Source: Microtetraspora malaysiensis
Lineage (GTDB): Bacteria; Actinomycetota; Actinomycetes; Streptosporangiales; Streptosporangiaceae
Length of the DNA: 64,000 nt
Reading direction: 5' to 3'
NCBI RefSeq assembly: GCF_001528665.1
Contig: NZ_BBYJ01000008.1
Coordinates: 1 to 64,000 of the forward strand
Part shown: positions 1-64,000 of the stretch, one piece after another
Position numbering within the stretch: position 1 is the first letter of the stretch
Layout: the number at the start of each line of letters is the position of its first letter
Made by a program: the position numbers and the translations under genes
The notes under the pieces: model-generated
What the model saw: the letters and a program-made list of their open reading frames with translations, nothing else
Told to the model about the DNA's origin: nothing
The model's database searches: none

Positions 1-65
1 CTGCTGTGGTGGCGGGGGGTGTTGAGGGTGTGGTTGCCGGCGCCGGTCCGGAGAGCCTGGTGCGC

Positions 66-86
66 GGGTGCGGGTGCGGGTGCGGG
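66..86 (+). other. Potential G-quadruplex (four GGG runs, TGC loops)
   Basis: Four GGG runs at 66-68, 72-74, 78-80 and 84-86 are separated by identical TGC loops, which fits the canonical G3N1-7 quadruplex pattern. It is part of a GGGTGC tandem repeat. No role is known; formation in the cell is inference. Confidence 0.5.
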
Positions 87-402
87 TGCAGGTGGGGGTG
101 AGGGGTGCCGCGGCTGGTGGCGGGGCAGTGGCGTAGGCGGTAGTGGCGTAGATGGGGGCGCGGTGCCTCTGCTGTTGGTCGTGTTGTTGTGGGGCGGGAC
201 GCGGGGATGGCTGCTCGGTCGGTTGTGGCGGGTTTTGGCACGGGATATGGCGGGAGAGGTTGGCGCGGAGGCGGGGGTTGCGGAGGCCGGCGTAGGACCG
301 TGCCATGTACCACCGTGCCCGCGATGGCCGCGGGAGCGGCATCCCTGGGGCGTAACTATCACGGTCGGCCGGAGCAGCCCCCGCCGCAGCGCCTACGGAC
401 CC

Positions 403-454
403 CAGCCCTGCGCAACGCCGAGAAGGCTCAGCCCTGCGCAACGCCGAGAAGGCT
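403..454 (+). repeat. Two tandem 26-bp repeats inside a degenerate repeat tract
   Basis: The 26-bp unit beginning CAGCCCTGCGCAACGCC occurs exactly twice, at 403-428 and 429-454. Decayed relatives of its parts (CAGCTCTGCGCAGCGCC near 455, CGCCCTGCGTAGCGCC near 509, CAGCCCTGCG near 591, GCGCCTACGG near 388 and 467) spread over about 250 bp. The unit length is not a multiple of 3 and no reading frame is conserved, which argues against a coding repeat. Confidence 0.75.
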
Positions 455-820
455 CAGCTCTGCGCAGCGCCTACGGCCCCAGGCGTGGCAGCAGCGTTTA
501 CAGGCTTTCGCCCTGCGTAGCGCCGAAGAGGCTCAGCGCTCAGCCACGGCAGTTCCTATGGCCCCAGGCGGCAGCAGCGTCTACAGGGTTCAGCCCTGCG
601 GGGCGTCTACGGGCCTGAGCCCGGTGCACCGCCTTCGAATCCCAGCATCCCGCCTATGAAAGTGAGCCAGCGCAGCGCCTGGGAGGTCTCAGCCCCTGCG
701 GACTCCGCGATCTTCAGCCACCGCAGGCGTTGCCAAGGCCGGAAGCAAACAGACGCATTCGGCTGGGGTGGCGGGACGGTGGCGATCCGGGGCCGGGAAG
801 GCTGACAGTAAGGTTGATGC

Positions 821-2134
821 GTGGAGTATCGAGAGGTCGAAGAGGCCATCATGCGTAGGGGAGTCGAGTGGGAATTCGAGCCGACGCTCGACCGGATCAC
901 CGCTTTGGTGGAGCTGCTCGGTGACCCTCACAAGGCGTACCCGATCGTGCATGTCGCCGGGACCAACGGCAAGACGAGCACCGCGCGGATGATTGAGGCG
1001 CTGCTGCGGGAGCGCAACCTTCGGGTCGGCCGGTTCACCAGCCCTCACCTGACCTCCATGCGTGAGCGCATCAGTGTCGACGGCGTGCCCCTCTCGGAGG
1101 AGAGGTTCACGGAGGTTTACGAGGACATCGCGCCGTACCTTGAGATCATCGACGCGAAGGTCGGGAAGCTCAGCTTCTTCGAGGTCCTCACGGCCATGGG
1201 GTTCGCTGCCTTCGCGGACACGCCGGTCGACGTCGCGGTGATCGAGACCGGCATGGGCGGCACCTGGGACGCGACCAATGTGGCCGACGGCACGGTGTCG
1301 GTGATCACGCCGATCTCGCTCGACCACACCGACTATCTCGGTCCGGACATTCCGACGATCGCCGGTGAGAAGGCCGGGATCATCAAGGCCAAGGCGATGA
1401 CCGTACTCTCACAGCAGCCGCTCCCGGCGGCGGAGGTGCTGATGCGCCGCGCTGTGGAGATGGGCGCGACGGTCGCACGGGAGGGGCTGGAGTTCGGCGT
1501 CCTGCATCGTGAGATCGCCATGGGCGGCCAGCTTCTGCAGTTGAAGGGCCTGAAGGGCGTGTACGAGGAGGTCTTCCTCCCCCTGTACGGCGCACACCAG
1601 GCGAGCAACGCGGCGAGCGCGCTGGCCGCGGTGGAGGCGCTGACCGCGGGTGACGATCCTCTCGGCGACGAGCTCGTACGGCAGGCGTTCGCCCAGGTGA
1701 CCAGCCCGGGCCGGCTGGAGGTGGTGCGGCGCGGGCCGACGGTGGTCCTCGACGCCGCGCACAACCCGGGGGGCATGGAGGCGTCCGTCGATGCGATCTC
1801 GGAGTCGTTCGGCTTCACCCGGCTCATCGCCGTGGTGGCGGTGATGGCGGACAAGGATGTCGACACGCTCCTGGAGCTCCTTGAGCCCATCGTCGAGGAG
1901 GTCGTGGTGACGAGGAACACCTCACCCCGGTCGATGTCGTCGGAGGATCTCGCGGCGAGGGCGGAGAGCGTCTTCGGGGCGGATCGGGTCCATGAGGTGG
2001 CGCGGCTGGACGACGCCATCGATATGGCGGTCGGACTGGCCGACCAGGGCGACGAGTTCGGCTCGGGTGTGCTGATCACCGGGTCCGTCGTGACGGCCGG
2101 CGACGCCCGCGTTCTCCTCAAGGCGGATCGATGA
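821..2134 (+). CDS. folC: Dihydrofolate synthase / folylpolyglutamate synthase FolC
   Basis: Cytosolic Mur-ligase-family enzyme of folate metabolism. It joins glutamate to dihydropteroate and extends folate polyglutamate tails in an ATP-dependent reaction. The 437-residue product has the usual length. The ATP-binding loop AGTNGKT is at residues 46-52, followed by the FolC-typical FTSPHL segment; the IETGMGG and LDHTDYLG motifs lie further on, and DAAHNPGG marks the C-terminal domain. The GTG start at 821 gives the normal family N-terminus; TAAGGT ends 6 nt before it, so the transcript may be leaderless, although AAGG could also serve as a weak ribosome site. The stop overlaps the next ATG (ATGA), so it is translationally coupled to the DUF4233 gene. 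Confidence 0.97.
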   Translation: MEYREVEEAIMRRGVEWEFEPTLDRITALVELLGDPHKAYPIVHVAGTNGKTSTARMIEALLRERNLRVGRFTSPHLTSMRERISVDGVPLSEERFTEVYEDIAPYLEIIDAKVGKLSFFEVLTAMGFAAFADTPVDVAVIETGMGGTWDATNVADGTVSVITPISLDHTDYLGPDIPTIAGEKAGIIKAKAMTVLSQQPLPAAEVLMRRAVEMGATVAREGLEFGVLHREIAMGGQLLQLKGLKGVYEEVFLPLYGAHQASNAASALAAVEALTAGDDPLGDELVRQAFAQVTSPGRLEVVRRGPTVVLDAAHNPGGMEASVDAISESFGFTRLIAVVAVMADKDVDTLLELLEPIVEEVVVTRNTSPRSMSSEDLAARAESVFGADRVHEVARLDDAIDMAVGLADQGDEFGSGVLITGSVVTAGDARVLLKADR

Positions 2135-2529
2135 CCCAGAGCGAGGCGATGACCCAAGGCGGAGCGATGAGCGGCGGAAGCGGCGAGGGCAGGTTCGAGG
2201 TGACCCCGGGGATGCGCCGGCTGGGTGCAAGCGTGCTCGGGATGGAGGCGATCGTCGTCGCGCTGTTCATCCCGGTCGCGATCGCGGTGGCGCACGTCGA
2301 CACCGCGGTGGCCGTGAGCGTGGGCATCGGCCTGGCGGTGTTGTGCGTGATGGCCGCGGGCATGTTGAAGCGGCCCGCCGGCTACATCGCGGGCAGTGTC
2401 GTGCAGCTTCTGGCGATCGCCACCGGGTTCCTGGTCACGACGATGTTCGTCCTGGGCGCGATCTTCGCGGCCCTGTGGATAACCGCGATATTCGTCGCTC
2501 GCCGTGTCGAAGGCGCGACGAAGCGCTAA
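2131..2529 (+). CDS. DUF4233 family membrane protein
   Basis: Small integral membrane protein of 132 residues with about four hydrophobic helices between residues 35 and 128, ending in a basic tail. DUF4233 proteins are typically encoded directly after folC in actinobacteria, and their function is not known. The gene overlaps folC by 4 bp. Three in-frame ATG codons (2131, 2149, 2167) lie in a locally repeated stretch containing ATGACCCA twice, so the exact start is uncertain; the first allows ATGA coupling. Confidence 0.85.
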   Translation: MTQSEAMTQGGAMSGGSGEGRFEVTPGMRRLGASVLGMEAIVVALFIPVAIAVAHVDTAVAVSVGIGLAVLCVMAAGMLKRPAGYIAGSVVQLLAIATGFLVTTMFVLGAIFAALWITAIFVARRVEGATKR

Positions 2530-2540
2530 AGTCGGCCACC

Positions 2541-4061
2541 ATGGCCGTCCCCCCGATTCCACAGGCCCGGGCCGCGGTGCCGGTTCGTGCTGTACGCGTT
2601 CCCCTGATGCTCGACGTCGTGGTCGGGCTCCTCGTCGCGGTCGCGCTGCCGCTGGCGATCGTCGCCATCCCGAACACCATCTCCGTAGTGGCCGCGCTGC
2701 TGCCGCCGGGCGCCTCGCAGATCGCCATGACGCGGGCGCACGGCTTGGCGCTGCCGGTCATGTTGTTGACCGTGCCGCTCGCGTCGGTCGCGGTAAGGCG
2801 GTTCCGTTCCGCGCCCATCCTGGTCGTGGGGCTCACATTGCTCGCCGCGGCGGACGCCGCGGGCGGTTACGCGGGGTCTGCCGTCACGGTCGGCGTGCTG
2901 CGCGTCCTGCACGGCATCGGCGCGGGACTGCTGTTGCCCGCGACCCTCGTGGCCGTGTGGGAGCGCCCGCGGCGCAGGTTCCTGCTGCCTCTGTGGGCGG
3001 GGACGCTCGCCGCGAGCCTGGCAGGGGCGCAGGCGCTTGCGTTGTGGCCGTTGGCCAAGGCGACCGCCTGGCAGGTCACCCTCCAGCCCTATCCGTTGCT
3101 CACCGGTGTCGCTCTGGCGCTCGCCGCGGTGTACCTGGTGCTCTGGATCGTGGCCAGAGACGGCGCCGACCGGGCGGAGAGCGCCACCGAGGGGCCGTCG
3201 GCGTCGGAGCGGAGCCGGCTGGGACTGGCCGCCGTCCCCGCGGCGGGCATCGCCGTACTGGCCGTCGGGACGACGTTCGACTGGCCGCCGGTCCTCGTCA
3301 TCGCCGCGGCGGCGGTCGCGGTGGTGGCGATGCTGGGGCTGGGCGCGGTCGCCGCGTTCGAGGGGCCCGGCGGAAGGACGCTCGCCTTCACCAGTGTCGC
3401 CGTCGGCCTGGTGGTCCTGCCGACCGCGGCGCAGACGACGTACGTGGAGATGGGCGGGGTCCGTGGAGGGCCGGGGCTCTCCGGGCTGTGGCTGCCCTTC
3501 ATGCTGGCCGCCGTCGTCGCGCTGGCCACCGCATGTCTTGTGGGTGCCCTGAAGGAGGAGCGGGCCGGGAGGTTCGTCGGGGCCGGTCTGGTCGCGGTGG
3601 TGGCCGGTCTGTGCGCGATCAGGCTGATCGCGCCGACGCCGGACGGCCTGCTGCTCGTGGTGCCGTTCGCGCTGCTCGCCGGGGGCTCCGCCGTTGCGCT
3701 GGTCGCCGCGCTGCGGCCGGTGCGGCTCGGTACGGCGCTGCTCGGCCTGTCCCTGTGCTTCCCTGCTGTGCTCGCGGGTTTCCTACTCGGGACGGGTGTC
3801 CAGCTCGCCCGTCTGCAGGACGTGGCGCGGTCCGGTGATCCGACAAAGCCGGAGCTGATCGCGCAGGCGTTCGTCGACGCGCTGTGGACGTGGGCCCTGG
3901 TGGGCGGGTTCGCGGTCGTGGGCATCATCGTGATCGCGTCCTGGCTGGGGCGGCGGGAGCCCGCTCCCTCGCGCCGGGAGTCGGTCGTGCTGGTCCCGTC
4001 GCCCACCCCTTCTCCGGAGGAGAAGACCGGGGATAACGGGGAAACCTTCTCAGACCGGTAA
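2541..4061 (+). CDS. MFS-like multi-pass membrane protein
   Basis: Predicted 506-residue membrane protein with about 12-14 hydrophobic segments. The region VLRVLHGIGAGLLLPATL, near residue 120, resembles the motif of drug-exporter-type major facilitator proteins, but the overall sequence is diverged and lacks an obvious strong motif A. The start ATG at 2541 follows the DUF4233 stop by 11 bp. An open frame runs further upstream inside DUF4233, but that part is a shadow. The C-terminus is a hydrophilic tail rich in Pro, Ser and Glu. Substrate is unknown. Position between DUF4233 and ndk suggests membership of the folC operon, with no functional link visible. Confidence 0.75.
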   Translation: MAVPPIPQARAAVPVRAVRVPLMLDVVVGLLVAVALPLAIVAIPNTISVVAALLPPGASQIAMTRAHGLALPVMLLTVPLASVAVRRFRSAPILVVGLTLLAAADAAGGYAGSAVTVGVLRVLHGIGAGLLLPATLVAVWERPRRRFLLPLWAGTLAASLAGAQALALWPLAKATAWQVTLQPYPLLTGVALALAAVYLVLWIVARDGADRAESATEGPSASERSRLGLAAVPAAGIAVLAVGTTFDWPPVLVIAAAAVAVVAMLGLGAVAAFEGPGGRTLAFTSVAVGLVVLPTAAQTTYVEMGGVRGGPGLSGLWLPFMLAAVVALATACLVGALKEERAGRFVGAGLVAVVAGLCAIRLIAPTPDGLLLVVPFALLAGGSAVALVAALRPVRLGTALLGLSLCFPAVLAGFLLGTGVQLARLQDVARSGDPTKPELIAQAFVDALWTWALVGGFAVVGIIVIASWLGRREPAPSRRESVVLVPSPTPSPEEKTGDNGETFSDR

Positions 4062-4178
4062 GCTGCGGGATGCACGGAGCACCCGAGCGAGCGCGGCCAT
4101 GAGCACGCTCTGCTACGGAGAGCCCCCTTTCCCGGCCGTCATCGAGAACGGCTGAAGATCACAACAGAGGAGATTCTC

Positions 4179-4589
4179 GTGTCGGAGCGCACGCTGGTCC
4201 TGATCAAGCCGGACGGTGTCCGTCGTGGCCTTATCGGCGACGTCGTCGGCCGCATCGAGCGCAAGGGCCTCAAGATCGTGGCGATGGACCTGCGCACGCT
4301 TGACGCCGAGACCGCCAAGACGCACTACGCCGAGCACGCCGAGCGCCCGTTCTTCGGGGAGCTTGTGGAGTTCATCACGTCCGCGCCGCTTGTCGCGCTC
4401 GTGGCGGAAGGTCCGCGGGCCGTCGAGGCGTTCCGCGGGCTGGCCGGTCTGACCGACCCGGTGAAGTCGGCCCCCGGAACGATCCGCGGCGACCACGCCC
4501 TGGAGATTGGCGAGAACATCGTCCACGGGTCCGACTCGCCCGAGTCCGCCGCCCGCGAGATCAAGATCTTCTTCCCTGACCGCTTCTGA
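4179..4589 (+). CDS. ndk: Nucleoside diphosphate kinase
   Basis: Transfers the gamma phosphate from ATP to nucleoside diphosphates through a phosphohistidine, balancing the (d)NTP pools. At 136 residues it is a normal short bacterial NDK. The family signature NIVHGSDS lies near residues 113-120, with catalytic His116; KPDGV near residues 10-14 and RGDHAL near 103-108 are also standard. The GTG start at 4179 is supported by AGAGGAGA at about 4165-4172. A strong intrinsic terminator follows. Confidence 0.98.
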
Positions 4590-4604
4590 GCGCTCAGACC
4601 ACAG

Positions 4605-4641
4605 GAGAGGCCCCGGCTCAAACCGGGGCCTCTCGTGTTTT
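4605..4641 (+). terminator. Rho-independent terminator after ndk
   Basis: A perfect 12-bp GC-rich stem (4605-4616 with 4623-4634), a 6-nt loop CTCAAA, and a U-rich tail ending GTGTTTT. It lies 15 bp after the ndk stop and separates ndk from mreB. Confidence 0.95.
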
Positions 4642-4786
4642 CCCTGGTAGTGAAGCTTTTGGTGGCCCTGGGACAGAAGATTTTCCAGGTAGCTGACGGT
4701 CTCGATATGCCGGACGTTGGGTACAACAAGTTACGATTCGAGTGCGATGCGTTATCCCGCAAACCACCTGAAAGGCCTTCTTCAGC

Positions 4787-5818
4787 ATGGGGAGCAAGCT
4801 GGCATTCTTGGGCCGTGACATGGCGGTTGACCTCGGCACGGCGAACACTCTCATCTACGTCCGAGGGCGCGGCATCGTTCTGAACGAGCCGTCCGTCGTA
4901 GCACTCAACAACTCCACCGGAAAGATCGTCGCGGTGGGCATCGAGGCGAAACGGATGATCGGGCGAACACCCGGAAACATCATCGCCGTACGCCCCCTGC
5001 GTGACGGGGTGATCGCCGACTTCGACATCACCGAACGCATGCTGAGGTACTTCATCCAGCGCGTCCACAGGCGCCAGCGATTCGCGAAGCCGCGGATCAT
5101 CGTCGCGGTACCCAGCGGTATCACCGGCGTCGAGCAGCGGGCCGTCAAGGAAGCGGGGTACCAGGCGGGAGCCCGCCGGGTCTACATCGTCGAGGAGCCC
5201 ATGGCGGCGGCGATCGGGGCCGGGCTTCCGGTTCACGAGCCGACCGGCAACATGGTGGTGGACATCGGCGGCGGCACCACCGAGGTCGCGATCATCTCGA
5301 TGGGCGGCATCGTCACCTGCCAGTCGATCAGGGTCGGCGGCGACGAGCTCGACCAGGCGGTCGTGAGCTTCGCCAAGAAGGAGTATTCCCTGATGCTCGG
5401 CGATCGGACCGCCGAGGAAGTGAAGATCGCCATCGGCTCGGCGTACGACGACCACGAGGACGTCCACGCGGAGATCCGCGGCCGGGATCTCGTCTCAGGG
5501 CTCCCCAAGACCGTCGTGATCTCAGCTCAGGAGATCCGCCGGGCGACCGCCGAGCAGGTCAACGCGATCGTCGACGCGGTGAAGACCACCCTCGACCAGT
5601 GCCCGCCGGAGCTGTCGGGCGATCTCATGGACCGCGGGATCGCGCTCACCGGTGGCGGTGCCCTGCTCAAGGGTATGGAGGAGCGGCTGCGGGACGAGAC
5701 CGGCATGCCGGTGCACCTCGTGGACAACGCCCTCGACTCAGTGGCGCTCGGATCCGGCAGATGCGTGGAGGACTTCGAAGCCCTCCAGCAGGTGTTGGTG
5801 CCGGAGCCCCGCCACTAA
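4787..5818 (+). CDS. mreB: Rod-shape-determining actin homolog MreB
   Basis: Bacterial actin of 343 residues that forms membrane-associated filaments and positions the peptidoglycan elongation or spore-wall machinery. Actin-fold motifs are intact: phosphate-1 [11 protein letters not shown] from residue 15, phosphate-2 [11 protein letters not shown] around residue 160, and the adenosine motif [10 protein letters not shown] near the C-terminus. The ATG at 4787 is preceded by AAAGG at 4771-4775, with a somewhat long spacing. First gene of the mreBCD-mrdA-rodA cluster; mreC follows within 9 bp. Confidence 0.98.
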
Positions 5819-5827
5819 GGGGGCGTG

Positions 5828-6907
5828 ATGAGAAACTCCCGCCGCACCCGCCTGATCCTCGGAATCCTCCTCGCTGCGGCTCTGGTGTTGATCACCGTCG
5901 GGCATCGCGGCGGCGAATCGTCGGTCGCGGGGCCACTGGGGCAGATCGCGTCCTCGGTGTTCGGCACGGCGGAGCAGGCCAGCACGAAGGTGACGGCGCC
6001 GGTCTCGAGGTTCTTCTCGATGCTGACCGGCGCCCCCGGCGCCCAGGAGCGTATAGACGGGCTGAGAAAGGAGAACGCCCGGCTGAGGAGCAGGCTGGCC
6101 GCCACCGAGTTGGACAAGGACAGGTCCAAGGAGCTCGACCGGATGCTCGGCCTGTCCGGCCTCGGCCGCTACCGGGTCGTCCCGGCGCAGGTGATCGCGC
6201 GCCGTCACACCGCCGGCCTGGAGGACAACGTGGAGATCGACGTCGGCTCTCGGGACGGTGTGCGCCGGGACATGACCGTCCTGAACGGCGACGGTCTGGT
6301 GGGGCGGGTGGTCCGGACGGGGCCGAGCACCTCGACCGTCATCCTCCTCACCGACCCCGGCTCCGCGGCGGGAGCCCGCCTGGAAGGCGGCAACGAGCTC
6401 GGCGTCGTCAACGGCCTCGGCGGCAGCGGCAAGTACGGCGACCTGATCCGGCTGCGGTTGCTCGACTCCACCACGCCGTTGAAGAAGGGCCGGCGGATCG
6501 TCTCCTTCGGCTCCCAGAACGGCACGCCGTACGTGCCGGGTGTGCCGATCGGAGAGATCGAGCGGGTCGTGGTGACGCCGGGTGAACTCACCCGGACCGC
6601 CTACGCGCGGCCGTACGCGAATTTCACCGCGCTCGACGTCGTGGGCGTGGTGGTTCGGGCGCCCGATCGCGACCCGCGCGACTCGGTCCTGCCTGATCAG
6701 CCGGCCAAGAGCCAGCCAGGCAAGAAGGACAAGAAGGACCAGGCCAAGAATCACAAGGACAAGTCCAAGGACCGCGAGAAGCGGCAGCGGGACGCCAGGG
6801 ACGCGTCCGGCGCCGTCCAGGAGCCGGACCAGGCCGCCCAGCGTGACCTCGGCGGCCCGGCTCCGCGCCGAGCTGACACGCCGGGGCAGGCCGAGGAGAG
6901 GGACTGA
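5828..6907 (+). CDS. mreC: Rod-shape-determining protein MreC
   Basis: Single-pass membrane scaffold linking cytoplasmic MreB/MreD with extracellular wall synthases such as PBP2. There is one N-terminal membrane helix (about residues 8-22), a coiled coil around residues 60-95 (QERIDGLRKENARLRS), then the MreC beta-domains with GLVGRVV and PYVPGVPIGEI segments. The ATG at 5828 is better placed than the GTG at 5825 relative to AAGGGGG at 5817-5823. The last 70 or so residues form a Lys/Asp/Arg-rich disordered tail, longer than in E. coli or Bacillus. mreD starts 5 bp downstream. Confidence 0.95.
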   Translation: MRNSRRTRLILGILLAAALVLITVGHRGGESSVAGPLGQIASSVFGTAEQASTKVTAPVSRFFSMLTGAPGAQERIDGLRKENARLRSRLAATELDKDRSKELDRMLGLSGLGRYRVVPAQVIARRHTAGLEDNVEIDVGSRDGVRRDMTVLNGDGLVGRVVRTGPSTSTVILLTDPGSAAGARLEGGNELGVVNGLGGSGKYGDLIRLRLLDSTTPLKKGRRIVSFGSQNGTPYVPGVPIGEIERVVVTPGELTRTAYARPYANFTALDVVGVVVRAPDRDPRDSVLPDQPAKSQPGKKDKKDQAKNHKDKSKDREKRQRDARDASGAVQEPDQAAQRDLGGPAPRRADTPGQAEERD

Positions 6908-6912
6908 TCGGC

Positions 6913-7416
6913 ATGGCGCGTAACCTGCTCGCCGCGTTTCTCGTCTTCGTCGCCCTGGTCGTGCAGGTGACGATCCTGAACCGGTTGCCCGTCATGGTGG
7001 TCCCCGACCTGGTTCTGCTGGTCGTGATCGCCCTGGCCGCGATCAGGGGCCCGATCGACGGAGCCGTCATCGGGTTCCTCGCCGGTCTCGCCGCCGACAT
7101 CCTGCCGCCCGCGGGGGACGTGCTCGGCCAGTACACCCTGGTCATGTGCGTCGTCGGCTTCGTGGCGGGGAAGCTGGGCGAGCACGTGCCGCTGGTCGCC
7201 ACCATGCTGTGCGCGGTGCTCGCCCCGGCCTTCACGGTCGCGGTGGGGGGCCTGGTCACGGACGACGGTGCCGGCTGGACCTACATGCGAACCGTTTGGC
7301 CATGGGTGGCGCTGTGCAACCTGGTCGCCGCCCCGGCCGTGTTGTGGGCGGTGCGGCGGCTGCACCGCGAGCGGGGGCGGCAGCCCGTACTTGTGCCGAG
7401 CTGGAGGCGGATATGA
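6913..7416 (+). CDS. mreD: Rod-shape-determining membrane protein MreD
   Basis: Small polytopic membrane component of the elongation complex, 167 residues with about five hydrophobic helices. The segment VPDLVLLVVIALAAIRG and the following G-rich helix with DILPP match the usual MreD layout. Recognition rests on these features and on the fixed position between mreC and the PBP2 gene. Spacing to both neighbours is a few bases, which implies co-translation. Confidence 0.95.
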   Translation: MARNLLAAFLVFVALVVQVTILNRLPVMVVPDLVLLVVIALAAIRGPIDGAVIGFLAGLAADILPPAGDVLGQYTLVMCVVGFVAGKLGEHVPLVATMLCAVLAPAFTVAVGGLVTDDGAGWTYMRTVWPWVALCNLVAAPAVLWAVRRLHRERGRQPVLVPSWRRI

Positions 7417-7429
7417 GCGAGGGGACCGC

Positions 7430-9490
7430 ATGACCAGGATGCACACGCGGTTGATCGTCCTTCAGATCGTGGTCGTTTCCCTGATCGTGATCCTCGTCGT
7501 ACGGCTCTGGCAGGTCCAGGTGGTGCGCGGGAGGGAGTTCGTGGCGGTCGCGACCGAGACGCGTACCCGTGAGGTAGTGGTGCCGGCGTTGCGCGGGCAG
7601 ATCCTCGACGCCACGGGCCGGCCGCTGGTGCGCAACAGCACCAGCCTGGTGGTCTCCGTGGATCGGACCACGTTGGAACGGCTGCCCGACGGCGGCAAAG
7701 CCGTGCTGGCCCGGCTGAGCAAGGTGCTCGGCATGTCGCCGGAGAAGCTCAAGCAGCAGATCCGCGCCTGTGGGCCGGGGGTGTCGCGGCCGTGCTGGCC
7801 GGGCTCGCCGTACCAGCCGATCCCGGTGGCGACCCGGGTTCCGCAGCGGCAGGCGCTGCAGATCGTGGAACGGCAGGAGGACTTCCCCGGGGTCACGGCG
7901 GAGATCCAGGCGGTCCGCGACTACCCCACGGGGAAGGACGCGGCCCAGGTTCTCGGGTACCTCCAGCCGGTCACGCAGAGCGAACTGGAGAAGCGCGAAG
8001 GGCTCAAGGCCAGTTTCTCCGGCGTCGACCTGGTGGGCCGCGACGGCCTGGAGGCCGTGTACGACCCCGACCTCCGGGGCCAGGCGGGCCTGCGGCGTGT
8101 CCAGGTGGACCGGATGGGCAAGCAGATCGCCGTCGAACAGCCGCGCTCGCCGGTCACCGGAGACACGCTGGTCACCAGTATCGACGCGCGGGTCCAGACC
8201 ATTGTGGAGAAGGCGCTGTCCGAGGCCGTGAAGAGTGTGGGGTCCGACGGAGGCGCGGCCGTGGTGCTCGACGTCAAGACCGGCCGAGTCATCGCGATGG
8301 CCAGCATGCCGACGTACAACCCCGCGGTGTGGTCCGGGGGCATCTCCGAACACGACTATCAGCACCTGCTGTCGAAGAAGTCCGGCAAGCCGCTGGTGTC
8401 GCGGGCGACCAACGGCACCTTCGCTCCGGGATCGACCTTCAAGATCTCCTCGGTTTCGGCGATGGTCGCGGACGGCTCGCCGCTGCACGGAACGTATGAG
8501 TGCCCGAGCGCGTACAACGTCGCCGGCCGCGCGTTCGGCAACGCGGGGGGTATGAGCCTGGGCTCCATCTCGCTGCACACCGCGCTGGTGAAGTCGTGCG
8601 ACACGGTCTTCTACCGGGCCGGGTACGAGCAGTGGCAGCGCGACGGCGGCAACAAGCCGAAGGGCAAGGTCAAGGAGCCGATGGCGAACATGGCCCGCGC
8701 CTACGGGTTCGGCCGGCGGACGGGCATCGACCTGCCGGGCGAGTCCCCGGGCCTCATCCCCGACCGCTCCTGGAAGCTGAACCTGTGGAAGGCCACCAAG
8801 GAAGAGAACTGCAGGCGGGCGAAGACCGGCTTCCCGGAGATCAAGGATGAGGGACGGGCGGCGTTCGCCAAGCGGCTCGCCAACGAGAACTGCCTCGAGG
8901 GCGACATCTTCCACGCGTACGAAGCGGCCAACTTCTCCATCGGCCAGGGCGACGTGCTCGTCACCCCGCTCCAGCTCGCCAGGGCGTACGCCGCGCTTGT
9001 GGGAGACGGCAAGGTCCGCAGCCCGCGGATCGGCTGGGCGCTGTTCCGCCCCGACGGCACGCTGGACAAGGAGATCAAGGTCCCGGTCGTCGGCAAGCTG
9101 CCGATCAACAAGGAGACCCGCGACTACATCCGCAAGGCGCTGAGTGAGGTCACGTCGGACGGCACCGCGGCCGGCGCGTTCACCGGCTTCCCGATGAACG
9201 AGGTGCGGATCGGCGGCAAGACCGGTACCGCCGAGGTGTGGGGCAAGCGGGACACCTCCTGGTTCGCCTCGTTCGCTCCCGCCGAGAACCCGCAGTTCGT
9301 GACCGTGGTCATGGTGTCTCAGGGCGGTTTCGGCGCGGAGACCGCCGCCCCGGCGGCGAGGAAGATCTGGGAGGGCATCTACGGCTTGGGCAAGGACGAC
9401 CAGGGCAAGGCCCGGAAGGCTGCGCTGCCCTCCGGGCATCCCGCGGAGCGCCTGCCGGTCATCAGGCGGGACGGGACGGTCGCCCGATGA
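7430..9490 (+). CDS. mrdA: Class B penicillin-binding protein 2 (elongation transpeptidase)
   Basis: Bitopic D,D-transpeptidase of 686 residues that cross-links peptidoglycan outside the membrane in partnership with RodA. One N-terminal membrane helix (about residues 8-28) is followed by the PBP dimerisation region and then the transpeptidase domain. Catalytic motifs are visible: STFK at 335-338 (nucleophile S335), SCD at 389-391 in place of SxN, and KTGT at 597-600. ATG 7430 follows GCGAGGGGA. The frame is open upstream but that part overlaps mreD and is not real. A GPGVSRPCWPGSPY insertion near residue 110 resembles those of other actinomycete PBP2s. The stop overlaps the rodA start by ATGA. 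Confidence 0.97.
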   Translation: MTRMHTRLIVLQIVVVSLIVILVVRLWQVQVVRGREFVAVATETRTREVVVPALRGQILDATGRPLVRNSTSLVVSVDRTTLERLPDGGKAVLARLSKVLGMSPEKLKQQIRACGPGVSRPCWPGSPYQPIPVATRVPQRQALQIVERQEDFPGVTAEIQAVRDYPTGKDAAQVLGYLQPVTQSELEKREGLKASFSGVDLVGRDGLEAVYDPDLRGQAGLRRVQVDRMGKQIAVEQPRSPVTGDTLVTSIDARVQTIVEKALSEAVKSVGSDGGAAVVLDVKTGRVIAMASMPTYNPAVWSGGISEHDYQHLLSKKSGKPLVSRATNGTFAPGSTFKISSVSAMVADGSPLHGTYECPSAYNVAGRAFGNAGGMSLGSISLHTALVKSCDTVFYRAGYEQWQRDGGNKPKGKVKEPMANMARAYGFGRRTGIDLPGESPGLIPDRSWKLNLWKATKEENCRRAKTGFPEIKDEGRAAFAKRLANENCLEGDIFHAYEAANFSIGQGDVLVTPLQLARAYAALVGDGKVRSPRIGWALFRPDGTLDKEIKVPVVGKLPINKETRDYIRKALSEVTSDGTAAGAFTGFPMNEVRIGGKTGTAEVWGKRDTSWFASFAPAENPQFVTVVMVSQGGFGAETAAPAARKIWEGIYGLGKDDQGKARKAALPSGHPAERLPVIRRDGTVAR

Positions 9491-10659
9491 TCCAGCAGGC
9501 GGCCCTCCGGAGGCGATCGTTCGCGAGCCGTGCGGTGGGGCAGGGGTCGCCGGTCCGGCGGATGGACGGCCTCATGATGCTCGCGATCGCGGCGCTGGCC
9601 GTCATCGGGACGCTCCTGGTCTGGTCGTCCACCCGGAATTGGATGTCCGTCCAGCCGACCGGGATGGCCAAGAAGCACGTGCTCAACATCCTCATCGGCC
9701 TGGCGTTGTTCCTCGTGGTCGCCATGACGGACTACCGCCGCCTGCAGACCGCCGCCCCCTGGATATTCATCGCGGCGCTCATCGGGTTGCTGCTGGTCAT
9801 CTCGCCGATGGGAGCGACGATCAACGGGCACCACTCGTGGATCACGCTGGGTGGCGGCTTCGCCGTACAGCCGGCCGAGCTGGCCAAGCCGGCGCTCGTG
9901 TTGATCCTGGCGCGGTGCCTCGTCAAGCCGGCCGAGAAGACGGGGCGGCCGAGGCTGGCCAGTATGGCCCTCTGCCTCGGCGCCACGGGGATCACCGCGG
10001 CGCTGGTGATGCTGGAGCCGGACCTCGGCACCACCATGGTCCTCCTGGTCATCACCGGGGGAGTCCTGGTGCTGGCAGGGGTGCGCAAGCGCTGGATCAT
10101 GGCGTTTCTCCTCCTCGGGGGCGCGATGGCGGCCGCGGTGTGGTCCCTGGGGTTGCTGAAGCCGTACCAGGTGGCGCGATTCACCGCTTTGATCAACCCG
10201 GCGAGCGATCCGCGAGGGGTCGGCTACAACAGCACGCAGGCGCTCGTCGCCATCGGCTCGGGCGAGATCTTCGGGAAGGGTCTGTTCCACGGAGGGCAGA
10301 CCACCGGCCGGTTCGTGCCGGAGCAGCACACAGACTTCATCTTCACCGTCGCGGGAGAGGAGCTCGGCTTCCTCGGCTCGGTCACCGTGGTCCTCCTGCT
10401 CGGCGTCGTGCTGCTGCGCGCCGTACGCATCGCGCGTCAGTGCGATGACAGGTTCGGGGCGCTGGTGGCGGGGGGCATCGTCTGCTGGTTCGCCTTCCAG
10501 AGCTTCGTCAACGTCGGGATGACCATCGGGATCATGCCGATCACCGGCATCCCCCTCCCCTTCGTGTCCTACGGAGGCACGGCCATGTTCGCGAACATGA
10601 TGGCCGTGGGCATGCTGCAGGCCATCCGGATCCGCGGCTACGGCAGGCGCGCGGCGTAG
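9487..10659 (+). CDS. rodA: SEDS-family peptidoglycan glycosyltransferase RodA
   Basis: Polytopic SEDS glycosyltransferase of 390 residues that polymerises lipid II and pairs with the preceding PBP2. About ten membrane helices are seen. SEDS landmarks include NGHHSWITLGG, the VQPAELAKPA motif, the MLEPDLGTT segment with the conserved functional Asp, FVPEQHTDFIFTVAGEE, and the C-terminal GIPLPFVSYGGT. ATG 9487 shares bases with the mrdA stop (ATGA), giving tight coupling and a matched enzyme pair. Confidence 0.97.
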   Translation: MIQQAALRRRSFASRAVGQGSPVRRMDGLMMLAIAALAVIGTLLVWSSTRNWMSVQPTGMAKKHVLNILIGLALFLVVAMTDYRRLQTAAPWIFIAALIGLLLVISPMGATINGHHSWITLGGGFAVQPAELAKPALVLILARCLVKPAEKTGRPRLASMALCLGATGITAALVMLEPDLGTTMVLLVITGGVLVLAGVRKRWIMAFLLLGGAMAAAVWSLGLLKPYQVARFTALINPASDPRGVGYNSTQALVAIGSGEIFGKGLFHGGQTTGRFVPEQHTDFIFTVAGEELGFLGSVTVVLLLGVVLLRAVRIARQCDDRFGALVAGGIVCWFAFQSFVNVGMTIGIMPITGIPLPFVSYGGTAMFANMMAVGMLQAIRIRGYGRRAA

Positions 10660-10708
10660 CCGCGGCCAGGGCTGTGGGCAACGGACCTGGAGCGCTTTTC
10701 GAAGCGGA

Positions 10709-10714
10709 TACGCT
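10709..10714 (+). promoter_or_regulatory. TAnnnT -10 box (TACGCT), 7 nt before ATG 10722
   Basis: TACGCT ends 7 nt before the start of the radical SAM gene and no ribosome-binding site is seen, which suggests a leaderless transcript. The same geometry recurs at seven other starts in this window. No good -35 is visible. Confidence 0.5.
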
Positions 10715-10721
10715 TGGGCTT

Positions 10722-12644
10722 ATGTCTGTCGAGTCACTGTTTCCTCGCCTGGAGCCGCTGCTGCCCAAGGTGCAGAAGCCGATCCAGTACGTCGGGGGTG
10801 AGCTCAACTCGACGGTCAAGGACTGGGACGAGGCGAGCGTCCGATGGGCTCTCATGTACCCGGACGCCTACGAGATCGGCCTGCCCAACCAGGGCGTGCA
10901 GATCCTTTACGAGATCCTCAACGAGCTGCCGGACACGATGGCCGAGCGGACGTACGCGGTCTGGCCCGACCTTGAGGCGCTCATGCGGTCCGAAGGCGTG
11001 CCCCAGTTCACCGTCGACGCACACCGCCCGGTTCGCGCTTTCGACGTCTTCGGGGTGTCCTTCTCCACGGAGCTCGGCTACACCAACCTGCTGACCGCGC
11101 TCGACCTGGCGGGCATCCCGCTCGACGCGGTCGACCGGACGGACGAGGATCCGATCGTGCTGGCCGGAGGCCACGCCGCGTTCAACCCCGAGCCCATCGC
11201 CGACTTCCTCGACGCCGCCGTCCTCGGCGACGGAGAGCAGATCGCGATCGCGATCTCCGAAGTCGTCCGCGAGTGGAAGGAGGAGGGGTCCCCGGGCGGC
11301 CGCGACGAGCTGCTCATGCGCCTCGCCTCCACCGGAGGCGTCTACGTCCCGAAGTTCTATGACGTCGAGTACCACCCGGACGGGCGCATCATGCGCGTCG
11401 TGCCGAACCGTCCCGGCGTGCCGTCGCGGATCTTCAAACACACCGTGATGGACCTCGACGAGTGGCCCTATCCGAAGAAGCCGCTCGTCCCGCTGGCCGA
11501 GACCGTCCACGAGCGGTTCAGCGTGGAGATCTTCCGCGGTTGCACCCGCGGTTGCCGCTTCTGCCAGGCGGGGATGATCACCCGCCCGGTGCGTGAGCGT
11601 TCGATCACCACGATCGGCGACATGGTGGAGAACGGCATCCGCGAGTCCGGCTTCAACGAGGTCGGGCTGCTGTCGCTGTCCAGCGCCGACCACTCCGAGA
11701 TCGGCGACGTGGCCAAGGGCCTGGCCGACCGGTACGAGGGAACCAACACCTCGCTGTCGCTGCCGTCCACTCGTGTGGACGCGTTCAACATCGACCTGGC
11801 GAACGAGTTCTCCCGTAACGGCCGGCGCTCCGGGCTGACCTTCGCTCCGGAGGGCGGCTCCGAGCGGATGCGCAAGGTGATCAACAAGATGGTCACCGAG
11901 GAGGACCTGATCCGCACCGTCACCACGGCCTACAGCCAGGGGTGGCGGCAGGTGAAGCTGTACTTCATGTGCGGCCTTCCCACCGAGGAGGACGTGGACG
12001 TCCTGGGCATCGCCGACCTGGCCAAGAAGGTCATCCAGGCGGGCCGGGGGGCCACCGGCTCCAAGGACGTGCGCTGCACCGTGTCGATCGGCGGCTTCGT
12101 GCCGAAGCCGCACACGCCGTTCCAGTGGGCCGCCCAGTGCGACCACGAGACGGTCGACCGCCGCCTGCGTGAGCTGCGCGACTCGTTGCGCGGTGACAAG
12201 GAGTACGGCCGGGCCATCGGCTACCGCTATCACGACGGCAAGCCGTCCATCGTCGAGGGGCTGCTCTCGCGCGGCGATCGCCGCGTGGGCCGGGTCATCC
12301 GGGCGGTCTGGGAGGACGGCGGCCGGTTCGACGGCTGGACCGAGCACTTCTCCTATGAGCGCTGGATGCGCGCGGCCGAGAAGGCGCTGGCCGACGGGCC
12401 CGTGGACGTCGACTGGTACACCATCCGCGAGCGCGAGGAGCACGAGGTGCTCCCGTGGGACCACCTGGACGCGGGCCTGGACCGGGAGTGGCTCTGGCAG
12501 GACTGGCAGGACGCCAAGAGCGACGTCGAGGTCGAGGACTGCCGCTGGACGCCCTGCTATGACTGCGGCGTCTGCCCCACTATGGGAACCGAGATCCAGG
12601 TCGGCCCGACCGGCAAGAAGCTGCTGCCCCTCACCGTGATCTGA
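10722..12644 (+). CDS. TIGR03960-type B12-binding-domain radical SAM protein
   Basis: Radical SAM protein of 640 residues. The N-terminal part (to about residue 250) resembles a B12-binding-like domain. The core carries the [4Fe-4S] motif CTRGCRFC with Cys274, Cys278 and Cys281, followed by FAPEGGSERMRKVINK. A C-terminal Cys cluster (CYDCGVC) may bind another cluster. The next gene, a TIGR03936 protein, is its usual partner; in some bacteria the two are fused. The biochemical role is not established. Start ATG 10722 gives the family N-terminus (MSVESLFPRLEPLL) and sits 7 nt after a TAnnnT box; the open frame from 10674 is not supported. Confidence 0.93.
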   Translation: MSVESLFPRLEPLLPKVQKPIQYVGGELNSTVKDWDEASVRWALMYPDAYEIGLPNQGVQILYEILNELPDTMAERTYAVWPDLEALMRSEGVPQFTVDAHRPVRAFDVFGVSFSTELGYTNLLTALDLAGIPLDAVDRTDEDPIVLAGGHAAFNPEPIADFLDAAVLGDGEQIAIAISEVVREWKEEGSPGGRDELLMRLASTGGVYVPKFYDVEYHPDGRIMRVVPNRPGVPSRIFKHTVMDLDEWPYPKKPLVPLAETVHERFSVEIFRGCTRGCRFCQAGMITRPVRERSITTIGDMVENGIRESGFNEVGLLSLSSADHSEIGDVAKGLADRYEGTNTSLSLPSTRVDAFNIDLANEFSRNGRRSGLTFAPEGGSERMRKVINKMVTEEDLIRTVTTAYSQGWRQVKLYFMCGLPTEEDVDVLGIADLAKKVIQAGRGATGSKDVRCTVSIGGFVPKPHTPFQWAAQCDHETVDRRLRELRDSLRGDKEYGRAIGYRYHDGKPSIVEGLLSRGDRRVGRVIRAVWEDGGRFDGWTEHFSYERWMRAAEKALADGPVDVDWYTIREREEHEVLPWDHLDAGLDREWLWQDWQDAKSDVEVEDCRWTPCYDCGVCPTMGTEIQVGPTGKKLLPLTVI

Positions 12645-12666
12645 CAGGGGACTTCCGAGCGAGGCT

Positions 12667-12672
12667 TATCCT
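12667..12672 (+). promoter_or_regulatory. Possible -10 box (TATCCT) for the TIGR03936 gene
   Basis: TATCCT matches TAnnnT and lies 21 bp before the strong ribosome site GGAAGGA at 12694-12700. It would give a short leader of about 30 nt to the proposed CTG start. No convincing -35 was found. Confidence 0.3.
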
Positions 12673-12710
12673 GAAAGACGACGGACCGACACCGGAAGGA
12701 CGACTTAACA

Positions 12711-13481
12711 CTGAAACCCGTTCCTGATGGCCCCCCGCCCGCGCCCACGGTGCAGCGCCTTCGCGTGCGCTACGCCAAGCGTGGACGGCTGCGCTTCACC
12801 AGCCACCGTGACATCTCGCGTGCCGTCGAAAGGGCGGTGCGGCGAGCCGACATCCCGGTGGCCTACAGCGCGGGGTTCAGCCCCCATCCGAAGATCTCTT
12901 ATGCCGGCGCGGCCCCGACCGGTACGGCGAGCGAGGCCGAGTACCTCGAGATCGGCGTGACCAGGCCGTGCGACCCGCACCGCCTGCGTGCCGACCTGGA
13001 CGCCTCGTTGCCGCCCGGCCTGGACGTGCTCGATGTGGTCGAGGCACGCGACAGTGGCCTGGCCGACCGGCTGGAGGGCTCGACGTGGGAGCTGCGGCTG
13101 CCCGGGGTGGATCCCGAGGTAGCGGCCAAGGCGGTTGAGGAGTTCGTCGCCGCCGACCGCGTGGAGGTCGAACGCCTGACCAAGAAGGGTCTGCGGCGGT
13201 TCGACGCCCGCGAGGCGGTGCTGTCTCTGACCGTTCAGGACGGGCCGGGGAGAGCGGCAGGCCAGGAGCCTGATCGGCCGTGTGTCATACTTCGCATGGT
13301 CGTTCGGCACGCGACACCTGCGGTTCGACCCGACGACGTACTCACGGGACTGCGTCTTGTGGCGGGCCTCGCGCCGCTGTCACCCCCCGAGGTGACCAGG
13401 CTGGCGCAGGGGCCGCTCGACGCGACGACCGGTGAGCCCGCCGACCCGTTCGATTTCGATCGGGTGGGCGGAGACCGATAA
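12711..13481 (+). CDS. TIGR03936 / DUF2344 family radical-SAM-associated protein, possible CTG start
   Basis: Conserved partner of the preceding radical SAM protein; function unknown, though location next to rne/rng and rplU is widely kept in actinobacteria. The body carries the family opening VQRLRVRYAKRGRLRF and then TSHRDISRAVERAVRRA and SAGFSPHPKISYAGA. The first canonical start is GTG 12750, but it has no ribosome site, while GGAAGGA lies at 12694-12700. In frame, 10 nt after it, is CTG 12711, which would add 13 residues (LKPVPDGPPPAPT). I therefore favour a CTG start; the conservative alternative is 12750-13481 (243 residues). Confidence 0.8.
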   Translation: MKPVPDGPPPAPTVQRLRVRYAKRGRLRFTSHRDISRAVERAVRRADIPVAYSAGFSPHPKISYAGAAPTGTASEAEYLEIGVTRPCDPHRLRADLDASLPPGLDVLDVVEARDSGLADRLEGSTWELRLPGVDPEVAAKAVEEFVAADRVEVERLTKKGLRRFDAREAVLSLTVQDGPGRAAGQEPDRPCVILRMVVRHATPAVRPDDVLTGLRLVAGLAPLSPPEVTRLAQGPLDATTGEPADPFDFDRVGGDR

Positions 13482-13584
13482 GACTTGCCGCCGAGGCACC
13501 GAAAGGGAGCCCGGCGGACCGCGAGAGACGAGAGCTCCCGCGCGGCGCGGAGACGTGCCCGGGAGCTGACGGGAGAGCGCCCGC

Positions 13585-16401
13585 ATGCTCGACAACGAGC
13601 CCAATGCCGGGGCTGTGAGCCTTGGCAGCGATACGACGACGAATGACATGACGACAGGGGGGACGCGGAGCGGAGCCGGTGGCACCGCTCCCGTGCGCCG
13701 TCGTTCGGCGAGCCGGCCCGCCGGCCCGCCGCCCGAGCCGGAGGACTCGCAACCTTCGGTGATCACCGTACCCGCCGCGGCGGCCGGGCCGGCACAGCCG
13801 GAGGCGGCTCCGACGGAGCCGGAGGCCGCGCCGGCCGCCGAGGAGACGAAGCCCAAGCGGACGACCCGCCGCAAGGCCGCCGCCGCCGCTGCGGAGGGGG
13901 CGGAGGAGGCCGCGCCGGCCAAGCCCGCGCGGCGCACCCGCACCCGAAAGGTCGCCGCCGAGCCGGTGGCCGACACGGGCGCGGAGCCCGCGGCCGAGGC
14001 GCCCACTGAGACGCCCGCCGAGGCCGACGCCGGAACGGCCGGCGCCGAGGAGGCCCAGGCCCCCACGCGGCGACGCCGTACGCGTAAGGCGGCGACAGAA
14101 CAATCCAGCGCGATGACCGCGGCCGAGGCCGAGGTGGCCACCGCGATGTCGCTGGCGCAGCCGGCCGAGGAGCCGCTGGACAAGGCCCCCGCCGAGGACG
14201 TCGCCGGCGTCGAGGCGGCGGAGGAGCCCGAGACCGAGGAAACCGGGGAAGAGGACCAGGCCGCGGAGGACGCCGCGGCCGAGGCGCCCGGCCGCAACGT
14301 GGTGGCCGACCCGTTCGGGCTGCACGCCCAGCGCGTCGCCGAGCCCCAGTCGCTGACGTTCCAGGCCCCGGCCGCCGTGTTCCAGCCGCTGTTCCAGGCG
14401 CCGGATCCCTTCGCCGTTCCGGTGATCCCCGCCCCGCCGGCCGTACCCGCCGAAGAAGAGGAAGAGGAGCGGGCCGAGGGCGCGGAGACCGACGAGAGCG
14501 CCGACCACGGCGAGGACGACGGCGATGCCGGCGGCCGCCGCAGGAGGCGGCGCCGTGGAGGCCGCGGTCGCGGCGCCAAGCTCCGCGACGGCGAAGAGGC
14601 CGAGGAGGGCGAGGGCACGGCCGCCGAGACGGCGGAGGAGCCCGAGGCCGAGGAGCAGCAGGAGGCCGCCGAGGAAGATGACGCGACCGCGGGGTCGCGT
14701 CGCCGGCGCCGTCGTCGTCGGCGCGGCGCCGAGGAGGCCGAGATCACGGTCGACGACCCGCCGAACACCGTCGTCCGCATCAGGGCGCCCCGCGCGACCC
14801 GGGCCACGTCCGTGGACGAGGTCCAGGGCGTACGCGGTTCGACCCGGCTGGAGGCCAAGAAGCAGCGCCGCCGCGAGGGGCGTGAGCTGGGCCGTCGCCG
14901 TCCGCCGATCATCACCGAGTCGGAGTTCCTGGCCCGGCGCGAGTCGGTCGAGCGCGTCATGGTCGTGCGCCGCCAGTCCGGACGGACCCAGATCGCGGTC
15001 CTGGAGGACGGCATCCTCGTCGAGCACTACGTCGACCGGGAGGCGAGCCAGTCCTACGTCGGCAACGTCTACCTCGGCAAGGTGCAGAACGTCCTGCCCT
15101 CGATGGAGGCGGCGTTCGTCGACATCGGCAAGGGCCGCAACGCCGTGCTGTACGCCGGTGAGGTCAACTTCGACACCGCCGGGCTGGAAGGCCAGCCCAA
15201 GCGCATCGAAGCGGCGCTGAAGTCCGGGCAGTCGGTGCTGGTGCAGGTCACCAAGGACCCGATCGGGCACAAGGGTGCCCGGCTGACCTCGCAGATCAGC
15301 CTGCCCGGCCGCTACCTCGTGTACGTGCCGGACGGCTCGATGACGGGCATCTCGCGCAAGCTTCCCGACAAGGAGCGGACGCGGCTCAAGCAGATCCTGC
15401 GCAAGGTCATGCCCGAGAACGCGGGCGTGATCGTGCGTACCGCGGCGGAGGGGGCCTCGGAGGAGGAGCTCAGCCGCGACGTGGCCCGGCTGTCGGCGCA
15501 GTGGGAGAACATCCAGCGCAAGGCCAAGTCGGCCAGCCCGCCGGAGCTGCTCTCCGCCGAGCCCGACCTGACCGTCCGCGTGGTCCGGGACGTGTTCAAC
15601 GAGGACTTCGCCTCGCTGGTCGTCGAGGGCGACGACGTGTGGGAGACCGTGGACGAGTACGTCCAGTACGTCGCCCCGCACCTGGCCGACCGCCTGAAGA
15701 AGTGGGAGGAGACGGGAGACGTCTTCGCCAGCTACCGGGTGGACGAGCAGATCGCCAAGGCGATGGAGCGCAAGGTGTGGCTCCCCTCCGGCGGCTCGTT
15801 GGTGATCGACCGGACCGAGGCGATGACCGTCGTCGACGTCAACACCGGGAAGTTCACCGGCCAGGGCGGCAACCTGGAGGAGACCGTCACCCGCAACAAC
15901 CTGGAGGCGGCCGAGGAGATCGTCCGCCAGCTCAGGCTGCGGGACGTCGGTGGCATCATCGTCATCGACTTCATCGACATGGTGCTGGAGAGCAACCGCG
16001 ACCTGGTGTTGCGGCGCCTGCTAGAGTGCCTGGCCCGGGACCGGACCAAGCACCAGGTGGCCGAAGTCACGTCGCTCGGTTTGGTCCAGATGACCCGCAA
16101 GCGGGTCGGACAGGGCCTGCTGGAGGCGTTCTCGACCCCCTGCGAGTGCTGCCACGGCCGCGGCCTCATCATCTCGTCCGAGCCGGTCGAGGCGAAGCCG
16201 GAGCCGCGGGGCACGCAGGGCAAGATGGCCATCGAGAAGGCCGTCGCAGGGAAGCTCTCGGGCAATGAGGGGACGACGGCGGTCGCCGCGTCCGTCAACG
16301 GGAGGGACAGCGTCACCGACGCGCTCCACACCGACGACGACGCGATGGCCGGTCAGGCTCGGGGGCCACGTCGTCGTTCCCGCAGGAAGACGGCAGAATA
16401 G
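13585..16401 (+). CDS. rne: Ribonuclease E/G
   Basis: Endoribonuclease for rRNA maturation and mRNA decay, 938 residues. The first 450 or so residues are a low-complexity extension alternating Glu/Ala-rich acidic blocks with Arg clusters (RRRRRRGGRGRG, RRRRRRRRG), which is typical of actinobacterial enzymes and likely a scaffold and RNA-binding arm. The conserved core follows: S1-like region from about residue 470, DNase I-like catalytic region with Asp751 (VVDVNTGKF) and Asp795 (IIVIDFIDM), and the zinc-link Cys pair in CECCHGRG (Cys853/Cys856). ATG 13585 follows GGGAGAG by 7 nt. It precedes rplU-rpmA-obgE, the usual actinobacterial order. Confidence 0.95.
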   Translation: MLDNEPNAGAVSLGSDTTTNDMTTGGTRSGAGGTAPVRRRSASRPAGPPPEPEDSQPSVITVPAAAAGPAQPEAAPTEPEAAPAAEETKPKRTTRRKAAAAAAEGAEEAAPAKPARRTRTRKVAAEPVADTGAEPAAEAPTETPAEADAGTAGAEEAQAPTRRRRTRKAATEQSSAMTAAEAEVATAMSLAQPAEEPLDKAPAEDVAGVEAAEEPETEETGEEDQAAEDAAAEAPGRNVVADPFGLHAQRVAEPQSLTFQAPAAVFQPLFQAPDPFAVPVIPAPPAVPAEEEEEERAEGAETDESADHGEDDGDAGGRRRRRRRGGRGRGAKLRDGEEAEEGEGTAAETAEEPEAEEQQEAAEEDDATAGSRRRRRRRRRGAEEAEITVDDPPNTVVRIRAPRATRATSVDEVQGVRGSTRLEAKKQRRREGRELGRRRPPIITESEFLARRESVERVMVVRRQSGRTQIAVLEDGILVEHYVDREASQSYVGNVYLGKVQNVLPSMEAAFVDIGKGRNAVLYAGEVNFDTAGLEGQPKRIEAALKSGQSVLVQVTKDPIGHKGARLTSQISLPGRYLVYVPDGSMTGISRKLPDKERTRLKQILRKVMPENAGVIVRTAAEGASEEELSRDVARLSAQWENIQRKAKSASPPELLSAEPDLTVRVVRDVFNEDFASLVVEGDDVWETVDEYVQYVAPHLADRLKKWEETGDVFASYRVDEQIAKAMERKVWLPSGGSLVIDRTEAMTVVDVNTGKFTGQGGNLEETVTRNNLEAAEEIVRQLRLRDVGGIIVIDFIDMVLESNRDLVLRRLLECLARDRTKHQVAEVTSLGLVQMTRKRVGQGLLEAFSTPCECCHGRGLIISSEPVEAKPEPRGTQGKMAIEKAVAGKLSGNEGTTAVAASVNGRDSVTDALHTDDDAMAGQARGPRRRSRRKTAE

Positions 16402-16431
16402 GACTCCGTCTTTCCCGGTGTTCCGCCCGGT

Positions 16432-16461
16432 TCGACCTGGGTACCGGTAATCCGGTACCCT
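16432..16461 (+). promoter_or_regulatory. Putative rplU promoter (TCGACC - 18 - TACCCT)
   Basis: A -35-like TCGACC at 16432-16437 and a -10-like TACCCT at 16456-16461 are separated by 18 bp, upstream of a leader of about 120 nt to rplU. The perfect palindrome at 16439-16460 occupies nearly the whole spacer and most of the -10. Confidence 0.45.
16439..16460. promoter_or_regulatory. Perfect 22-bp palindrome between rne and rplU
   Basis: GGGTACCGG, four bases TAAT, then CCGGTACCC: 9-bp perfect arms. It could be a hairpin ending the rne transcript (no U-tail) or a protein-binding dyad on the rplU promoter. A second hairpin (AGGCGCGC, 8-nt loop, GCGCGCCT) follows at about 16481-16504 in the rplU leader. 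Confidence 0.6.
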
Positions 16462-16589
16462 AGTCAACCGGTGCGCTCGGAGGCGCGCCTGGCTTCGCGC
16501 GCCTACCCCGGTTCGCCGGTCGTGTTATCGACAGCAGCCTGGATGCGGGGCGCAGCATCTAAGCATTTAGCCAGAAGAAGGGTTCCGCG

Positions 16590-16904
16590 GTGTACGCGAT
16601 CGTTCGTTGCGGCGGCAGGCAGCAGAAGGTCTCCGTCGGGGACGTCCTCGAGGTGGACAAGGTCGCCGGTGAGGTCGGCTCCTCGGTGTCGCTGCCGGCG
16701 GTGCTCGTCGTCAACGACGGCGATGTCACCACCGACGCTGCCACGCTTGGCCGGTTCCAGGTGACCGCCGAAATCCTCGGCGAGACCAAGGGCCCGAAGA
16801 TTCGGATCCTGAAGTACAAGAACAAGTCCGGCTACAAGAAGCGCCAGGGTCACCGTCAGCGGTACACCCAGGTCAAGGTCACCGGCATCAACCCCGGACA
16901 GTAA
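16590..16904 (+). CDS. rplU: 50S ribosomal protein L21
   Basis: Primary 23S rRNA-binding protein of the large subunit, 104 residues, normal length. The N-terminus [18 protein letters not shown] is diagnostic, and the basic C-terminal stretch around [12 protein letters not shown] contacts rRNA. GTG start at 16590 with AGAAGAAGG at about 16573-16580. Followed after 38 bp by rpmA, as in most bacteria. Confidence 0.98.
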
Positions 16905-16942
16905 GGATTTCCCGGGGGATGTCCCCCGAAAGGGAGTGAATT

Positions 16943-17200
16943 ATGGCACACAAGAAGGGCGCCTCGTCCACCCGGAACGGCCGCGACTCCAACGCTCAGC
17001 GTCTGGGAGTGAAGCGCTTCGGTGGGCAGCTCGTCAACGCCGGCGAGATCATCGTTCGCCAGCGCGGCACGCACTTCCACCCCGGTGACAACGTCGGCCG
17101 TGGTGGCGATGACACGCTGTTCGCCCTCGCGGCGGGCCACGTGCTGTTCGGCACCAAGCGTGGCCGGCGCGCGGTGAGCATCGTCCCGATCGCGGAGTGA
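16943..17200 (+). CDS. rpmA: 50S ribosomal protein L27
   Basis: Large-subunit protein whose N-terminal tail reaches the peptidyl-transferase centre. The 85-residue product begins [20 protein letters not shown] with no cleavable Firmicutes-type N-terminal extension. The fold motif [16 protein letters not shown] is intact. ATG 16943 follows AAAGGGAGTG. A stem-loop terminator-like structure follows 21 bp after the stop. Confidence 0.98.
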
Positions 17201-17221
17201 ATCCGCTCGGCAAACGGTTGT

Positions 17222-17262
17222 AGATGAGGCGGATCGAGTTCTCGGTCCGCCTCATCTCATTT
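17222..17262 (+). terminator. Stem-loop terminator after rpmA
   Basis: A 12-bp perfect stem (17222-17233 with 17246-17257) whose loop contains a further CGAG/CTCG pairing, followed by a short U-containing tail (CATTTCT). It separates rplU-rpmA from obgE. Confidence 0.85.
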
Positions 17263-17311
17263 CTGAGGGGCGCCGCCCGTGTACGCGTCGGCCCTCCCAT
17301 AAGGGGAAGCA

Positions 17312-18664
17312 ATGGCTGATTTCGTCGACAACGTCATCCTCTATATCAAGGCGGGTGATGGCGGTAACGGCTGCGCTTCCATCCACCGGGAGAAGTTCAA
17401 GCCGCTCGGCGGCCCGGACGGCGGGAACGGCGGCCGCGGCGGGGACGTGATCCTGGAGGTGGATCCCAACACGGCGACCCTGCTGGAGTACCACCACCGG
17501 CCGCACCGCCGGGCGGGCAACGGCAAGCAGGGCATGGGGTCCAACCGCGACGGCGCGACCGGCGAGTCGCTCGTGCTGCGGGTGCCGAACGGCACCGTGG
17601 TGAAGGACGCCGCGACCGGCGAGGTGCTGGTCGACCTCGTCGGCTCCGGCACCCGCTACGTCGCCGCGCAGGGCGGTTTCGGCGGGCTCGGCAACGCCGC
17701 GCTGGCCAACGCCCGACGCAAGGCCCCCGGGTTCGCACTGCTCGGCGAGCCCGGCGACGCGGCCGAGATCATGATGGAGCTCAAGACCGTCGCCGACGTG
17801 GCGCTGGTCGGCTTCCCGAACGCCGGCAAGTCCTCGCTCGTCGCGGCGCTTTCCGCGGCCCGGCCCAAGATCGCCGACTATCCGTTCACCACGCTGATCC
17901 CCAACCTGGGCGTGGTGACGGCAGGGGAGACCATCTTCACCGTCGCCGACGTGCCCGGCCTGATCCCCGGCGCCTCCGAGGGCAAGGGGCTCGGCCACGA
18001 GTTCCTGCGCCACGTCGAGCGGTGCTCGACCATCGTGCACGTCCTCGACTGCGCGACCCTCGACCCCGGCCGCGACCCGCTCAGTGACTTCGACGTGATC
18101 GAGTCCGAGCTGGAGGCGTACGGGACGCTCCAGGACCGGCCGCGGATGGTCGTGCTCAACAAGGTGGACGTCCCCGACGGGCGCGACCTCGCCGACATAG
18201 TCCGGCCCATGCTGGAGGAGCGCGGCCTGCGCGTCTTCGAGATCTCCGCCGCCTCCCACGAGGGCCTGACCCCCCTGGCGTACGCGATGGGGGAGATGGT
18301 GGCGCGGGCCCGGGCGGAGGCCCCGGTCGAGGAGCCCACGCGCCTGGTCATCCGGCCGCGCCAGCTCGGCGAGACCGGGTTCAGCGTGCGGCGGGTGGAC
18401 GAGAACACCTTCCAGGTCACCGGCGAGAAGCCCGAGCGCTGGATCCGCCAGACCGACTTCACCAACGACGAGGCCGTCGGCTACCTCGCCGACCGCCTGG
18501 AGCGTCTCGGCGTCGAGGAGGCGCTCATCGAGGCGGGCGCCCAGGTCGGCGCCGAGGTGGTCATCGGCCCGATGGAGGGCGGATACGTCTTCGACTGGCA
18601 GCCGTCGCAGAGCGTGCAGACCAGGGTGTCCGGCCCGCGCGGCACGGACAGCCGGCTCGCCTGA
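17312..18664 (+). CDS. obgE: Obg-family GTPase ObgE/CgtA
   Basis: GTPase linked to large-subunit assembly and growth control, 450 residues. Domains in order: glycine-rich Obg fold (residues 1-158, including [12 protein letters not shown]), G domain with P-loop GFPNAGKSS at 167-175, DVPG (G3) and NKVD (G4), and a C-terminal OCT domain (about 340-425) typical of actinobacteria and Bacillus. ATG 17312 follows AAGGGGAAG. proB follows within 14 bp, suggesting co-transcription of obgE-proB-proA. Confidence 0.97.
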
Positions 18665-18678
18665 GAGGGGGATCGGCG

Positions 18679-19797
18679 ATGAGCAGGGACCAGGTCGGCG
18701 CCGCGGCGCGGCTGGTGGTCAAGGTCGGGTCGTCGTCGCTGACGACCCCGCAGGGCACGATCGACGTGGACCGGGTGGACGCGCTGGTCGACGTGCTGGC
18801 CGCGCGCCGCCTGTCCGGCACCCAGATCGTGCTGGTCTCCTCCGGCGCGATCGCGGCCGGGCTGGGCCCGCTCGGGCTCAGAAGCCGCCCCAAGGATCTG
18901 GCCACCCAGCAGGCGGCGGCCTCGGTCGGGCAGGGCGTCCTCGTGGCGCGATACACCTCGTCGTTCGCGCGGTACGGCCTGCGCGTCGGGCAGGTGCTGC
19001 TGACCGCGGACGACATGATGCGCCGGTCGCACTATCGCAACGCCCGGCGCACCCTGGCCCGGCTGCTCGAACTCGGCATCGTGCCCGTGGTCAACGAGAA
19101 CGACACCGTCGCGACCGACGAGATCCGGTTCGGCGACAACGACCGGCTCGCGGCGCTGGTCGCTCATGTCACGTACGCCGACGCCATGATCCTGCTCTCG
19201 GACGTTGACGCCCTCTACGACGGCGATCCGCGCAAGGACGGCTCCCGGCGGATCACCGAGGTGCGCGGCCCCGAGGACCTGGAGGGGGTCGAGCTGGGCA
19301 CGTCCGGCCGGGTCGGCACCGGCGGCATGGTGACCAAGGTGCAGGCCGCCCGCATCGCCACCGGGGCCGGGGTGCCGGTGGTCCTCACCGCGGCCGCGCA
19401 CGCCGCGCACGCGCTCGCCGGAGACGACGTCGGCACGTACTTCCACCCGGTGGGCCGGCACCCCGGCACGCGGCTGCTGTGGCTGGCCCACGCCGCCACC
19501 GGCCAGGGGCGGCTCCACCTCGACGGCGGCGCGGTCGAGGCGGTCGTCGGGCGGCGCAAGTCCCTGCTGCCCGCCGGGGTCGTCAAGGTCGAGGGCGATT
19601 TCTCCGCGGGCGACCCCGTGGACCTGTGCGGCCCGGCCGGCACGGTCGTGGCGCGCGGGCTGGTCAACTACGACGCGAGCGAGATCCCCGAGCTGCTCGG
19701 CCGCTCCACCCGCGAGCTGGCCAAGGCGCTCGGTCCGGAATATGAACGCGAGCTGATCCATCGGGACCACATCGTCATACTGGGGCACCACCACTAG
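18679..19797 (+). CDS. proB: Glutamate 5-kinase with C-terminal PUA domain
   Basis: First step of proline biosynthesis: ATP-dependent phosphorylation of glutamate to glutamyl-5-phosphate. The 372-residue protein has the amino-acid-kinase fold with KVGSSSLT near the N-terminus, [26 protein letters not shown], and the [12 protein letters not shown] substrate loop. A PUA domain occupies the last 90 or so residues. Feedback control by proline is usual for the family but cannot be read here. proA starts 20 bp downstream. Confidence 0.97.
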
Positions 19798-19817
19798 CGA
19801 GTTCTGGAGTGCGGAGC

Positions 19818-21074
19818 ATGTCTGAGGTAGAAGACTTCCTGAAGGTCGCCCGGGCGGCGAAGGAGGCCGCCACCGTGCTGGCGCCGCTGCCGCGCGCCCC
19901 GAAGGACCTCGCACTCCGCGCGGTCGCGGATGCCCTGGTGGCCCGCGCCGCCGAGATCGTCGAGGCGAACGCCGCCGACGTGGACCGGGCCCGCGCGGCC
20001 GGTGTGTCCGAGGCGATGATCGACCGGCTCCGCCTCGACGTCGGACGCGTTGAGAAGATCGCGGCGGCGGTGCGGGAGGTGGCGGAGCTGCCCGATCCCG
20101 TGGGCGAGGTCGTCCGGGGCAGCACGCTGCCGAACGGGCTGGAGCTGCGGCAGCTGCGGGTGCCGCTCGGCGTCATCGGGATCATCTACGAGGGCCGCCC
20201 CAACGTGACCGTGGACGCCGCCGCGCTGTGCCTGAAGAGCGGCAACGCCGTGCTGCTTCGCGGCTCGTCCAGCGCGTACTCCTCGAACGCCGTGCTGGTG
20301 AAGATTATGCAGGAGGCGCTGGAGGGCACGCGGGTGCCGGCGGCGGCCGTGCAGCTCGTGCCGGGCCAGACGCGGGAGTCGGCCAAGCACCTGATGCGGG
20401 CTCGTGGCCTGGTGGACGTGCTGATCCCGCGCGGCGGCGCGTCGCTGATCAACAGCGTCGTCGAGGAGTCCACCGTCCCCGTCATCGAGACCGGCGTCGG
20501 CAACTGCCACGTGTACGTGGACGCCGACGCCGACATCGAGACCGCGCTCAGGATCCTCGTCAACGCGAAGGCGCAGCGGCCGTCGGTGTGCAACGCGGCC
20601 GAGACCCTGCTCGTCCACGCGGAGATCGCGGAGGCGTTCCTGCCGAGGGCGCTCACCGCGCTCAAGGACGCGGGCGTGACCGTGCACGGTGACGAGCGGG
20701 TCCGGGCGTATGGCGCGGACGTGGTCGCGGCGACGGAGGAGGACTTCTCCGCCGAGTACCTCTCGCTGGACATCGCCGCCGCCGTGGTCGACTCCCTCGA
20801 CGACGCGGTCCGGCACATCAGGACGTACGGCTCGGGCCACACCGACGCGATCATCACCCGGTCGCAGGGGGCGGCGCGCCGGTTCGTCGCGAGCGTGGAC
20901 TCGGCCGCGGTCGCGGTCAACGCCTCCACCCGCTTCACCGACGGCGGCGAGTTCGGGTTCGGCGCCGAGATCGGCATCTCGACCCAGAAGCTGCACGCCC
21001 GCGGCCCGATGGGCCTGCCCGAGCTGACCTCCACCAAGTGGGTCTACACCGGAGACGGTCACATCCGCGGCTGA
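19818..21074 (+). CDS. proA: Glutamate-5-semialdehyde dehydrogenase (gamma-glutamyl phosphate reductase)
   Basis: NADPH-dependent second step of proline synthesis, 418 residues, aldehyde-dehydrogenase fold. The catalytic Cys258 sits in [17 protein letters not shown], and [20 protein letters not shown] is the conserved substrate-side motif. The start was set at ATG 19818, which has GGAG at 19806-19809 with good spacing; GTG 19809 would overlap that site. It directly follows proB, so both enzymes that channel the labile glutamyl phosphate are made together. Confidence 0.97.
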
Positions 21075-21213
21075 CGCGGCCGTCCACCGGCCGGGCGCCC
21101 GGCCCGGCCGTGTGGCCGGTGTTCATTTCTCGGGCGCCTTCGTGCGCTGAGGGCCGCACGCCCGTGGCGGCGGCCTCCCTCAAGGATCGTTCAGCCCGCT
21201 TGGGAACGGCTTG

Positions 21214-21235
21214 TGGTTGCCCGGTCGGGCGACCA
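21214..21235 (+). terminator. Hairpin downstream of proA (possible terminator)
   Basis: TGGTTGCCCG and CGGGCGACCA form a 10-bp stem with one G-U pair, followed by AACTTT. It lies 140 bp after proA and could end the obgE-proBA transcript; the U-tail is weak. Confidence 0.4.
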
Positions 21236-21298
21236 ACTTTGCGCAAAGCAACGCGCGTGTCACTAGGGGTGAGGAGGTCGTGCGGCTTTGCTGTGCCC

Positions 21299-21466
21299 AT
21301 GGAAATCGTGGTCGCCCTTGGAATGGCGGTCGGCGTGGTCGTCGCCGCGGACCGGCTCATGCTGTGGCTGGAAAGCCGGGGGCACGTCAACTGGCGGCGC
21401 ACCGGGCCCAGAAGGCTGAGCGCCGAGCCCGAGACGGAGCTGGAGCTCCTTCTGAAGGACTCATGA
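21299..21466 (+). CDS. Small hypothetical single-pass membrane protein
   Basis: A 55-residue ORF with one N-terminal hydrophobic helix (about residues 3-17) followed by DRLMLWLESRGHVNWRRT and an acidic end. I do not recognise a named family, but the stop overlaps the DoxX-like gene by ATGA, which argues that it is translated. Start is uncertain: ATG 21299 or GTG 21293; GAGGAGG at 21271-21277 lies rather far upstream of both. Confidence 0.55.
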   Translation: MEIVVALGMAVGVVVAADRLMLWLESRGHVNWRRTGPRRLSAEPETELELLLKDS

Positions 21467-21906
21467 TGAGGCGGGCGCTCTATGCCGTCGCCGCGCTGAT
21501 CGGCAGGGGGGTGCTCGGGGCCGTCTTCATGACGCACGGCTGGGAGAAGTACGGCCACGGCGTCGACGCCGTGGCCACGCAGTTCGCCTCGGCGGGCGTC
21601 CCGCTGCCGCACGTCTCGGCGGTCTTCGTCATCATGGCCGAGCTGGGCGGGGGCTGCCTGCTCCTGCTCGGCCTGCTCACGCCCGTCGCGGGGATCGCGG
21701 TCGGCATGGTGGCGGCGGGGGCCTTCCTCTACGTCCACGCGCCGAACGGCATCGGGGAGAACGGCGGCCTGGAGCTCGTGCTCGCGCTCGGGGCGCTCGC
21801 GCTGCTCGTCGCGGTCGCGGGTCCGGGGCCGGTGAGCCTCGACCACCTGCTCGCCGGGCGGATGAGGGCGCGTCGTCGCGAGGAGATGGTCCAGGCGTCG
21901 GTCTGA
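21463..21906 (+). CDS. DoxX-family membrane protein
   Basis: A 147-residue protein with four membrane helices of the DoxX/SURF4-like type. The segments GRGVLGAVFMTHGWEKYGHG and AELGGGCLLLLGLLTPVAG are typical of this family. Family members are often linked to redox or thiol stress, but no specific role can be assigned. ATG 21463 (or 21466) lies just after GAAGGA and overlaps the stop of the preceding small gene. Confidence 0.85.
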   Translation: MMRRALYAVAALIGRGVLGAVFMTHGWEKYGHGVDAVATQFASAGVPLPHVSAVFVIMAELGGGCLLLLGLLTPVAGIAVGMVAAGAFLYVHAPNGIGENGGLELVLALGALALLVAVAGPGPVSLDHLLAGRMRARRREEMVQASV

Positions 21907-21950
21907 TATCCGCCCGGCGTGCCTTCCCGGATTTGTCCGTCACGGCCGCT

Positions 21951-23522
21951 ATGGTTGGCCCTCCTATGGGTGGACGTCTGGGGCGGGTCGGCCCGTACGC
22001 GCTGCTGGAGCGGCTGGGCCGGGGCGGCATGGGCGAGGTCTATCTCGCGGCCAACCGCCGGGGCGAGCAGGTCGCGGTCAAGATGCTCCGCGACCCGCTC
22101 GGAGACGATCCGGACGCGCGATTACGTCTTGAGCGCGAGGTACGGGCCCTGCGCAGGGTGGAGAGCCCGTACGTCGCCCGGGTCCTGGACGCTGATCTGT
22201 CGTGCGACCGGCCCTATCTGGTGATGGAGCACATCGGGGGCGAGACGCTGCTCGACGCGGTGCGCCGCCGAGGGCCGCTGCCCGAGGCCGAGTCGATCTC
22301 GCTGGCCCACGGCCTCGCGACGGCGTTGGCGATCACGCACGCCGCCGGTGTCGTCCATCGCGACCTGAAGCCGGCGAACGTTGTGATGGGCGCGGAGGGG
22401 CCGGTACTGATCGACTTCGGCATCGCCCAGGTCCTCGACGCGACCCGGCTGACCATGACCGGGACGTTCCTCGGCACGCCCGGGTACGCCGCGCCCGAGC
22501 TGTTCGCCGACGAGACGGTGGGGGAGCCGGCCGACGTGCACGCGTGGGCGGCGACGGTGGCGTTCGCCGCCACCGGCCGGCCCACCTTCGGCAAGGGGAC
22601 CGTCGAGGCCCAGATGTACGCGATCCTGCACGGCCAGGCGGACCTCGCCGGCGTGCCCCCCGCGCTGCTGCCGTTGATCAGGGCGGCCTTGCACCGCGAC
22701 CCGGCCAAGCGTCCCACGGCCGCGGTCCTGGCCGACCGGCTGGCCCGGCTGGCCCGTGCCTCCGAACCCGCGCCCGCGGAGGGCGGTCGCGGCGCCGGAC
22801 GCGTACGGAGGACCGTGCGGCCGGGACGGACCGCCCGCGCCCACCACACCGCCCGTCCCGGCCGTCCCGAGCGGACTCCTCGTCCAGGCCGTGCCGACCA
22901 CGCTCCCCGTGTCGGCCGGGCGGACCGTACGGCGCGGCCCGAGACCTCGGCGTCGGCCGCCGAGGCGGCGGCGGACGCCAAGGTGGACGCGCCGCCGCGC
23001 CTCGGCCTCCCGCGTGGAAGCGGGACCCTTCTGGTGCTGGCGTTGCTCGCGGTGCCGTGTGTGGTGGTGTCGCTCGTCTACCCGCTCACCACGTTCGTGA
23101 TCACGGGGACGCTCGCGGTGCTCGCCAGGGCGCTGTGGAGCGGCCACTGGCTGGTGCGCCGGCGCGAGTCGGCCAGGATGCGCGCTCTCCTGCGCGTGGT
23201 GACCTTTCCCCTGACGCTGGCGGGTTCCCTCGTCTCCGCGGTGGCCTGGCCGGGGTTGCCCGCCGGGGCCGCGGCCTTCGCCACGCTCTGGCTCACGGCC
23301 GGAGCACGCCTGGAACCGGAGTGGTGGACCCAGGCGGTGCCGGTGACGGTCGCGGGGGTCGCCTTCGGTGTCGTCACCGGCGCGATCATCGGCCGTGAGG
23401 TCGAGCGCGTCGGCGCCCGGGTGCCCGGACTGCGGAGAGAGGGCCTGCGGGCGCTCGCCGTGCTCGGAGGCTTCGTGGCGGTGTGCGCGACGGCCGTGCG
23501 AGCGGTGGCGTTCTTCGTCTAG
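21951..23522 (+). CDS. Transmembrane serine/threonine protein kinase (Hanks type)
   Basis: About 523 residues. The kinase domain spans roughly residues 13-270: glycine loop GRGGMGEV, ATP-anchoring Lys44 in VAVK, catalytic loop HRDLKPANV (Asp138), and DFG at 155-157. Key catalytic residues are present, so it should be active. A long Arg/Pro/Gly/Ala-rich linker (about 275-350) leads to four or five membrane helices at the C-terminus, with no PASTA or other extracellular sensor domain. The start is uncertain (TTG 21933, ATG 21951 or ATG 21966), with no clear ribosome site. It is convergent with the M48 peptidase gene, and its substrate is unknown. Confidence 0.9.
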   Translation: MVGPPMGGRLGRVGPYALLERLGRGGMGEVYLAANRRGEQVAVKMLRDPLGDDPDARLRLEREVRALRRVESPYVARVLDADLSCDRPYLVMEHIGGETLLDAVRRRGPLPEAESISLAHGLATALAITHAAGVVHRDLKPANVVMGAEGPVLIDFGIAQVLDATRLTMTGTFLGTPGYAAPELFADETVGEPADVHAWAATVAFAATGRPTFGKGTVEAQMYAILHGQADLAGVPPALLPLIRAALHRDPAKRPTAAVLADRLARLARASEPAPAEGGRGAGRVRRTVRPGRTARAHHTARPGRPERTPRPGRADHAPRVGRADRTARPETSASAAEAAADAKVDAPPRLGLPRGSGTLLVLALLAVPCVVVSLVYPLTTFVITGTLAVLARALWSGHWLVRRRESARMRALLRVVTFPLTLAGSLVSAVAWPGLPAGAAAFATLWLTAGARLEPEWWTQAVPVTVAGVAFGVVTGAIIGREVERVGARVPGLRREGLRALAVLGGFVAVCATAVRAVAFFV

Positions 23523-23568
23523 CTTTCCCTGGCGTCGTCCGGCGTGCTCCGGCTCCTTTCGCCGCTGA

Positions 23569-24579
23569 CTAGCTCTCCCTGCGGGCGAACTTGTTGAAGA
23601 TGCGCTCGCCGGCGTTGACCGCGCCCTCGGCCACGTCCCGCAGGACGCCGATGAAGGGGTCCTGCGACTGGGCCCAGGACTCGCGGTAGGAGTTCGCGGC
23701 CGCCTTGACCTCTTCGGTGATCTTGGCGTGGGCGTCGTCGGCGCGACGCGGGTAGTTCCCCGCCAGGATGGCCTCGTATTCGCCGCTGCGGCGCCAGCGG
23801 TCGAGCTCGGCGACCCGGGTGACCGCGAACGGGTGGGTCGTGCCGAGAAGGTTGAGGACCTTGAGCAGGCCGTCGCGGACGTCGCCGCCGGTGTCGTACT
23901 CGCGGGCCTGGTCGAGGAACGCCTCGATGTTCATCTCGTGCAGGCGCGAGCCGCCGGCGAGCTTCATCAGCGCGCGCAGCGCGGCGTCGGGGTCCTGCCC
24001 GGACAGCAGCCCGCCGCGGTCGGCCGACATCTCCGCCTTGCGCTGCCACTCCTCCAGGGCGGCCACGATCACCCGGAGGCCGATGTAGCCGAGCGGGATC
24101 CACGCGACCCGGGTGGCGAGGCGGGTGAGGATGGTCAGCATCGTGCCGTAGACCGCGTGGCCGGACAGGATGTGGGAGGTCTCGTGCCCGATGACGAAGC
24201 GGAGCTCCTCCTCGTCCATCAGGTCGAGCAGGCCGGTGGAGACCACGATGAACGGCTCGTCGAAGCCGATGGCCATGGCGTACACCTGGGCGTCCTGCTG
24301 CACGTAGATCTCGGGGATCCGGTGCAGGTCGAGGATGTACGCGCTGTCGCGGCCCATGTCGTGGAGGCTGCGGAACTGCGTGTCCGTGGTGCGCACCGCG
24401 GACGCCAGGAACATCAGGCGCAGGCGGCGCTCGCTGAACAGCCCGGACATGCGCTTGAGCACCGAGTCGAACCCGCTGAGCGAGCGCATCGCGACGAGCG
24501 CGGACCGGTCTGCGGGGTGTTCGTACGCGCGGGAGCTGATGCCGGGCAGCTGCACGCGACTGCGATCGGGAGTGGTCAT
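23569..24579 (-). CDS. M48-family zinc metalloprotease, membrane-associated
   Basis: A 336-residue peptidase of the HtpX/Ste24 superfamily. The zinc motif HETSH is at 132-136 (His132, Glu133, His136), and the downstream AEMSADRGG segment supplies the usual Glu/Asp-containing third-ligand region. A hydrophobic stretch follows the motif (LTRLATRVAWIPLGYIGL). Family members degrade misfolded or membrane proteins. The start ATG at 24579 is supported by TAGCAT exactly 7 nt upstream; the frame open to 24714 overlaps nadD's promoter region and is unlikely. An in-frame ATG at 24588 is the alternative. Confidence 0.9.
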   Translation of the reverse strand: MTTPDRSRVQLPGISSRAYEHPADRSALVAMRSLSGFDSVLKRMSGLFSERRLRLMFLASAVRTTDTQFRSLHDMGRDSAYILDLHRIPEIYVQQDAQVYAMAIGFDEPFIVVSTGLLDLMDEEELRFVIGHETSHILSGHAVYGTMLTILTRLATRVAWIPLGYIGLRVIVAALEEWQRKAEMSADRGGLLSGQDPDAALRALMKLAGGSRLHEMNIEAFLDQAREYDTGGDVRDGLLKVLNLLGTTHPFAVTRVAELDRWRRSGEYEAILAGNYPRRADDAHAKITEEVKAAANSYRESWAQSQDPFIGVLRDVAEGAVNAGERIFNKFARRES

Positions 24580-24586
24580 GTCCCGC

Positions 24587-24592
24587 ATGCTA
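24587..24592 (-). promoter_or_regulatory. TAGCAT -10 box, 7 nt before the M48 peptidase start
   Basis: On the minus strand TAGCAT is followed by GCGGGAC and then ATG (24579). This is the same TAnnnT-N7 geometry as other proposed leaderless genes in this window. Confidence 0.45.
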
Positions 24593-24663
24593 TGTCGGTG
24601 GGCCTGACCGTGCGCGGGACGGGGTTTTAGAGGGGTACCTCCAGTCTTGCGTGACCTGCAGGC

Positions 24664-24669
24664 TAGGGT
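24664..24669 (+). promoter_or_regulatory. TAGGGT -10 box, 7 nt before nadD
   Basis: TAGGGT ends 7 nt before ATG 24677. A leaderless nadD transcript is the simplest reading. The region between nadD and the divergent M48 gene is short, so both -10 boxes lie within about 80 bp. Confidence 0.5.
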
Positions 24670-24676
24670 CCGTTTC

Positions 24677-25288
24677 ATGAGAAATGGGGCGGCGACCAGA
24701 CGGCTGGGCATCATGGGAGGGACGTTCGACCCGATCCATCATGGTCACCTGGTGGCCGCGAGCGAGGTCGCCCACCACTTCAGCCTGGACGAAGTGGTGT
24801 TCGTGCCGACCGGGCAGCCGTGGCAGAAGGCCCACAAGACGGTGACGGCCGCGGAGGACCGCTATCTGATGACGGTCATCGCCACGGCGTCGAATCCGCG
24901 TTTCTCCGTCAGCCGCGTGGACATCGACCGCCCGGGGCCGACATACACGATCGACACGCTGCGCGAGATCTCCTCCCTCTACGGGCCCGAGGTCGAGCTG
25001 TACTTCATCACCGGCGCCGACGCGCTGGCGCAGATCCTGAGCTGGCGTGACGTGGACGAGCTGTTCCGGATCGCCCACTTCGTCGGCTGTGACCGGCCGG
25101 GGCACGCGCTCCTGGACCCCGGACTGCCGGAGGGACGGGTCAGCCTGATCGAGATCCCGGCGCTGTCGATCTCCTCGACGGAGTGCCGCGAGCGCGTGGC
25201 CGCCGGCGAGCCGATCTGGTACCTCGTCCCGGACGGAATCGTGCAGTACATCAACAAGCGCGGGCTGTACCGCGACCAGGCCCGTTGA
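24677..25288 (+). CDS. nadD: Nicotinate-nucleotide adenylyltransferase NadD
   Basis: Transfers AMP from ATP to nicotinate mononucleotide, giving deamido-NAD, in NAD synthesis. The 203-residue protein carries [11 protein letters not shown] at residues 14-24, with the HxGH nucleotidyltransferase motif, and the C-terminal ISSTECR motif. ATG 24677 gives a normal N-terminus; an in-frame start at 24647 would add ten non-conserved residues and precede the likely -10 box. It is followed by rsfS and a histidine phosphatase, the common actinobacterial arrangement. Confidence 0.97.
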
Positions 25289-25337
25289 TCCCGTAGGCCC
25301 CTGGCCGGAGGCGGAATCGGCGGGGTGGTGGCGTACG

Positions 25338-25370
25338 TTGAAACGGCACGAGGCCGCGTCCGGATAGGGT
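25338..25370 (+). promoter_or_regulatory. Weak promoter candidate upstream of rsfS
   Basis: TTGAAA at 25338-25343 and TAGGGT at 25365-25370 are 21 bp apart, longer than the usual 17-18, so this is tentative. It would give a leader of about 90 nt to rsfS. The 181-bp gap after nadD makes a separate promoter reasonable. Confidence 0.3.
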
Positions 25371-25469
25371 CGGGCGCGGAAACGGGATTGAATCGCCCGC
25401 CTCTCGGTGGGCACCCTTGGAAGAGCCGATCGAGTCCCGCGTCCCGGTAATGGAGGACAGAACCACATC

Positions 25470-25874
25470 GTGACCGCATCTGAGAGATCGCTCCAGCTCG
25501 TGCAGGTGGCCGCCGAGGCCGCCGCGGAGAAGCTGGCCGACAACATCATCGCCTTTGACGTGAGCGAGCAGCTCGTCATCACCGACGCGTTCCTGCTCTG
25601 CTCCGCCTCCAACGACCGTCAGGTCCGCGCCATCGTGGACGAGATCGAGGAGAAGCTCCGCGTCGAGGCCGACGCCAAGCCGGTACGCCGTGAGGGTGAG
25701 CGCGAGGGGCGCTGGGTGCTCCTCGACTACATCGATATCGTCGTCCACATCCAGAACGAGGAGGAGCGCACCTTCTACGCCCTTGAACGGCTCTGGAAGG
25801 ACTGCCCCTCGATCGAGCTTCCGGAGAGTGTCACCCGGGTGGCCGCGCAGCGGGCCCGCGAGGCCGCTCAGTGA
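25470..25874 (+). CDS. rsfS: Ribosome silencing factor RsfS
   Basis: RsfS/Iojap protein of 134 residues that binds L14 and blocks subunit joining when nutrients are short. The core includes DNIIAFDVSEQLVITDAFLLCSAS (shown in part), DRQVRAIVDEIEEKLR, and WVLLDYIDIVVHI, all typical. GTG 25470 follows GGAGGA at 25452-25457 with long spacing. The gene lies between nadD and a phosphoglycerate-mutase-like gene, as in other actinobacteria. Confidence 0.96.
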   Translation: MTASERSLQLVQVAAEAAAEKLADNIIAFDVSEQLVITDAFLLCSASNDRQVRAIVDEIEEKLRVEADAKPVRREGEREGRWVLLDYIDIVVHIQNEEERTFYALERLWKDCPSIELPESVTRVAAQRAREAAQ

Positions 25875-25908
25875 GCGAACTGCTCAGGCCGGCGGCGGGG
25901 AGGCCCGT

Positions 25909-26544
25909 GTGAGCCGGCGGGTGGTGTGCCTACGCCACGGACAGACGAGATGGAACGTCGAGCAGCGATTCCAGGGACACAGCGACATCCCCCTGGACGT
26001 CGCCGGGGTCGCTCAGGCGGCCCGGGCGGCGTCCCTGCTCGCCGCGCTGGGGCCGACCGCGATCGTCTCCTCCGACCTGCAGCGCGCGTACGACACGGGG
26101 TCGGCGCTCGCCCGGCTCACCGGCCTCGGCGTGCAGGTGGACAAGGACCTGCGCGAGCGCGGCGGCGGCGCGTGGGAGGGGCTGACCCGCGCGGAGATCG
26201 CCGCCGGCTGGCCGACCGAGTACGCGACCTGGGAGGCGCCGGGTGGCGAGGCAGTGGCCGACGTCGCCGAGCGCGTGTCGGAGGCCATCCGCCGGTGGGC
26301 CGCCCAGCTGCCCGACGACGGCCTGCTGGTCGTGGCCTCGCACGGTGCGGCGCTGCGGCTCGGCATCGCCCGCCTGCTCGGCCTCCCCGAGGAGCTGTGG
26401 TCCGCTCTGGGCGGTCTGGCCAACTGCAGCTGGTCCGTCCTGGAGGAAGGACGGCGGGGGTGGCGGCTGCTCGAACACAACGCCGGGACGCTCCCCGAGC
26501 CTGTGATCAGCGACGACAGGCCCGAGGCGGGCAACGGCGGCTGA
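25909..26544 (+). CDS. Histidine phosphatase (phosphoglycerate mutase-like)
   Basis: A 211-residue cytosolic phosphatase of the histidine phosphatase superfamily. The RHG motif with the catalytic His is near the N-terminus (CLRHGQTRWNVEQRFQG), and the second catalytic His is in VVASHGAALR. Neighbours nadD-rsfS match the actinobacterial locus whose product has been linked to phosphatase activity on glucosyl-3-phosphoglycerate or related substrates, so the exact substrate is inference. GTG 25909 follows GGGGAGG at about 25896-25902. Confidence 0.9.
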   Translation: MSRRVVCLRHGQTRWNVEQRFQGHSDIPLDVAGVAQAARAASLLAALGPTAIVSSDLQRAYDTGSALARLTGLGVQVDKDLRERGGGAWEGLTRAEIAAGWPTEYATWEAPGGEAVADVAERVSEAIRRWAAQLPDDGLLVVASHGAALRLGIARLLGLPEELWSALGGLANCSWSVLEEGRRGWRLLEHNAGTLPEPVISDDRPEAGNGG

Positions 26545-26571
26545 CCCCCGCCGCCGGCCTGCAGATGACGA

Positions 26572-26600
26572 TTAGGTAAACGGCGAATGGTCGCTATATG
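26572..26600 (+). promoter_or_regulatory. tRNA-Ala copy 1 promoter (TTAGGT - 17 - TATATG)
   Basis: TTAGGT at 26572-26577 and TATATG at 26595-26600, 17-bp spacer. The other two tRNA-Ala copies have the same TTAnnn-17-TATAnn arrangement. Confidence 0.65.
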
Positions 26601-26641
26601 CTCCTCGGGCGCCGCCTCGAGAGAACTCGGAGCGGTGACCA

Positions 26642-26714
26642 GGGGCTATAGCGCAGCTGGTAGCGCACCTCCATGGCATGGAGGGGGTCTGGGGTTCGAA
26701 TCCCCATAGCTCCA
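26642..26714 (+). tRNA. tRNA-Ala(GGC), copy 1
   Basis: A full 73-nt cloverleaf. The acceptor GGGGCTA pairs with TAGCTCC and keeps the G3:U70 wobble that identifies alanine tRNAs. Anticodon stem CCTCC/GGAGG encloses the loop ATGGCAT, so the anticodon is GGC, reading GCC/GCU. TTCGAAT forms the T loop. The 3' CCA is not encoded (ACC follows). Identical to copy 3 and one base different from copy 2. Confidence 0.98.
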
Positions 26715-26790
26715 CCTCGATCATTTCCCGGCCGCCCGGCTCGGCCCATCCCAGGTGGATGGCGAAATCGGAGGCGGCCGCCGTCGGCGG

Positions 26791-26796
26791 TAACCT
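26791..26796 (+). promoter_or_regulatory. TAACCT -10 box before a coupled leader ORF
   Basis: TAACCT ends 7 nt before ATG 26804, matching the leaderless geometry seen at other starts here. Confidence 0.4.
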
Positions 26797-26803
26797 ACTG
26801 GCC

Positions 26804-26830
26804 ATGCTCCCGACCCTCGATCCGCGATGA
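26804..26830 (+). CDS. Short leader ORF (8 codons) coupled to the next gene
   Basis: ATG 26804 opens a frame MLPTLDPR whose TGA stop overlaps the ATG of the membrane protein at 26827 (ATGA). With the TAACCT box 7 nt upstream it would be a leaderless leader peptide that delivers ribosomes to a gene otherwise lacking a clear ribosome site. Too short for homology; the call rests only on geometry. Confidence 0.35.
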   Translation: MLPTLDPR

Positions 26831-27183
26831 GCGGCGCGTACTCCGGCTGGCTGATCGGCGCCGCCCTGCTGCTCGCCCTGATCAGTCTGATCACGGCGAT
26901 CCGCAACCGTCCCATGGGCCTCGTCCTGCTCGCCGGGCTCGCCCTGATCGAGGTTGCCCTGCTCGTCCAGGCGGGCATCGCCGTGGCGCGGCTGTCCGAG
27001 GTGAAGCAGGAGACGGCGACGTTCATCGGCTACCTCGCCGGGACCGTCGTGATCCCCCCGGCCGCCGTGTGGTGGGGCAAGGCGGAGCGCACCCGGTGGG
27101 GGCCCGGGGTCATCGTGGTCGCCGGCTTCACCGTCGCCGTCATGACGGGCCGCCTCCTCCAGCTCTGGAACGGCACGGCGTGA
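26827..27183 (+). CDS. Hypothetical integral membrane protein (first of a pair)
   Basis: A 118-residue protein with about four membrane helices and little soluble sequence (helices near 8-24, 29-50, 66-80 and 95-110). I do not recognise a functional family. ATG 26827 overlaps the stop of an 8-codon leader ORF, and the gene's own stop overlaps the GTG of the following membrane protein (GTGA), so the two are likely translated together. Confidence 0.7.
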   Translation: MSGAYSGWLIGAALLLALISLITAIRNRPMGLVLLAGLALIEVALLVQAGIAVARLSEVKQETATFIGYLAGTVVIPPAAVWWGKAERTRWGPGVIVVAGFTVAVMTGRLLQLWNGTA

Positions 27184-27578
27184 GCGCTCCGGTGAGATCG
27201 GGACCGGGCCGGGTCCTCGTCGCCCTTTACGGCGTCTTCGCTCTCGCCGCGTCCGCCCGCGCCGGTGTCCAGATCGCGACCCGGTTTCACGAGGCGCCGC
27301 TGGCGTACCTGCTCTCGGCGCTGGCCGCGGTGGTCTACATCGTGCTCACGGTGGCGCTGGCCCGCGGCGATCGGCGGCTCGCGCTCGCGGCCTGTCTCGT
27401 CGAGCTGACCGGGGTGTTGGTCGTCGGCACGCTGAGCCTCGTCGACGCGGCGGCGTTCCCGCACGCCACGGTCTGGTCGGGCTACGGCGCCGGCTATCTG
27501 TTCGTGCCGCTCATCCTGCCGGTGCTCGGGCTGTTCTGGCTGCGCCGCGGCGCGTCCCAGGCGGCGCCCGCTTCGTGA
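27180..27578 (+). CDS. Hypothetical integral membrane protein (second of a pair)
   Basis: A 132-residue protein with four predicted membrane helices. It begins with a short basic segment, then LVALYGVFALAASARAG, and ends in a Pro/Ala-rich tail. GTG 27180 overlaps the previous stop by 4 bp. The pairing of two four-helix proteins suggests a heteromeric complex, but that is inference, and no catalytic residues are visible. Confidence 0.7.
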   Translation: MSAPVRSGPGRVLVALYGVFALAASARAGVQIATRFHEAPLAYLLSALAAVVYIVLTVALARGDRRLALAACLVELTGVLVVGTLSLVDAAAFPHATVWSGYGAGYLFVPLILPVLGLFWLRRGASQAAPAS

Positions 27579-27659
27579 TCTGTACCGGCGAATCCGACTA
27601 GACCTGGTCTGCGAGGGCAGAGCAATCCTCCGAAGCCGCGAGGGCGGGAGGAGAGAGGC

Positions 27660-28145
27660 ATGAGCTCGATCGAACACTCGGTCAACGTGAACGTGCCGGT
27701 GCGCACCGCCTACAACCAGTGGACCCAGTTCGAGAGCTTCCCCGAGTTCATGGAGGGTGTGGACTCCGTCAAGCAGGTCACCGACAGCCGGACGTACTGG
27801 GCGGTCGAGATCGGCGGGGTGCGGCGCGAGTTCGACGCGGAGATCACCGAACAGCACCCGGACGAGCGGGTGGCCTGGCGTTCGCTGGACCGGCCGCGCC
27901 ACTCGGGGTTGGTGACGTTCCACCGCCTCGACGACGATCACTGCCGTGTCACGCTCCAACTGGCGTACGACCCCGAGGGAATGGCCGAGATGGCGGCCGA
28001 CCGGCTGCAGATCGTCCGCAGGCGGGTCAAGGGCGATCTGGAGCGCTTCAAGACCTTCATTGAGCGGCGCGGCACCGAGAGCGGCGGCTGGCGCGGTGAC
28101 ATCCCCGGCACCAGCACGGCGGCTTCGGGGTCGGCTACGAGATAG
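27660..28145 (+). CDS. SRPBCC-fold protein (cyclase/dehydrase-like, polyketide_cyc2)
   Basis: A 161-residue START/Bet v1-like protein with a predicted hydrophobic ligand cavity. The opening SSIEHSVNVNVPVRTAYNQW, followed by TQFESFPEFMEGVDSVKQV, is typical of actinobacterial cyclase/dehydrase homologs of unknown ligand. The last 25 residues are a low-complexity tail. A strong ribosome site (GGGAGGAGAGAGG) precedes ATG 27660. No polyketide genes are nearby, so a role in polyketide cyclisation is not implied. Confidence 0.88.
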   Translation: MSSIEHSVNVNVPVRTAYNQWTQFESFPEFMEGVDSVKQVTDSRTYWAVEIGGVRREFDAEITEQHPDERVAWRSLDRPRHSGLVTFHRLDDDHCRVTLQLAYDPEGMAEMAADRLQIVRRRVKGDLERFKTFIERRGTESGGWRGDIPGTSTAASGSATR

Positions 28146-28334
28146 GCGAGCCGATGCCGCTCCAGCCGGTGAGCCCGGAGTAGCCGCCGAAGTCTCCAGC
28201 TTCCCGCGCCCGGCTCGGGGCCGGTTCCGCCGGAAGGCGGCCCGGGGTGACGCTGCCGCGCGCCTGACCGTTACGGGCCGCCAAGCTGGTGTTACGGGAT
28301 GGTTTGGGGTTCATGTCGTGATTGATCCCTCTGG

Positions 28335-28367
28335 TACTATTGTCGAGTCATCGGATGATTCGACAAT
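28335..28367 (+). promoter_or_regulatory. 29-bp palindromic operator overlapping a -10 box
   Basis: A near-perfect dyad at 28339-28367: 14-bp arms ATTGTCGAGTCATC and GATGATTCGACAAT around a central G, with one mismatch. TACTAT at 28335-28340 overlaps its left edge as a -10 candidate. The inner TCATCGGATGA core resembles sites of GntR/FadR-type repressors (inference). It lies 21 bp before the MFS gene, and no regulator gene is adjacent. Confidence 0.7.
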
Positions 28368-28388
28368 GAAAAGAGGGTTTGCACCGGC

Positions 28389-29681
28389 ATGACCGCCGTC
28401 GTCGCACGCAGAGGCCGCCGAACCGGATCGGTCGCCTGGCTCGTCGGGCTCGGTATCGTTCTCGCGGCGCTCAATCTCCGGACCGCCGTGACCAGCGTGG
28501 GTCCCGTGCTGGACCAGGTCAGCGCCGCCCTCGGCATGTCGGGTGTGGCGAGCGGGCTGCTCACCACCCTGCCGGTGCTCTGTTTCGCCCTCTTCGGAGC
28601 GATGACTCCCGCCCTGTCCCACCGCGTGGGTGAGCATCGGCTGCTGCTGGCCGGGCTCGTCCTGCTCGGTGCGGGGCTGTGGATCCGCTCCGTCGTCGGG
28701 AGTTCCGGTGTGTTCCTCGCCGCCAGCGTGTTGGCGCTGTCCGGCGGTGCGATCGGCAACGTGCTGATCCCGACGCTGATCAAGCGCCACTTCCCCTCGC
28801 GGTCCGGTCTGATGACGACGGTCTACTCGACGGCCATGGCCGCCGGGACGATGCTCGCCGCCGCCGCCACCGTGCCCATCCAGCGGGCGGCGGGCGGAAA
28901 CTGGCACGTGGCACTCGGTGTGTGGGCGGCCCTGGCCGCCGTGTCCGCCATTCCGTGGCTTGCGCTTCTGCGCAGTGAGCCGGAGCGGCACCGAGCCCGC
29001 GGGACGGGGCCGGGCGAGCTGGTACGCAGCCGGCTGGCCTGGGCGATCGCCACGTACTTCGGCACCCAGTCCCTGATCGCGTACGTCATGTTCGGCTGGC
29101 TTCCCCAGCTTCTGCAGGACAACGGGTACACCTCGGCGCAGGCGGGGACGCTCCTCGCGGTGTTCACCGGCCTGGGCATCCCGATCTCGATGCTCGTGCC
29201 GTCGATCGCCGCGCGGATGGCCGACCAGCGGCTGCTGGTCGCCGCGTTCTGCGGCGCGTACGTGATCGGGTTCGCCGGGCTGCTGACCGGGCGCGCGTTG
29301 TGGGTGTGGGCGGTGCTCGTGGGTGTGGGCATGGGCTCCTTCCCGCTCGCGCTGGCGATGCTCGCGCTGCGCACCCGGACGGCCGAGGCCACGGCGGCGC
29401 TGTCCGCCTTCGGGCAGAGCGCCGGCTACCTGATCGCCGGCGCCGGCCCGCTCGCAGTGGGCGTGCTGTACGAGCTCAGCGGCGGCTGGACGGTCCCGTT
29501 CGTGCTGCTGTTCGTGGTGGTCGGCGCCCAGATGGTCGCCGGCTGGTACGCGGGAGCGTCGAGGTACATCGAGGACGAGCGGTGGCCGGGGGCGCCCGCC
29601 GAGGCCGCGCCGGACGAGGGGGAGCGGGGGATCCGTACGGCTTGCGTCTCCGCGGGGGCGTCGCAAGCCGCACGAGAGTAG
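28389..29681 (+). CDS. MFS transporter, CynX/NimT type
   Basis: A 430-residue protein with 12 predicted helices. LNLRTAVTSVGPVLDQ near residue 30 is the hallmark of the CynX/NimT (cyanate or nitroimidazole-type) subgroup, whose substrates vary. The conserved intracellular segment HRVGEHRLLL follows helix 2. Expression is probably controlled through the 29-bp dyad just upstream. GAGGG at about 28371-28377 could act as a ribosome site for ATG 28389. The C-terminal 45 residues are hydrophilic. A long perfect hairpin follows the gene. Confidence 0.92.
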   Translation: MTAVVARRGRRTGSVAWLVGLGIVLAALNLRTAVTSVGPVLDQVSAALGMSGVASGLLTTLPVLCFALFGAMTPALSHRVGEHRLLLAGLVLLGAGLWIRSVVGSSGVFLAASVLALSGGAIGNVLIPTLIKRHFPSRSGLMTTVYSTAMAAGTMLAAAATVPIQRAAGGNWHVALGVWAALAAVSAIPWLALLRSEPERHRARGTGPGELVRSRLAWAIATYFGTQSLIAYVMFGWLPQLLQDNGYTSAQAGTLLAVFTGLGIPISMLVPSIAARMADQRLLVAAFCGAYVIGFAGLLTGRALWVWAVLVGVGMGSFPLALAMLALRTRTAEATAALSAFGQSAGYLIAGAGPLAVGVLYELSGGWTVPFVLLFVVVGAQMVAGWYAGASRYIEDERWPGAPAEAAPDEGERGIRTACVSAGASQAARE

Positions 29682-29703
29682 CGAATTTCCCGCAAAAGGC
29701 ACT

Positions 29704-29738
29704 CACGATCACTCCTCGGCACCCGAGGAGTGATCGTG
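29704..29738. terminator. Perfect 16-bp hairpin after the MFS gene
   Basis: CACGATCACTCCTCGG (29704-29719), loop CAC, and the exact complement at 29723-29738. There is no U-tail, as with many actinobacterial hairpin terminators. It would insulate the MFS gene from the fabV unit. Confidence 0.75.
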
Positions 29739-29772
29739 TCTGACCCCAGCTGCCTCTGTCCGACGGCATCGG

Positions 29773-29786
29773 TAGTCTCCGAGACT
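29773..29786 (+). promoter_or_regulatory. fabV leader -10 box overlapped by palindrome 1
   Basis: TAGTCT (29773-29778) ends 8 nt before GTG 29787. The palindrome AGTCTCCGAGACT (29774-29786) covers it completely, so a bound protein would block initiation. The 11-bp core recurs at 29870-29880. Confidence 0.5.
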
Positions 29787-29897
29787 GTGGCACAGGTCAC
29801 CGGGCGTGAGCGGTCGCGTGAAGATCCGCACCTCACGTCCGTGGTCCGTCGCCTCACCAGTACCGGCCAGTCTCCGAGACAGATGGGCGAACGATGA
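29787..29897 (+). CDS. 36-residue leader ORF coupled to fabV
   Basis: GTG 29787 opens a 36-residue basic peptide beginning VAQVTGRERSREDPHL whose TGA overlaps the fabV ATG (ATGA at 29894-29897). It fills the gap between the -10 box and fabV exactly, and fabV has no obvious ribosome site of its own. I do not recognise the peptide. It could be a regulatory small protein or simply a device for coupled translation. Confidence 0.45.
   Translation: MAQVTGRERSREDPHLTSVVRRLTSTGQSPRQMGER
29870..29880. promoter_or_regulatory. Palindrome 2 (GTCTCCGAGAC) before fabV
   Basis: Second exact copy of the 11-bp palindrome GTCTCCGAGAC; the first is at 29775-29785. The copies are 95 bp apart, about nine helical turns, and the second lies inside the leader ORF, 13 bp before fabV. 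Confidence 0.5.
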
Positions 29898-31096
29898 CCG
29901 CACGACTTATTCAGCCATCCGGGCGCGGCTTCCTGCTGTTCGACTCCCACCCTGCGGGGTGCGCGCGGATCGTCGCCGACATGGCGGCCCAGGTCCGGCG
30001 GCAGACGCGACCGGGTGAGGGGAAACGGCCGGTCGCCTTGATCATCGGCTCCAGCGCCGGTTACGGACTGGCCACCGCGGTCGCCGGGATCACCCGGTAT
30101 GGCGTGCAGGGGGTGGGCCTGTGCTTCGAGCGTCCTCCGACCGCGCGCCGGACGGCGACGGCGGGGTGGTACCGAACGATCGCCACGGCCGCGCTCGCGC
30201 AGGAGGCCGGGAGCGATTTCGCGTTCGTCAACGGGGACGCCTTCGCCGACGCCACCAAGGATGACGTCCTCGACCTGGTGGCCAAGCGGTTCGGGGGCAT
30301 CGATTACCTGATCTACAGCGTTGCCGCGCCCCGTCGCACCGACCCGGTCACGGGCGCGCTCCATCAGTCGGTGATCCAGCCCGTCGGGGCCGAACACGTC
30401 ACCAAGACGCTCGAATTCGACGGCGACGGGACGCCCCACTTGAAGGAGATCCGCGTCCAGCCCGCCACGGACGAGGAGACGGCCGACACGGTCAAGGTCA
30501 TGGGCGGTGAGGACTGGGCGCGCTGGGTCGACGCGCTGGAGGCGCGCGATCTGATCCGGCCGGGATTCACCACGGTGGCGCTGTCCTACATCGGTTCCCA
30601 TCTCACCTCGGCCATCTACCGGGCAGGGACGATCGGGGCGGCCAAACTGCATCTCGAGGGGGCGGCATCCGTCCTCGGGGACCGGTTGAGCGCCTACGGC
30701 GGTCGTGCCCTGACCTCCGTCAACGGGGCGGCGGTCACGCAGGCGTCGACGGCCATCCCCGGCATCGCCCTGTACGTGAGTCTGCTGCGCGATGTCCTGG
30801 GTGAGGGCATGGCGTCGCCGCTGGCCCAGTCCATCGATCTGTGGGATCAGCTCACCGGGGCCGCCCCGCTCGACACCGACGAACAGGGCCGCGTCCGTCT
30901 CGACCGTTGGGAGCTGGCCGAGGAGGTTCAGGCGGCGGTGACCGAGCGATGGGAGGCGGCGACCCCTGACACCATCGGGGATCTCGCCGACACCGGCTGG
31001 TTCGGGGACGAGGTCCGGCGGCTGTACGGCTTCGCGGTGCCGGGCGTGGACTACTCCCTGCCCTCCGACCCGGATCTTCCCTGGCCCGCCGTCTGA
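29894..31096 (+). CDS. fabV: Enoyl-[acyl-carrier-protein] reductase FabV
   Basis: NADH-dependent trans-2-enoyl-ACP/CoA reductase of the FabV class, 400 residues, which completes the fatty acid elongation cycle. Family features: RGFLLFDSHPAGC near the N-terminus, nucleotide-binding GSSAGYGLATAVAG near residue 52, and the active-site Tyr242-x8-Lys251 pair in YRAGTIGAAK. The C-terminal part with DWDQLTGA-like content is complete. FabV enzymes are known to be insensitive to triclosan, unlike FabI. ATG 29894 overlaps the stop of a 36-codon leader ORF. Confidence 0.95.
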   Translation: MTARLIQPSGRGFLLFDSHPAGCARIVADMAAQVRRQTRPGEGKRPVALIIGSSAGYGLATAVAGITRYGVQGVGLCFERPPTARRTATAGWYRTIATAALAQEAGSDFAFVNGDAFADATKDDVLDLVAKRFGGIDYLIYSVAAPRRTDPVTGALHQSVIQPVGAEHVTKTLEFDGDGTPHLKEIRVQPATDEETADTVKVMGGEDWARWVDALEARDLIRPGFTTVALSYIGSHLTSAIYRAGTIGAAKLHLEGAASVLGDRLSAYGGRALTSVNGAAVTQASTAIPGIALYVSLLRDVLGEGMASPLAQSIDLWDQLTGAAPLDTDEQGRVRLDRWELAEEVQAAVTERWEAATPDTIGDLADTGWFGDEVRRLYGFAVPGVDYSLPSDPDLPWPAV

Positions 31097-31212
31097 ATTC
31101 GCGGACGGAAACGCCGCTCACGCGGCCGGTGATTTGTTTTCCGCCGCCGCCGCGGCGCTCAGATGATCGCCGTCAGAGCTTTTGGCGACGGGGGTCGTTC
31201 TGAGGGGGTGAA

Positions 31213-31253
31213 GTGGCCGCCCGAGGCGACCTGACCTCGCCTCGGGCGACCAC
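31213..31253. terminator. Long hairpin after fabV
   Basis: A 12-bp perfect stem (31218-31229 with 31237-31248) extended by GTGG/CCAC across one mismatch (31213-31216 with 31250-31253). No U-tail. It lies about 115 bp after the fabV stop. Confidence 0.65.
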
Positions 31254-31411
31254 CAGGCCAGAGTACGGCCTGATGCCCCCGTTCGGAAATTCCCTTCGGC
31301 GGTCCATCGTCCAGAATATTAATTCGTTGGTGAAATGAGGAGTTCCAGGCGGATCGGCACGTGGGAAAGCCCTGTCCGGAAACCCGCTGTCGTGCCGCCG
31401 GAATGCCGCGA

Positions 31412-31417
31412 TATCGT
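31412..31417 (+). promoter_or_regulatory. TATCGT -10 box before the EamA leader peptide
   Basis: TATCGT ends 7 nt before ATG 31425, the same geometry as other leaderless starts in this window. Confidence 0.45.
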
Positions 31418-31424
31418 GCTCCTC

Positions 31425-31460
31425 ATGCGATTGATCATCTCTCCGCCGCCCGCCCGATAG
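31425..31460 (+). CDS. Proline-rich leader peptide ORF (11 codons)
   Basis: ATG 31425 to TAG 31458-31460 encodes MRLIISPPPAR. Three Pro codons (CCG CCG CCC, 31443-31451) overlap the left arm of the hairpin that ends on the stop codon. There is no ribosome site, but a TATCGT box lies 7 nt upstream, consistent with leaderless translation. Poly-Pro stretches are slow to translate without EF-P, so ribosome stalling here is plausible. Confidence 0.4.
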   Translation: MRLIISPPPAR

Positions 31461-31531
31461 CGGGCGGACCCTCTCGTCAGCCGGACCCGCGCGGTCCGGC
31501 CGGTGGTGGCTGCCCGCTTTCCGGGCCTTTT
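31446..31531 (+). promoter_or_regulatory. Candidate leader-peptide attenuator of the EamA gene
   Basis: Three elements compete. Hairpin 1 pairs CCGCCCGC (31446-31453) with GCGGGCGG (31460-31467). The latter can instead pair with CTGCCCGC (31510-31517; one G-U pair), which forms the left arm of the terminator-like GCCCG-CTTTC-CGGGC-CTTTT at 31512-31531. A ribosome held on the Pro codons covers the left arm of hairpin 1 and would favour the antiterminator. An additional hairpin (31480-31487 with 31493-31500) lies between. Confidence 0.4.
31512..31531 (+). terminator. Small U-tailed terminator in the EamA leader
   Basis: A 5-bp GC stem (GCCCG/CGGGC, 31512-31516 with 31522-31526) with a 5-nt loop, followed by CTTTT. 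It is short but carries a real U-tract, unusual in this genome, and sits 25 bp before the EamA start. Confidence 0.45.
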
Positions 31532-31556
31532 CCATCACTCACCACGAGAGAGATCA

Positions 31557-32486
31557 ATGACGCATGTTCCCGCCCTGCCTGTACGGCGGGGCCTGATCTT
31601 CGTGTCCGCCGCCGGGATCGCCTGGGGAACCGGGGGAGCGGTCGGCGACTTCCTGCGGAGGGCGGGTCACCTCGGCCCGGTGGCCGTGACCTTCTGGCGG
31701 TTCGTCATCGGGGCCGCCCTTCTGCTCGCCGTGGCGTTCTTCAGCCGTACGGCGGGCCCCCGGCGGCTCGCCGCGCCGCGATCGTGGGGGATGCCCCTGG
31801 CGCTCGGGGTGGCCATGGCCGTCTCGCAGGTCACGTACTTCGCGGCGATCGCCGAAACCGGCGTCGCCCTGGCCACGATGATCGCGATGGGTGCGAACCC
31901 CCTGTTCGTCACGGCCGGCTCCCGGCTCCTGTTCGGCGAGCGGCCGGGACGGGCCGTGAAGGCGGGCGTCGCCGCGGCCGTCGCCGGCCTGGCCATGCTC
32001 GCCGGAGGGCCGGGCGAGTTCTCCGCCGCCGGCGTCGGCTACGCCGTCCTGTCGGGGGCGACGTACGCCGCGGTGACGCTGCTGAGCGGCGTCGAACGCG
32101 GCCGGGCGGCCCCCGGGCAGACGATGGCCTGGTCCTTCGCGGCCGGTTCCGTCTGCCTGCTGCCCCTCGCGCTGGCGGACGGCGTCGTCCCCTCCGGAGG
32201 AGATTCGGGGGCGGCGGCGCTGTCGCTGGCCTATCTGGGCGCCGTCCCGACCGCGCTCGCGTACGGGCTGTTCTTCGCCGGGCTGGGCGTGGTCAGCGGC
32301 ACGACGGCCGCGGTCGTCGTGCTGCTGGAACCCCTGGTCGCCGCGCTCATCGGCGTCCTCCTGCTGGGCGAGCACCTGACCGCGCTCCAACTCGCCGGTG
32401 GCACGCTGCTGATGGCCGCCGTCTACCGGTTGGGGCGGGCCGAACTCGCCACCGGCCCGGCGGAGGAGGGCGGCGGCCGCGGCTGA
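31557..32486 (+). CDS. EamA/DMT-superfamily transporter
   Basis: A 309-residue protein with ten predicted membrane helices in two EamA repeats (about residues 10-140 and 150-295). The segment AGIAWGTGGAVGDFL starts repeat one, and LGAVPTALAYGLFFAGL with LLEPLVAALIGVLLLGEHL marks the end of repeat two. Such proteins export or import amino acids, metabolites or drugs; the substrate is unknown. The proline-codon leader upstream suggests a link to amino-acid supply or translation stress. ATG 31557 follows GAGAGAGA at 31546-31553. Confidence 0.92.
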   Translation: MTHVPALPVRRGLIFVSAAGIAWGTGGAVGDFLRRAGHLGPVAVTFWRFVIGAALLLAVAFFSRTAGPRRLAAPRSWGMPLALGVAMAVSQVTYFAAIAETGVALATMIAMGANPLFVTAGSRLLFGERPGRAVKAGVAAAVAGLAMLAGGPGEFSAAGVGYAVLSGATYAAVTLLSGVERGRAAPGQTMAWSFAAGSVCLLPLALADGVVPSGGDSGAAALSLAYLGAVPTALAYGLFFAGLGVVSGTTAAVVVLLEPLVAALIGVLLLGEHLTALQLAGGTLLMAAVYRLGRAELATGPAEEGGGRG

Positions 32487-32547
32487 TCCCGCCGGGGTCA
32501 GGAAGGCGTTCAGCAACGAGATCGCCGGCGGTGTCGCGGGCGTGGAC

Positions 32548-32577
32548 GCCGGGGCCGCTCAGTGCGGCGGCCCCGGC
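32548..32577. terminator. Bidirectional hairpin between EamA and SMP-30 genes
   Basis: GCCGGGGCC (32548-32556) pairs with GGCCCCGGC (32569-32577) around a 12-nt loop. It lies between convergent genes and could terminate both transcripts. Confidence 0.6.
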
Positions 32578-32596
32578 CCGAGCCCCGGGGGCGGTG

Positions 32597-33424
32597 TCAT
32601 CCGGCGAACCGGCGTTCCGGCAGGCCCGTGCCCGCCCCCGGCAGCACGAACAGCGACCCGGAGAGCGGCTGCCCCTCCTTGGCCTCGGAGGTGATGTAGA
32701 GATCGGTCAGGCCGGGACCGCCGAACGCACAGGCGGTCGGCTGGTCCACCGGCACGTCCACGACACGGTCGAGCCGCCCGTCGGGCGCGTACCGGCGCAC
32801 CTGGCCGCTGCCCCAGACGGCGACCCACACGCAGCCGTCGGCGTCCACGGTGAGCCCGTCCGGCGAGCCGCCGTCGATCGCGGTGAACACGCGCCGCCCG
32901 GACAGCTCGCCGCCCGGCGAGAAATCGAAGACGTCCACGCGCCGGGTGGGCGTGTCGGCGTAGTACATGAGCGTGCCGTCGGGGCTCCATCCGATGCCGT
33001 TGCTGATGGTCACGCTGTCCAGCGCCGTGGTCACCGAACCGTCAGGGTCCACGCGGTAGAGGCGCCCGCCGCCGGGCGCCTGGTCGTACCGCATCGTGCC
33101 CGCCCACAGCCGTCCCTGGGGATCGACCGCCGCGTCGTTCCCGCGTACGCCCTCGCGCGCCAGGTCGGCCAGCCACCGGAAACCGCCGTCCGGTTCGAGC
33201 AGCCCCACCCCGTCGACCAGGTTGAGCACCAGCCCGCCGTTCGCGCGGGGTCTCGCCGCGCCCACGTGCTGCGGCGCGTGCCGTACGGTGTCGTAGCCGG
33301 TCGACGGGGAGAAGTAGTGGATCTCCGCTGCCGGGATGTCCACCCACAGCAGCTCGCCCGTCTCCGGGAGCCACGTGGGTCCTTCGGCGACCTGGGCGTT
33401 CGTTCTCAACGCGATTTCAACCAC
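32597..33424 (-). CDS. SMP-30/gluconolactonase-family lactonase-like protein
   Basis: A six-bladed beta-propeller protein of 275 residues related to gluconolactonase and senescence marker protein 30. Metal-site elements are present: Glu14 in VAEGPTW, the Asn of VRGNDAAVDPQGRLWAGT, and the Asn and Asp of ISNGIGWSPDG and SPDGLTVDADG. It would hydrolyse a sugar or other lactone, substrate unknown. GTG 33424 overlaps the end of the FAD oxidoreductase gene by 8 bp, so it is the last gene of the ECF41 operon. Confidence 0.9.
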   Translation of the reverse strand: MVEIALRTNAQVAEGPTWLPETGELLWVDIPAAEIHYFSPSTGYDTVRHAPQHVGAARPRANGGLVLNLVDGVGLLEPDGGFRWLADLAREGVRGNDAAVDPQGRLWAGTMRYDQAPGGGRLYRVDPDGSVTTALDSVTISNGIGWSPDGTLMYYADTPTRRVDVFDFSPGGELSGRRVFTAIDGGSPDGLTVDADGCVWVAVWGSGQVRRYAPDGRLDRVVDVPVDQPTACAFGGPGLTDLYITSEAKEGQPLSGSLFVLPGAGTGLPERRFAG

Positions 33425-34586
33425 GGATTCGGAGCCTAGCCGAGCGATCCTTTCCCGACAGCGCGGCCGCCGCCGCGTCGAGGGCGCTGTGGACGGCCAC
33501 CTCGCCGAGCAGGCCGGGAGCGGCCACGGAGTCGCCCGCGAGCCAGACGCCGTCGCCCCGGTCGATCGCGGGCCGGTCCCGCCAGGTCAGCCCGGGAAGG
33601 TCGAGCGCGCCGGTCCGGCCCGCCGCCACGGCGTCGCGCCGCCAGGTCAGGCGGTCCCGCCAGCCCGGCAGGCCGAGGTCGGCGATCCGCTCCAGCCTCG
33701 CGACGGCCGCGGCCTTCGACTCACCCGGCCGCATCGGCATCTGCAGCTGGACCAGACTCTCGTCGCGAGGCGCGAGCGTCGGATCGGGCAGCGAATACCG
33801 TTCGAGAAAGCCGCCCTCGTCCAGATCGGAGATCAGGAACATGTCGTCCGGCCGCCGGCGCACGGCCAGGTCGAGCAGGGCGGAACGGCCGCTCTCCCAG
33901 CTGAGGGTTTCGTCCCCGAGCAGGTTCCTGGCCGCGTGCAGCGATGTGGCCACGATCACCGGACCGGCGGGGAGTTCGTCGACCCGCGAGCCGGTCTCGA
34001 CGCGCACCCCCAGGCCGCGCGCGTGCGCGGCCATCCGGTCGATGACCCGTCCCCAGCCGCCGATGACGTAGCGGACCGTGGGATAGCGCGGCGAGAAGGC
34101 GCGCTTGAGGCGTTCCCAGACGAAGGCCGCGGACAGCCTGCCCGGATCGGCGTCGTAGGTGACGACGCCGAGCAGGCCTGCGGCGGCGCGCGCGGGCGCC
34201 GGGCCGAACCGGTGGCCGGCCCACGAACGGAAGTCCTCGTCCACGGGCGCGCGCACCCCCCGGCCGGCGGTCATGGCGAGCAGGCTCAGCGGCGGCCGCG
34301 CGGTCAGCCGGTCGCGGTACCTGAACCTGCTCCGGGCCAGTGCCCTCAGCGGCAGGCTCACGTACGGCCGGACCAGCTTCCGCTCCGTCAGCCACCGGAA
34401 CGGCGCGCCGTCGTAGAAGACGTGCGTGCCGTCGTTCGCGACGTACGGCGCGGCGGAGGACCGGGCGCGGCCGCCGAGGGTGCGGTGCGCCTCGTGCAGG
34501 GTGACGGCCGCCCCGCCCTCGGCGCACGCGATCGCCGCGGTCAGCCCGGCGAGTCCGCCGCCGATGATGGTGATGGTTTCGCTCAT
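33417..34586 (-). CDS. FAD-dependent amine oxidase/phytoene desaturase-like oxidoreductase
   Basis: A 389-residue flavoprotein. The dinucleotide-binding motif IIGGGLAGLTAA is at residues 7-18, followed by the GGRARS motif typical of the protoporphyrinogen oxidase, phytoene desaturase and monoamine oxidase superfamily. A C-terminal GDGVWLAGDSVAAPGLLGE segment closes the FAD site. Substrate unknown. It overlaps the sigma gene by 4 bp upstream and the SMP-30 gene by 8 bp downstream. ECF41 sigma genes commonly sit beside oxidoreductase genes, in line with this arrangement. Confidence 0.9.
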   Translation of the reverse strand: MSETITIIGGGLAGLTAAIACAEGGAAVTLHEAHRTLGGRARSSAAPYVANDGTHVFYDGAPFRWLTERKLVRPYVSLPLRALARSRFRYRDRLTARPPLSLLAMTAGRGVRAPVDEDFRSWAGHRFGPAPARAAAGLLGVVTYDADPGRLSAAFVWERLKRAFSPRYPTVRYVIGGWGRVIDRMAAHARGLGVRVETGSRVDELPAGPVIVATSLHAARNLLGDETLSWESGRSALLDLAVRRRPDDMFLISDLDEGGFLERYSLPDPTLAPRDESLVQLQMPMRPGESKAAAVARLERIADLGLPGWRDRLTWRRDAVAAGRTGALDLPGLTWRDRPAIDRGDGVWLAGDSVAAPGLLGEVAVHSALDAAAAALSGKDRSARLRIRG

Positions 34587-35497
34587 GTACTACGGGACGT
34601 GCCGCCGGGCGTGATTCGTGACATCTTCTCCGGATTGGCGATGAGATAGACGGTCTCGATCTTGCCGTCCGAGACGACGAGGGAGAACACGGCGACGGCG
34701 CGGCCCTCGGCGGTCGCCACGAGCGCCGGGCCGCCGTTGACGTCGGTGACCTCCAAGCCGATCGGGGTGAGGTCGCCCGCCCCGATCGAGCTCAGGAACC
34801 GGCCGACCCCTTCCTCGGACGCGATGGCCATGAGGAACCGTGCGACGTGATCGCGCCCGGTCATCACCCTCAGCGGCGCCTTCGCCCGGCCGCCCCCGTC
34901 GCCGACCAGCGTGACGTCCGCGGTCAGGAGCTCCATGAGGCCGCGCAGGTCGCCTTCGGCGCAGGCGCAGACGAAGCGCTCGGTCACCTGCCTGCGCTCC
35001 CGCCGGTCCACGTCGAACCGCGGCCTGCGCTCCTGCACGTGGTCGCGGGCCCGCCTGGCGAGCTGCCGGACGGCGGGCTCGCCTCGGCCCAGGATCCCGG
35101 CGATCTCCGCGTACGAGAAGCTGAACGCCTCACGCAACACGAACACCGCGCGCTCCAGCGGTGACAGCGTCTCCAGCACGACCAGCAGCGCGAGCTCCAC
35201 GCCGTCGGCCAGGCCGGCGCGTTCCGTCGCGTCCGGCGCGGTGCTGACCGGTTCGGGGAGCCACGGGCCGACGTATTCCTCGCGCCGTGCCCTGGCCCGC
35301 CGCCATCGGTCGATCGCCAGGTTCGTGGTCATGCGCACGAGGTACGCCCGGGGATTCTCGATCTCCGCAGCGTCCACCTCGGACCAGCGCAGCCACGCAT
35401 CCTGCACCACGTCCTCGGCGTCGGCCGCGCTGCCGAGGATGCGGTACGCCACCCCGGTGAGCAGGTCACGGTGACGGACGAACAGTTCGGTGCTCAT
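34583..35497 (-). CDS. ECF41-family RNA polymerase sigma factor (SigJ-like)
   Basis: A 304-residue extracytoplasmic-function sigma factor with a C-terminal SnoaL-like domain that replaces an anti-sigma factor. Region sigma-2 covers about residues 5-72, sigma-4 about 105-165, and the SnoaL-like part about 175-297. ECF41 marks are present: linker WLPEP at 79-83, DGGGR in place of the usual DGGGK near residue 200, and NPEK near the C-terminus. The C-terminal domain is known to both support and restrain activity in this family. A family-type promoter lies just upstream. The Lys-to-Arg change in DGGGK is worth noting. Confidence 0.95.
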   Translation of the reverse strand: MSTELFVRHRDLLTGVAYRILGSAADAEDVVQDAWLRWSEVDAAEIENPRAYLVRMTTNLAIDRWRRARARREEYVGPWLPEPVSTAPDATERAGLADGVELALLVVLETLSPLERAVFVLREAFSFSYAEIAGILGRGEPAVRQLARRARDHVQERRPRFDVDRRERRQVTERFVCACAEGDLRGLMELLTADVTLVGDGGGRAKAPLRVMTGRDHVARFLMAIASEEGVGRFLSSIGAGDLTPIGLEVTDVNGGPALVATAEGRAVAVFSLVVSDGKIETVYLIANPEKMSRITPGGTSRST

Positions 35498-35506
35498 ACA
35501 ACCTCA

Positions 35507-35534
35507 GACGTATCACGGGCCCGCCGGCGTGACA
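35507..35534 (-). promoter_or_regulatory. ECF41-type autoregulated promoter (TGTCAC - 18 - CGTC)
   Basis: On the minus strand TGTCAC (35529-35534) and CGTC (35507-35510) are separated by 18 bp, ending 9 bp before the sigma gene ATG. ECF41 factors are known to recognise TGTCACA-like -35 and CGTC -10 elements. The same pair and spacing recurs upstream of the VWA lipoprotein gene. Confidence 0.8.
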
Positions 35535-35547
35535 TCGCGGCCTTCGG

Positions 35548-35576
35548 TTACCGTCCAACGCGCCGATTCCTATACA
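35548..35576 (+). promoter_or_regulatory. tRNA-Ala copy 2 promoter (TTACCG - 17 - TATACA)
   Basis: TTACCG at 35548-35553 and TATACA at 35571-35576. GGTTAC and TCCTATACACT are shared with copy 3, and the spacer is 17 bp in all three. Confidence 0.75.
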
Positions 35577-35592
35577 CTGACTGGCGTCGCAA

Positions 35593-35665
35593 GGGGCTAT
35601 AGCGCAGCTGGTAGCGCACCTCCATGGCATGGAGGGGGTCTGGGGTTCGAGTCCCCATAGCTCCA
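35593..35665 (+). tRNA. tRNA-Ala(GGC), copy 2
   Basis: Same 73-nt cloverleaf as copy 1, with G3:U70 and anticodon GGC. It differs at one position in the T loop (TTCGAGT instead of TTCGAAT). CCA is not encoded. A hairpin terminator follows. Confidence 0.98.
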
Positions 35666-35678
35666 CCGATCCGATCAG

Positions 35679-35720
35679 GGCCGGCAGCGTTCCGAAAGGG
35701 ACGGGTGCCGGCCTTCGTCG
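35679..35720 (+). terminator. Terminator hairpin after tRNA-Ala copy 2
   Basis: Outer stem GGCCGGCA/TGCCGGCC (35679-35686 with 35706-35713), an inner stem CGTTCC/GGGACG around GAAA, then a T-containing tail (TTCGTCGTT). Confidence 0.75.
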
Positions 35721-35761
35721 TTCCCGGGCGTTTCCCGGCCGGTGCGGCCCCGCCCGGGCCG

Positions 35762-35767
35762 TACGAT
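35762..35767 (+). promoter_or_regulatory. TACGAT -10 box, 7 nt before the deacetylase start
   Basis: TACGAT ends 7 nt before ATG 35775, which favours that ATG over the one at 35766 (which overlaps the box). Confidence 0.5.
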
Positions 35768-35774
35768 GTCGATC

Positions 35775-36617
35775 ATGCTGTGGCGGCGGTCTCTCCTGTT
35801 GTCGGTGCTCCTGATCTCCGGGTGCGCCGCGCACGCGCCCACCGGTGTCACTCCGCGTACGGCCGCGGATGTGGGGGCGGAGCCACGTCCCGCGGCGGCG
35901 GCCCCGAGCGCGCCGGAACCGTCGCCGGAGGCGTCGGAGGCCCGGCGGCCGCGTGATCCGATCCACCACGGGCCGCGGGGGTCCGACATGGTCGCGCTGA
36001 CCTTCGACGCGGACATGACGGCGTACATGGAGGGGCAGCTCGACCGGGGCGAGGTGGACTCCTACGCGAACCCTCGGCTGATCGCGGAGCTGCGCCGGCT
36101 CAAGGTCCCCGCGACGATCTTCATGACCGGGCTGTGGGCCAAGCGCTATCCCCGTGTGGCGGCCGGCCTGGCGGCCGATCCGCTGTTCGAGGTGGCCGAC
36201 CACTCTTATGACCACGAGGCGTTCACGACCCCCTGCTACGGCCTGGGCCGGACGGGCGACATGCGGGGGAGTCTCCGCAGGACCGAGGCGCTGCTCGATC
36301 GGATCGCCCCCGGCCACCCGAAGTTCTTCCGGTTCCCGGGAGGCTGCTTCGACAAGGCGGCGCTCAAGGCGGTCGCGGCCGAGGGCCTGACGCCGATCCA
36401 GTGGGACGTGGTCGGCGGGGACGCCTTCGCCACGTCCAAGGACGCGATCGTGCGGCAGGCGCTCGGCGGCGTGCGCGGCGGCTCCATCGTGGTGCTTCAT
36501 CTGGGCGGCGGAAAGCCGTCCGGGCTGACCGATGACGCGCTTCCGGCCATCGTGAAGGGGATCAGGGAGCGGGGGCTGCGCCCGGTCACGCTCTCCACGC
36601 TGCTCGGCCACCGTTAG
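35775..36617 (+). CDS. Polysaccharide deacetylase lipoprotein (NodB/CE4)
   Basis: Predicted lipoprotein of 280 residues: basic start MLWRR, hydrophobic core, lipobox LISGC with Cys17 as lipidation site. A Pro/Ala-rich linker (20-70) precedes the NodB homology domain. CE4 motifs: TFDAD (catalytic and metal Asp), HSYDHEAF (metal His pair), FRFPGGCFD, and VVLHLGGG. It would remove acetyl groups from cell-wall or other polysaccharide at the outer face of the membrane. The ATG at 35775 is supported by TACGAT 7 nt upstream; no ribosome site is seen. Confidence 0.92.
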   Translation: MLWRRSLLLSVLLISGCAAHAPTGVTPRTAADVGAEPRPAAAAPSAPEPSPEASEARRPRDPIHHGPRGSDMVALTFDADMTAYMEGQLDRGEVDSYANPRLIAELRRLKVPATIFMTGLWAKRYPRVAAGLAADPLFEVADHSYDHEAFTTPCYGLGRTGDMRGSLRRTEALLDRIAPGHPKFFRFPGGCFDKAALKAVAAEGLTPIQWDVVGGDAFATSKDAIVRQALGGVRGGSIVVLHLGGGKPSGLTDDALPAIVKGIRERGLRPVTLSTLLGHR

Positions 36618-36646
36618 GTTCCGCTTCGTCGGGATCGGTGACGCGA

Positions 36647-36674
36647 TGTCACGCGATGAGCACGTTTTACCGTC
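36647..36674 (+). promoter_or_regulatory. Second ECF41-type promoter (TGTCAC - 18 - CGTC), before the VWA gene
   Basis: TGTCAC at 36647-36652 and CGTC at 36671-36674 with exactly 18 bp between, matching the promoter of the ECF41 gene at 35507-35534; both continue TGTCACGC. Transcription would start near 36681 and give a leader of about 69 nt to the VWA lipoprotein gene. Confidence 0.7.
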
Positions 36675-36749
36675 GCTTCCGTGACGGCCCCGACCTCCCC
36701 CGGTGAAATGCCGTCGAAAGGGGTGAATGGGAGCCGACGGAGGTACCGG

Positions 36750-38204
36750 ATGAAGCCACGTTTATCGGTCCTGGCGGGGATAGCCCTGCTGTCAGTCGTC
36801 CTCGCCGCCTGCGGCGCCGGTGGGGGAGAGGCACCATCGGCCGGGCAAGCCGCTCCGGGAAACCAGGTCGCGGAGACCGGGAGGCTGGAGCGCGACGCCA
36901 CCGCCGAGCAGATCTCGACGTTCGCCCTCGACGTCGACACGGCGTCGTACGGCTACGCCCGCCGTGCCGTACAGGAGGGCAGGCTGCCCGAGCCGGCCCA
37001 GGTCAGGACCGAGGAGTTCGTCAACTCCTTCCGCCAGGACTACACCGAGCCGGACGACAACGGCTTCGCCGTACACATGGACGGGGCGCGGACGAACGGT
37101 GCGGTGCTGCTCCGGGTGGGGCTGCGCACCCGCGGCGTCGGCGCGGAGCAGCGCCGGCCGGCCAACCTGACGTTCGTGGTGGACGTCTCCGGATCCATGG
37201 CGGAGACCGGGCGGCTCGACCTCGTGCGCGACGCCCTGCACACGCTCGTCGACCAGCTCATGCCCGGGGACCAGGTGGCGATCGTGTCGTTCAGCGACTC
37301 GGCGCGGCTGATCACCCCCATGGTGCCGGTGGCGGAGCGGTCGCGGCTGCACGGCGCCATCGACGAGCTGCGCACCGAGGGATCGACCAACCTGGAGGAC
37401 GGGCTCGTCACCGGATACCGGGAGGCGTCCCGGGCGTTCCGGTCGGTGGCCACCAACCGGGTGATCCTGCTCTCCGACGGGCTCGCGAACACCGGCGCGA
37501 CCGAGTGGCGCGCCATCCTCGACCGGGTGAGCGACTACGCGGCCAAGCAGGTCACGCTGCTGTGCGTCGGCGTCGGCCGCGAGTACGGCGACGAGCTGAT
37601 GGAGCAGCTCGCGGACAACGGCGACGGCGCCGCCGTCTACGTGAGCAGCCAGGCGGAGGCGCGCGAGGTCTTCGTCGAGCGGCTCCCGGCCAACCTCGAC
37701 CTGCGCGCCCGCGACGCCAAAGCGCAGGTCGTCTTCAACCCCGCGACCGTCGAGTCGTACAGCCTGCTCGGATACGAGAACCGGGAGCTGGCGCCGGAGG
37801 ACTTCCGCGACGACTCCCGCGACGGAGGGGAGGTCGGGCCGGGGCACTCCGTGACCGCCCTCTACTGGGTACGGCTCCGCGCCGGGGCGTCGGGGCAGCT
37901 CGCGACGGCCACGGTGCGCTGGCTCGACCCCGACAGCCGCCGGCCCGCCGAGGTCAGTCGCGCGGCGGACGTCCGCGACGTGCGCGGCGACCTGTGGGAC
38001 GAGGCGCCGCTCCGGCTCCAGGTCGACGCGGCGGCCGCGGCCTTCGCCGAGTACCTGCGCGCTCCGTGGAGCGAGCGCGGCGAGCGCTTCGGACTGGGGC
38101 TCGCGGACCTGGCGGGGCACGCGTCCCGCCTCGCGGAGTCCACCGAGGACCCCGGCGTGGCGGAACTCGCCGATCTGGTTCGCCGCACGCGCTCCCTCGG
38201 TTGA
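36750..38204 (+). CDS. VWA-domain lipoprotein (YfbK-like)
   Basis: Predicted 484-residue lipoprotein with lipobox VLAAC (Cys21). After a short linker comes the N-terminal extracellular region typical of YfbK-like proteins (FALDVDTASYGYARRAV), then a von Willebrand A domain with intact MIDAS DVSGS at 145-149 and later LSDGLANTG, and a C-terminal DUF3520-like region. It probably binds partner proteins in a metal-dependent way outside the cell. ATG 36750 has GGAGG at 36739-36743; the open frame from 36681 is not needed. An ECF41-type promoter lies upstream, tying it to the sigma gene 1.2 kb away. Confidence 0.92.
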   Translation: MKPRLSVLAGIALLSVVLAACGAGGGEAPSAGQAAPGNQVAETGRLERDATAEQISTFALDVDTASYGYARRAVQEGRLPEPAQVRTEEFVNSFRQDYTEPDDNGFAVHMDGARTNGAVLLRVGLRTRGVGAEQRRPANLTFVVDVSGSMAETGRLDLVRDALHTLVDQLMPGDQVAIVSFSDSARLITPMVPVAERSRLHGAIDELRTEGSTNLEDGLVTGYREASRAFRSVATNRVILLSDGLANTGATEWRAILDRVSDYAAKQVTLLCVGVGREYGDELMEQLADNGDGAAVYVSSQAEAREVFVERLPANLDLRARDAKAQVVFNPATVESYSLLGYENRELAPEDFRDDSRDGGEVGPGHSVTALYWVRLRAGASGQLATATVRWLDPDSRRPAEVSRAADVRDVRGDLWDEAPLRLQVDAAAAAFAEYLRAPWSERGERFGLGLADLAGHASRLAESTEDPGVAELADLVRRTRSLG

Positions 38205-38208
38205 TCGG

Positions 38209-38237
38209 TTACAGCCTCGGCCCGGATGTCCTATACA
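38209..38237 (+). promoter_or_regulatory. tRNA-Ala copy 3 promoter (TTACAG - 17 - TATACA)
   Basis: TTACAG at 38209-38214 and TATACA at 38232-38237, spacer 17 bp. The leader to the tRNA is longer (about 40 nt) than in copy 2. Confidence 0.75.
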
Positions 38238-38282
38238 CTGGCGTGGCGCTGCGAGGGGGAAACCCGTCGAGAGCGTCACCGC

Positions 38283-38355
38283 GGGGCTATAGCGCAGCTG
38301 GTAGCGCACCTCCATGGCATGGAGGGGGTCTGGGGTTCGAATCCCCATAGCTCCA
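38283..38355 (+). tRNA. tRNA-Ala(GGC), copy 3
   Basis: Identical to copy 1 over all 73 bases: G3:U70, anticodon GGC, T loop TTCGAAT, CCA not encoded. Followed within 10 bp by a strong U-tailed terminator. Confidence 0.98.
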
Positions 38356-38362
38356 CCGCGGA

Positions 38363-38402
38363 GAACGCCCCGTTCCGTCGAGGAACGGGGCGTTCGCTTT
38401 TT
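38363..38402 (+). terminator. Rho-independent terminator after tRNA-Ala copy 3
   Basis: A perfect 14-bp stem (38363-38376 with 38382-38395), GTCGA loop, and a TTTTT tail at 38398-38402. Confidence 0.95.
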
Positions 38403-38623
38403 CCGGCGTACGTGCTCGCCCTGGCCGCGGTTCGCTTCCGGTGGGAGTTTCTGGTGGGCGCCCGATTATTCGATTGCCGCCCCGCCGTGCGTCCTCCTAG
38501 CGTGACGAGAGGAAGCGGATCACCTCGGTCGCGCCCTGTGGGAAAGGCCGGCTCTCGGCTTGGCCGTGCGATCCGGGGCCCGGCATCGCGGGCGTACGGC
38601 CCCGAAGAGCGAAGGGAGCGCAT

Positions 38624-39280
38624 ATGAGCGCGCCTCATAAGAAGAACGAGGAGCCGCCGTCCCGCGAGGAGGCCCTCAGATCGGCGCTGACGCCGGAGGC
38701 GCTCGTGGGTCTGCTGGCCCAACCGAGCCGGATGCGCGTCCTGGCGGCGATCGCGCTCGGAGCGGCCACCCCGTCCGCGGTGGCCGAGGCGTCCGGGCTG
38801 CCCCCGAAGGAGGCCACGCGTGCCGTACGGCGGCTGTGGGAGCACGGGGTGGTCGTGGCGGGCGCGCAGGGGCTCGGCGTGGATTACGACCTGCTCAGGG
38901 ACCTCTCGCGCCGGACGGCCGCGTCGACCCGGCCGGCGGGCGTCGTGCCGGACGCCGAGGGCGGGGAGCCCGAACTGTGGCCTTTCGTCCGGGGTGGGCG
39001 CCTGATCACGCTCCCGGCGCGGCAGAACCGCCGCCGCGCCGTCCTCGAACACGTGGTGGCGCGCTCCTTCGACCCCGCGGCCGAGTACGACGAGCGGACC
39101 GTCAGCGAGAAGCTGCGTGAGTGGTGCGAAGGCGGCGAGGTGGACCACGTGGCCGTCCGCCGGTATCTCATCGACACGGGCCTTCTCGTCCGGGGCAACG
39201 GCGTCTACCGGGTGAAGGGGGAGACGCCCCCCGAGCCCGGCGCCGCGGAACGATACGTCAGCTCCATGGGCCTCGACTAA
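38624..39280 (+). CDS. DUF2087-domain protein with N-terminal HTH
   Basis: A 218-residue protein. The first half (about 25-90) reads as an ArsR-like winged helix (RMRVLAAIALGAATPSAVAEASG), and the second half (about 120-215) as DUF2087 with the FDPAAEYDERTVSEKLREW and DHVAVRRYLIDTGLLVR segments. DUF2087 proteins are often transcriptional regulators of unknown signal; here the DNA-binding part suggests the same. ATG 38624 follows GAAGGGAG. The 220 bp between the tRNA terminator and this gene hold nothing I can name. Confidence 0.88.
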   Translation: MSAPHKKNEEPPSREEALRSALTPEALVGLLAQPSRMRVLAAIALGAATPSAVAEASGLPPKEATRAVRRLWEHGVVVAGAQGLGVDYDLLRDLSRRTAASTRPAGVVPDAEGGEPELWPFVRGGRLITLPARQNRRRAVLEHVVARSFDPAAEYDERTVSEKLREWCEGGEVDHVAVRRYLIDTGLLVRGNGVYRVKGETPPEPGAAERYVSSMGLD

Positions 39281-39319
39281 GAGCCGCGACGGCCGGGCCA
39301 CGTCCGAGGGCGGGCCGGA

Positions 39320-40837
39320 TCAGGTCCCGCGACCGCGGAGGAGGAAGCCGCCGACGGTCAGAGCGGTCGCGACCGCCTGGGCCGTCAGGAACCCGGCCGT
39401 CTGCGCGGGCTGGAGCAGCAGGGCGGCGAGCGCGGGGGCACAGCCGAGCACGGCCACGTCGATGCCGGTGAAACCCCAGAAGAGGGGGCCCAGCGGGACC
39501 GGGCCGCCGGGGGTGTCGAGCACCGGCAGCGAGTGGTCGATCGGCCCGCGCCCCGCCATGCGCAGCGCGGCGACGGCGATCGGCGGCGCGCACAGTGGAG
39601 CGAAGGCCCACCACGACGCGCCCGCCGCGACGCCCGGCCCGACGAGGCCGAGGACGGCGAGCGCCACGGCCAGCCACCCGGCGGCGAGCAGCGCGGGCGC
39701 GATCGCCCGCGCGGCCCGCGCCGCCTGCCGCGAGACACCGGTCATCCGGATGAGGGTGGGGTTCTCGCTGTCGCGGCGGGCCACCGCCGTCGCCGAGGCG
39801 GCGGCGGTGAGGGCGCCCGCGAGCAGCGCGGCCGCGACCGGCGGTGTGATCCCGCCGGTGGCGACGGCGGCCAGCGCGGGGAACGCCGCCGCCGCGAGCA
39901 GCGCCGCCAGGCGGGCCGGGCGGCGGCCGAGCCGGCGCGCCTCCGCCCAGGCCAGTGCGAGAGGAGCGGGCAGGAGGGGCCAGGGCCGCGAACGCAGCCG
40001 CCGGGCGCGCCAGTGATTGTCCTCGGCGATCCACGTGAGCAGCCCGGGATCCAGCGTGACGATCGCGCCCGTGGCCTGGCCGACCCGGGCCGACGAGGCG
40101 ATCACCGCCCGGGAGGGGAAGCCGGACAACGCCCGCCACGCCCGTACGGCGAGGCCGGTCGCGGCGAGACAGGTCGCCACGGCGGCGCCGACGAGCGTGC
40201 TCGCGGGGATCCGGGGGAGCGTGGTGAGCAGCGAGCGCCAGGGGAGCGCCGCGCCGCTCGCCGCCGCGAGCCCGGCGACGATCGCGAGGGCCGCGAGCGC
40301 GGCGAGCGCGACCCCCAGCCAGTCCGACTCCGGATCCCCGCGCTGGGCCAGTACGGCCGCGGCGGCCCCGCCGACGCAGGCGGCGACGGCGATGAGGACG
40401 GCGCCGGCCACCCGGAGCGTGGCGAGGTCCGGGACCCCGAGCATGGCGAGGACGGTGACGCCCAGCACCGCTCCGGCGACGACCGACGCGACCAGCAGCC
40501 GCAGCGCGGCGGGCCGCAGCACGGCCCGCCGGGTGAGCGGCGACGGCACCAGCCAGGCGGCGTCCGCGGGGGAGACCGCGATCGGTCCGACGAGGCGGGC
40601 CAGCGCGATCAACCCCGTGTAGGCGAGGACGACGAGGCCGAGACCCGTGCCGATCGTGGCCGGGTCCGTCGTGGCGGCCGGCGCCACGATGCGGTTCCAC
40701 ACCCGGGACAGCGGCTCGGCGGCGACCGCACCGAGCACCACGATGGCGAGGGCCAGCGTGTACCGGTCCTGCCAGGTGCGCTCGCGCTTCGCCCGAGGGG
40801 CGCGGATGATCGCGCGGGCGGAGGCGAGGGCGTTCAC
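39320..40837 (-). CDS. ABC transporter permease
   Basis: A polytopic protein of 505 residues, with about 12 hydrophobic segments and very high Ala content. It is encoded directly after an ABC ATPase: its GTG start at 40837 overlaps the ATPase stop by 4 bp (GTGA). The frame open further upstream is a shadow of the ATPase gene. No substrate-binding protein is encoded nearby, so an exporter is more likely than an importer. I do not recognise a closer subfamily. Confidence 0.85.
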   Translation of the reverse strand: MNALASARAIIRAPRAKRERTWQDRYTLALAIVVLGAVAAEPLSRVWNRIVAPAATTDPATIGTGLGLVVLAYTGLIALARLVGPIAVSPADAAWLVPSPLTRRAVLRPAALRLLVASVVAGAVLGVTVLAMLGVPDLATLRVAGAVLIAVAACVGGAAAAVLAQRGDPESDWLGVALAALAALAIVAGLAAASGAALPWRSLLTTLPRIPASTLVGAAVATCLAATGLAVRAWRALSGFPSRAVIASSARVGQATGAIVTLDPGLLTWIAEDNHWRARRLRSRPWPLLPAPLALAWAEARRLGRRPARLAALLAAAAFPALAAVATGGITPPVAAALLAGALTAAASATAVARRDSENPTLIRMTGVSRQAARAARAIAPALLAAGWLAVALAVLGLVGPGVAAGASWWAFAPLCAPPIAVAALRMAGRGPIDHSLPVLDTPGGPVPLGPLFWGFTGIDVAVLGCAPALAALLLQPAQTAGFLTAQAVATALTVGGFLLRGRGT

Positions 40838-41490
40838 CGCGCGGCTCCGGCGGCCAGCTGTCCGGAGGACAGGACGGTGTGCCGCGCCCCGGTCGCCTCG
40901 ATGAGGCCGGGATCGTGGCTGGCCATGACGACGGTCCCTCCGCTCCGGGCGTACTCGGTCAGGATCCCGGCCAGCCGGGCGCGGAAGGCGGTGTCGAGGC
41001 CGTGCTCCGGCTCGTCCAGCAGGAGCAGGCGGCTGGGCCGGACGAGCGCGGAGGCCAGGCACAGCCGCTGCCGCTGGCCGGTGGAGAGGGTCAGCGGGAC
41101 GGCGTCGGCCCGTTCGGTGAGCCCGCAGCGCTCCAGGACCTGGGTGACGTCCGGCCAGGCCTCGTCCACCGGCTCGTGCGTGACCCGGATCAGCTCGACG
41201 TGCTCGCGTACGGTCAGCCCGGGATACCACGCCGGTTCGGCGGCGACCAGGGCGACCGCGCGCCAGAACGCGGCGTCGTCGCTCGGCGGCGTGCCCAAGA
41301 CGGAGACCTCGCCGGAGGTCGGCGGTCGCAGGCCGGCCAGGCAGCGCAGCAGGGTGGACTTCCCCGTCCCGTTCTCGCCCGCGACGGCGACGATCTCTCC
41401 CTGACGGACGGTGAGATCGACGCCGCGCAGGACGGGGTTCGCCCCCAGCACGACGTGGAGACCTTTAACGTTGATGATCGGCTCAGACAC
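40834..41490 (-). CDS. ABC transporter ATP-binding protein
   Basis: A 218-residue ATPase subunit. Walker A GENGTGKST is at 38-46, the signature is LSTGQRQR, Walker B is LLLLDEPEHGLD, and the switch His lies in MASHDPG, so all ATP-hydrolysis motifs are present. It would power the permease encoded next. GTG 41490 has TAGGCT ending 6 nt upstream on the minus strand (41497-41502), which suggests a leaderless transcript. Confidence 0.95.
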   Translation of the reverse strand: MSEPIINVKGLHVVLGANPVLRGVDLTVRQGEIVAVAGENGTGKSTLLRCLAGLRPPTSGEVSVLGTPPSDDAAFWRAVALVAAEPAWYPGLTVREHVELIRVTHEPVDEAWPDVTQVLERCGLTERADAVPLTLSTGQRQRLCLASALVRPSRLLLLDEPEHGLDTAFRARLAGILTEYARSGGTVVMASHDPGLIEATGARHTVLSSGQLAAGAAR

Positions 41491-41520
41491 GACCTGAGCC
41501 TAGCCAAATCGGGACGCCGG

Positions 41521-42510
41521 TCAGCGGGGGCCGGGAACGCGGGAGCGGAACGTCTGGCGATAGGCGAGGGGGGCGACGCCGACCGCCGCGTGCAGGTGCT
41601 GCCGCAGTGAAACGGCGGTGCCGAACCCGGCCTTCCTGGCGATCTCGTCCACCGACAGGTCGGTGGTCTCCAGCAGGGTCCTGGCCTGCTCCACCCGGCG
41701 CCCGGTGAGCCAGCGGGCCGGGCTGAGCCCCGTCTCCTCGCGGAACCTGCGGGTGAACGTGCGCACGCTCATCCGGGCGTGCGCGGCCAGCTCGGTCAGA
41801 TCGACCGGCTCGTGCAGCCGCTCCAGCATCCAGGCCCGGGTGGGTGCGGTGCCGGCGCCGCCGGGGGCGGGCAGGGGGCGCTCGATGTACTGCGCCTGCC
41901 CGCCCTCCCGGAACGGCGGCGTCACGCACCTGCGGGCCGCCCGGTTGGCCACCTCGCTGCCGTGGTCGCGGCGTACCACGTGCAGGCAGAGGTCGATCCC
42001 GGAGGCCACACCCGCGGAGGTGAGAATGTCGCCGTCGTCGATGAACAGCACGTCGGGGTCGAGCCGTACACGGGGGAAGAGCCGCTGGAACCGCCGGGCG
42101 TGGTACCAGTGCGTGGCGGCCGGTCGATCGTCGAGCAGGCCGGCCGCGGCGAGGACGAACGCCCCCGTGCAGATCGACATCATCCGGGACCGTCTCGCCG
42201 CCGCCTGGAGCGCCGAGCGGAGTTCGTCGTCGATCGTGCCGGCGGTGAGCGCGGATCCGCCGTGGACGCCGGGCACGATGACCGTGTCGGCGGTCTCCAG
42301 GACGCTGAGGTCGTGGTCGGGCAGCACGTGGTAGCCGGCCGAGCCGCGCACGGGAGCGCCGCCCGGCGAACAGGTGCTGATCTCGTAGAGCGGCCGCTCC
42401 GCCGGGCCCCTGGCCACCCGGAAGACCTGCCCGGGGACGCCGAGGTCGAGGGGCGCGAAGTCGTCGAGGGCGACGATCACGACGCGGTGCGGGGGCGCTT
42501 CGGGAGCCAT
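41521..42510 (-). CDS. GlxA-family transcriptional regulator (DJ-1/PfpI + AraC HTH)
   Basis: A 329-residue regulator. The N-terminal DJ-1/PfpI-like domain (about residues 8-190) keeps the nucleophile-elbow-like MSICTGAFVLAAAG and the HWYHA segment; the C-terminal AraC DNA-binding domain (about 225-322) has MSVRTFTRRFREETG and IARKAGFGTAVSLRQHL. The ligand is unknown. It is divergent from an MFS transporter with only 71 bp between the start codons and a 14-bp palindrome in the gap, a typical local regulator-target arrangement. Confidence 0.93.
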   Translation of the reverse strand: MAPEAPPHRVVIVALDDFAPLDLGVPGQVFRVARGPAERPLYEISTCSPGGAPVRGSAGYHVLPDHDLSVLETADTVIVPGVHGGSALTAGTIDDELRSALQAAARRSRMMSICTGAFVLAAAGLLDDRPAATHWYHARRFQRLFPRVRLDPDVLFIDDGDILTSAGVASGIDLCLHVVRRDHGSEVANRAARRCVTPPFREGGQAQYIERPLPAPGGAGTAPTRAWMLERLHEPVDLTELAAHARMSVRTFTRRFREETGLSPARWLTGRRVEQARTLLETTDLSVDEIARKAGFGTAVSLRQHLHAAVGVAPLAYRQTFRSRVPGPR

Positions 42511-42539
42511 GGCCGGATTCTTTCACATATTGGCTTTCA

Positions 42540-42553
42540 GGCCACTCGTGGCC
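42540..42553. promoter_or_regulatory. Palindrome GGCCAC-TC-GTGGCC between glxA-like and MFS genes
   Basis: A perfect 14-bp palindrome at the centre of the 71-bp divergent region, flanked by ATAT at about 42527-42530 and 42556-42559. It is a candidate operator for the AraC-type regulator. AraC proteins more often use direct repeats, so the link is inference. Confidence 0.4.
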
Positions 42554-42581
42554 CGATATCGCCCCATCTGATGATGTCCGG

Positions 42582-43871
42582 GTGACATCCAGAGGGTTGA
42601 GAATCAGCCGTCCGCACCGAGCGTGGATCGTGGCCGCCGTCGCGCTGGTCGCCATCATCGGCGCGGCCGGGTTCCGGGCCACGCCGGGAGTGTTCATCAC
42701 GCCGCTTCAGGAGGAGTTCGGCTGGACGAGGGGCACCATCGGTTTCGCCGTGTCGGTGAACCTGATGCTCTTCGGGCTCACCGCGCCGTTCGCCGCCGCC
42801 CTGATGGACCGTTTCGGCATGCGCTCGGTCGTGTCCGCCGCGCTCGCCCTGGTCGCGGCCGGCAGCGGGGTCACCGTGTTCATGACCGCGAGCTGGCAGC
42901 TCGTGCTGTGCTGGGGCGTGCTCGTCGGGCTCGGCACCGGCTCGATGGCGCTGGTCTTCGTCGCCACGGTCACCGACCGCTGGTTCGTACGGCACCGCGG
43001 GCTGGTCACCGGCGTGCTCACGGCGGGCGGGGCCGCCGGCCAGCTCGTCTTCCTGCCCCTGCTGGCCCATCTCGTCGAGATGTCGGGATGGCGGACGGCG
43101 GCGCTGGTCGTGACCGCGTGCGCGCTCGCGGTCGTGCCGCTGGTGTGGTTCCTGCTTCGCGACTCTCCCGAAGAGCTCGGCCTGCGGCCGTACGGCGCGG
43201 CGCCGGACGCCGAGCCGCGCGTACGGCCGGCCGGGGGAGGGGCGGCGGCCCGCGCGCTCCGGACGTTGCGCGACGCGGCGCGCACCCGGGCGTTCTGGTA
43301 CCTCGCCCTGGGCTTCGGGATCTGCGGGGCGAGCACGAACGGCCTGGTCGGCACGCACTTCATCCCGGCGGCGCACGACCACGGCATGCCCGAGACCACC
43401 GCGGCCGGGCTGCTCGCCGTCGTCGGGATCTTCGACATCGTGGGGACCGTGTTCTCCGGCTGGCTCAGCGACCGGATGGACGCCCGGGTGCTCCTGGCGG
43501 TCTACTACGTGCTGCGCGGGCTGTCCCTGGTGATCCTGCCGTCGCTGTTCGCCGACAGCGCCCAGCCGAGCATGCTGGTGTTCATCATCTTCTACGGCCT
43601 GGACTGGGTGGCCACCGTGCCGCCGACGGTGGCCCTCTGCCGGAAGATCTTCGGCGCGAACGGGGCGATCGTGTTCGGCTGGGTGTTCGCCTCCCACCAG
43701 ATCGGCGCCGCGTTCGCCGCCACCCTCGCCGGGGTGACGCGCGACCACCTCGGGAACTACGACCTCGCCTGGTACGGCGCGGGCGTGCTCTGCCTGGCCG
43801 CCGCCGTGATGTCGGCGCGGATCACCACCCGGGTGAGCGAGACACGCCGGGCTGGGATCCTGGTCGGATGA
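42582..43871 (+). CDS. MFS transporter (monocarboxylate-type/OFA-like)
   Basis: A 429-residue protein with 12 predicted helices. The start ATPGVFITPLQEEFGWTRG, followed by FGLTAPFAAALMDRFGMR, is characteristic of monocarboxylate/oxalate-formate-like MFS proteins of actinobacteria. The central loop (about 200-220) is hydrophilic. Substrate is unknown. GTG 42582 is close to the divergent regulator gene. The stop overlaps the next ATG (ATGA). Confidence 0.9.
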   Translation: MTSRGLRISRPHRAWIVAAVALVAIIGAAGFRATPGVFITPLQEEFGWTRGTIGFAVSVNLMLFGLTAPFAAALMDRFGMRSVVSAALALVAAGSGVTVFMTASWQLVLCWGVLVGLGTGSMALVFVATVTDRWFVRHRGLVTGVLTAGGAAGQLVFLPLLAHLVEMSGWRTAALVVTACALAVVPLVWFLLRDSPEELGLRPYGAAPDAEPRVRPAGGGAAARALRTLRDAARTRAFWYLALGFGICGASTNGLVGTHFIPAAHDHGMPETTAAGLLAVVGIFDIVGTVFSGWLSDRMDARVLLAVYYVLRGLSLVILPSLFADSAQPSMLVFIIFYGLDWVATVPPTVALCRKIFGANGAIVFGWVFASHQIGAAFAATLAGVTRDHLGNYDLAWYGAGVLCLAAAVMSARITTRVSETRRAGILVG

Positions 43872-44545
43872 ACCAATGGGTCCTCCCCCTCGTCGTCCGG
43901 ATCGAACGCGCCGCTCCCCCTGAGCGCACCGACGCGCTGGAAGCGGCCGCGCACGCCGTGCTGAGACTGCTCGACCAGGACGAATGGGCCGAACCGATCG
44001 CGCAGTGGGAGCGCATCGGGATCAGGAAGGTGGTCCGCCGGGCGCGCGGGGCGGAGTGGCGCCGGGCGCTCGCCCTGCCCGGCATCAGCGTCGAGGTGCG
44101 GACGGCCGAGGTGCGGACGCATCCGCCGGTGCCGCTCGACGATTGGCCGAGGGACCTCCAGCGCCTCCAGGTCTCCGGCACCGATCTGACCGATTCCGGT
44201 GTTCCAGGCCGTCCGGATTCGGAGAGCGCGGTCCTCTGGGTGAACCCGTACCTGGAGATGAGCGCGGGCAAGGTGATGGCGCAGGCGGGGCACGGCGCGC
44301 AGCTCGCGTGGTGGGGCAGTGACGAGCGGGCCAGGGACGCGTGGCGCGACGCGGGCCTGGGTGTGGCGGTCCGCGTCGCGTCTCCTGAGCTGTGGAACTC
44401 CCTGGTGGACAGCGGTCTCCCGGTGGTGCGGGACGCCGGCTTCACCGAGATCGCGCCCGGATCGGTCACCGTGATCGCCGACGCCCCCTGGCTGAGGCTG
44501 GGCGGCTTCCGTCCGGCGGGCTGGGGGCCGCTGCGCGCGACATGA
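43868..44545 (+). CDS. Peptidyl-tRNA hydrolase PTH2-family protein
   Basis: A 225-residue protein. The C-terminal half (about 115-220) matches the PTH2 fold, with LEMSAGKVMAQAGHGAQLAWW (shown in part) corresponding to the archaeal-type peptidyl-tRNA hydrolase motif MSxGKxxAQxxHA. The N-terminal 110 residues are an extra domain seen in actinobacterial homologs. Real hydrolase activity is untested for this type. ATG 43868 overlaps the MFS stop. Confidence 0.82.
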   Translation: MNQWVLPLVVRIERAAPPERTDALEAAAHAVLRLLDQDEWAEPIAQWERIGIRKVVRRARGAEWRRALALPGISVEVRTAEVRTHPPVPLDDWPRDLQRLQVSGTDLTDSGVPGRPDSESAVLWVNPYLEMSAGKVMAQAGHGAQLAWWGSDERARDAWRDAGLGVAVRVASPELWNSLVDSGLPVVRDAGFTEIAPGSVTVIADAPWLRLGGFRPAGWGPLRAT

Positions 44546-44598
44546 TCCTCGTTCCCGAAGTGTGATGGTGATCCCGCCCGAAATACCGCGATATGCCG

Positions 44599-44604
44599 TA
44601 CGCT
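44599..44604 (+). promoter_or_regulatory. TACGCT -10 box, 7 nt before GTG 44612
   Basis: TACGCT ends 7 nt before the GTG start of the following membrane-anchored protein; no ribosome site is present. Confidence 0.45.
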
Positions 44605-44611
44605 CCCGATC

Positions 44612-45589
44612 GTGTCACCTGGGGACAATGGGACAAAAGCGGTTCCGACTTATGTGGCGGCCGACGCGGAGACGACTCCGCTGCCGAAGATCGTGGTCCC
44701 CCCGCCCGCGCCGCCTGCCCGCTCGGGCAAGGGGCTGGGCGACCTGCCGATGCGGAAGGTCTATCGCCTGATCGCCGGAGCGGTCGCCGTCGTGGCGGTG
44801 GGCGTCGGCGGGGCGATCGTGCTGGGCCGCGGCGACGACGCGGCGCCCTCGGCCGCGCCGATCCCGTCGGCCGCGGCGACCGCGATCCCGAGCCTCCCCG
44901 TCGCGAACGGCGCCACGGGAGGCCCGGCGGCCACTTCCGGAATCACCCCCTTCGCGAGCCCTCTGGCCGGCTCGCCCGCCGCCTCGCCGCAGGCGTCCTC
45001 CGCGACCACCCCGGCGACGGTCACGGCCGTCATGCAGGCCGCGCTGTCCGATCCGCGGCTCCGGGAGCTGCCTGAGCGGGACCACGGGCTGCGCCGCCTC
45101 TACGGGCGGCCCACGGCGGCCAGGGGTCTGCTGAAGGACGACCGTTCAGGGGTCGCCTTGCCGCGCTTCGCGAAGGTGTGGAAGCTGACCCCGGCCAGCC
45201 CCTTCACCACCCGCCAGATGCTGCCCAAGATCAATGGAACGTCCTTCCGGGGCCTCCTGGTCACGTGCCCGGTGCCGATCCCGGCGCAGGAGAGCGTCAG
45301 GGACACCGCCTTCCTGGCCGCCCGGTGGACGCTGAACCACCACCCGTCCGACGCGACGATCTCCTGGACGGCCTCGCAACCCTTGAAGGTGGGGGAGCGG
45401 GACGGCTGGCTGCTCGGGTACACCGTGAACTACACGATCAGGGGCAAGAAGCGGCAGTCCATGGCGGCCCTCGCGCTGGTCGACGTGGCCAGGGACAAGC
45501 CCGCGCTGGTGTTCGTCACCATCCCCGACACGCAGAGGGCGCACTGGCGGGACATTAATACCGTTATGTCGCGAATTCGCGTGCTTTAA
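44612..45589 (+). CDS. Hypothetical membrane-anchored protein with extracellular domain
   Basis: A 325-residue protein: cytoplasmic Pro-rich head (1-48), one membrane helix (about 52-72), a Ser/Ala/Pro-rich extracellular linker (73-140), and a folded domain from about residue 145 to the end. I do not recognise the domain. GTG 44612 sits 7 nt after TACGCT. It precedes a DUF1269 gene by about 50 bp, and the two could be co-transcribed. Confidence 0.72.
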   Translation: MSPGDNGTKAVPTYVAADAETTPLPKIVVPPPAPPARSGKGLGDLPMRKVYRLIAGAVAVVAVGVGGAIVLGRGDDAAPSAAPIPSAAATAIPSLPVANGATGGPAATSGITPFASPLAGSPAASPQASSATTPATVTAVMQAALSDPRLRELPERDHGLRRLYGRPTAARGLLKDDRSGVALPRFAKVWKLTPASPFTTRQMLPKINGTSFRGLLVTCPVPIPAQESVRDTAFLAARWTLNHHPSDATISWTASQPLKVGERDGWLLGYTVNYTIRGKKRQSMAALALVDVARDKPALVFVTIPDTQRAHWRDINTVMSRIRVL

Positions 45590-45640
45590 GAGGTAGTCCT
45601 CCTGGGGATGATTACGGCCATCCGAAACGGGGGGATCGAT

Positions 45641-46132
45641 ATGTCGGATCTGATTGCCGTCGCGTACAACGACGTCGCCACCGCGAACACCGTCCGGGAC
45701 AAGCTCTTCGAGCTGCAGAAGCAGAACCTGATCAAGCTCGCCGACGCCGCGGTCGCGGAGCGGACCAAGGACGGCAAGATCAAGCTGCACCAGACCACCA
45801 GCACGACCGGCATCGGCGCCATGGGCGGGGCGCTGTGGGGCGGTCTCATCGGGCTCATCTTCTTCATGCCGCTCATCGGCATGGCCGTGGGCGCCGCGAC
45901 GGGCGCCGCGGCCGGCGCGATGACCGACGTGGGCGTGGACGACAAGTTCATGAAGCAGGTCGGTGAGGAGCTCAAGCCGGGCTCCGCCGCGCTCTTCGTG
46001 CTCGTCACCCAGAGCACCCCGGACAAGGTCATCCCGCAGATCTCGTCCTACGGCGGCAAGATCATCCACACCTCGCTGTCCAAGCAGGCCGAGGAGAACC
46101 TGCGCCAGGCGCTCGCCGGCGTCCAGCAGTGA
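45641..46132 (+). CDS. DUF1269 family membrane protein
   Basis: A 163-residue protein with a Gly/Ala-rich hydrophobic hairpin (about residues 66-108) between soluble segments, as in other DUF1269 proteins. The N-terminus MSDLIAVAYNDVATANTVRD is typical. Function unknown; often annotated as a putative membrane stress protein. ATG 45641 is preceded by GGGGGGAT and preferred over ATG 45608, which would add 11 non-conserved residues. It is convergent with the ion-channel gene and shares a hairpin terminator with it. Confidence 0.88.
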   Translation: MSDLIAVAYNDVATANTVRDKLFELQKQNLIKLADAAVAERTKDGKIKLHQTTSTTGIGAMGGALWGGLIGLIFFMPLIGMAVGAATGAAAGAMTDVGVDDKFMKQVGEELKPGSAALFVLVTQSTPDKVIPQISSYGGKIIHTSLSKQAEENLRQALAGVQQ

Positions 46133-46164
46133 GCCCGTAAGGGCCGGGCCGTACGGGGGCTCCC

Positions 46165-46198
46165 GAGCCGCGGAGCCGAGGTCTCGGGTCCGCGGCTC
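46165..46198. terminator. Bidirectional hairpin between DUF1269 and channel genes
   Basis: GAGCCGCGGA (46165-46174) pairs with TCCGCGGCTC (46189-46198) around a 14-nt loop that itself contains CCGAG/CTCGG. It overlaps the last two bases of the channel gene. Confidence 0.65.
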
Positions 46199-48083
46199 AG
46201 CGCTCCGCGAGCACGATCACCGCGTCACCGGGCGCGAACGCGATCGGCCGATCCTTGCCGGGGTTCAACACCACGCCGTACCGCGGCGGTTCGTTGATCC
46301 CGGCGGCGACCCGGTAGCCGATCGCGGTCTCGCCGCGCCGCCGGGCCGACTCGATCACGGTCGCGAACCGGAGCGGCTCCCCGATGGTCACGTAGTCCTC
46401 CACGGGGCGCGGATACAGCTCCGAGCCCTTGGAGTCGAAGAGGTAGCCGAACACGTCGGCCAGGTACGGGTTCTCCGCGAGCTGCGCGAGAAGGAGCCCG
46501 ATGACCGTGTCACTGATCACGATGTCGTCGGCCCGGGCGACCTCGGCGAGCACACGGTTGTTCTCGTCGTACATCTCGCTGACGATCGAGTACCGCTCGC
46601 CGAGCGTGGACTGGATGTCGCGCAACTGGAGCAACGTCATCAGGGTGCGTGTGTCCGCGTGATGCGGGTCGTACCTGCCGTCGGAGAGTACGATCACGTG
46701 CTCGTAGAGCCCGGTACCCAGAGACTCCAGCGCGTGCCTGTCGGTGATGTCGCACTTCTTGGCGTTCGCGGTGAGCCTGGCCAGGCCGGTGAGGTCGCGT
46801 CCCGCGGCCGGATGGTCGCTGGCGATGTCGATCGTCGATCCCTCGGGGACATAGCCGTCGAGATACCGCACGATCTGGGGGGCCCTGCCGTTCCAGCCGA
46901 GCAGCAGCGTCCGCTTGGGGCCGGGCCGTTCGTGCGCGGTGGCGGCGATGCGGTCCTCCTCCACCGGGACCGCGGCGCCCCCGAGACGGATGAGCGAGTC
47001 GTCGTCGGCGATCAGGATGATCTCGTCGTCCGCCGCGATCACCGTGTCCGACGGCGGGTTGAGCGCCACCTTCCCGGCCGAGCGCAACCCGATGACGGTC
47101 GCGGTCCGGTACGCGCCGAGCGCCTCGCCGTACGTCAGGCCGGCCAGGGACGGCTCGGACCGCAGGTAGATCTCCGCGCCGTCGAAGTTGAGCAGGTCCA
47201 TGCAGACGACCGACATGCCCGACTGCCGGGACGACTGGACGATGAGCCGGGACGCCGTGTCGTTGGAGTCGACCAGGTGGACGCCCGGACCGCCCGCGAG
47301 GCGTGCCGCCGCCATGTTGCGCGACGACGCGAGGGCGGCCACGACCGGAGGCTGGTCGCCGTCGCGCTTCGCGAGCGCGAGCAGGGTCTTGATGACGTGG
47401 GCGTCCGGGTCGTCGCCCTGCGGCGAGAGCACCACGATGGACCTGGCCGTCTCCAGGCTCATCAGGTCGAGGTCCGCCGGTTCCGTCGGGCGTCCGGTAC
47501 GGCAGACGAGCCGAGTCCGTCCGGTATCGCCCACCTTGGTGCGGATGGCCTGCTCCATGCCCGTCTTGTCGCGGTCGGCCAGGACGGCGATGACCGACCC
47601 CCGCTGGCTGGCGTCCGCCTTCACCAGCTCGCCCACGATGGTGAAGACCTGCTCCGACCAGCCGAGGATCACGGTGTGACCGCTCTCGATGATGCGTGAG
47701 CGTCCCTTGCGCAGCTCCTCGATCTTGCCCTTGAGCCCGGTGGACAGTACGCCGACCAGCGTGCTCACGATGAAGATGCCGCCGAGCGAGATGGTGAGCA
47801 TCAAGGCGAGGAAGGGCGCGGTCCCCGAGTCGCTGGCGATCTTGCCTGGGCTGAGAGCGCGGACCAGCGTCATCCACAGCACGCCCGCCAGCCCCGCGTG
47901 CTCGAACACCTCGTCCGGTGTGAGCCACAGGGTCAGGGCCGAGACGGCGAGGATCAGCACGAGCGACGCGAGGCCCAGCCAGCCGATCAGCGCCACCGTG
48001 CCCTTCGCCATCGTGTTGTCGAACCAGTAGCGCAGCCGTTCCCGGATCGTCGCCCTCGCCACCGAAATCTCCCGGAAGTTCAT
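46197..48083 (-). CDS. CASTOR/POLLUX-related ion channel with RCK-like domains
   Basis: A 628-residue membrane protein. Two or three helices near the N-terminus (about residues 27-120) hold a pore-like region, followed by tandem TrkA_N/RCK-like Rossmann domains ([18 protein letters not shown] around residue 145 and [18 protein letters not shown] around 400). This is the architecture of the CASTOR/POLLUX channels of plants and their bacterial relatives, which conduct cations such as K+ or Ca2+. The start was put at ATG 48083 (MNFREIS); the open frame to 48152 is alternative. The gene is divergent from maf. Confidence 0.9.
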
Positions 48084-48152
48084 CAAACAGGTGGATTTAT
48101 GATCGAAAAACGTACCGGTCCTGGCGGCTCTGTCGTACACGAAAGCCGCCAC

Positions 48153-48158
48153 TAGACT
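48153..48158 (+). promoter_or_regulatory. TAGACT -10 box before maf
   Basis: TAGACT ends 8 nt before GTG 48167; no ribosome site is visible, which is consistent with leaderless translation. Confidence 0.4.
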
Positions 48159-48166
48159 CGGGTCCC

Positions 48167-48763
48167 GTGACCGAACTCGTTCTCGCCTCCGCCTCCCCGG
48201 CCCGGCTCGGAGTCCTGCGTGCCGCCGGGCTCGATCCCAAAGTGATCGTCAGCGGTGTGGACGAGGACGCGATCACCGCCGAGACCCCCGCCGCGCTCTG
48301 CCTGGTCCTCGCGAAGGCCAAGGCCGCCGCCGTCGCGGCGTCCCTGGAGGACGGGGTCGTCATCGGCTGCGACTCCGTGCTCGAACTCGACGGCCTTGCG
48401 TACGGCAAGCCCTCCTCGCCTGAGGAGGCGGTGTCCCGGTGGAGGTCGATGCGGGGCAGGACCGGCCACCTGCTCACCGGCCACTGCGTCATCGACGTGG
48501 CCTCGGGCCGTCAGGCCGCCGCGGTCGGCACGACCGTCGTCAGGTTCGGTGCTCCCACGGACGAGGAGATCTCCGCCTACGTGGCGAGCGGAGAGCCGTT
48601 GAAGGTCGCGGGCGCGTTCACCCTTGACGGGCTCGGCGGGTGGTTCGTCGACGGCATCGACGGCGACCACGGCAACGTCCTCGGGATCTCCCTCCCGCTG
48701 CTCCGCCGCCTGCTCGGGGAGATCGGCGTCCCCGTCACGAGCCTCTGGACGTCGGCGGGCTGA
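48167..48763 (+). CDS. maf: Maf-family nucleoside triphosphate pyrophosphatase
   Basis: House-cleaning NTP pyrophosphatase of 198 residues that hydrolyses modified or canonical nucleotides such as dTTP, UTP and m7GTP. The N-terminus [14 protein letters not shown] carries the family SxSPRR-like motif, and the central DSVLELDG segment and KPSSPEEA follow the family pattern. The exact substrate class cannot be read. GTG 48167 with TAGACT 8 nt upstream. The TGA stop lies within the first unit of a 33-bp tandem repeat. Confidence 0.92.
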
Positions 48764-48860
48764 TCTCCGGACGCCGGCCTCCGGGCGGCGTGCCGATCAC
48801 CGGGCACGGATCTCTGGGCGGCGCGCCGATTCCCGGACGCGGGCCCCTGGGCGGCGGGCG
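48762..48860 (+). repeat. Three imperfect 33-bp tandem repeats at the end of maf
   Basis: Units begin GATCTCCGG (48762), GATCACCGG (48795) and GATTCCCGG (48828) and end near GGGCGGCG-GCC. The period is exactly 33 bp, a multiple of three, and the first unit starts inside the maf stop codon. The three units are about 75-80 percent alike by eye. Confidence 0.7.
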
Positions 48861-48904
48861 GAATGCTGACGCGTGAGGAGATCGCGGCACATGATCCGAG
48901 GCGC

Positions 48905-48910
48905 TAGCCT
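48905..48910 (+). promoter_or_regulatory. TAGCCT -10 box, 7 nt before ATG 48918
   Basis: TAGCCT ends 7 nt before the EI24-type gene start, again in the leaderless geometry. Confidence 0.45.
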
Positions 48911-48917
48911 GCCGGAC

Positions 48918-49694
48918 ATGAGCGACATCGTACGACCTGCCCAGCGCGAGGCCGGTGGCTTCCTGAGGGGCGTCGGCTGTGCCTTCAAGGGGCTCGGGTG
49001 GGTCGCGCGACACCCCCGCTGGTGGCTGTTCGGCCTCATCCCCGCGCTGATCGCGTTCGTCCTGTACGCCTTCGCCCTGGTATGGCTTGGCACGCACGCC
49101 GGCGACGTCGCCAAGTGGGTGACCCCGTTCGCGGACGGCTGGGGCTGGCGGGACGTGTTCCGCACGCTCGTCGGCATCCTGATCTTCGTGGCCGGTCTCG
49201 CGCTCGCGGTGCTCACCTACGCGGCGGTCACCCTCGCCATCGGCGAGCCGTTCTACGAGAAGCTGTCGGAGAAGGTCGAGGAGGACCTCGGCGGTCTCCC
49301 CGCGGCCGTTGACGCGCCCTTCTGGCGATCGTTGATGCGGTCGATCCGCGACAGTCTGATCACCCTCGGCTACATGCTGCTGTTCACGATCCCGCTGTTC
49401 GTGCTCGGCTTCGTGCCGGTCATCGGCCAGACCGTCGTGCCCGTGCTCGGTGCGATCGTCTCCGGCTTCTTCCTGAGCGTGGAGTTGACCGCCCTGCCGC
49501 TGGAACGGCGCGGTATCGGGCGCAAGGAGCGCTTCGCCCTGCTGCGCGGGGAGAAGGGGGCCACGCTCGGCTTCGGCGTGCTCCTCTTCCTGGCCTTCAT
49601 GATCCCCCTTGTCGCGGTCGTGCTCATGCCCGCCGCGGTGGCGGGCGCCGCGATCCTGGTACGCGAGCGGTTGGCTCCCCCGCAGGAGGTCTGA
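48918..49694 (+). CDS. EI24/CysZ-like membrane protein
   Basis: A 258-residue protein with about five or six membrane helices that fits the EI24 domain (PF07264), shared with the sulfate permease CysZ. The segment GGFLRGVGCAFKGLGWVARH opens the family, and PFYEKLSEKVEED lies in the first long loop. The transport substrate is not known here. ATG 48918 was chosen from the TAGCCT box; an in-frame ATG at 48873 is less supported. Confidence 0.85.
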   Translation: MSDIVRPAQREAGGFLRGVGCAFKGLGWVARHPRWWLFGLIPALIAFVLYAFALVWLGTHAGDVAKWVTPFADGWGWRDVFRTLVGILIFVAGLALAVLTYAAVTLAIGEPFYEKLSEKVEEDLGGLPAAVDAPFWRSLMRSIRDSLITLGYMLLFTIPLFVLGFVPVIGQTVVPVLGAIVSGFFLSVELTALPLERRGIGRKERFALLRGEKGATLGFGVLLFLAFMIPLVAVVLMPAAVAGAAILVRERLAPPQEV

Positions 49695-49824
49695 TACCGC
49701 GCACGTCACGGCTGCCGGGGCGTCCCCGAACCTCGGCCGGGTCGGAGTTCTCCACAGGTCGCCTGATATCCCCAGAACGCCACTCGGCCGGTTGGCGGGA
49801 GAGCGCGTCGGCGACTCTCGGTCC

Positions 49825-50895
49825 ATGACCTCCGTCTCGACCCTCGTGCTCTCCACCCCGGCCGACATCCTCGCGGCCGTGCCGTACCTGCTGGGTTTCC
49901 ACCCCCGTGACAGCCTCGTCGTCGCGGTGTTCGCGGGCGGCGCCCTGCGGGTGACCACCCGGTGGGACCTGCCGATCGATTCGGGCGCGCTCGACCCGCT
50001 GGCCGGACTGCTGCGGCGCGAGCCGATCACCACCGCCGTCCTCGCCGGGTACGGCCCGGCCGCCCTGGTGACCCCCGCGATCGACGCCGCGTCCCGGCTG
50101 CTCTGCCACGCGGGCGTCGAGGTCGTGGATGCGCTGCGCGCCGACGCCGGGCGCTACTGGTCCTACGTCTGCGCCCAGGTCGGCTGCTGCCCGCCCGAGG
50201 GCACGCCGTACGATCCGGTGTCCGGCAGGGTCGCCGCCGAGGCCGTCCTGCACGGCCTGGTCGCGCTGCCCGACCGGCGCAGTCTGGCCCAATCCGTCGA
50301 GCCGTACGGCGGGCTCGCCCGGGTGGCGATGGGGCAGGCCACCCGCCGGGTTGTCGCCGAGACGCGGACGCTGCTGACGGCGGCCGAGCGGCCCGACGAG
50401 GCCGCGGCCGCCTTCGTGGCCGGAGGGCGCGCACGTGTCCGGTCGGCGGTCGCCCGCTACGACTCCGGCGAGCGCCTGGGCGATGAGGAGGCGGCGCGGC
50501 TCGGACTCGACCTGGCGGTCCTCCGGGTACGCGACGAGGCGTGGGCGCTGATCGACCACCGGGAGGCCCATGTCGCACTGTGGCGGGACCTCACCCGGCG
50601 CCTGGAGCCGCGATTCGTGGCCCCGGCGGCCTCCCTGCTGGCCGCCGCGGCATGGCACGGCGGGGACTGCGCGCTCGCCGGTCTCGCGTTGGAGCGCGCG
50701 CTGGCCGTCGATCCCGCGTACTCGATGGCGAACTTGCTCTGCCAGGCGCTGCGCCACCTGATCTCCCCCGACGCTATGCGCGACCGCATGCCGACGCCGG
50801 AGGAACTGGACGCCCAGCTGGGCCCGCCGCGGATGAGCTGGCTGGTGCCGCTGCTCGCGCTGTTCGTCGAGGAGCCCTCGGTGCCGGCCGGATGA
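49825..50895 (+). CDS. DUF4192 family protein
   Basis: A 356-residue soluble protein of the actinobacterial DUF4192 family, function unknown. The opening LVLSTPADILAAVPYLLGFHP with RDSLVVAVF next to it is diagnostic. A C-terminal tetratricopeptide-like helical region (LAAAAWHGGDCALAGLALERAL) is typical. ATG 49825 gives the normal family start; the frame open from 49609 overlaps the EI24 gene and is a shadow. Confidence 0.92.
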   Translation: MTSVSTLVLSTPADILAAVPYLLGFHPRDSLVVAVFAGGALRVTTRWDLPIDSGALDPLAGLLRREPITTAVLAGYGPAALVTPAIDAASRLLCHAGVEVVDALRADAGRYWSYVCAQVGCCPPEGTPYDPVSGRVAAEAVLHGLVALPDRRSLAQSVEPYGGLARVAMGQATRRVVAETRTLLTAAERPDEAAAAFVAGGRARVRSAVARYDSGERLGDEEAARLGLDLAVLRVRDEAWALIDHREAHVALWRDLTRRLEPRFVAPAASLLAAAAWHGGDCALAGLALERALAVDPAYSMANLLCQALRHLISPDAMRDRMPTPEELDAQLGPPRMSWLVPLLALFVEEPSVPAG

Positions 50896-51239
50896 GCCCA
50901 CGGGGAGGGAGCCCCGGACACCGCAGCCGAGCAGGGGAGCCGTCCCGTGGCGAGCAGACCTTCCGGCCGTTTGGGAAGAGAAATCGCGGTGGGGTGACGT
51001 CTCAGGCGGATGACGCGTCCCTGCGCGCCACGAATCAGCGTGTTCGGTGCCCGTGCGGCACAAGGCGAATTCTTAGCCGCATATAGGGCCCCTGTGCGGG
51101 GCAGGGCGAGTTCTCGGGCGCACGAAGGGCCGCTGAGCGTGAACTGAGCGAGCCCTTGGGTGTCACGAAGTCGTCTGCGCGCCGGAGCCTTCGCGCGTAG
51201 CGAGGGCGAGCCTCGTGCTGAACGGTCGCCCTCCACACG
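50896..51239. other. Intergenic region (344 bp) with imperfect direct repeats
   Basis: No gene is recognisable. It contains a 41-bp imperfect direct repeat (51051-51132) and scattered related fragments such as GGCGARTTCT and AAGGGCC. No promoter or terminator stands out. Confidence 0.55.
51051..51132 (+). repeat. Two imperfect 41-42-bp direct repeats
   Basis: Unit 1 is 51051-51091 and unit 2 is 51091-51132. Both contain GTGCGG, GGCGARTTCT and end in AGGGCC; about two thirds of positions match with one indel. Confidence 0.5.
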
Positions 51240-51593
51240 TCACTGCTCGGACTGCCGTCGCTCCTGCTCGCGGCGGCGCTCGTTGTAGGCGCGCATCCGG
51301 GCGGGATAGCCCGTGAGCTGCACGTCGTACACCGGAATCGCCAGGTCTCGGGCGACCTTACCGATGACGGCCGGCGACCCGACCCGGCGGCGGGTCCACT
51401 CGCCGTCGTGTGCCACGGCGACGGCGGTGGTGTCGGTGGCGAACGTCTCCGGCTCCACATAGAACTCGACGCCGCGCCGTGACCGGGCGAACGCGATCAG
51501 GGCCTCGATATCCTCATCGGTGGCCTCCCGGTCGAATTTGGCGACCCGGGGGCCGCGTAGTCGCCTGATTCCGTAACGATCTCGCCATCTCAT
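51240..51593 (-). CDS. Conserved hypothetical protein
   Basis: A 117-residue basic, probably soluble protein. The segments EDIEALIAFARSRRGVEFYV and TDTTAVAVAHDGEWTRRRVG look like a conserved actinobacterial family of unknown function often found near oxidoreductase or nuclease genes. ATG 51593 lies just after TATATA-AGGGGT on the minus strand, so either a leaderless start (TATATA as -10, 6 nt gap) or a very close AAGGGG ribosome site is possible. The tail is Arg/Glu-rich. Confidence 0.65.
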   Translation of the reverse strand: MRWRDRYGIRRLRGPRVAKFDREATDEDIEALIAFARSRRGVEFYVEPETFATDTTAVAVAHDGEWTRRRVGSPAVIGKVARDLAIPVYDVQLTGYPARMRAYNERRREQERRQSEQ

Positions 51594-51985
51594 ACCCCTT
51601 ATATACAGTTCCTGACCGTCATTTCGCGGGGCTGCCGGTATGTCGTCAGTGCTTTGGTTTCATGTCGAGACTGCAACCCGAGACGGGTCCGCGCGGCCGT
51701 CGTAATCCGGGCGATTCTCCTGTCCCTCGCATTGGTCCGGGGCCGAAGGCGGAGTACCGCGCGCGTTTGCGGCGGAGCTGCGGTGCGCGCGACGGATAGG
51801 GGGTTCTCGGGGGAGACGTCGGGGAGATCCCTGATGACCGGGTCGGCGGAAGCACCCAGGATAGAGGGGGGAGATGCTCTGCCGCCGGCGCGGCGAGGCA
51901 CACTCGAAGGAAAGGCAGGCAGGTCGTGCCCGTTCCGGCGCCGCCAGGCGTCAGATGCGCGCGACATCGACGAAGGTAGGCATCG
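51594..51985. other. Intergenic region (392 bp)
   Basis: Separates the divergent hypothetical gene and the DUF1707 gene. I see no RNA gene. A strong GGGGGGAG ribosome-like site precedes ATG 51874, which opens a 63-codon frame overlapping the DUF1707 start out of phase; there is no sign that it is conserved. Confidence 0.5.
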
Positions 51986-52615
51986 ATGGCGATGGCAGCG
52001 ACACCGTCCTGGTCCGGGCGCACGCCCGTCCATCCCGACCTGAGGGTCACGAACAACGACCGTGACCAGGTGGTCGAGCACGTCAAGGCGGCCTACGCGG
52101 AGGGCCGGCTGGACAAGCTCGAGATGGACGAGCGGTTGCACCAGGCGATGACCGCGCGCACACACGCCGACCTCATCCCGATCATGGACGACCTGTACGG
52201 CCCGCGCGCCGCCGCGTACGTCCCTCCCGCCCCGCCGCCGGGCCACCACATGCGGGGCGCCGGATACCGGCAGCGGGTGGGATACCCGGCAGCCGGGGCC
52301 GTCGACGGCGGTGACCGAGTGGGCGGAGCGGCGGCGCACCTGCTGACGCTGGGCGGCCTGTTCGTGATCGGGCCGCTGATCATGCTGCTGACCGCCGGCC
52401 GGACGTCGTCCTTCATCAGGAGGCACGCCGTCGAGTCGCTGAACTTCCACCTCACGGTGCTGGGGGCGACGATGCTGCTGCCCTTCACCGTGATCGGGGT
52501 CGTGCTCATCCCGTTCCTGTGGATCCTGGGCTTCGTGCTCGCTGTCGTCGGCGGGGTCTCCGCCATCACCGGAGGCGACTTCCGCTACCCCCTCACCGTT
52601 CGCTTGGTGAAGTAG
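51986..52615 (+). CDS. DUF1707-DUF4870 membrane protein
   Basis: A 209-residue protein. The N-terminal DUF1707 domain (about residues 18-72, LRVTNNDRDQVVEHVKAAYA with EGRLDKLEMDERL) is a short soluble helical module common in actinobacteria. A Pro-rich linker leads to a DUF4870-like domain with three membrane helices (about 112-200). DUF1707 is often fused to regulators or membrane proteins; its role is unknown. ATG 51986 follows GAAGG at 51972-51976. Confidence 0.88.
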   Translation: MAMAATPSWSGRTPVHPDLRVTNNDRDQVVEHVKAAYAEGRLDKLEMDERLHQAMTARTHADLIPIMDDLYGPRAAAYVPPAPPPGHHMRGAGYRQRVGYPAAGAVDGGDRVGGAAAHLLTLGGLFVIGPLIMLLTAGRTSSFIRRHAVESLNFHLTVLGATMLLPFTVIGVVLIPFLWILGFVLAVVGGVSAITGGDFRYPLTVRLVK

Positions 52616-52634
52616 GCCGACGGCCCGCCGCCGA

Positions 52635-53576
52635 TCACACGGCGGCTGTCATTCCCTCCCGGCGCAGCAGCGCCGTGGCGATCACGATCTGAGCGGGTTC
52701 GAGCGCGGTCTTGCCGTCTTCTATGTCCCACAGGGCGTTCTGCAGCACCCGGCCGAGGCTCCAGCCGGTCGCTCGCCTCCGGTCCAGGCCGAGGACCTCG
52801 GTCATGAGGTCGAAGCGGCGGAGCACGGCGCGAGGCGCGTCACCGGTGGCCTCCACCTCGTCCCACCGGTTGCGCAGTGCCGGGAGCAAATCGAACCCCG
52901 GGTCACCCGCGAGCGGTTCGGGGTCGATGGCCAGCCAGGGCTCCCGTTCTCCGGCCAGGATGTTGTCGTAGTGCAGGTCCCAGTGCAGCAGGCGGTCGCC
53001 GGGCTCGCCGAGCAGTTCGGCGACGGCGGACGCGCAGGAGCGCACGAGCCGCTGTTCGCCGGGAGCGCGCAGCGCCGGCACGGCCCGGGGGACCTGGTCG
53101 AGCATGGCGGAGGCGACGTCGGACAGTCGCCGCAGGCCCTCGGGGGCCGGTACCGAGGTCAGACGGGCCATCAGTTCGGCCAGGATCCGCACGGCCGCAA
53201 AGTCGTCGGGCACGGAGGACAGGGGCCGGGTCGCGTCCAGCCGTTCCAGCAACTGCGTGGCGCTTTCCTCGTCATGGTCGAGCAGACGCACGACGCCGTC
53301 GCCGCCCCACGCCCGCAGGCCGAGGGCGGTGCCGACGGTCTCCTCCCGGAGCTGCTGCAGCTTGAGCACGGCGGGTGCCCCGTCGGCCTGGAGCACGGGT
53401 AGGACCAGCGAGGCCATGCCGTACGCGGGCTGGCCGTCGGGCCGCAGTCCCCACCGGTCGAGGAACTCGCCGCCCACGCGGGGCAGCTCGGCGAGCCAGG
53501 CACGCGCCTCCTCGCCGTGCGCGCTATAAGACGCGGTGAAGGCGTCAGGAACGTCGATGTACGGTGCCGCGCTCAC
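52635..53576 (-). CDS. Aminoglycoside/hydroxyurea phosphotransferase-like kinase
   Basis: A 313-residue kinase of the aminoglycoside 6-phosphotransferase/hydroxyurea kinase family. Key motifs are intact: LLHWDLHYDNIL (catalytic Asp) and AIDPEPLAGDPGFDLLP (metal-binding Asp). The family inactivates streptomycin or hydroxyurea in producers and other bacteria, but many members have unknown substrates. GTG 53576 has AGGAGAGG upstream. It sits 65 bp downstream of the DNA ligase gene on the same strand. Confidence 0.88.
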   Translation of the reverse strand: MSAAPYIDVPDAFTASYSAHGEEARAWLAELPRVGGEFLDRWGLRPDGQPAYGMASLVLPVLQADGAPAVLKLQQLREETVGTALGLRAWGGDGVVRLLDHDEESATQLLERLDATRPLSSVPDDFAAVRILAELMARLTSVPAPEGLRRLSDVASAMLDQVPRAVPALRAPGEQRLVRSCASAVAELLGEPGDRLLHWDLHYDNILAGEREPWLAIDPEPLAGDPGFDLLPALRNRWDEVEATGDAPRAVLRRFDLMTEVLGLDRRRATGWSLGRVLQNALWDIEDGKTALEPAQIVIATALLRREGMTAAV

Positions 53577-53641
53577 GGGCACCTCTCCTTCCTGGGCCCC
53601 AGGTCGGGATTCACCGGGGGAGCGGTGGGGACAGATCCCCG

Positions 53642-55168
<1,527 letters not shown>

Positions 55169-55220
55169 ACCGTCATCCTGCCTCACCGAGCCGGCTCTTG
55201 CCCATCCGGGGGACCGGCGG

Positions 55221-56720
55221 TCAGCTGTAGTGGCGCAGCCCAGGCCACAGTGCCGCCCATGACGTCGCCGGGTCACGGCACACGGTGATGGGCACGCCCT
55301 GCTCCTCTCCGGCCATGCCGCCGACGGACGCGACCTGATCGCAGCGGGCGAACCGCCCGGTCAGGAAGGACGATGGGGCGCCCACCACGACCGCGACGCG
55401 GGCCGTCTCGGGCGGCGGGCCCCACCAGTAGAGCTCGTTGTGCGGGCTGTGCACCGGGGGCAGGGCGTACTCTCCGGCCCACCGGTCGAGCGCTCCGGCC
55501 TCCCCGTAGTTGGCCGCGAGCAGGATGGCACGCGCGCGGTCATCCGCCGGAAGCGCGCGTACGACCGCGGCCACTTGAGCGGCGAAGCCCGGCCAGCCGA
55601 CCGAGTCGCGGGCGACCTCGTTCGCCAGCGCGACCGGGGTGCCGCGCAGCGACTCCGCCGGGATGACGGGCAGGGCGAAGACGACGTTGGAGACCGCGCC
55701 CAGGGCGACCGCGGCCGTGACGAGGACCCGCCGCCGGGGCCGTCCGGCGGCCCATTCCAGCGTGGGCGCGCATCCGGCGGCGAAGAGCAGGAACAGCAGC
55801 CCCACCACGTAGTCCGGACGCCCTCCCGTGTAGAGCACGACCGCGCAGCACAGCGGGTACGCGATCGCGAGCGATCGGACGGCGCGGTCGCGCCAGAGCC
55901 GGATCCATCCGGCGACCATGACGGGGACGAGCGGCGGCCAGCTCACCAGGACGAGCTGCATCGGGACGAACGTGATCCGGTTGTCGCCTCCCTTGCCGAT
56001 CTCCAGGGCGGCCGCCATCTGCGCCTGCGGCCAGTCGTGGGTGATCTGGTAGACCACGTTCGGTGCGGCGATCGCCAGCGCGAGCAGCGCGCCGAGCCAC
56101 AGTCGCGGGTCGCGCAGCACCCTCCGGGGACCGGCGAGCAGGATCCCGGCGCCGACCCCGGCGAGCAGCAGCACGATGAGCTGCCGGTTGTAGGCGGCCA
56201 CGCCCGCCGTCGCTCCGACGGCGAGCCACCAGCGGCCGTCGCCGCGCCGCAGCGCGCGCAGGATGAACAGGATCGCGGCCGTCCACAGCGGCAGGTCGAG
56301 TGTGAGGGTGAGCAGTGTGTGCCCGGCGACCAGCGGGAACAGGCCGGTCGCGATCCCGGCCGCGGCCATGATCTGCGCGGCGCGGCCGCCGCCCAGCTCG
56401 CGGGCCACGCAGGCCACGAGGACGACGAGGACACCCGCCAGCAGCGCGGGGACGACGCGAAGCGCGGTGACGGTGTCGCCGAAGAGCGCGGTGGAGATCC
56501 GGGCCACCAGCGGGGTGAGCGGCGGGGTGTCGAAGTAGCCCAGCCGGGGACGCTGCCCGAGCAGGCGGAAGTAGAGCTCGTCGCGGTGGTAGCCGTACCA
56601 GGGGCTGACCGCGAGCAGGACGGCGGTGGCGGCGAGTGCGATGGCGCCCACCGGCCGGAGCGCGAAGCGAGGAACGGGGGGTTCCCGGTCGGTCCGAGTG
56701 ATCTGGGGGGTTGTGGCCAC
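55221..56720 (-). CDS. GT39/PMT-like membrane glycosyltransferase
   Basis: A 499-residue polytopic protein of the ArnT/PMT (glycosyltransferase 39) fold with 11 or 12 membrane helices. SPWYGYHRDELYFRLLGQRPR in the first external loop contains the Asp-Glu pair of the catalytic site, and LGYFDTPPLTPL follows. It would transfer a sugar from a polyprenyl phosphate to a cell-surface acceptor; donor and acceptor unknown. GTG 56720. The upstream region holds a GATCCC microsatellite. Confidence 0.88.
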   Translation of the reverse strand: MATTPQITRTDREPPVPRFALRPVGAIALAATAVLLAVSPWYGYHRDELYFRLLGQRPRLGYFDTPPLTPLVARISTALFGDTVTALRVVPALLAGVLVVLVACVARELGGGRAAQIMAAAGIATGLFPLVAGHTLLTLTLDLPLWTAAILFILRALRRGDGRWWLAVGATAGVAAYNRQLIVLLLAGVGAGILLAGPRRVLRDPRLWLGALLALAIAAPNVVYQITHDWPQAQMAAALEIGKGGDNRITFVPMQLVLVSWPPLVPVMVAGWIRLWRDRAVRSLAIAYPLCCAVVLYTGGRPDYVVGLLFLLFAAGCAPTLEWAAGRPRRRVLVTAAVALGAVSNVVFALPVIPAESLRGTPVALANEVARDSVGWPGFAAQVAAVVRALPADDRARAILLAANYGEAGALDRWAGEYALPPVHSPHNELYWWGPPPETARVAVVVGAPSSFLTGRFARCDQVASVGGMAGEEQGVPITVCRDPATSWAALWPGLRHYS

Positions 56721-56770
56721 GCGGTCATCATCGACGGGAACGCCGCGCCGTGGAACCCCGATCGGCCGGC

Positions 56771-56800
56771 CGATCCCGATCCCGATCCTGATCCCGATCC
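56771..56800 (+). repeat. Hexanucleotide microsatellite (CGATCC) x5
   Basis: Five CGATCC units (one TGATCC) lie between the GT39-like gene and the FKBP gene, about 50 bp upstream of the former. Confidence 0.75.
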
Positions 56801-56814
56801 GGAACGCCGGGCGC

Positions 56815-56846
56815 GGGCCTTCACGACGCGGCGCGCGTGAAGGCCC
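56815..56846. terminator. Hairpin after the FKBP gene
   Basis: GGGCCTTCACG (56815-56825) pairs with CGTGAAGGCCC (56836-56846) around a 10-nt loop. It lies 13 bp beyond the FKBP stop on the minus strand. No U-tail. Confidence 0.7.
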
Positions 56847-56858
56847 CCGCCCGATCGA

Positions 56859-57233
56859 TCAGCTCACGCCGAGCAGGTCGACCACGAAGATCAGCGTCTC
56901 GCCCGGCCTGATGGCGTTGCCCGCGCCGCGGTTGCCGTACCCGAGGTGCGGCGGGATGGTGAGCCGGCGTCGCCCGCCGACCTTCATCCCGGCGACGCCC
57001 TGATCCCAGCCGGCGATGACCCGGCCGCCGCCCAGCGGGAACTGGAACGGCGTGCCGCGGTTCCACGACGCGTCGAACTCCTCGCCGGTCGAGAACGCGA
57101 CGCCGACGTAGTGCACGCTCACAGTGTGTCCGGGCTTGGCCTCCGGGCCGTCACCCTCTACGAGATCGACGATCTCCAGGTCCGTGGGCGCGGCGCCCTC
57201 GGGGAAGTCGATCTCGGGCTTTTCCAGTGCCAC
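56859..57233 (-). CDS. FKBP-type peptidyl-prolyl cis-trans isomerase
   Basis: A 124-residue cytosolic single-domain FKBP. Fold and active-site elements are present: VSVHYVGVAFSTGEEFDASW, PFQFPLGGGRVIAGWDQGV, and YGNRGAGNAIRPGETLIF with the aromatic pocket residues Tyr, Phe, Trp and Tyr. It accelerates proline isomerisation in folding. GTG 57233 gives the standard start of short actinobacterial FKBPs. Confidence 0.96.
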   Translation of the reverse strand: MALEKPEIDFPEGAAPTDLEIVDLVEGDGPEAKPGHTVSVHYVGVAFSTGEEFDASWNRGTPFQFPLGGGRVIAGWDQGVAGMKVGGRRRLTIPPHLGYGNRGAGNAIRPGETLIFVVDLLGVS

Positions 57234-57373
57234 CTGGCTCTCCTTGTCGCGGTCGCGTCACTCGGGGCCGGGGCCCGATGCCCTGGCCAACCGGATGACT
57301 CTACCGGGCGCCGCCCCGCGGTCCGGGCCGCATGGAAAGATCGGCCCGGACCGGGGCGGGCGGCGTCCGGTTG

Positions 57374-58915
<1,542 letters not shown>

Positions 58916-58930
58916 TTATTGGGAGGAAAT

Positions 58931-59404
58931 GTGATCATCGTGGACCGGCCGGAGGTGCTCGTCGTCGGCCATGCTGTGCGGACGACCAACGCGGCGGAAG
59001 CCGATCCCGCTCGCGCCCAGCTGCCGGCGCTGTGGGCCCGCGCGGGCGCGCCCGGAGCATTCGCGCACGTGCCCGGGCGCGTGGACGAGAACGTGTACGC
59101 CGTGCTGACGGACTACGAGAGCGACCACAACGGGGCCTACACCCAGGTCGTCGGCGTCGCCGTGCACACCGCGGCGCGGCTGCCCGAGGGCATGGTCGCC
59201 GTACGGGTGCCGGGTGTGCCGGCGATGCGGCTGGAGGCGCGCGGCCCGATGCCGGACGCGCTCCTGGACGTCTGGGAGCAGGTGCGGACGCACACGGACT
59301 CCGGCGGCACGCCGCCCCGCGCGTTCACGACGGACCTGGAGATCCACCACCCGGCGGGCGTGGACCTCTTCATCGCCGTGCTGCCGTCCTTCGGGGAGTC
59401 CTGA
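58931..59404 (+). CDS. GyrI-like/AraC-type effector-binding domain protein
   Basis: A 157-residue stand-alone effector-binding protein of the GyrI/SHS2 superfamily. The opening VIIVDRPEVLVVGHAVRTTN and the later DYESDHNGAYTQVVGVAV are typical. Relatives bind small hydrophobic cations or inhibit gyrase, but the ligand here is unknown. GTG 58931 follows GGGAGGA at 58921-58927. The gene is divergent from guaB1. Confidence 0.82.
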   Translation: MIIVDRPEVLVVGHAVRTTNAAEADPARAQLPALWARAGAPGAFAHVPGRVDENVYAVLTDYESDHNGAYTQVVGVAVHTAARLPEGMVAVRVPGVPAMRLEARGPMPDALLDVWEQVRTHTDSGGTPPRAFTTDLEIHHPAGVDLFIAVLPSFGES

Positions 59405-59421
59405 CTTCTCGGCGGTCCCGC

Positions 59422-60540
59422 TCAGGCCAGCGTGCCCGCCTCGCGCAGCGCGGTCGCGGTGGCGTCGTCCAGCCCCCACGAGCCGAGGTCGAGCAGACGG
59501 GTCGCGGGGGCGAGGTCGCTCCGCCCGGCCCCCAGCAGCCGGGGCGCGGGCGCGGGCTGGGTGACCCCGTCCACCTCCACGAAGGTGCCCCGCGCCTCGT
59601 TGTGCGGGTGGCGCACGGCCTCGGCCATGGAGAGCACCGGGGACACGCAGGCGTCCGACCCCTCGAAGACGGCCTCCCACTCGGCCCGGGTGCGGCCGCG
59701 GAACGCCGCGGCGAGCCGCTCGCGGATCACCGGCCAGTTGGCCCGGTCGTCGCGGTCGGGCAGGTCGGAAAGGCCCATCTTCGCCAGCATCTCGGCCCAG
59801 AACTGCGGTTCCAGCGCGCCCACGGCCAGGTAGCCGCCGTCCGCCGTCTCGTACGTGTCGTACATCGGGGCGCCGGTGTCCAGCAGGTTCGTGCCGCGCG
59901 GACCCCACAGGCCGGACTGCACGGCCTGGTAGAACATCGCGACCATCGTCGCCGCGCCGTCCACCATCGCGGCGTCGATCACCCGGCCGCGCCCGGTGCG
60001 CTCCCGCTCGAAGAGGGCGAGCAGGACGCCGTACGCGAGCATGAGCCCGCCGCCCGCGAAGTCGCCGACGATGTTGAGGGGCGGCGTGGGCCGCTCGCCC
60101 TCCCGGCCGAGCAACGACAGGACGCCCGAGACGGCGATGTAGTCGATGTCGTGCCCCGCCCTCGGCGCCAGCGGGCCGTCCTGGCCCCATCCGGTCATCC
60201 GGCCGTACACCAGACGCTCGTTCACGGCGTGCAGGTCGGCCGGGCCGATGCCGAGCCGCTCGGCCACGCCCGGCCGGAACACCTCGATCACCACGTCGGC
60301 GCCGGCGGCGAGCGTCTTGAACGCCTCCACGCCCGCGGGGGACTTCAGGTCGAGCCCGATCGTGCGCTTGCCCCGGTCCATCACGTCCCGGCGCGGCGCG
60401 TCGGTGACCGCGGCCACCCGGTCGACGCGCAACACCTCCGCGCCGTGGTCGGCCAGCATCATCCCGGCGAACGGCCCCGGCGCGAGACCGGCGAGCTCCA
60501 GCACGCGTACTCCGGCCAGCGGGCCCTTCCCGTCGCTCAT
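59422..60540 (-). CDS. Alpha-methylacyl-CoA racemase-like CoA transferase (CaiB/BaiF)
   Basis: A 372-residue class III CoA-transferase-fold enzyme. The segments AGHDIDYIAVSGVLS and NIVGDFAGGGLMLAYG closely match alpha-methylacyl-CoA racemase, with the catalytic His and Asp, rather than a transferase. It would invert 2-methyl-branched acyl-CoAs for beta-oxidation, which fits an organism making methyl-branched fatty acids. ATG 60540 has GGAGG with good spacing; the in-frame upstream start at 60576 is less likely. It is divergent from bfaA. Confidence 0.9.
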   Translation of the reverse strand: MSDGKGPLAGVRVLELAGLAPGPFAGMMLADHGAEVLRVDRVAAVTDAPRRDVMDRGKRTIGLDLKSPAGVEAFKTLAAGADVVIEVFRPGVAERLGIGPADLHAVNERLVYGRMTGWGQDGPLAPRAGHDIDYIAVSGVLSLLGREGERPTPPLNIVGDFAGGGLMLAYGVLLALFERERTGRGRVIDAAMVDGAATMVAMFYQAVQSGLWGPRGTNLLDTGAPMYDTYETADGGYLAVGALEPQFWAEMLAKMGLSDLPDRDDRANWPVIRERLAAAFRGRTRAEWEAVFEGSDACVSPVLSMAEAVRHPHNEARGTFVEVDGVTQPAPAPRLLGAGRSDLAPATRLLDLGSWGLDDATATALREAGTLA

Positions 60541-60682
60541 GGGACCTCCTCGACGTCGCGTCCGTACGGCAGGCACGAGTAGAACAAGGTTCGGTGCGTA
60601 GGCGCAAGTGACAGCGGGTACGGGAGAATGGCCGCCCCCCTGAGGATCACTGATTTCAGAGCCCTGATAGTTTTCTCGGGCT

Positions 60683-60729
60683 TAACGTGTCCAGTCTGGT
60701 CTGGGATGGTTTCCAGGGATAACGTGCCC
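60683..60729 (+). promoter_or_regulatory. Paired TAACGTG direct repeats before bfaA
   Basis: TAACGTGTCC at 60683-60692 and TAACGTGCCC at 60720-60729, 37 bp apart, in the region between the divergent racemase and bfaA genes. TACATT at 60743-60748 is a -10 candidate, with the second repeat at the -35 position (17 bp spacer). Confidence 0.45.
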
Positions 60730-60763
60730 TAGAGACGATCTCTACATTCCTGGGGGTGGTTTC

Positions 60764-62134
60764 ATGCCAGAGCGCACGGCCAGTATGACCGCCCACGACA
60801 AGGCGGTCGAGCAGATCAGGGAGTCGTACGCCGCGATTCCCGAAGGCTCCGCGCCCCGGCTGGCGAAGGCCACCACGAACCTCTTCCGCTTCCGGGAGCC
60901 GGTCAAGACGGCCAGGCTCTCCGCGCGTGACCTGGACCAGGTCATCGAGGTGGATCCGGAGCGCCGGACGGCCGAGGTCCAGGGCATGACGACGTACGAG
61001 AACCTCGTCGACGCCACCCTGCCGTATGGCCTGATGCCGTATGTCGTGCCGCAGTTGAAGACGATCACGCTGGGCGGCGCGGTGACCGGCCTCGGCATCG
61101 AGTCCAGCAGCTTCAGAGACGGCCTGCCGCACGAGTCGGTCGAGGAGCTGGAGATCCTCACCGGCGACGGCCGGGTCGTCGTCGCCCGGGAAGAGGGCGA
61201 GTACGCCGACCTGTTCCGGGCCTTCCCGAACTCCTACGGCACGCTCGGATACGCCCTGCGGATCCGGATCAAGCTGGCCCCGGTGAAGCCGTTCGTCCGG
61301 CTGACCCACCTGCGGTTCACCGACGCGGCCAAGTGCATGCTCGCCATGCAGGAGATCTGCCAGAGCGGCGAGCACGACGGCGAGCGGGCCGACTTCGTCG
61401 ACGGCACCTACTTCAGCCCCGACGAGCTCTACCTCACGATCGGCACGTTCGCCGACACGGCGCCGTACGTGTCCGACTACACCGGGATGCGCATCTACTA
61501 CCAGTCGCTGCGCACGCGCACCCGCGATTGGCTGACCGTCCGCGACTACCTGTGGCGCTGGGACACCGACTGGTTCTGGTGCTCGCGCGCGTTCGGCGTG
61601 CAGCAGCCGCTGGTCCGCTCGCTCCTGCCGCGCCGCTGGCTCCGCTCCGACGTCTACCGCCGCCTCGTCGGCCTCGACCAGAGGTACGGCGTGACCGCGC
61701 GGCTGGACCGCTGGCGCGACCGGCCGGTGCAGGAGTCGGTCATCCAGGACGTCGAGGTGCCGGTGGAGCGGGCCGCCGAGTTCCTGGAGTTCTTCCAGGA
61801 GCAGGTCGGCATGACGCCGGTCTGGATGTGCCCGCTGAAGGCGACGGGGCAGTGGTCGCTCTACCCGCTGGAGCCCGGCCGGCTCTATGTGAACTTCGGC
61901 TTCTGGGGAATGGTGCCGCTGCCCAGAGGCGCGCACGACGGCCATCACAACCGTTTGATCGAGAACGCCGTGCACGATCTGGAGGGACACAAGTCCCTCT
62001 ACTCCTCCTCCTTCTATGAGCGGGAGGAATTCTGGCGGCTGTACAACGGGGACGCCTACTGGCCGGTCAAGGACGCCTACGACCCCGGCGGGCGCTTGCT
62101 CGACCTGTATGAGAAGTGTGTACGGGGAAGGTGA
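60764..62134 (+). CDS. bfaA: FAD-binding oxidoreductase of 10-methyl fatty acid synthesis (BfaA)
   Basis: A 456-residue flavoprotein with an FAD_binding_4 domain (QLKTITLGGAVTGLGIESSS near residue 107), related to sterol C24 reductases. In mycobacteria and related actinomycetes the enzyme of this type reduces the 10-methylene group made by BfaB to a 10-methyl branch, giving tuberculostearic acid. Gene order bfaA-bfaB with 3 bp between the stop and the next ATG supports the assignment. ATG 60764 follows a GGGGGTGG ribosome site. Confidence 0.9.
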   Translation: MPERTASMTAHDKAVEQIRESYAAIPEGSAPRLAKATTNLFRFREPVKTARLSARDLDQVIEVDPERRTAEVQGMTTYENLVDATLPYGLMPYVVPQLKTITLGGAVTGLGIESSSFRDGLPHESVEELEILTGDGRVVVAREEGEYADLFRAFPNSYGTLGYALRIRIKLAPVKPFVRLTHLRFTDAAKCMLAMQEICQSGEHDGERADFVDGTYFSPDELYLTIGTFADTAPYVSDYTGMRIYYQSLRTRTRDWLTVRDYLWRWDTDWFWCSRAFGVQQPLVRSLLPRRWLRSDVYRRLVGLDQRYGVTARLDRWRDRPVQESVIQDVEVPVERAAEFLEFFQEQVGMTPVWMCPLKATGQWSLYPLEPGRLYVNFGFWGMVPLPRGAHDGHHNRLIENAVHDLEGHKSLYSSSFYEREEFWRLYNGDAYWPVKDAYDPGGRLLDLYEKCVRGR

Positions 62135-62137
62135 TCA

Positions 62138-63397
62138 ATGAAACTCGCCGAGATCTTCGAGAAGATCGTTGGCCCTAGCGCGGATGTCCAGTTCGTCGCA
62201 TATGACGGGAGCAAGGCGGGTCCCCCCACCGCCGACGTCCGCCTCGAAGTGAAGTCCCCCATCGCGGTCGCGTATCTTGCGCAGGCTCCCGGTGAGCTCG
62301 GTCTGGCTCGGGCGTACGTCTCCGGCCACATCGACGTCCACGGCGACATGTACGAGCTGCTCGACCGGATGTGGTCGCTCACGCTCAACGACATCCCCCT
62401 CAGCGAGAAGATCGCGGCCGTGCGGGCGCTCGGCACCAAGCCGCTGCTGATGCGGGTGCCGCCGCCGCCCCAGGAGATGCGGCGCAGCACGCTGGCCCGG
62501 CTCGGCAGCCGGCACGCCAAGCAGCGTGACGCCGAGGCGATCCACCACCATTACGACGTCTCCAACCAGTTCTACGAGTGGGTGCTCGGCCCCTCCATGG
62601 CGTACACGTGCGCGGTCTTCCCGACGGCGGACGCCACGCTGGAGGAGGCGCAGTACGCCAAGTTCGACCTGGTGGCCAAGAAGCTGGACCTCCAGCCGGG
62701 CATGCGGCTGCTCGACATCGGCTGCGGCTGGGGCGGCATGGTCATGCACGCCGCCCGCGAGTACGGCGTGAAAGCCCTTGGCGTCACGCTGTCGCGGCAG
62801 CAGGCCGAGTGGGCGCAGAAGGCGATCGCCGAGGCGGGTCTGTCCGAGCTGGCCGAGGTCCGCTACATGGACTACCGCGACGTCAAGGAGTCGGGCTTCG
62901 ACCGGGTCAGCTCGATCGGCCTCACCGAGCACATCGGCAAGGACAACCTGCCGTCGTACTTCTCCTTCCTGTACAGCAAGCTCAAGCCGGGCGGGCGGCT
63001 GCTCAACCACTGCATCACCCGCCCGACCGGCAAGGAGAAGACGATCAACAAGGGCGGTTTCATCAACCGCTACGTCTTCCCGGACGGCGAGCTGGAGTCG
63101 GTCGGCCACCTGGTCCGCCAGATGGAGGACACCGGGTTCGAGATCCGCCACCAGGAGAACCTCCGCGAGCACTACGCGCTCACGCTGCGCGAGTGGTGCG
63201 CCAACCTCGACGCCCACTGGGACGAGGCGGTCCGGGAGGTCGGCCGGGGCACCGCCCGGGTGTGGCGGCTCTACATGGCCGGCTGTGTCGTCGGGTTCGA
63301 GCGCAACAAGGTCCAGCTCCACCAGATCCTCGGTGTCAAGCTCGACCGCGAGGCGCAGTCCCAGATGGCGCTCCGCCCGTCGCTCGACTGGCCGTGA
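62138..63397 (+). CDS. bfaB: SAM-dependent fatty acid methyltransferase (BfaB)
   Basis: A 419-residue member of the cyclopropane-fatty-acid synthase family. SAM motif I LDIGCGWGGMVMHAA is near residue 190, with QRDAEAIHHHYDVSNQFYEW just before the core. In the bfa pathway it adds a methylene group from SAM to C10 of oleoyl chains in phospholipids, and BfaA reduces it. The first 120 residues match the N-terminal lipid-binding part of the family. A third gene sometimes linked to this pathway was not recognised here. Confidence 0.92.
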   Translation: MKLAEIFEKIVGPSADVQFVAYDGSKAGPPTADVRLEVKSPIAVAYLAQAPGELGLARAYVSGHIDVHGDMYELLDRMWSLTLNDIPLSEKIAAVRALGTKPLLMRVPPPPQEMRRSTLARLGSRHAKQRDAEAIHHHYDVSNQFYEWVLGPSMAYTCAVFPTADATLEEAQYAKFDLVAKKLDLQPGMRLLDIGCGWGGMVMHAAREYGVKALGVTLSRQQAEWAQKAIAEAGLSELAEVRYMDYRDVKESGFDRVSSIGLTEHIGKDNLPSYFSFLYSKLKPGGRLLNHCITRPTGKEKTINKGGFINRYVFPDGELESVGHLVRQMEDTGFEIRHQENLREHYALTLREWCANLDAHWDEAVREVGRGTARVWRLYMAGCVVGFERNKVQLHQILGVKLDREAQSQMALRPSLDWP

Positions 63398-63439
63398 GCT
63401 CGGGCGGAGGCCGTCCGTAGTACTACGCCGCCCTGACCG

Positions 63440-64000
63440 CTACCGCAGCTCCCGCTTGAGGATCTTGCCGGTGGCAGTCATGGGCAGGGCGTCGCGGAAC
63501 TCGACGATCCGCGGGTACTTGTAGGCCGCCATCGTCTCGCGGCTCCACGCGATCAGCTCGTCCTCCGCGACCGTCGCGTCCGCCTTGCGGATGATGTACG
63601 CCTTGATCTCCTCGCCGTGCGAGTCGTGCGGGACGCCGACGACCGCGGCGAGCGAGACGGCGGGGTGGGTCATCAGCACCTCCTCGATCTCGCGCGGGTA
63701 GACATTGAAGCCACCCCGGATGATCATGTCCTTGGCGCGGTCCACGATGAAGTAGAAGCCGTCCTCGTCGCGCCTGGCCACGTCGCCGGTGCGGAACCAG
63801 CCGTCCCGCATGACCTCGGCCGTCGCCTCGGGCCGGTTGTAGTAGCCCTTCATGACGTTGTGGCCGCGGACGGCGATCTCGCCCACCTCGTCCTGGGTGT
63901 TCCACTCGGCGTCGATGAGCTTCATCTCCACGCCCCAGATGGGGGTGCCGATCGAGCCGGGCTTCGTCGGACGACCCCGCTGGTTGAAGGCCGCCACCGG
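63440..64000 (-). CDS. Long-chain fatty acid-CoA ligase, C-terminal part (partial)
   Basis: The C-terminal 186 residues of an AMP-binding acyl-CoA synthetase; the rest lies beyond the window end, so the start is not visible. Motifs of the hinge and C-terminal domain are intact: DGWFRTGDVARRDEDGF, IVDRAKDMIIRGGFNVYP, and the catalytic Lys in MTATGKILKREL. It would activate fatty acids as acyl-CoA. It is convergent with bfaB, and the placement next to two fatty-acid-modifying genes fits lipid metabolism. Confidence 0.93.
   Translation of the reverse strand, partial: PVAAFNQRGRPTKPGSIGTPIWGVEMKLIDAEWNTQDEVGEIAVRGHNVMKGYYNRPEATAEVMRDGWFRTGDVARRDEDGFYFIVDRAKDMIIRGGFNVYPREIEEVLMTHPAVSLAAVVGVPHDSHGEEIKAYIIRKADATVAEDELIAWSRETMAAYKYPRIVEFRDALPMTATGKILKRELR

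Follow-up and report, generated by a model that had tools for sequence, protein, structure and literature searches.

Directly upstream of an EamA-family transporter gene of Microtetraspora malaysiensis lies an 11-codon reading frame with consecutive proline codons, which raises the question of whether translation of this frame controls the gene and, if so, at which step. The locus was studied within a 64,000-nt stretch of DNA, referred to here as the window. The first-pass annotation had described a transcription attenuator in which a ribosome stalled on three proline codons frees an arm that disrupts a U-tailed terminator hairpin. The TATCGT box, the 7-nt gap, the upstream open reading frame (uORF), and the three arm sequences on which that description rested were all confirmed at their positions (Table 1). 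The codons of the uORF read ATG CGA TTG ATC ATC TCT CCG CCG CCC GCC CGA TAG. The peptide precedes the transporter gene and probably controls it, as had been proposed; the proposed route through a terminator was not supported.

TABLE 1 Features of the leader and the downstream gene, in window coordinates
Feature	Position	Strand	Remarks
-10-like box, TATCGT	31412-31417	+	Followed by 7 nt, then the uORF ATG at 31425
Leader peptide uORF, MRLIISPPPAR and stop	31425-31460	+	11 codons
aSD1, part of the uORF, with complementarity to the SD and start codon of EamA	31430-31443	+	MFE fold; RNAalifold consensus, four pairs
Pro-Pro-x-Ala core, CCG CCG CCC GCC	31443-31454	+	Proposed arrest site; PPxA in 49/49 family leaders
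Arm 1, CCGCCCGC in the first register	31446-31453 or 31450-31456 (within 31446-31456)	+	Two registers; forms H1 with arm 2, around the stop codon
Arm 2, GCGGGCGG	31460-31467	+	GCGGGC in 49/49
aSD2, CCCTCTCG	31469-31476	+	CU-rich, the second segment with complementarity to the SD; partial in the window
Hairpin H2	31480-31500	+	Covarying pairs; 93.2% of cells paired
Hairpin H3	31502-31539	+	Encloses arm 3 and the small hairpin first read as a terminator; covarying pairs; 91.3% of cells paired
Arm 3, CTGCCCGC (TGCCCGC)	31510-31517	+	Alternative partner of arm 2
EamA SD, GAGAGA, and ATG	31546-31551 (SD), 31557-31559 (ATG)	+	
EamA-family (drug/metabolite) transporter gene, 309 aa	31557-32486	+	PF00892, 1.2e-35

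The product of the downstream gene is a presumed exporter. Its NCBIfam matches were generic and all under their cut-offs, and a sequence search of the PDB with the protein returned none. Plasmid records searched with an EamA protein of one further actinomycete family (f20, see below) and with its leader region likewise gave no match.

Conservation of the leader across genomes

A DNA search of 60 relatives gave seven matching genomes, the window's own genome perhaps being counted among them, and placed the leader ahead of EamA in two other genera (G022 and G005), where the reading frames further upstream differ. One further match (L006) was on inspection not a leader, and four short matches (L004, L005, L007, and L008) were not counted as leaders. 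When the peptide pattern SPPPA was used for searching, 33 genome records matched, 32 of which carry the leader ahead of an EamA-like start, in nine named genera: Planomonospora, Nonomuraea, Microbispora, Planobispora, Planotetraspora, Sphaerisporangium, Acrocarpospora, Streptosporangium, and Microtetraspora. The remaining record, from Streptomyces humicola (L074), had no leader-EamA pair and was treated as chance. When 394 genomes sampled across the class were searched for SPPPA, 14 matched; 3 of these (G528, G558, and G561) were without a leader-EamA pair and were taken as chance. A pattern with free x combined with CGGGCG matched 13 of the 394 genomes, 12 of them in the family, and the match outside the family (L149) was judged to be chance as well.

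Since SPPPA patterns could hardly return other peptides, an unbiased search was carried out with the EamA protein instead of the leader. At a cut-off of 1e-60, 50 EamA orthologues were found in 341 genomes of the family, the Streptosporangiaceae, and the upstream DNA of all 50 was inspected. The leader is present in 49 of the 50, with the peptide core SPPPA in 33 and, in the other 16, SPP with A, T, or V next. The sole leaderless orthologue (L148, in G326) has, by eye, a seemingly extended N-terminus and possibly an adjoining divergent gene; its leader may have been lost.

At 1e-45, EamA matches were present in 49 of the 394 genomes of the class-wide sample, 35 of these genomes belonging to two other families (f20 and f19). 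These 35 hold 36 orthologues, one genome having two, and all 36 are preceded by a boxed uORF with Pro-Pro near its stop codon, the peptides being as diverse as MHSTALVLPPPAA, MSSTVLSPPAA, VNAMALSPPVA, and MISAKLTVSPPTA, each followed directly by the stop. Family f20 is probably Streptomyces; a fragment of Streptomyces humicola is closest to it (80%), which agrees with that name, but G005 of the window's family comes next at 78%. The peptides SPPx and PPx thus emerged from the protein search. The finder used for these uORFs was positive in 36/36 forward sequences, in 0/36 reverse complements, and in 1.8% of 1,800 shuffled regions. A strict version that asks for PPxA, the stop, and GCGGGC found 33 of the 36 (it misses L178, L184, and L205), with no hits in reverse complements or shuffles. 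EamA is the downstream gene at every leader-bearing locus examined. From these comparisons of sequences, the leader is real and conserved beyond chance.

The distinct family leaders number about 58, namely 38 that were aligned first (alignment A1), 18 more, and L156 and L174. The alignment used below (A2) is a chosen set of 49 family leaders, obtained from A1 by removing the near-identical L042, L046, L048, L050, L052, L067, and L089 and adding the 18; it differs from the set of 49 leader-bearing orthologues described above.

Start box and peptide core

The box-then-frame layout first seen in the window is general. The T, A, and T of TANNNT are invariant in 49/49 aligned family leaders, and the gap between box and start codon is 6 nt in 36 of them, 7 nt in 11, and 9 nt in L131 and L132, these last two being read separately as the gap script had not parsed them. 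Outside the family the gap is similar, with 7 nt in 30, 6 nt in 3, and 8 nt in 2 of the 35 parsed leaders. In actinobacterial promoters, box-to-start spacing of this kind goes with a leaderless transcript. With 6 to 9 nt separating the TANNNT box from the start, the uORF is therefore probably leaderless or nearly so, its transcript starting at or beside the uORF start codon.

Translation of the uORF is predicted, and its arrest-type motif is conserved through synonymous changes in the family and, as Pro-Pro, in 36/36 leaders outside it. No leader of A2 deviates from Ser, Pro, Pro, and Ala, and the synonymous third bases of these codons vary: the first proline is encoded by CCG in 35 leaders, CCC in 9, CCT in 4, and CCA in 1, and the second by CCG in 35 and CCC in 14. 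Residue x of the PPxA core is P in 33, A in 8, T in 6, and V in 2 of the 49, and the last residue is R in 39, S in 4, H in 2, and F, V, A, or L in one each. The 35 parsed leaders outside the family all have PPxA as well, and the 36th (L205) reads PPAV. The residue preceding Pro-Pro is S throughout the family; among the 35 it is L in 26, S in 6, and P, T, or A in one each, and the tail of the peptide there is Ala in 25, Val in 3, and absent in 7. The N-terminus varies among leaders in both length and sequence.

On this comparison, what the peptides have in common is Pro-Pro, closely followed by small residues and a stop codon, not three proline codons. Of the SPPP peptide expected in relatives, SPP is invariant in 49/49 and the third proline is absent from 16/49, where x is A, T, or V. 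The idea that three proline codons form the sensor was abandoned, as these 16 leaders have two only.

Mutually exclusive pairings of the post-stop arm

The arm that follows the stop codon had been proposed to pair in two mutually exclusive ways, and both pairings proved to be conserved. In H1, the stop-codon hairpin, where it pairs with arm 1, at least seven pairs form in one register in 47 of the 49 leaders of A2, and fewer in L132 and L133; H1 shows no covariation and no pair with changes on both sides. Wherever x of the peptide core is not proline (16/49), the last residue is always Arg, and wherever the last residue is not Arg (10/49), x is always Pro. This coupling fits a need to hold the stop-codon hairpin in one of its two registers, given the at least seven pairs kept in nearly all leaders.

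In the alternative helix, formed by arms 2 and 3, at least 7 of the 8 pairs are present in 49/49 leaders (96.9% of cells paired). Within the six-base core of this helix the only changes, present in 4/49, are from C to U opposite G, and the outermost pair is broken in 11/49; the sequence directly 3' of arm 3 is highly variable. Outside the family, GCGGGC occurs within about 12 nt past the stop codon in 33 of 35 parsed leaders; the script assigned the wrong arm 3 in L182, and L169 has a weak one. A partner for arm 2 matching at least 7 of 8 bases is expected in 87% of shuffled regions and is not significant alone, so the argument lies in its fixed position and conservation and not in its presence.

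The leader as a whole (31425-31560) folds at -69.2 kcal/mol, with a z score of -5.2 against shuffles. RNAalifold, applied to 38 leaders, independently proposes a uORF:SD helix of four pairs together with H1, H2, and H3. When these four helices (aSD1:SD, H1, H2, and H3) were evaluated over 49 leaders, 90.4% of cells were paired, compared to 86.4% in shuffles, and 12 pairs were changed on both sides, compared to 6.6 (0/500 shuffles for all five measures), values that overstate independence because the sequences are phylogenetically related. Rfam gave no match at gathering score in 14 leader loci, and a search of 30000-33500 of the window at E ≤ 1 gave one weak match at 30910-31000, which does not overlap the leader and scores under its gathering threshold.

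Predicted sequestration of the EamA ribosome-binding site

The dominant helix in the fold of the window's leader, absent from the first-pass list of features, joins 31430-31436 and 31438-31443 with the SD and start codon of EamA (31546-31558). Across A2, the aSD1:SD duplex averages -13.7 kcal/mol, compared to -8.9 kcal/mol for synonymous recodings of the uORF; a threshold of -7 kcal/mol does not discriminate here, as the recoded uORFs already average -8.9. The fraction of recodings is below 0.05 in 31/49 leaders, and in the remaining 18 (fraction of at least 0.05) aSD1 is not clearly beyond them. The serine codon TCT is used in 33/49 uORFs, in contrast to 0 of the 111 serine codons in six ORFs of the window.

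A second segment, aSD2, follows the uORF and reads CTCTCTCC in several other genera. Its duplex with the SD averages -12.2 kcal/mol, compared to -6.6 kcal/mol for shuffled segments, and 36/49 leaders stand at a fraction of 0.05 or less. This segment is the stronger of the two where aSD1 is weak, for example in L068, L069, L126, L133, L135, L136, L139, and L146.

Of the 36 leaders outside the family, 35 were parsed (L205 was missed), 33 had an SD assigned, and 32 were folded. Here the arm-3 region reaches -14.8 kcal/mol with the SD region of the same leader and -13.1 kcal/mol with those of other species (0/5,000 permutations, n = 33; the relatedness of the sequences inflates this value, too), and in 24 of the 33 the pairing with the own SD is better than the leader's own cross mean. 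In the folding model without a ribosome, the mean probability that the SD is unpaired is 0.05 in 38 family leaders and 0.22 in the 32 outside, so the SD is predicted to be sequestered. Lineages seem to hide the SD with different partners, and the uORF, arm 2, and arm 3 stay.

These results bear on the step at which control is exerted. According to the initial reading, the hairpin of arm 3 is an intrinsic terminator and stalling on proline lets arm 2 pair with arm 3 and antiterminate. The order of the arms is indeed the classical one of 1:2, 2:3, 3:4, both arm 2 and arm 3 are conserved, and one terminator-like site is present in the window, where 0.3 are expected by shuffling. The U-tailed hairpin exists at the locus as a small stem of five G-C pairs (31512-31526) followed by CTTTTCC, a weak U run with four consecutive U, and this run sits within the larger, covarying H3. 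However, an 8-nt stretch with at least five T between arm 3 and the SD is found in just 6/49 family leaders, including that of the window, and in 2/33 outside the family, and the complementarity to the SD that is under selection would be needless for termination. The terminator was rejected as the main mechanism because its U run is not conserved, and transcription attenuation appears unlikely overall; a terminator that works without a U run, or through Rho, is a possible variant. That complementarity to the SD is kept and the U run of the small hairpin is not points to control of EamA translation, and the ribosome-binding site of EamA is more likely to be the control point than transcription termination.

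Proposed model of the switch

We therefore favor, with a probability of roughly two-thirds, a leader-peptide translational attenuator in which arrest at Pro-Pro frees the ribosome-binding site of EamA. From the conserved elements we infer the arrest, the order of folding, and the direction of control as follows. RNA polymerase would start at or beside the start codon of the uORF. As long as the uORF is untranslated, or is translated without delay, the SD and start codon of EamA would pair with aSD1 and the gene would be off; in many genera the partner in this off state would be aSD2, just past the uORF. Should a ribosome be arrested while its E and P sites hold the two prolines, aSD1 and arm 1 would lie beneath it, and arm 2, being freed, would pair with arm 3. 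The resulting helix would enclose aSD2 and break the hairpin preceding the SD, whereupon the SD would be released and the exporter made.

Masking the uORF in the folding model, as a stalled ribosome would, made the SD more accessible in the family (from a mean of 0.05 to 0.23), by over 0.1 in 24 of the 38 leaders. Outside the family, accessibility rose in 18 of 32 and fell in 6 (mean 0.22 to 0.31). The helix of arms 2 and 3 is seldom dominant at equilibrium, with mean probabilities of 0.09 in the family and 0.17 outside under a stalled ribosome, so the switch would need co-transcriptional folding. Equilibrium folding backs the switch only modestly, with a partial release of the SD; the switch is likely.

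With the ribosome placed at the stop codon or at Pro-Pro, the modelled probability of an unpaired SD was 0.13 or 0.23 in the family and 0.30 or 0.31 outside it. Release that is independent of ribosome position outside the family would suit a uORF that encodes a functional small peptide or merely couples translation, with Pro-Pro being kept for the peptide and the pairings arising as side effects of GC-rich codons. The conserved peptide core and the ease with which a partner for arm 2 is obtained by chance at this GC content agree with such a role. Yet the N-terminus of the peptide is variable in length and sequence, arms 2 and 3 are near-invariant outside the uORF, and the gene that follows is always EamA in the loci examined, which makes this account highly improbable. 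The translational attenuator remains our preferred reading.

Candidate inducing signals

If the attenuator responds to arrest at Pro-Pro, several signals are candidates for its inducer. In the context of an Escherichia coli NlpD reporter, weak stalling is described for PPP that follows Leu, Cys, Ala, Ser, or Thr (PMC4176338); the same source reports that PPPP stalls strongly and that the effect of APPP depends on context. Because PPP shows weak stalling of its own when preceded by L, A, S, or T in that one E. coli context, arrest would need a condition, and the leaders would be poised and require an inducer. The condition is most likely a ribosome inhibitor that acts on Pro-Pro, or else low activity of EF-P, which is encoded in the window's genome (EFP_N domain). 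Orthosomycins are an example lead for a Pro-Pro-specific ribosome inhibitor. A review describes evernimicin as acting in a sequence-dependent manner (PMC13410324).

The same switch could instead sense a shortage of charged tRNA-Pro, that is, proline starvation, and two proline codons are indeed kept in all leaders examined. There is a precedent in Salmonella mgtP, described as responsive to charged tRNA-Pro (PMC8092293). However, 16/49 family leaders have two proline codons only, the alanine is likewise invariant in the family, and a presumed exporter would hardly relieve a shortage of proline; for such a gene, induction by a drug or metabolite fits better. Proline starvation is thus a distinctly unlikely signal, and a Pro-Pro-specific inhibitor or a shortage of EF-P fits the leader better.

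A broader reading of the attenuator is tentative, with the odds somewhat against it. The leader may be an ancient actinomycete sensor of stress or drugs, in which a leaderless peptide of about 11 to 16 residues that ends in Pro-Pro-x-Ala senses a block of Pro-Pro synthesis caused by a molecule or by the state of a factor, the three-arm switch turns on translation of EamA, and the exporter removes the molecule. The device would have been kept in several actinomycete families and its SD-sequestering part rebuilt, as an anti-SD in the uORF, as one after it, or as a helix between the SD and the region of arm 3.

Sequence upstream of the leader

Several elements were observed ahead of the leader. 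At 31219-31247 of the window, about 165 nt ahead of the -10 box, is an inverted repeat of 29 nt, GCCCGAGGCGACCTGACCTCGCCTCGGGC, whose 7-nt middle is unchanged; it precedes the leader in identical form at the Microbispora and Microtetraspora loci and at most of those of Planotetraspora. A search of 25 genomes gave one exact copy in each of 13 and, in G027, one copy with a single mismatch. The repeat is on another contig than the leader in G060 and G027, about 2 kb off in G128, and in L207 it overlaps the 3' end of a frame that resembles, by eye, the window's MFS gene. It may be a terminator, an operator, or an RNA element.

In several genera, GATAA[CG]CNNTGG occurs 20 to 21 nt ahead of the uORF -10 box (L126, L129, L130, L133, L135, L136, L139, L145, L147, L068, and L069) and is a possible -35 element or operator. 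At four f20 loci (L190, L194, L195, and L202), the sequence before the uORF promoter resembles, by eye, the end of an EamA-type gene (..GAFIAQSS..), which suggests tandem transporters there.

Relation to known attenuators

Leader-peptide attenuators are a known kind of regulator, and amino-acid attenuators such as those of his, trp, and leu follow the same 1:2, 2:3, 3:4 arm logic. In contrast to these, the leader described here is without a run of codons for a single amino acid and without a conserved terminator. An orthosomycin-sensing leader reading frame (Mangano et al. 2022, Nat Chem Biol) reportedly shows antibiotic-dependent arrest at Pro-Pro-type motifs and may control a resistance gene. 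Such a motif would resemble the proposed arrest site of our leader, and the frame may be this leader or that of another gene.

In attenuators of the ErmC type, an antibiotic stalls the ribosome on a leader uORF, and the SD of the resistance gene is thereby exposed (PMC13410324). As described there, they share with the present case a short uORF, an internal arrest-type motif, paired arms, and, in the model proposed here, release of a downstream ribosome-binding site; here, by contrast, the uORF is probably leaderless, Pro-Pro-x-Ala stands near the stop codon, and the gene encodes an EamA transporter. For Salmonella mgtQ, occupation of region 1, formation of 2:3, and release of the ribosome-binding site of the Mg transporter are described (PMC8092293). 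Compared by description, mgtQ is alike in the proposed formation of 2:3 and release of the ribosome-binding site, and mgtP in its proline codons, whereas mgtP acts on transcription and mgtQ uses Asp/Glu codons. Unlike mgtP, mgtQ, and mgtL, the leader described here has Pro-Pro-x-Ala with an anti-SD inside the uORF.

Searches of the literature on leader peptides with EamA, polyproline and EF-P, orthosomycins and context-specific inhibitors, leaderless uORFs, and attenuation in Streptomyces returned no description of this leader in the titles and abstract openings among the matches listed, subscription papers lying mostly outside. The attenuator proposed here would be built on Pro-Pro-x-Ala and a probably leaderless uORF. 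The conservation reaches from genera of the Streptosporangiaceae to two further actinomycete families. If the proposed switch is true, the leader would serve directly as a natural reporter of anything that blocks Pro-Pro synthesis in actinomycetes, and it would provide a handle on the substrate of this EamA exporter.
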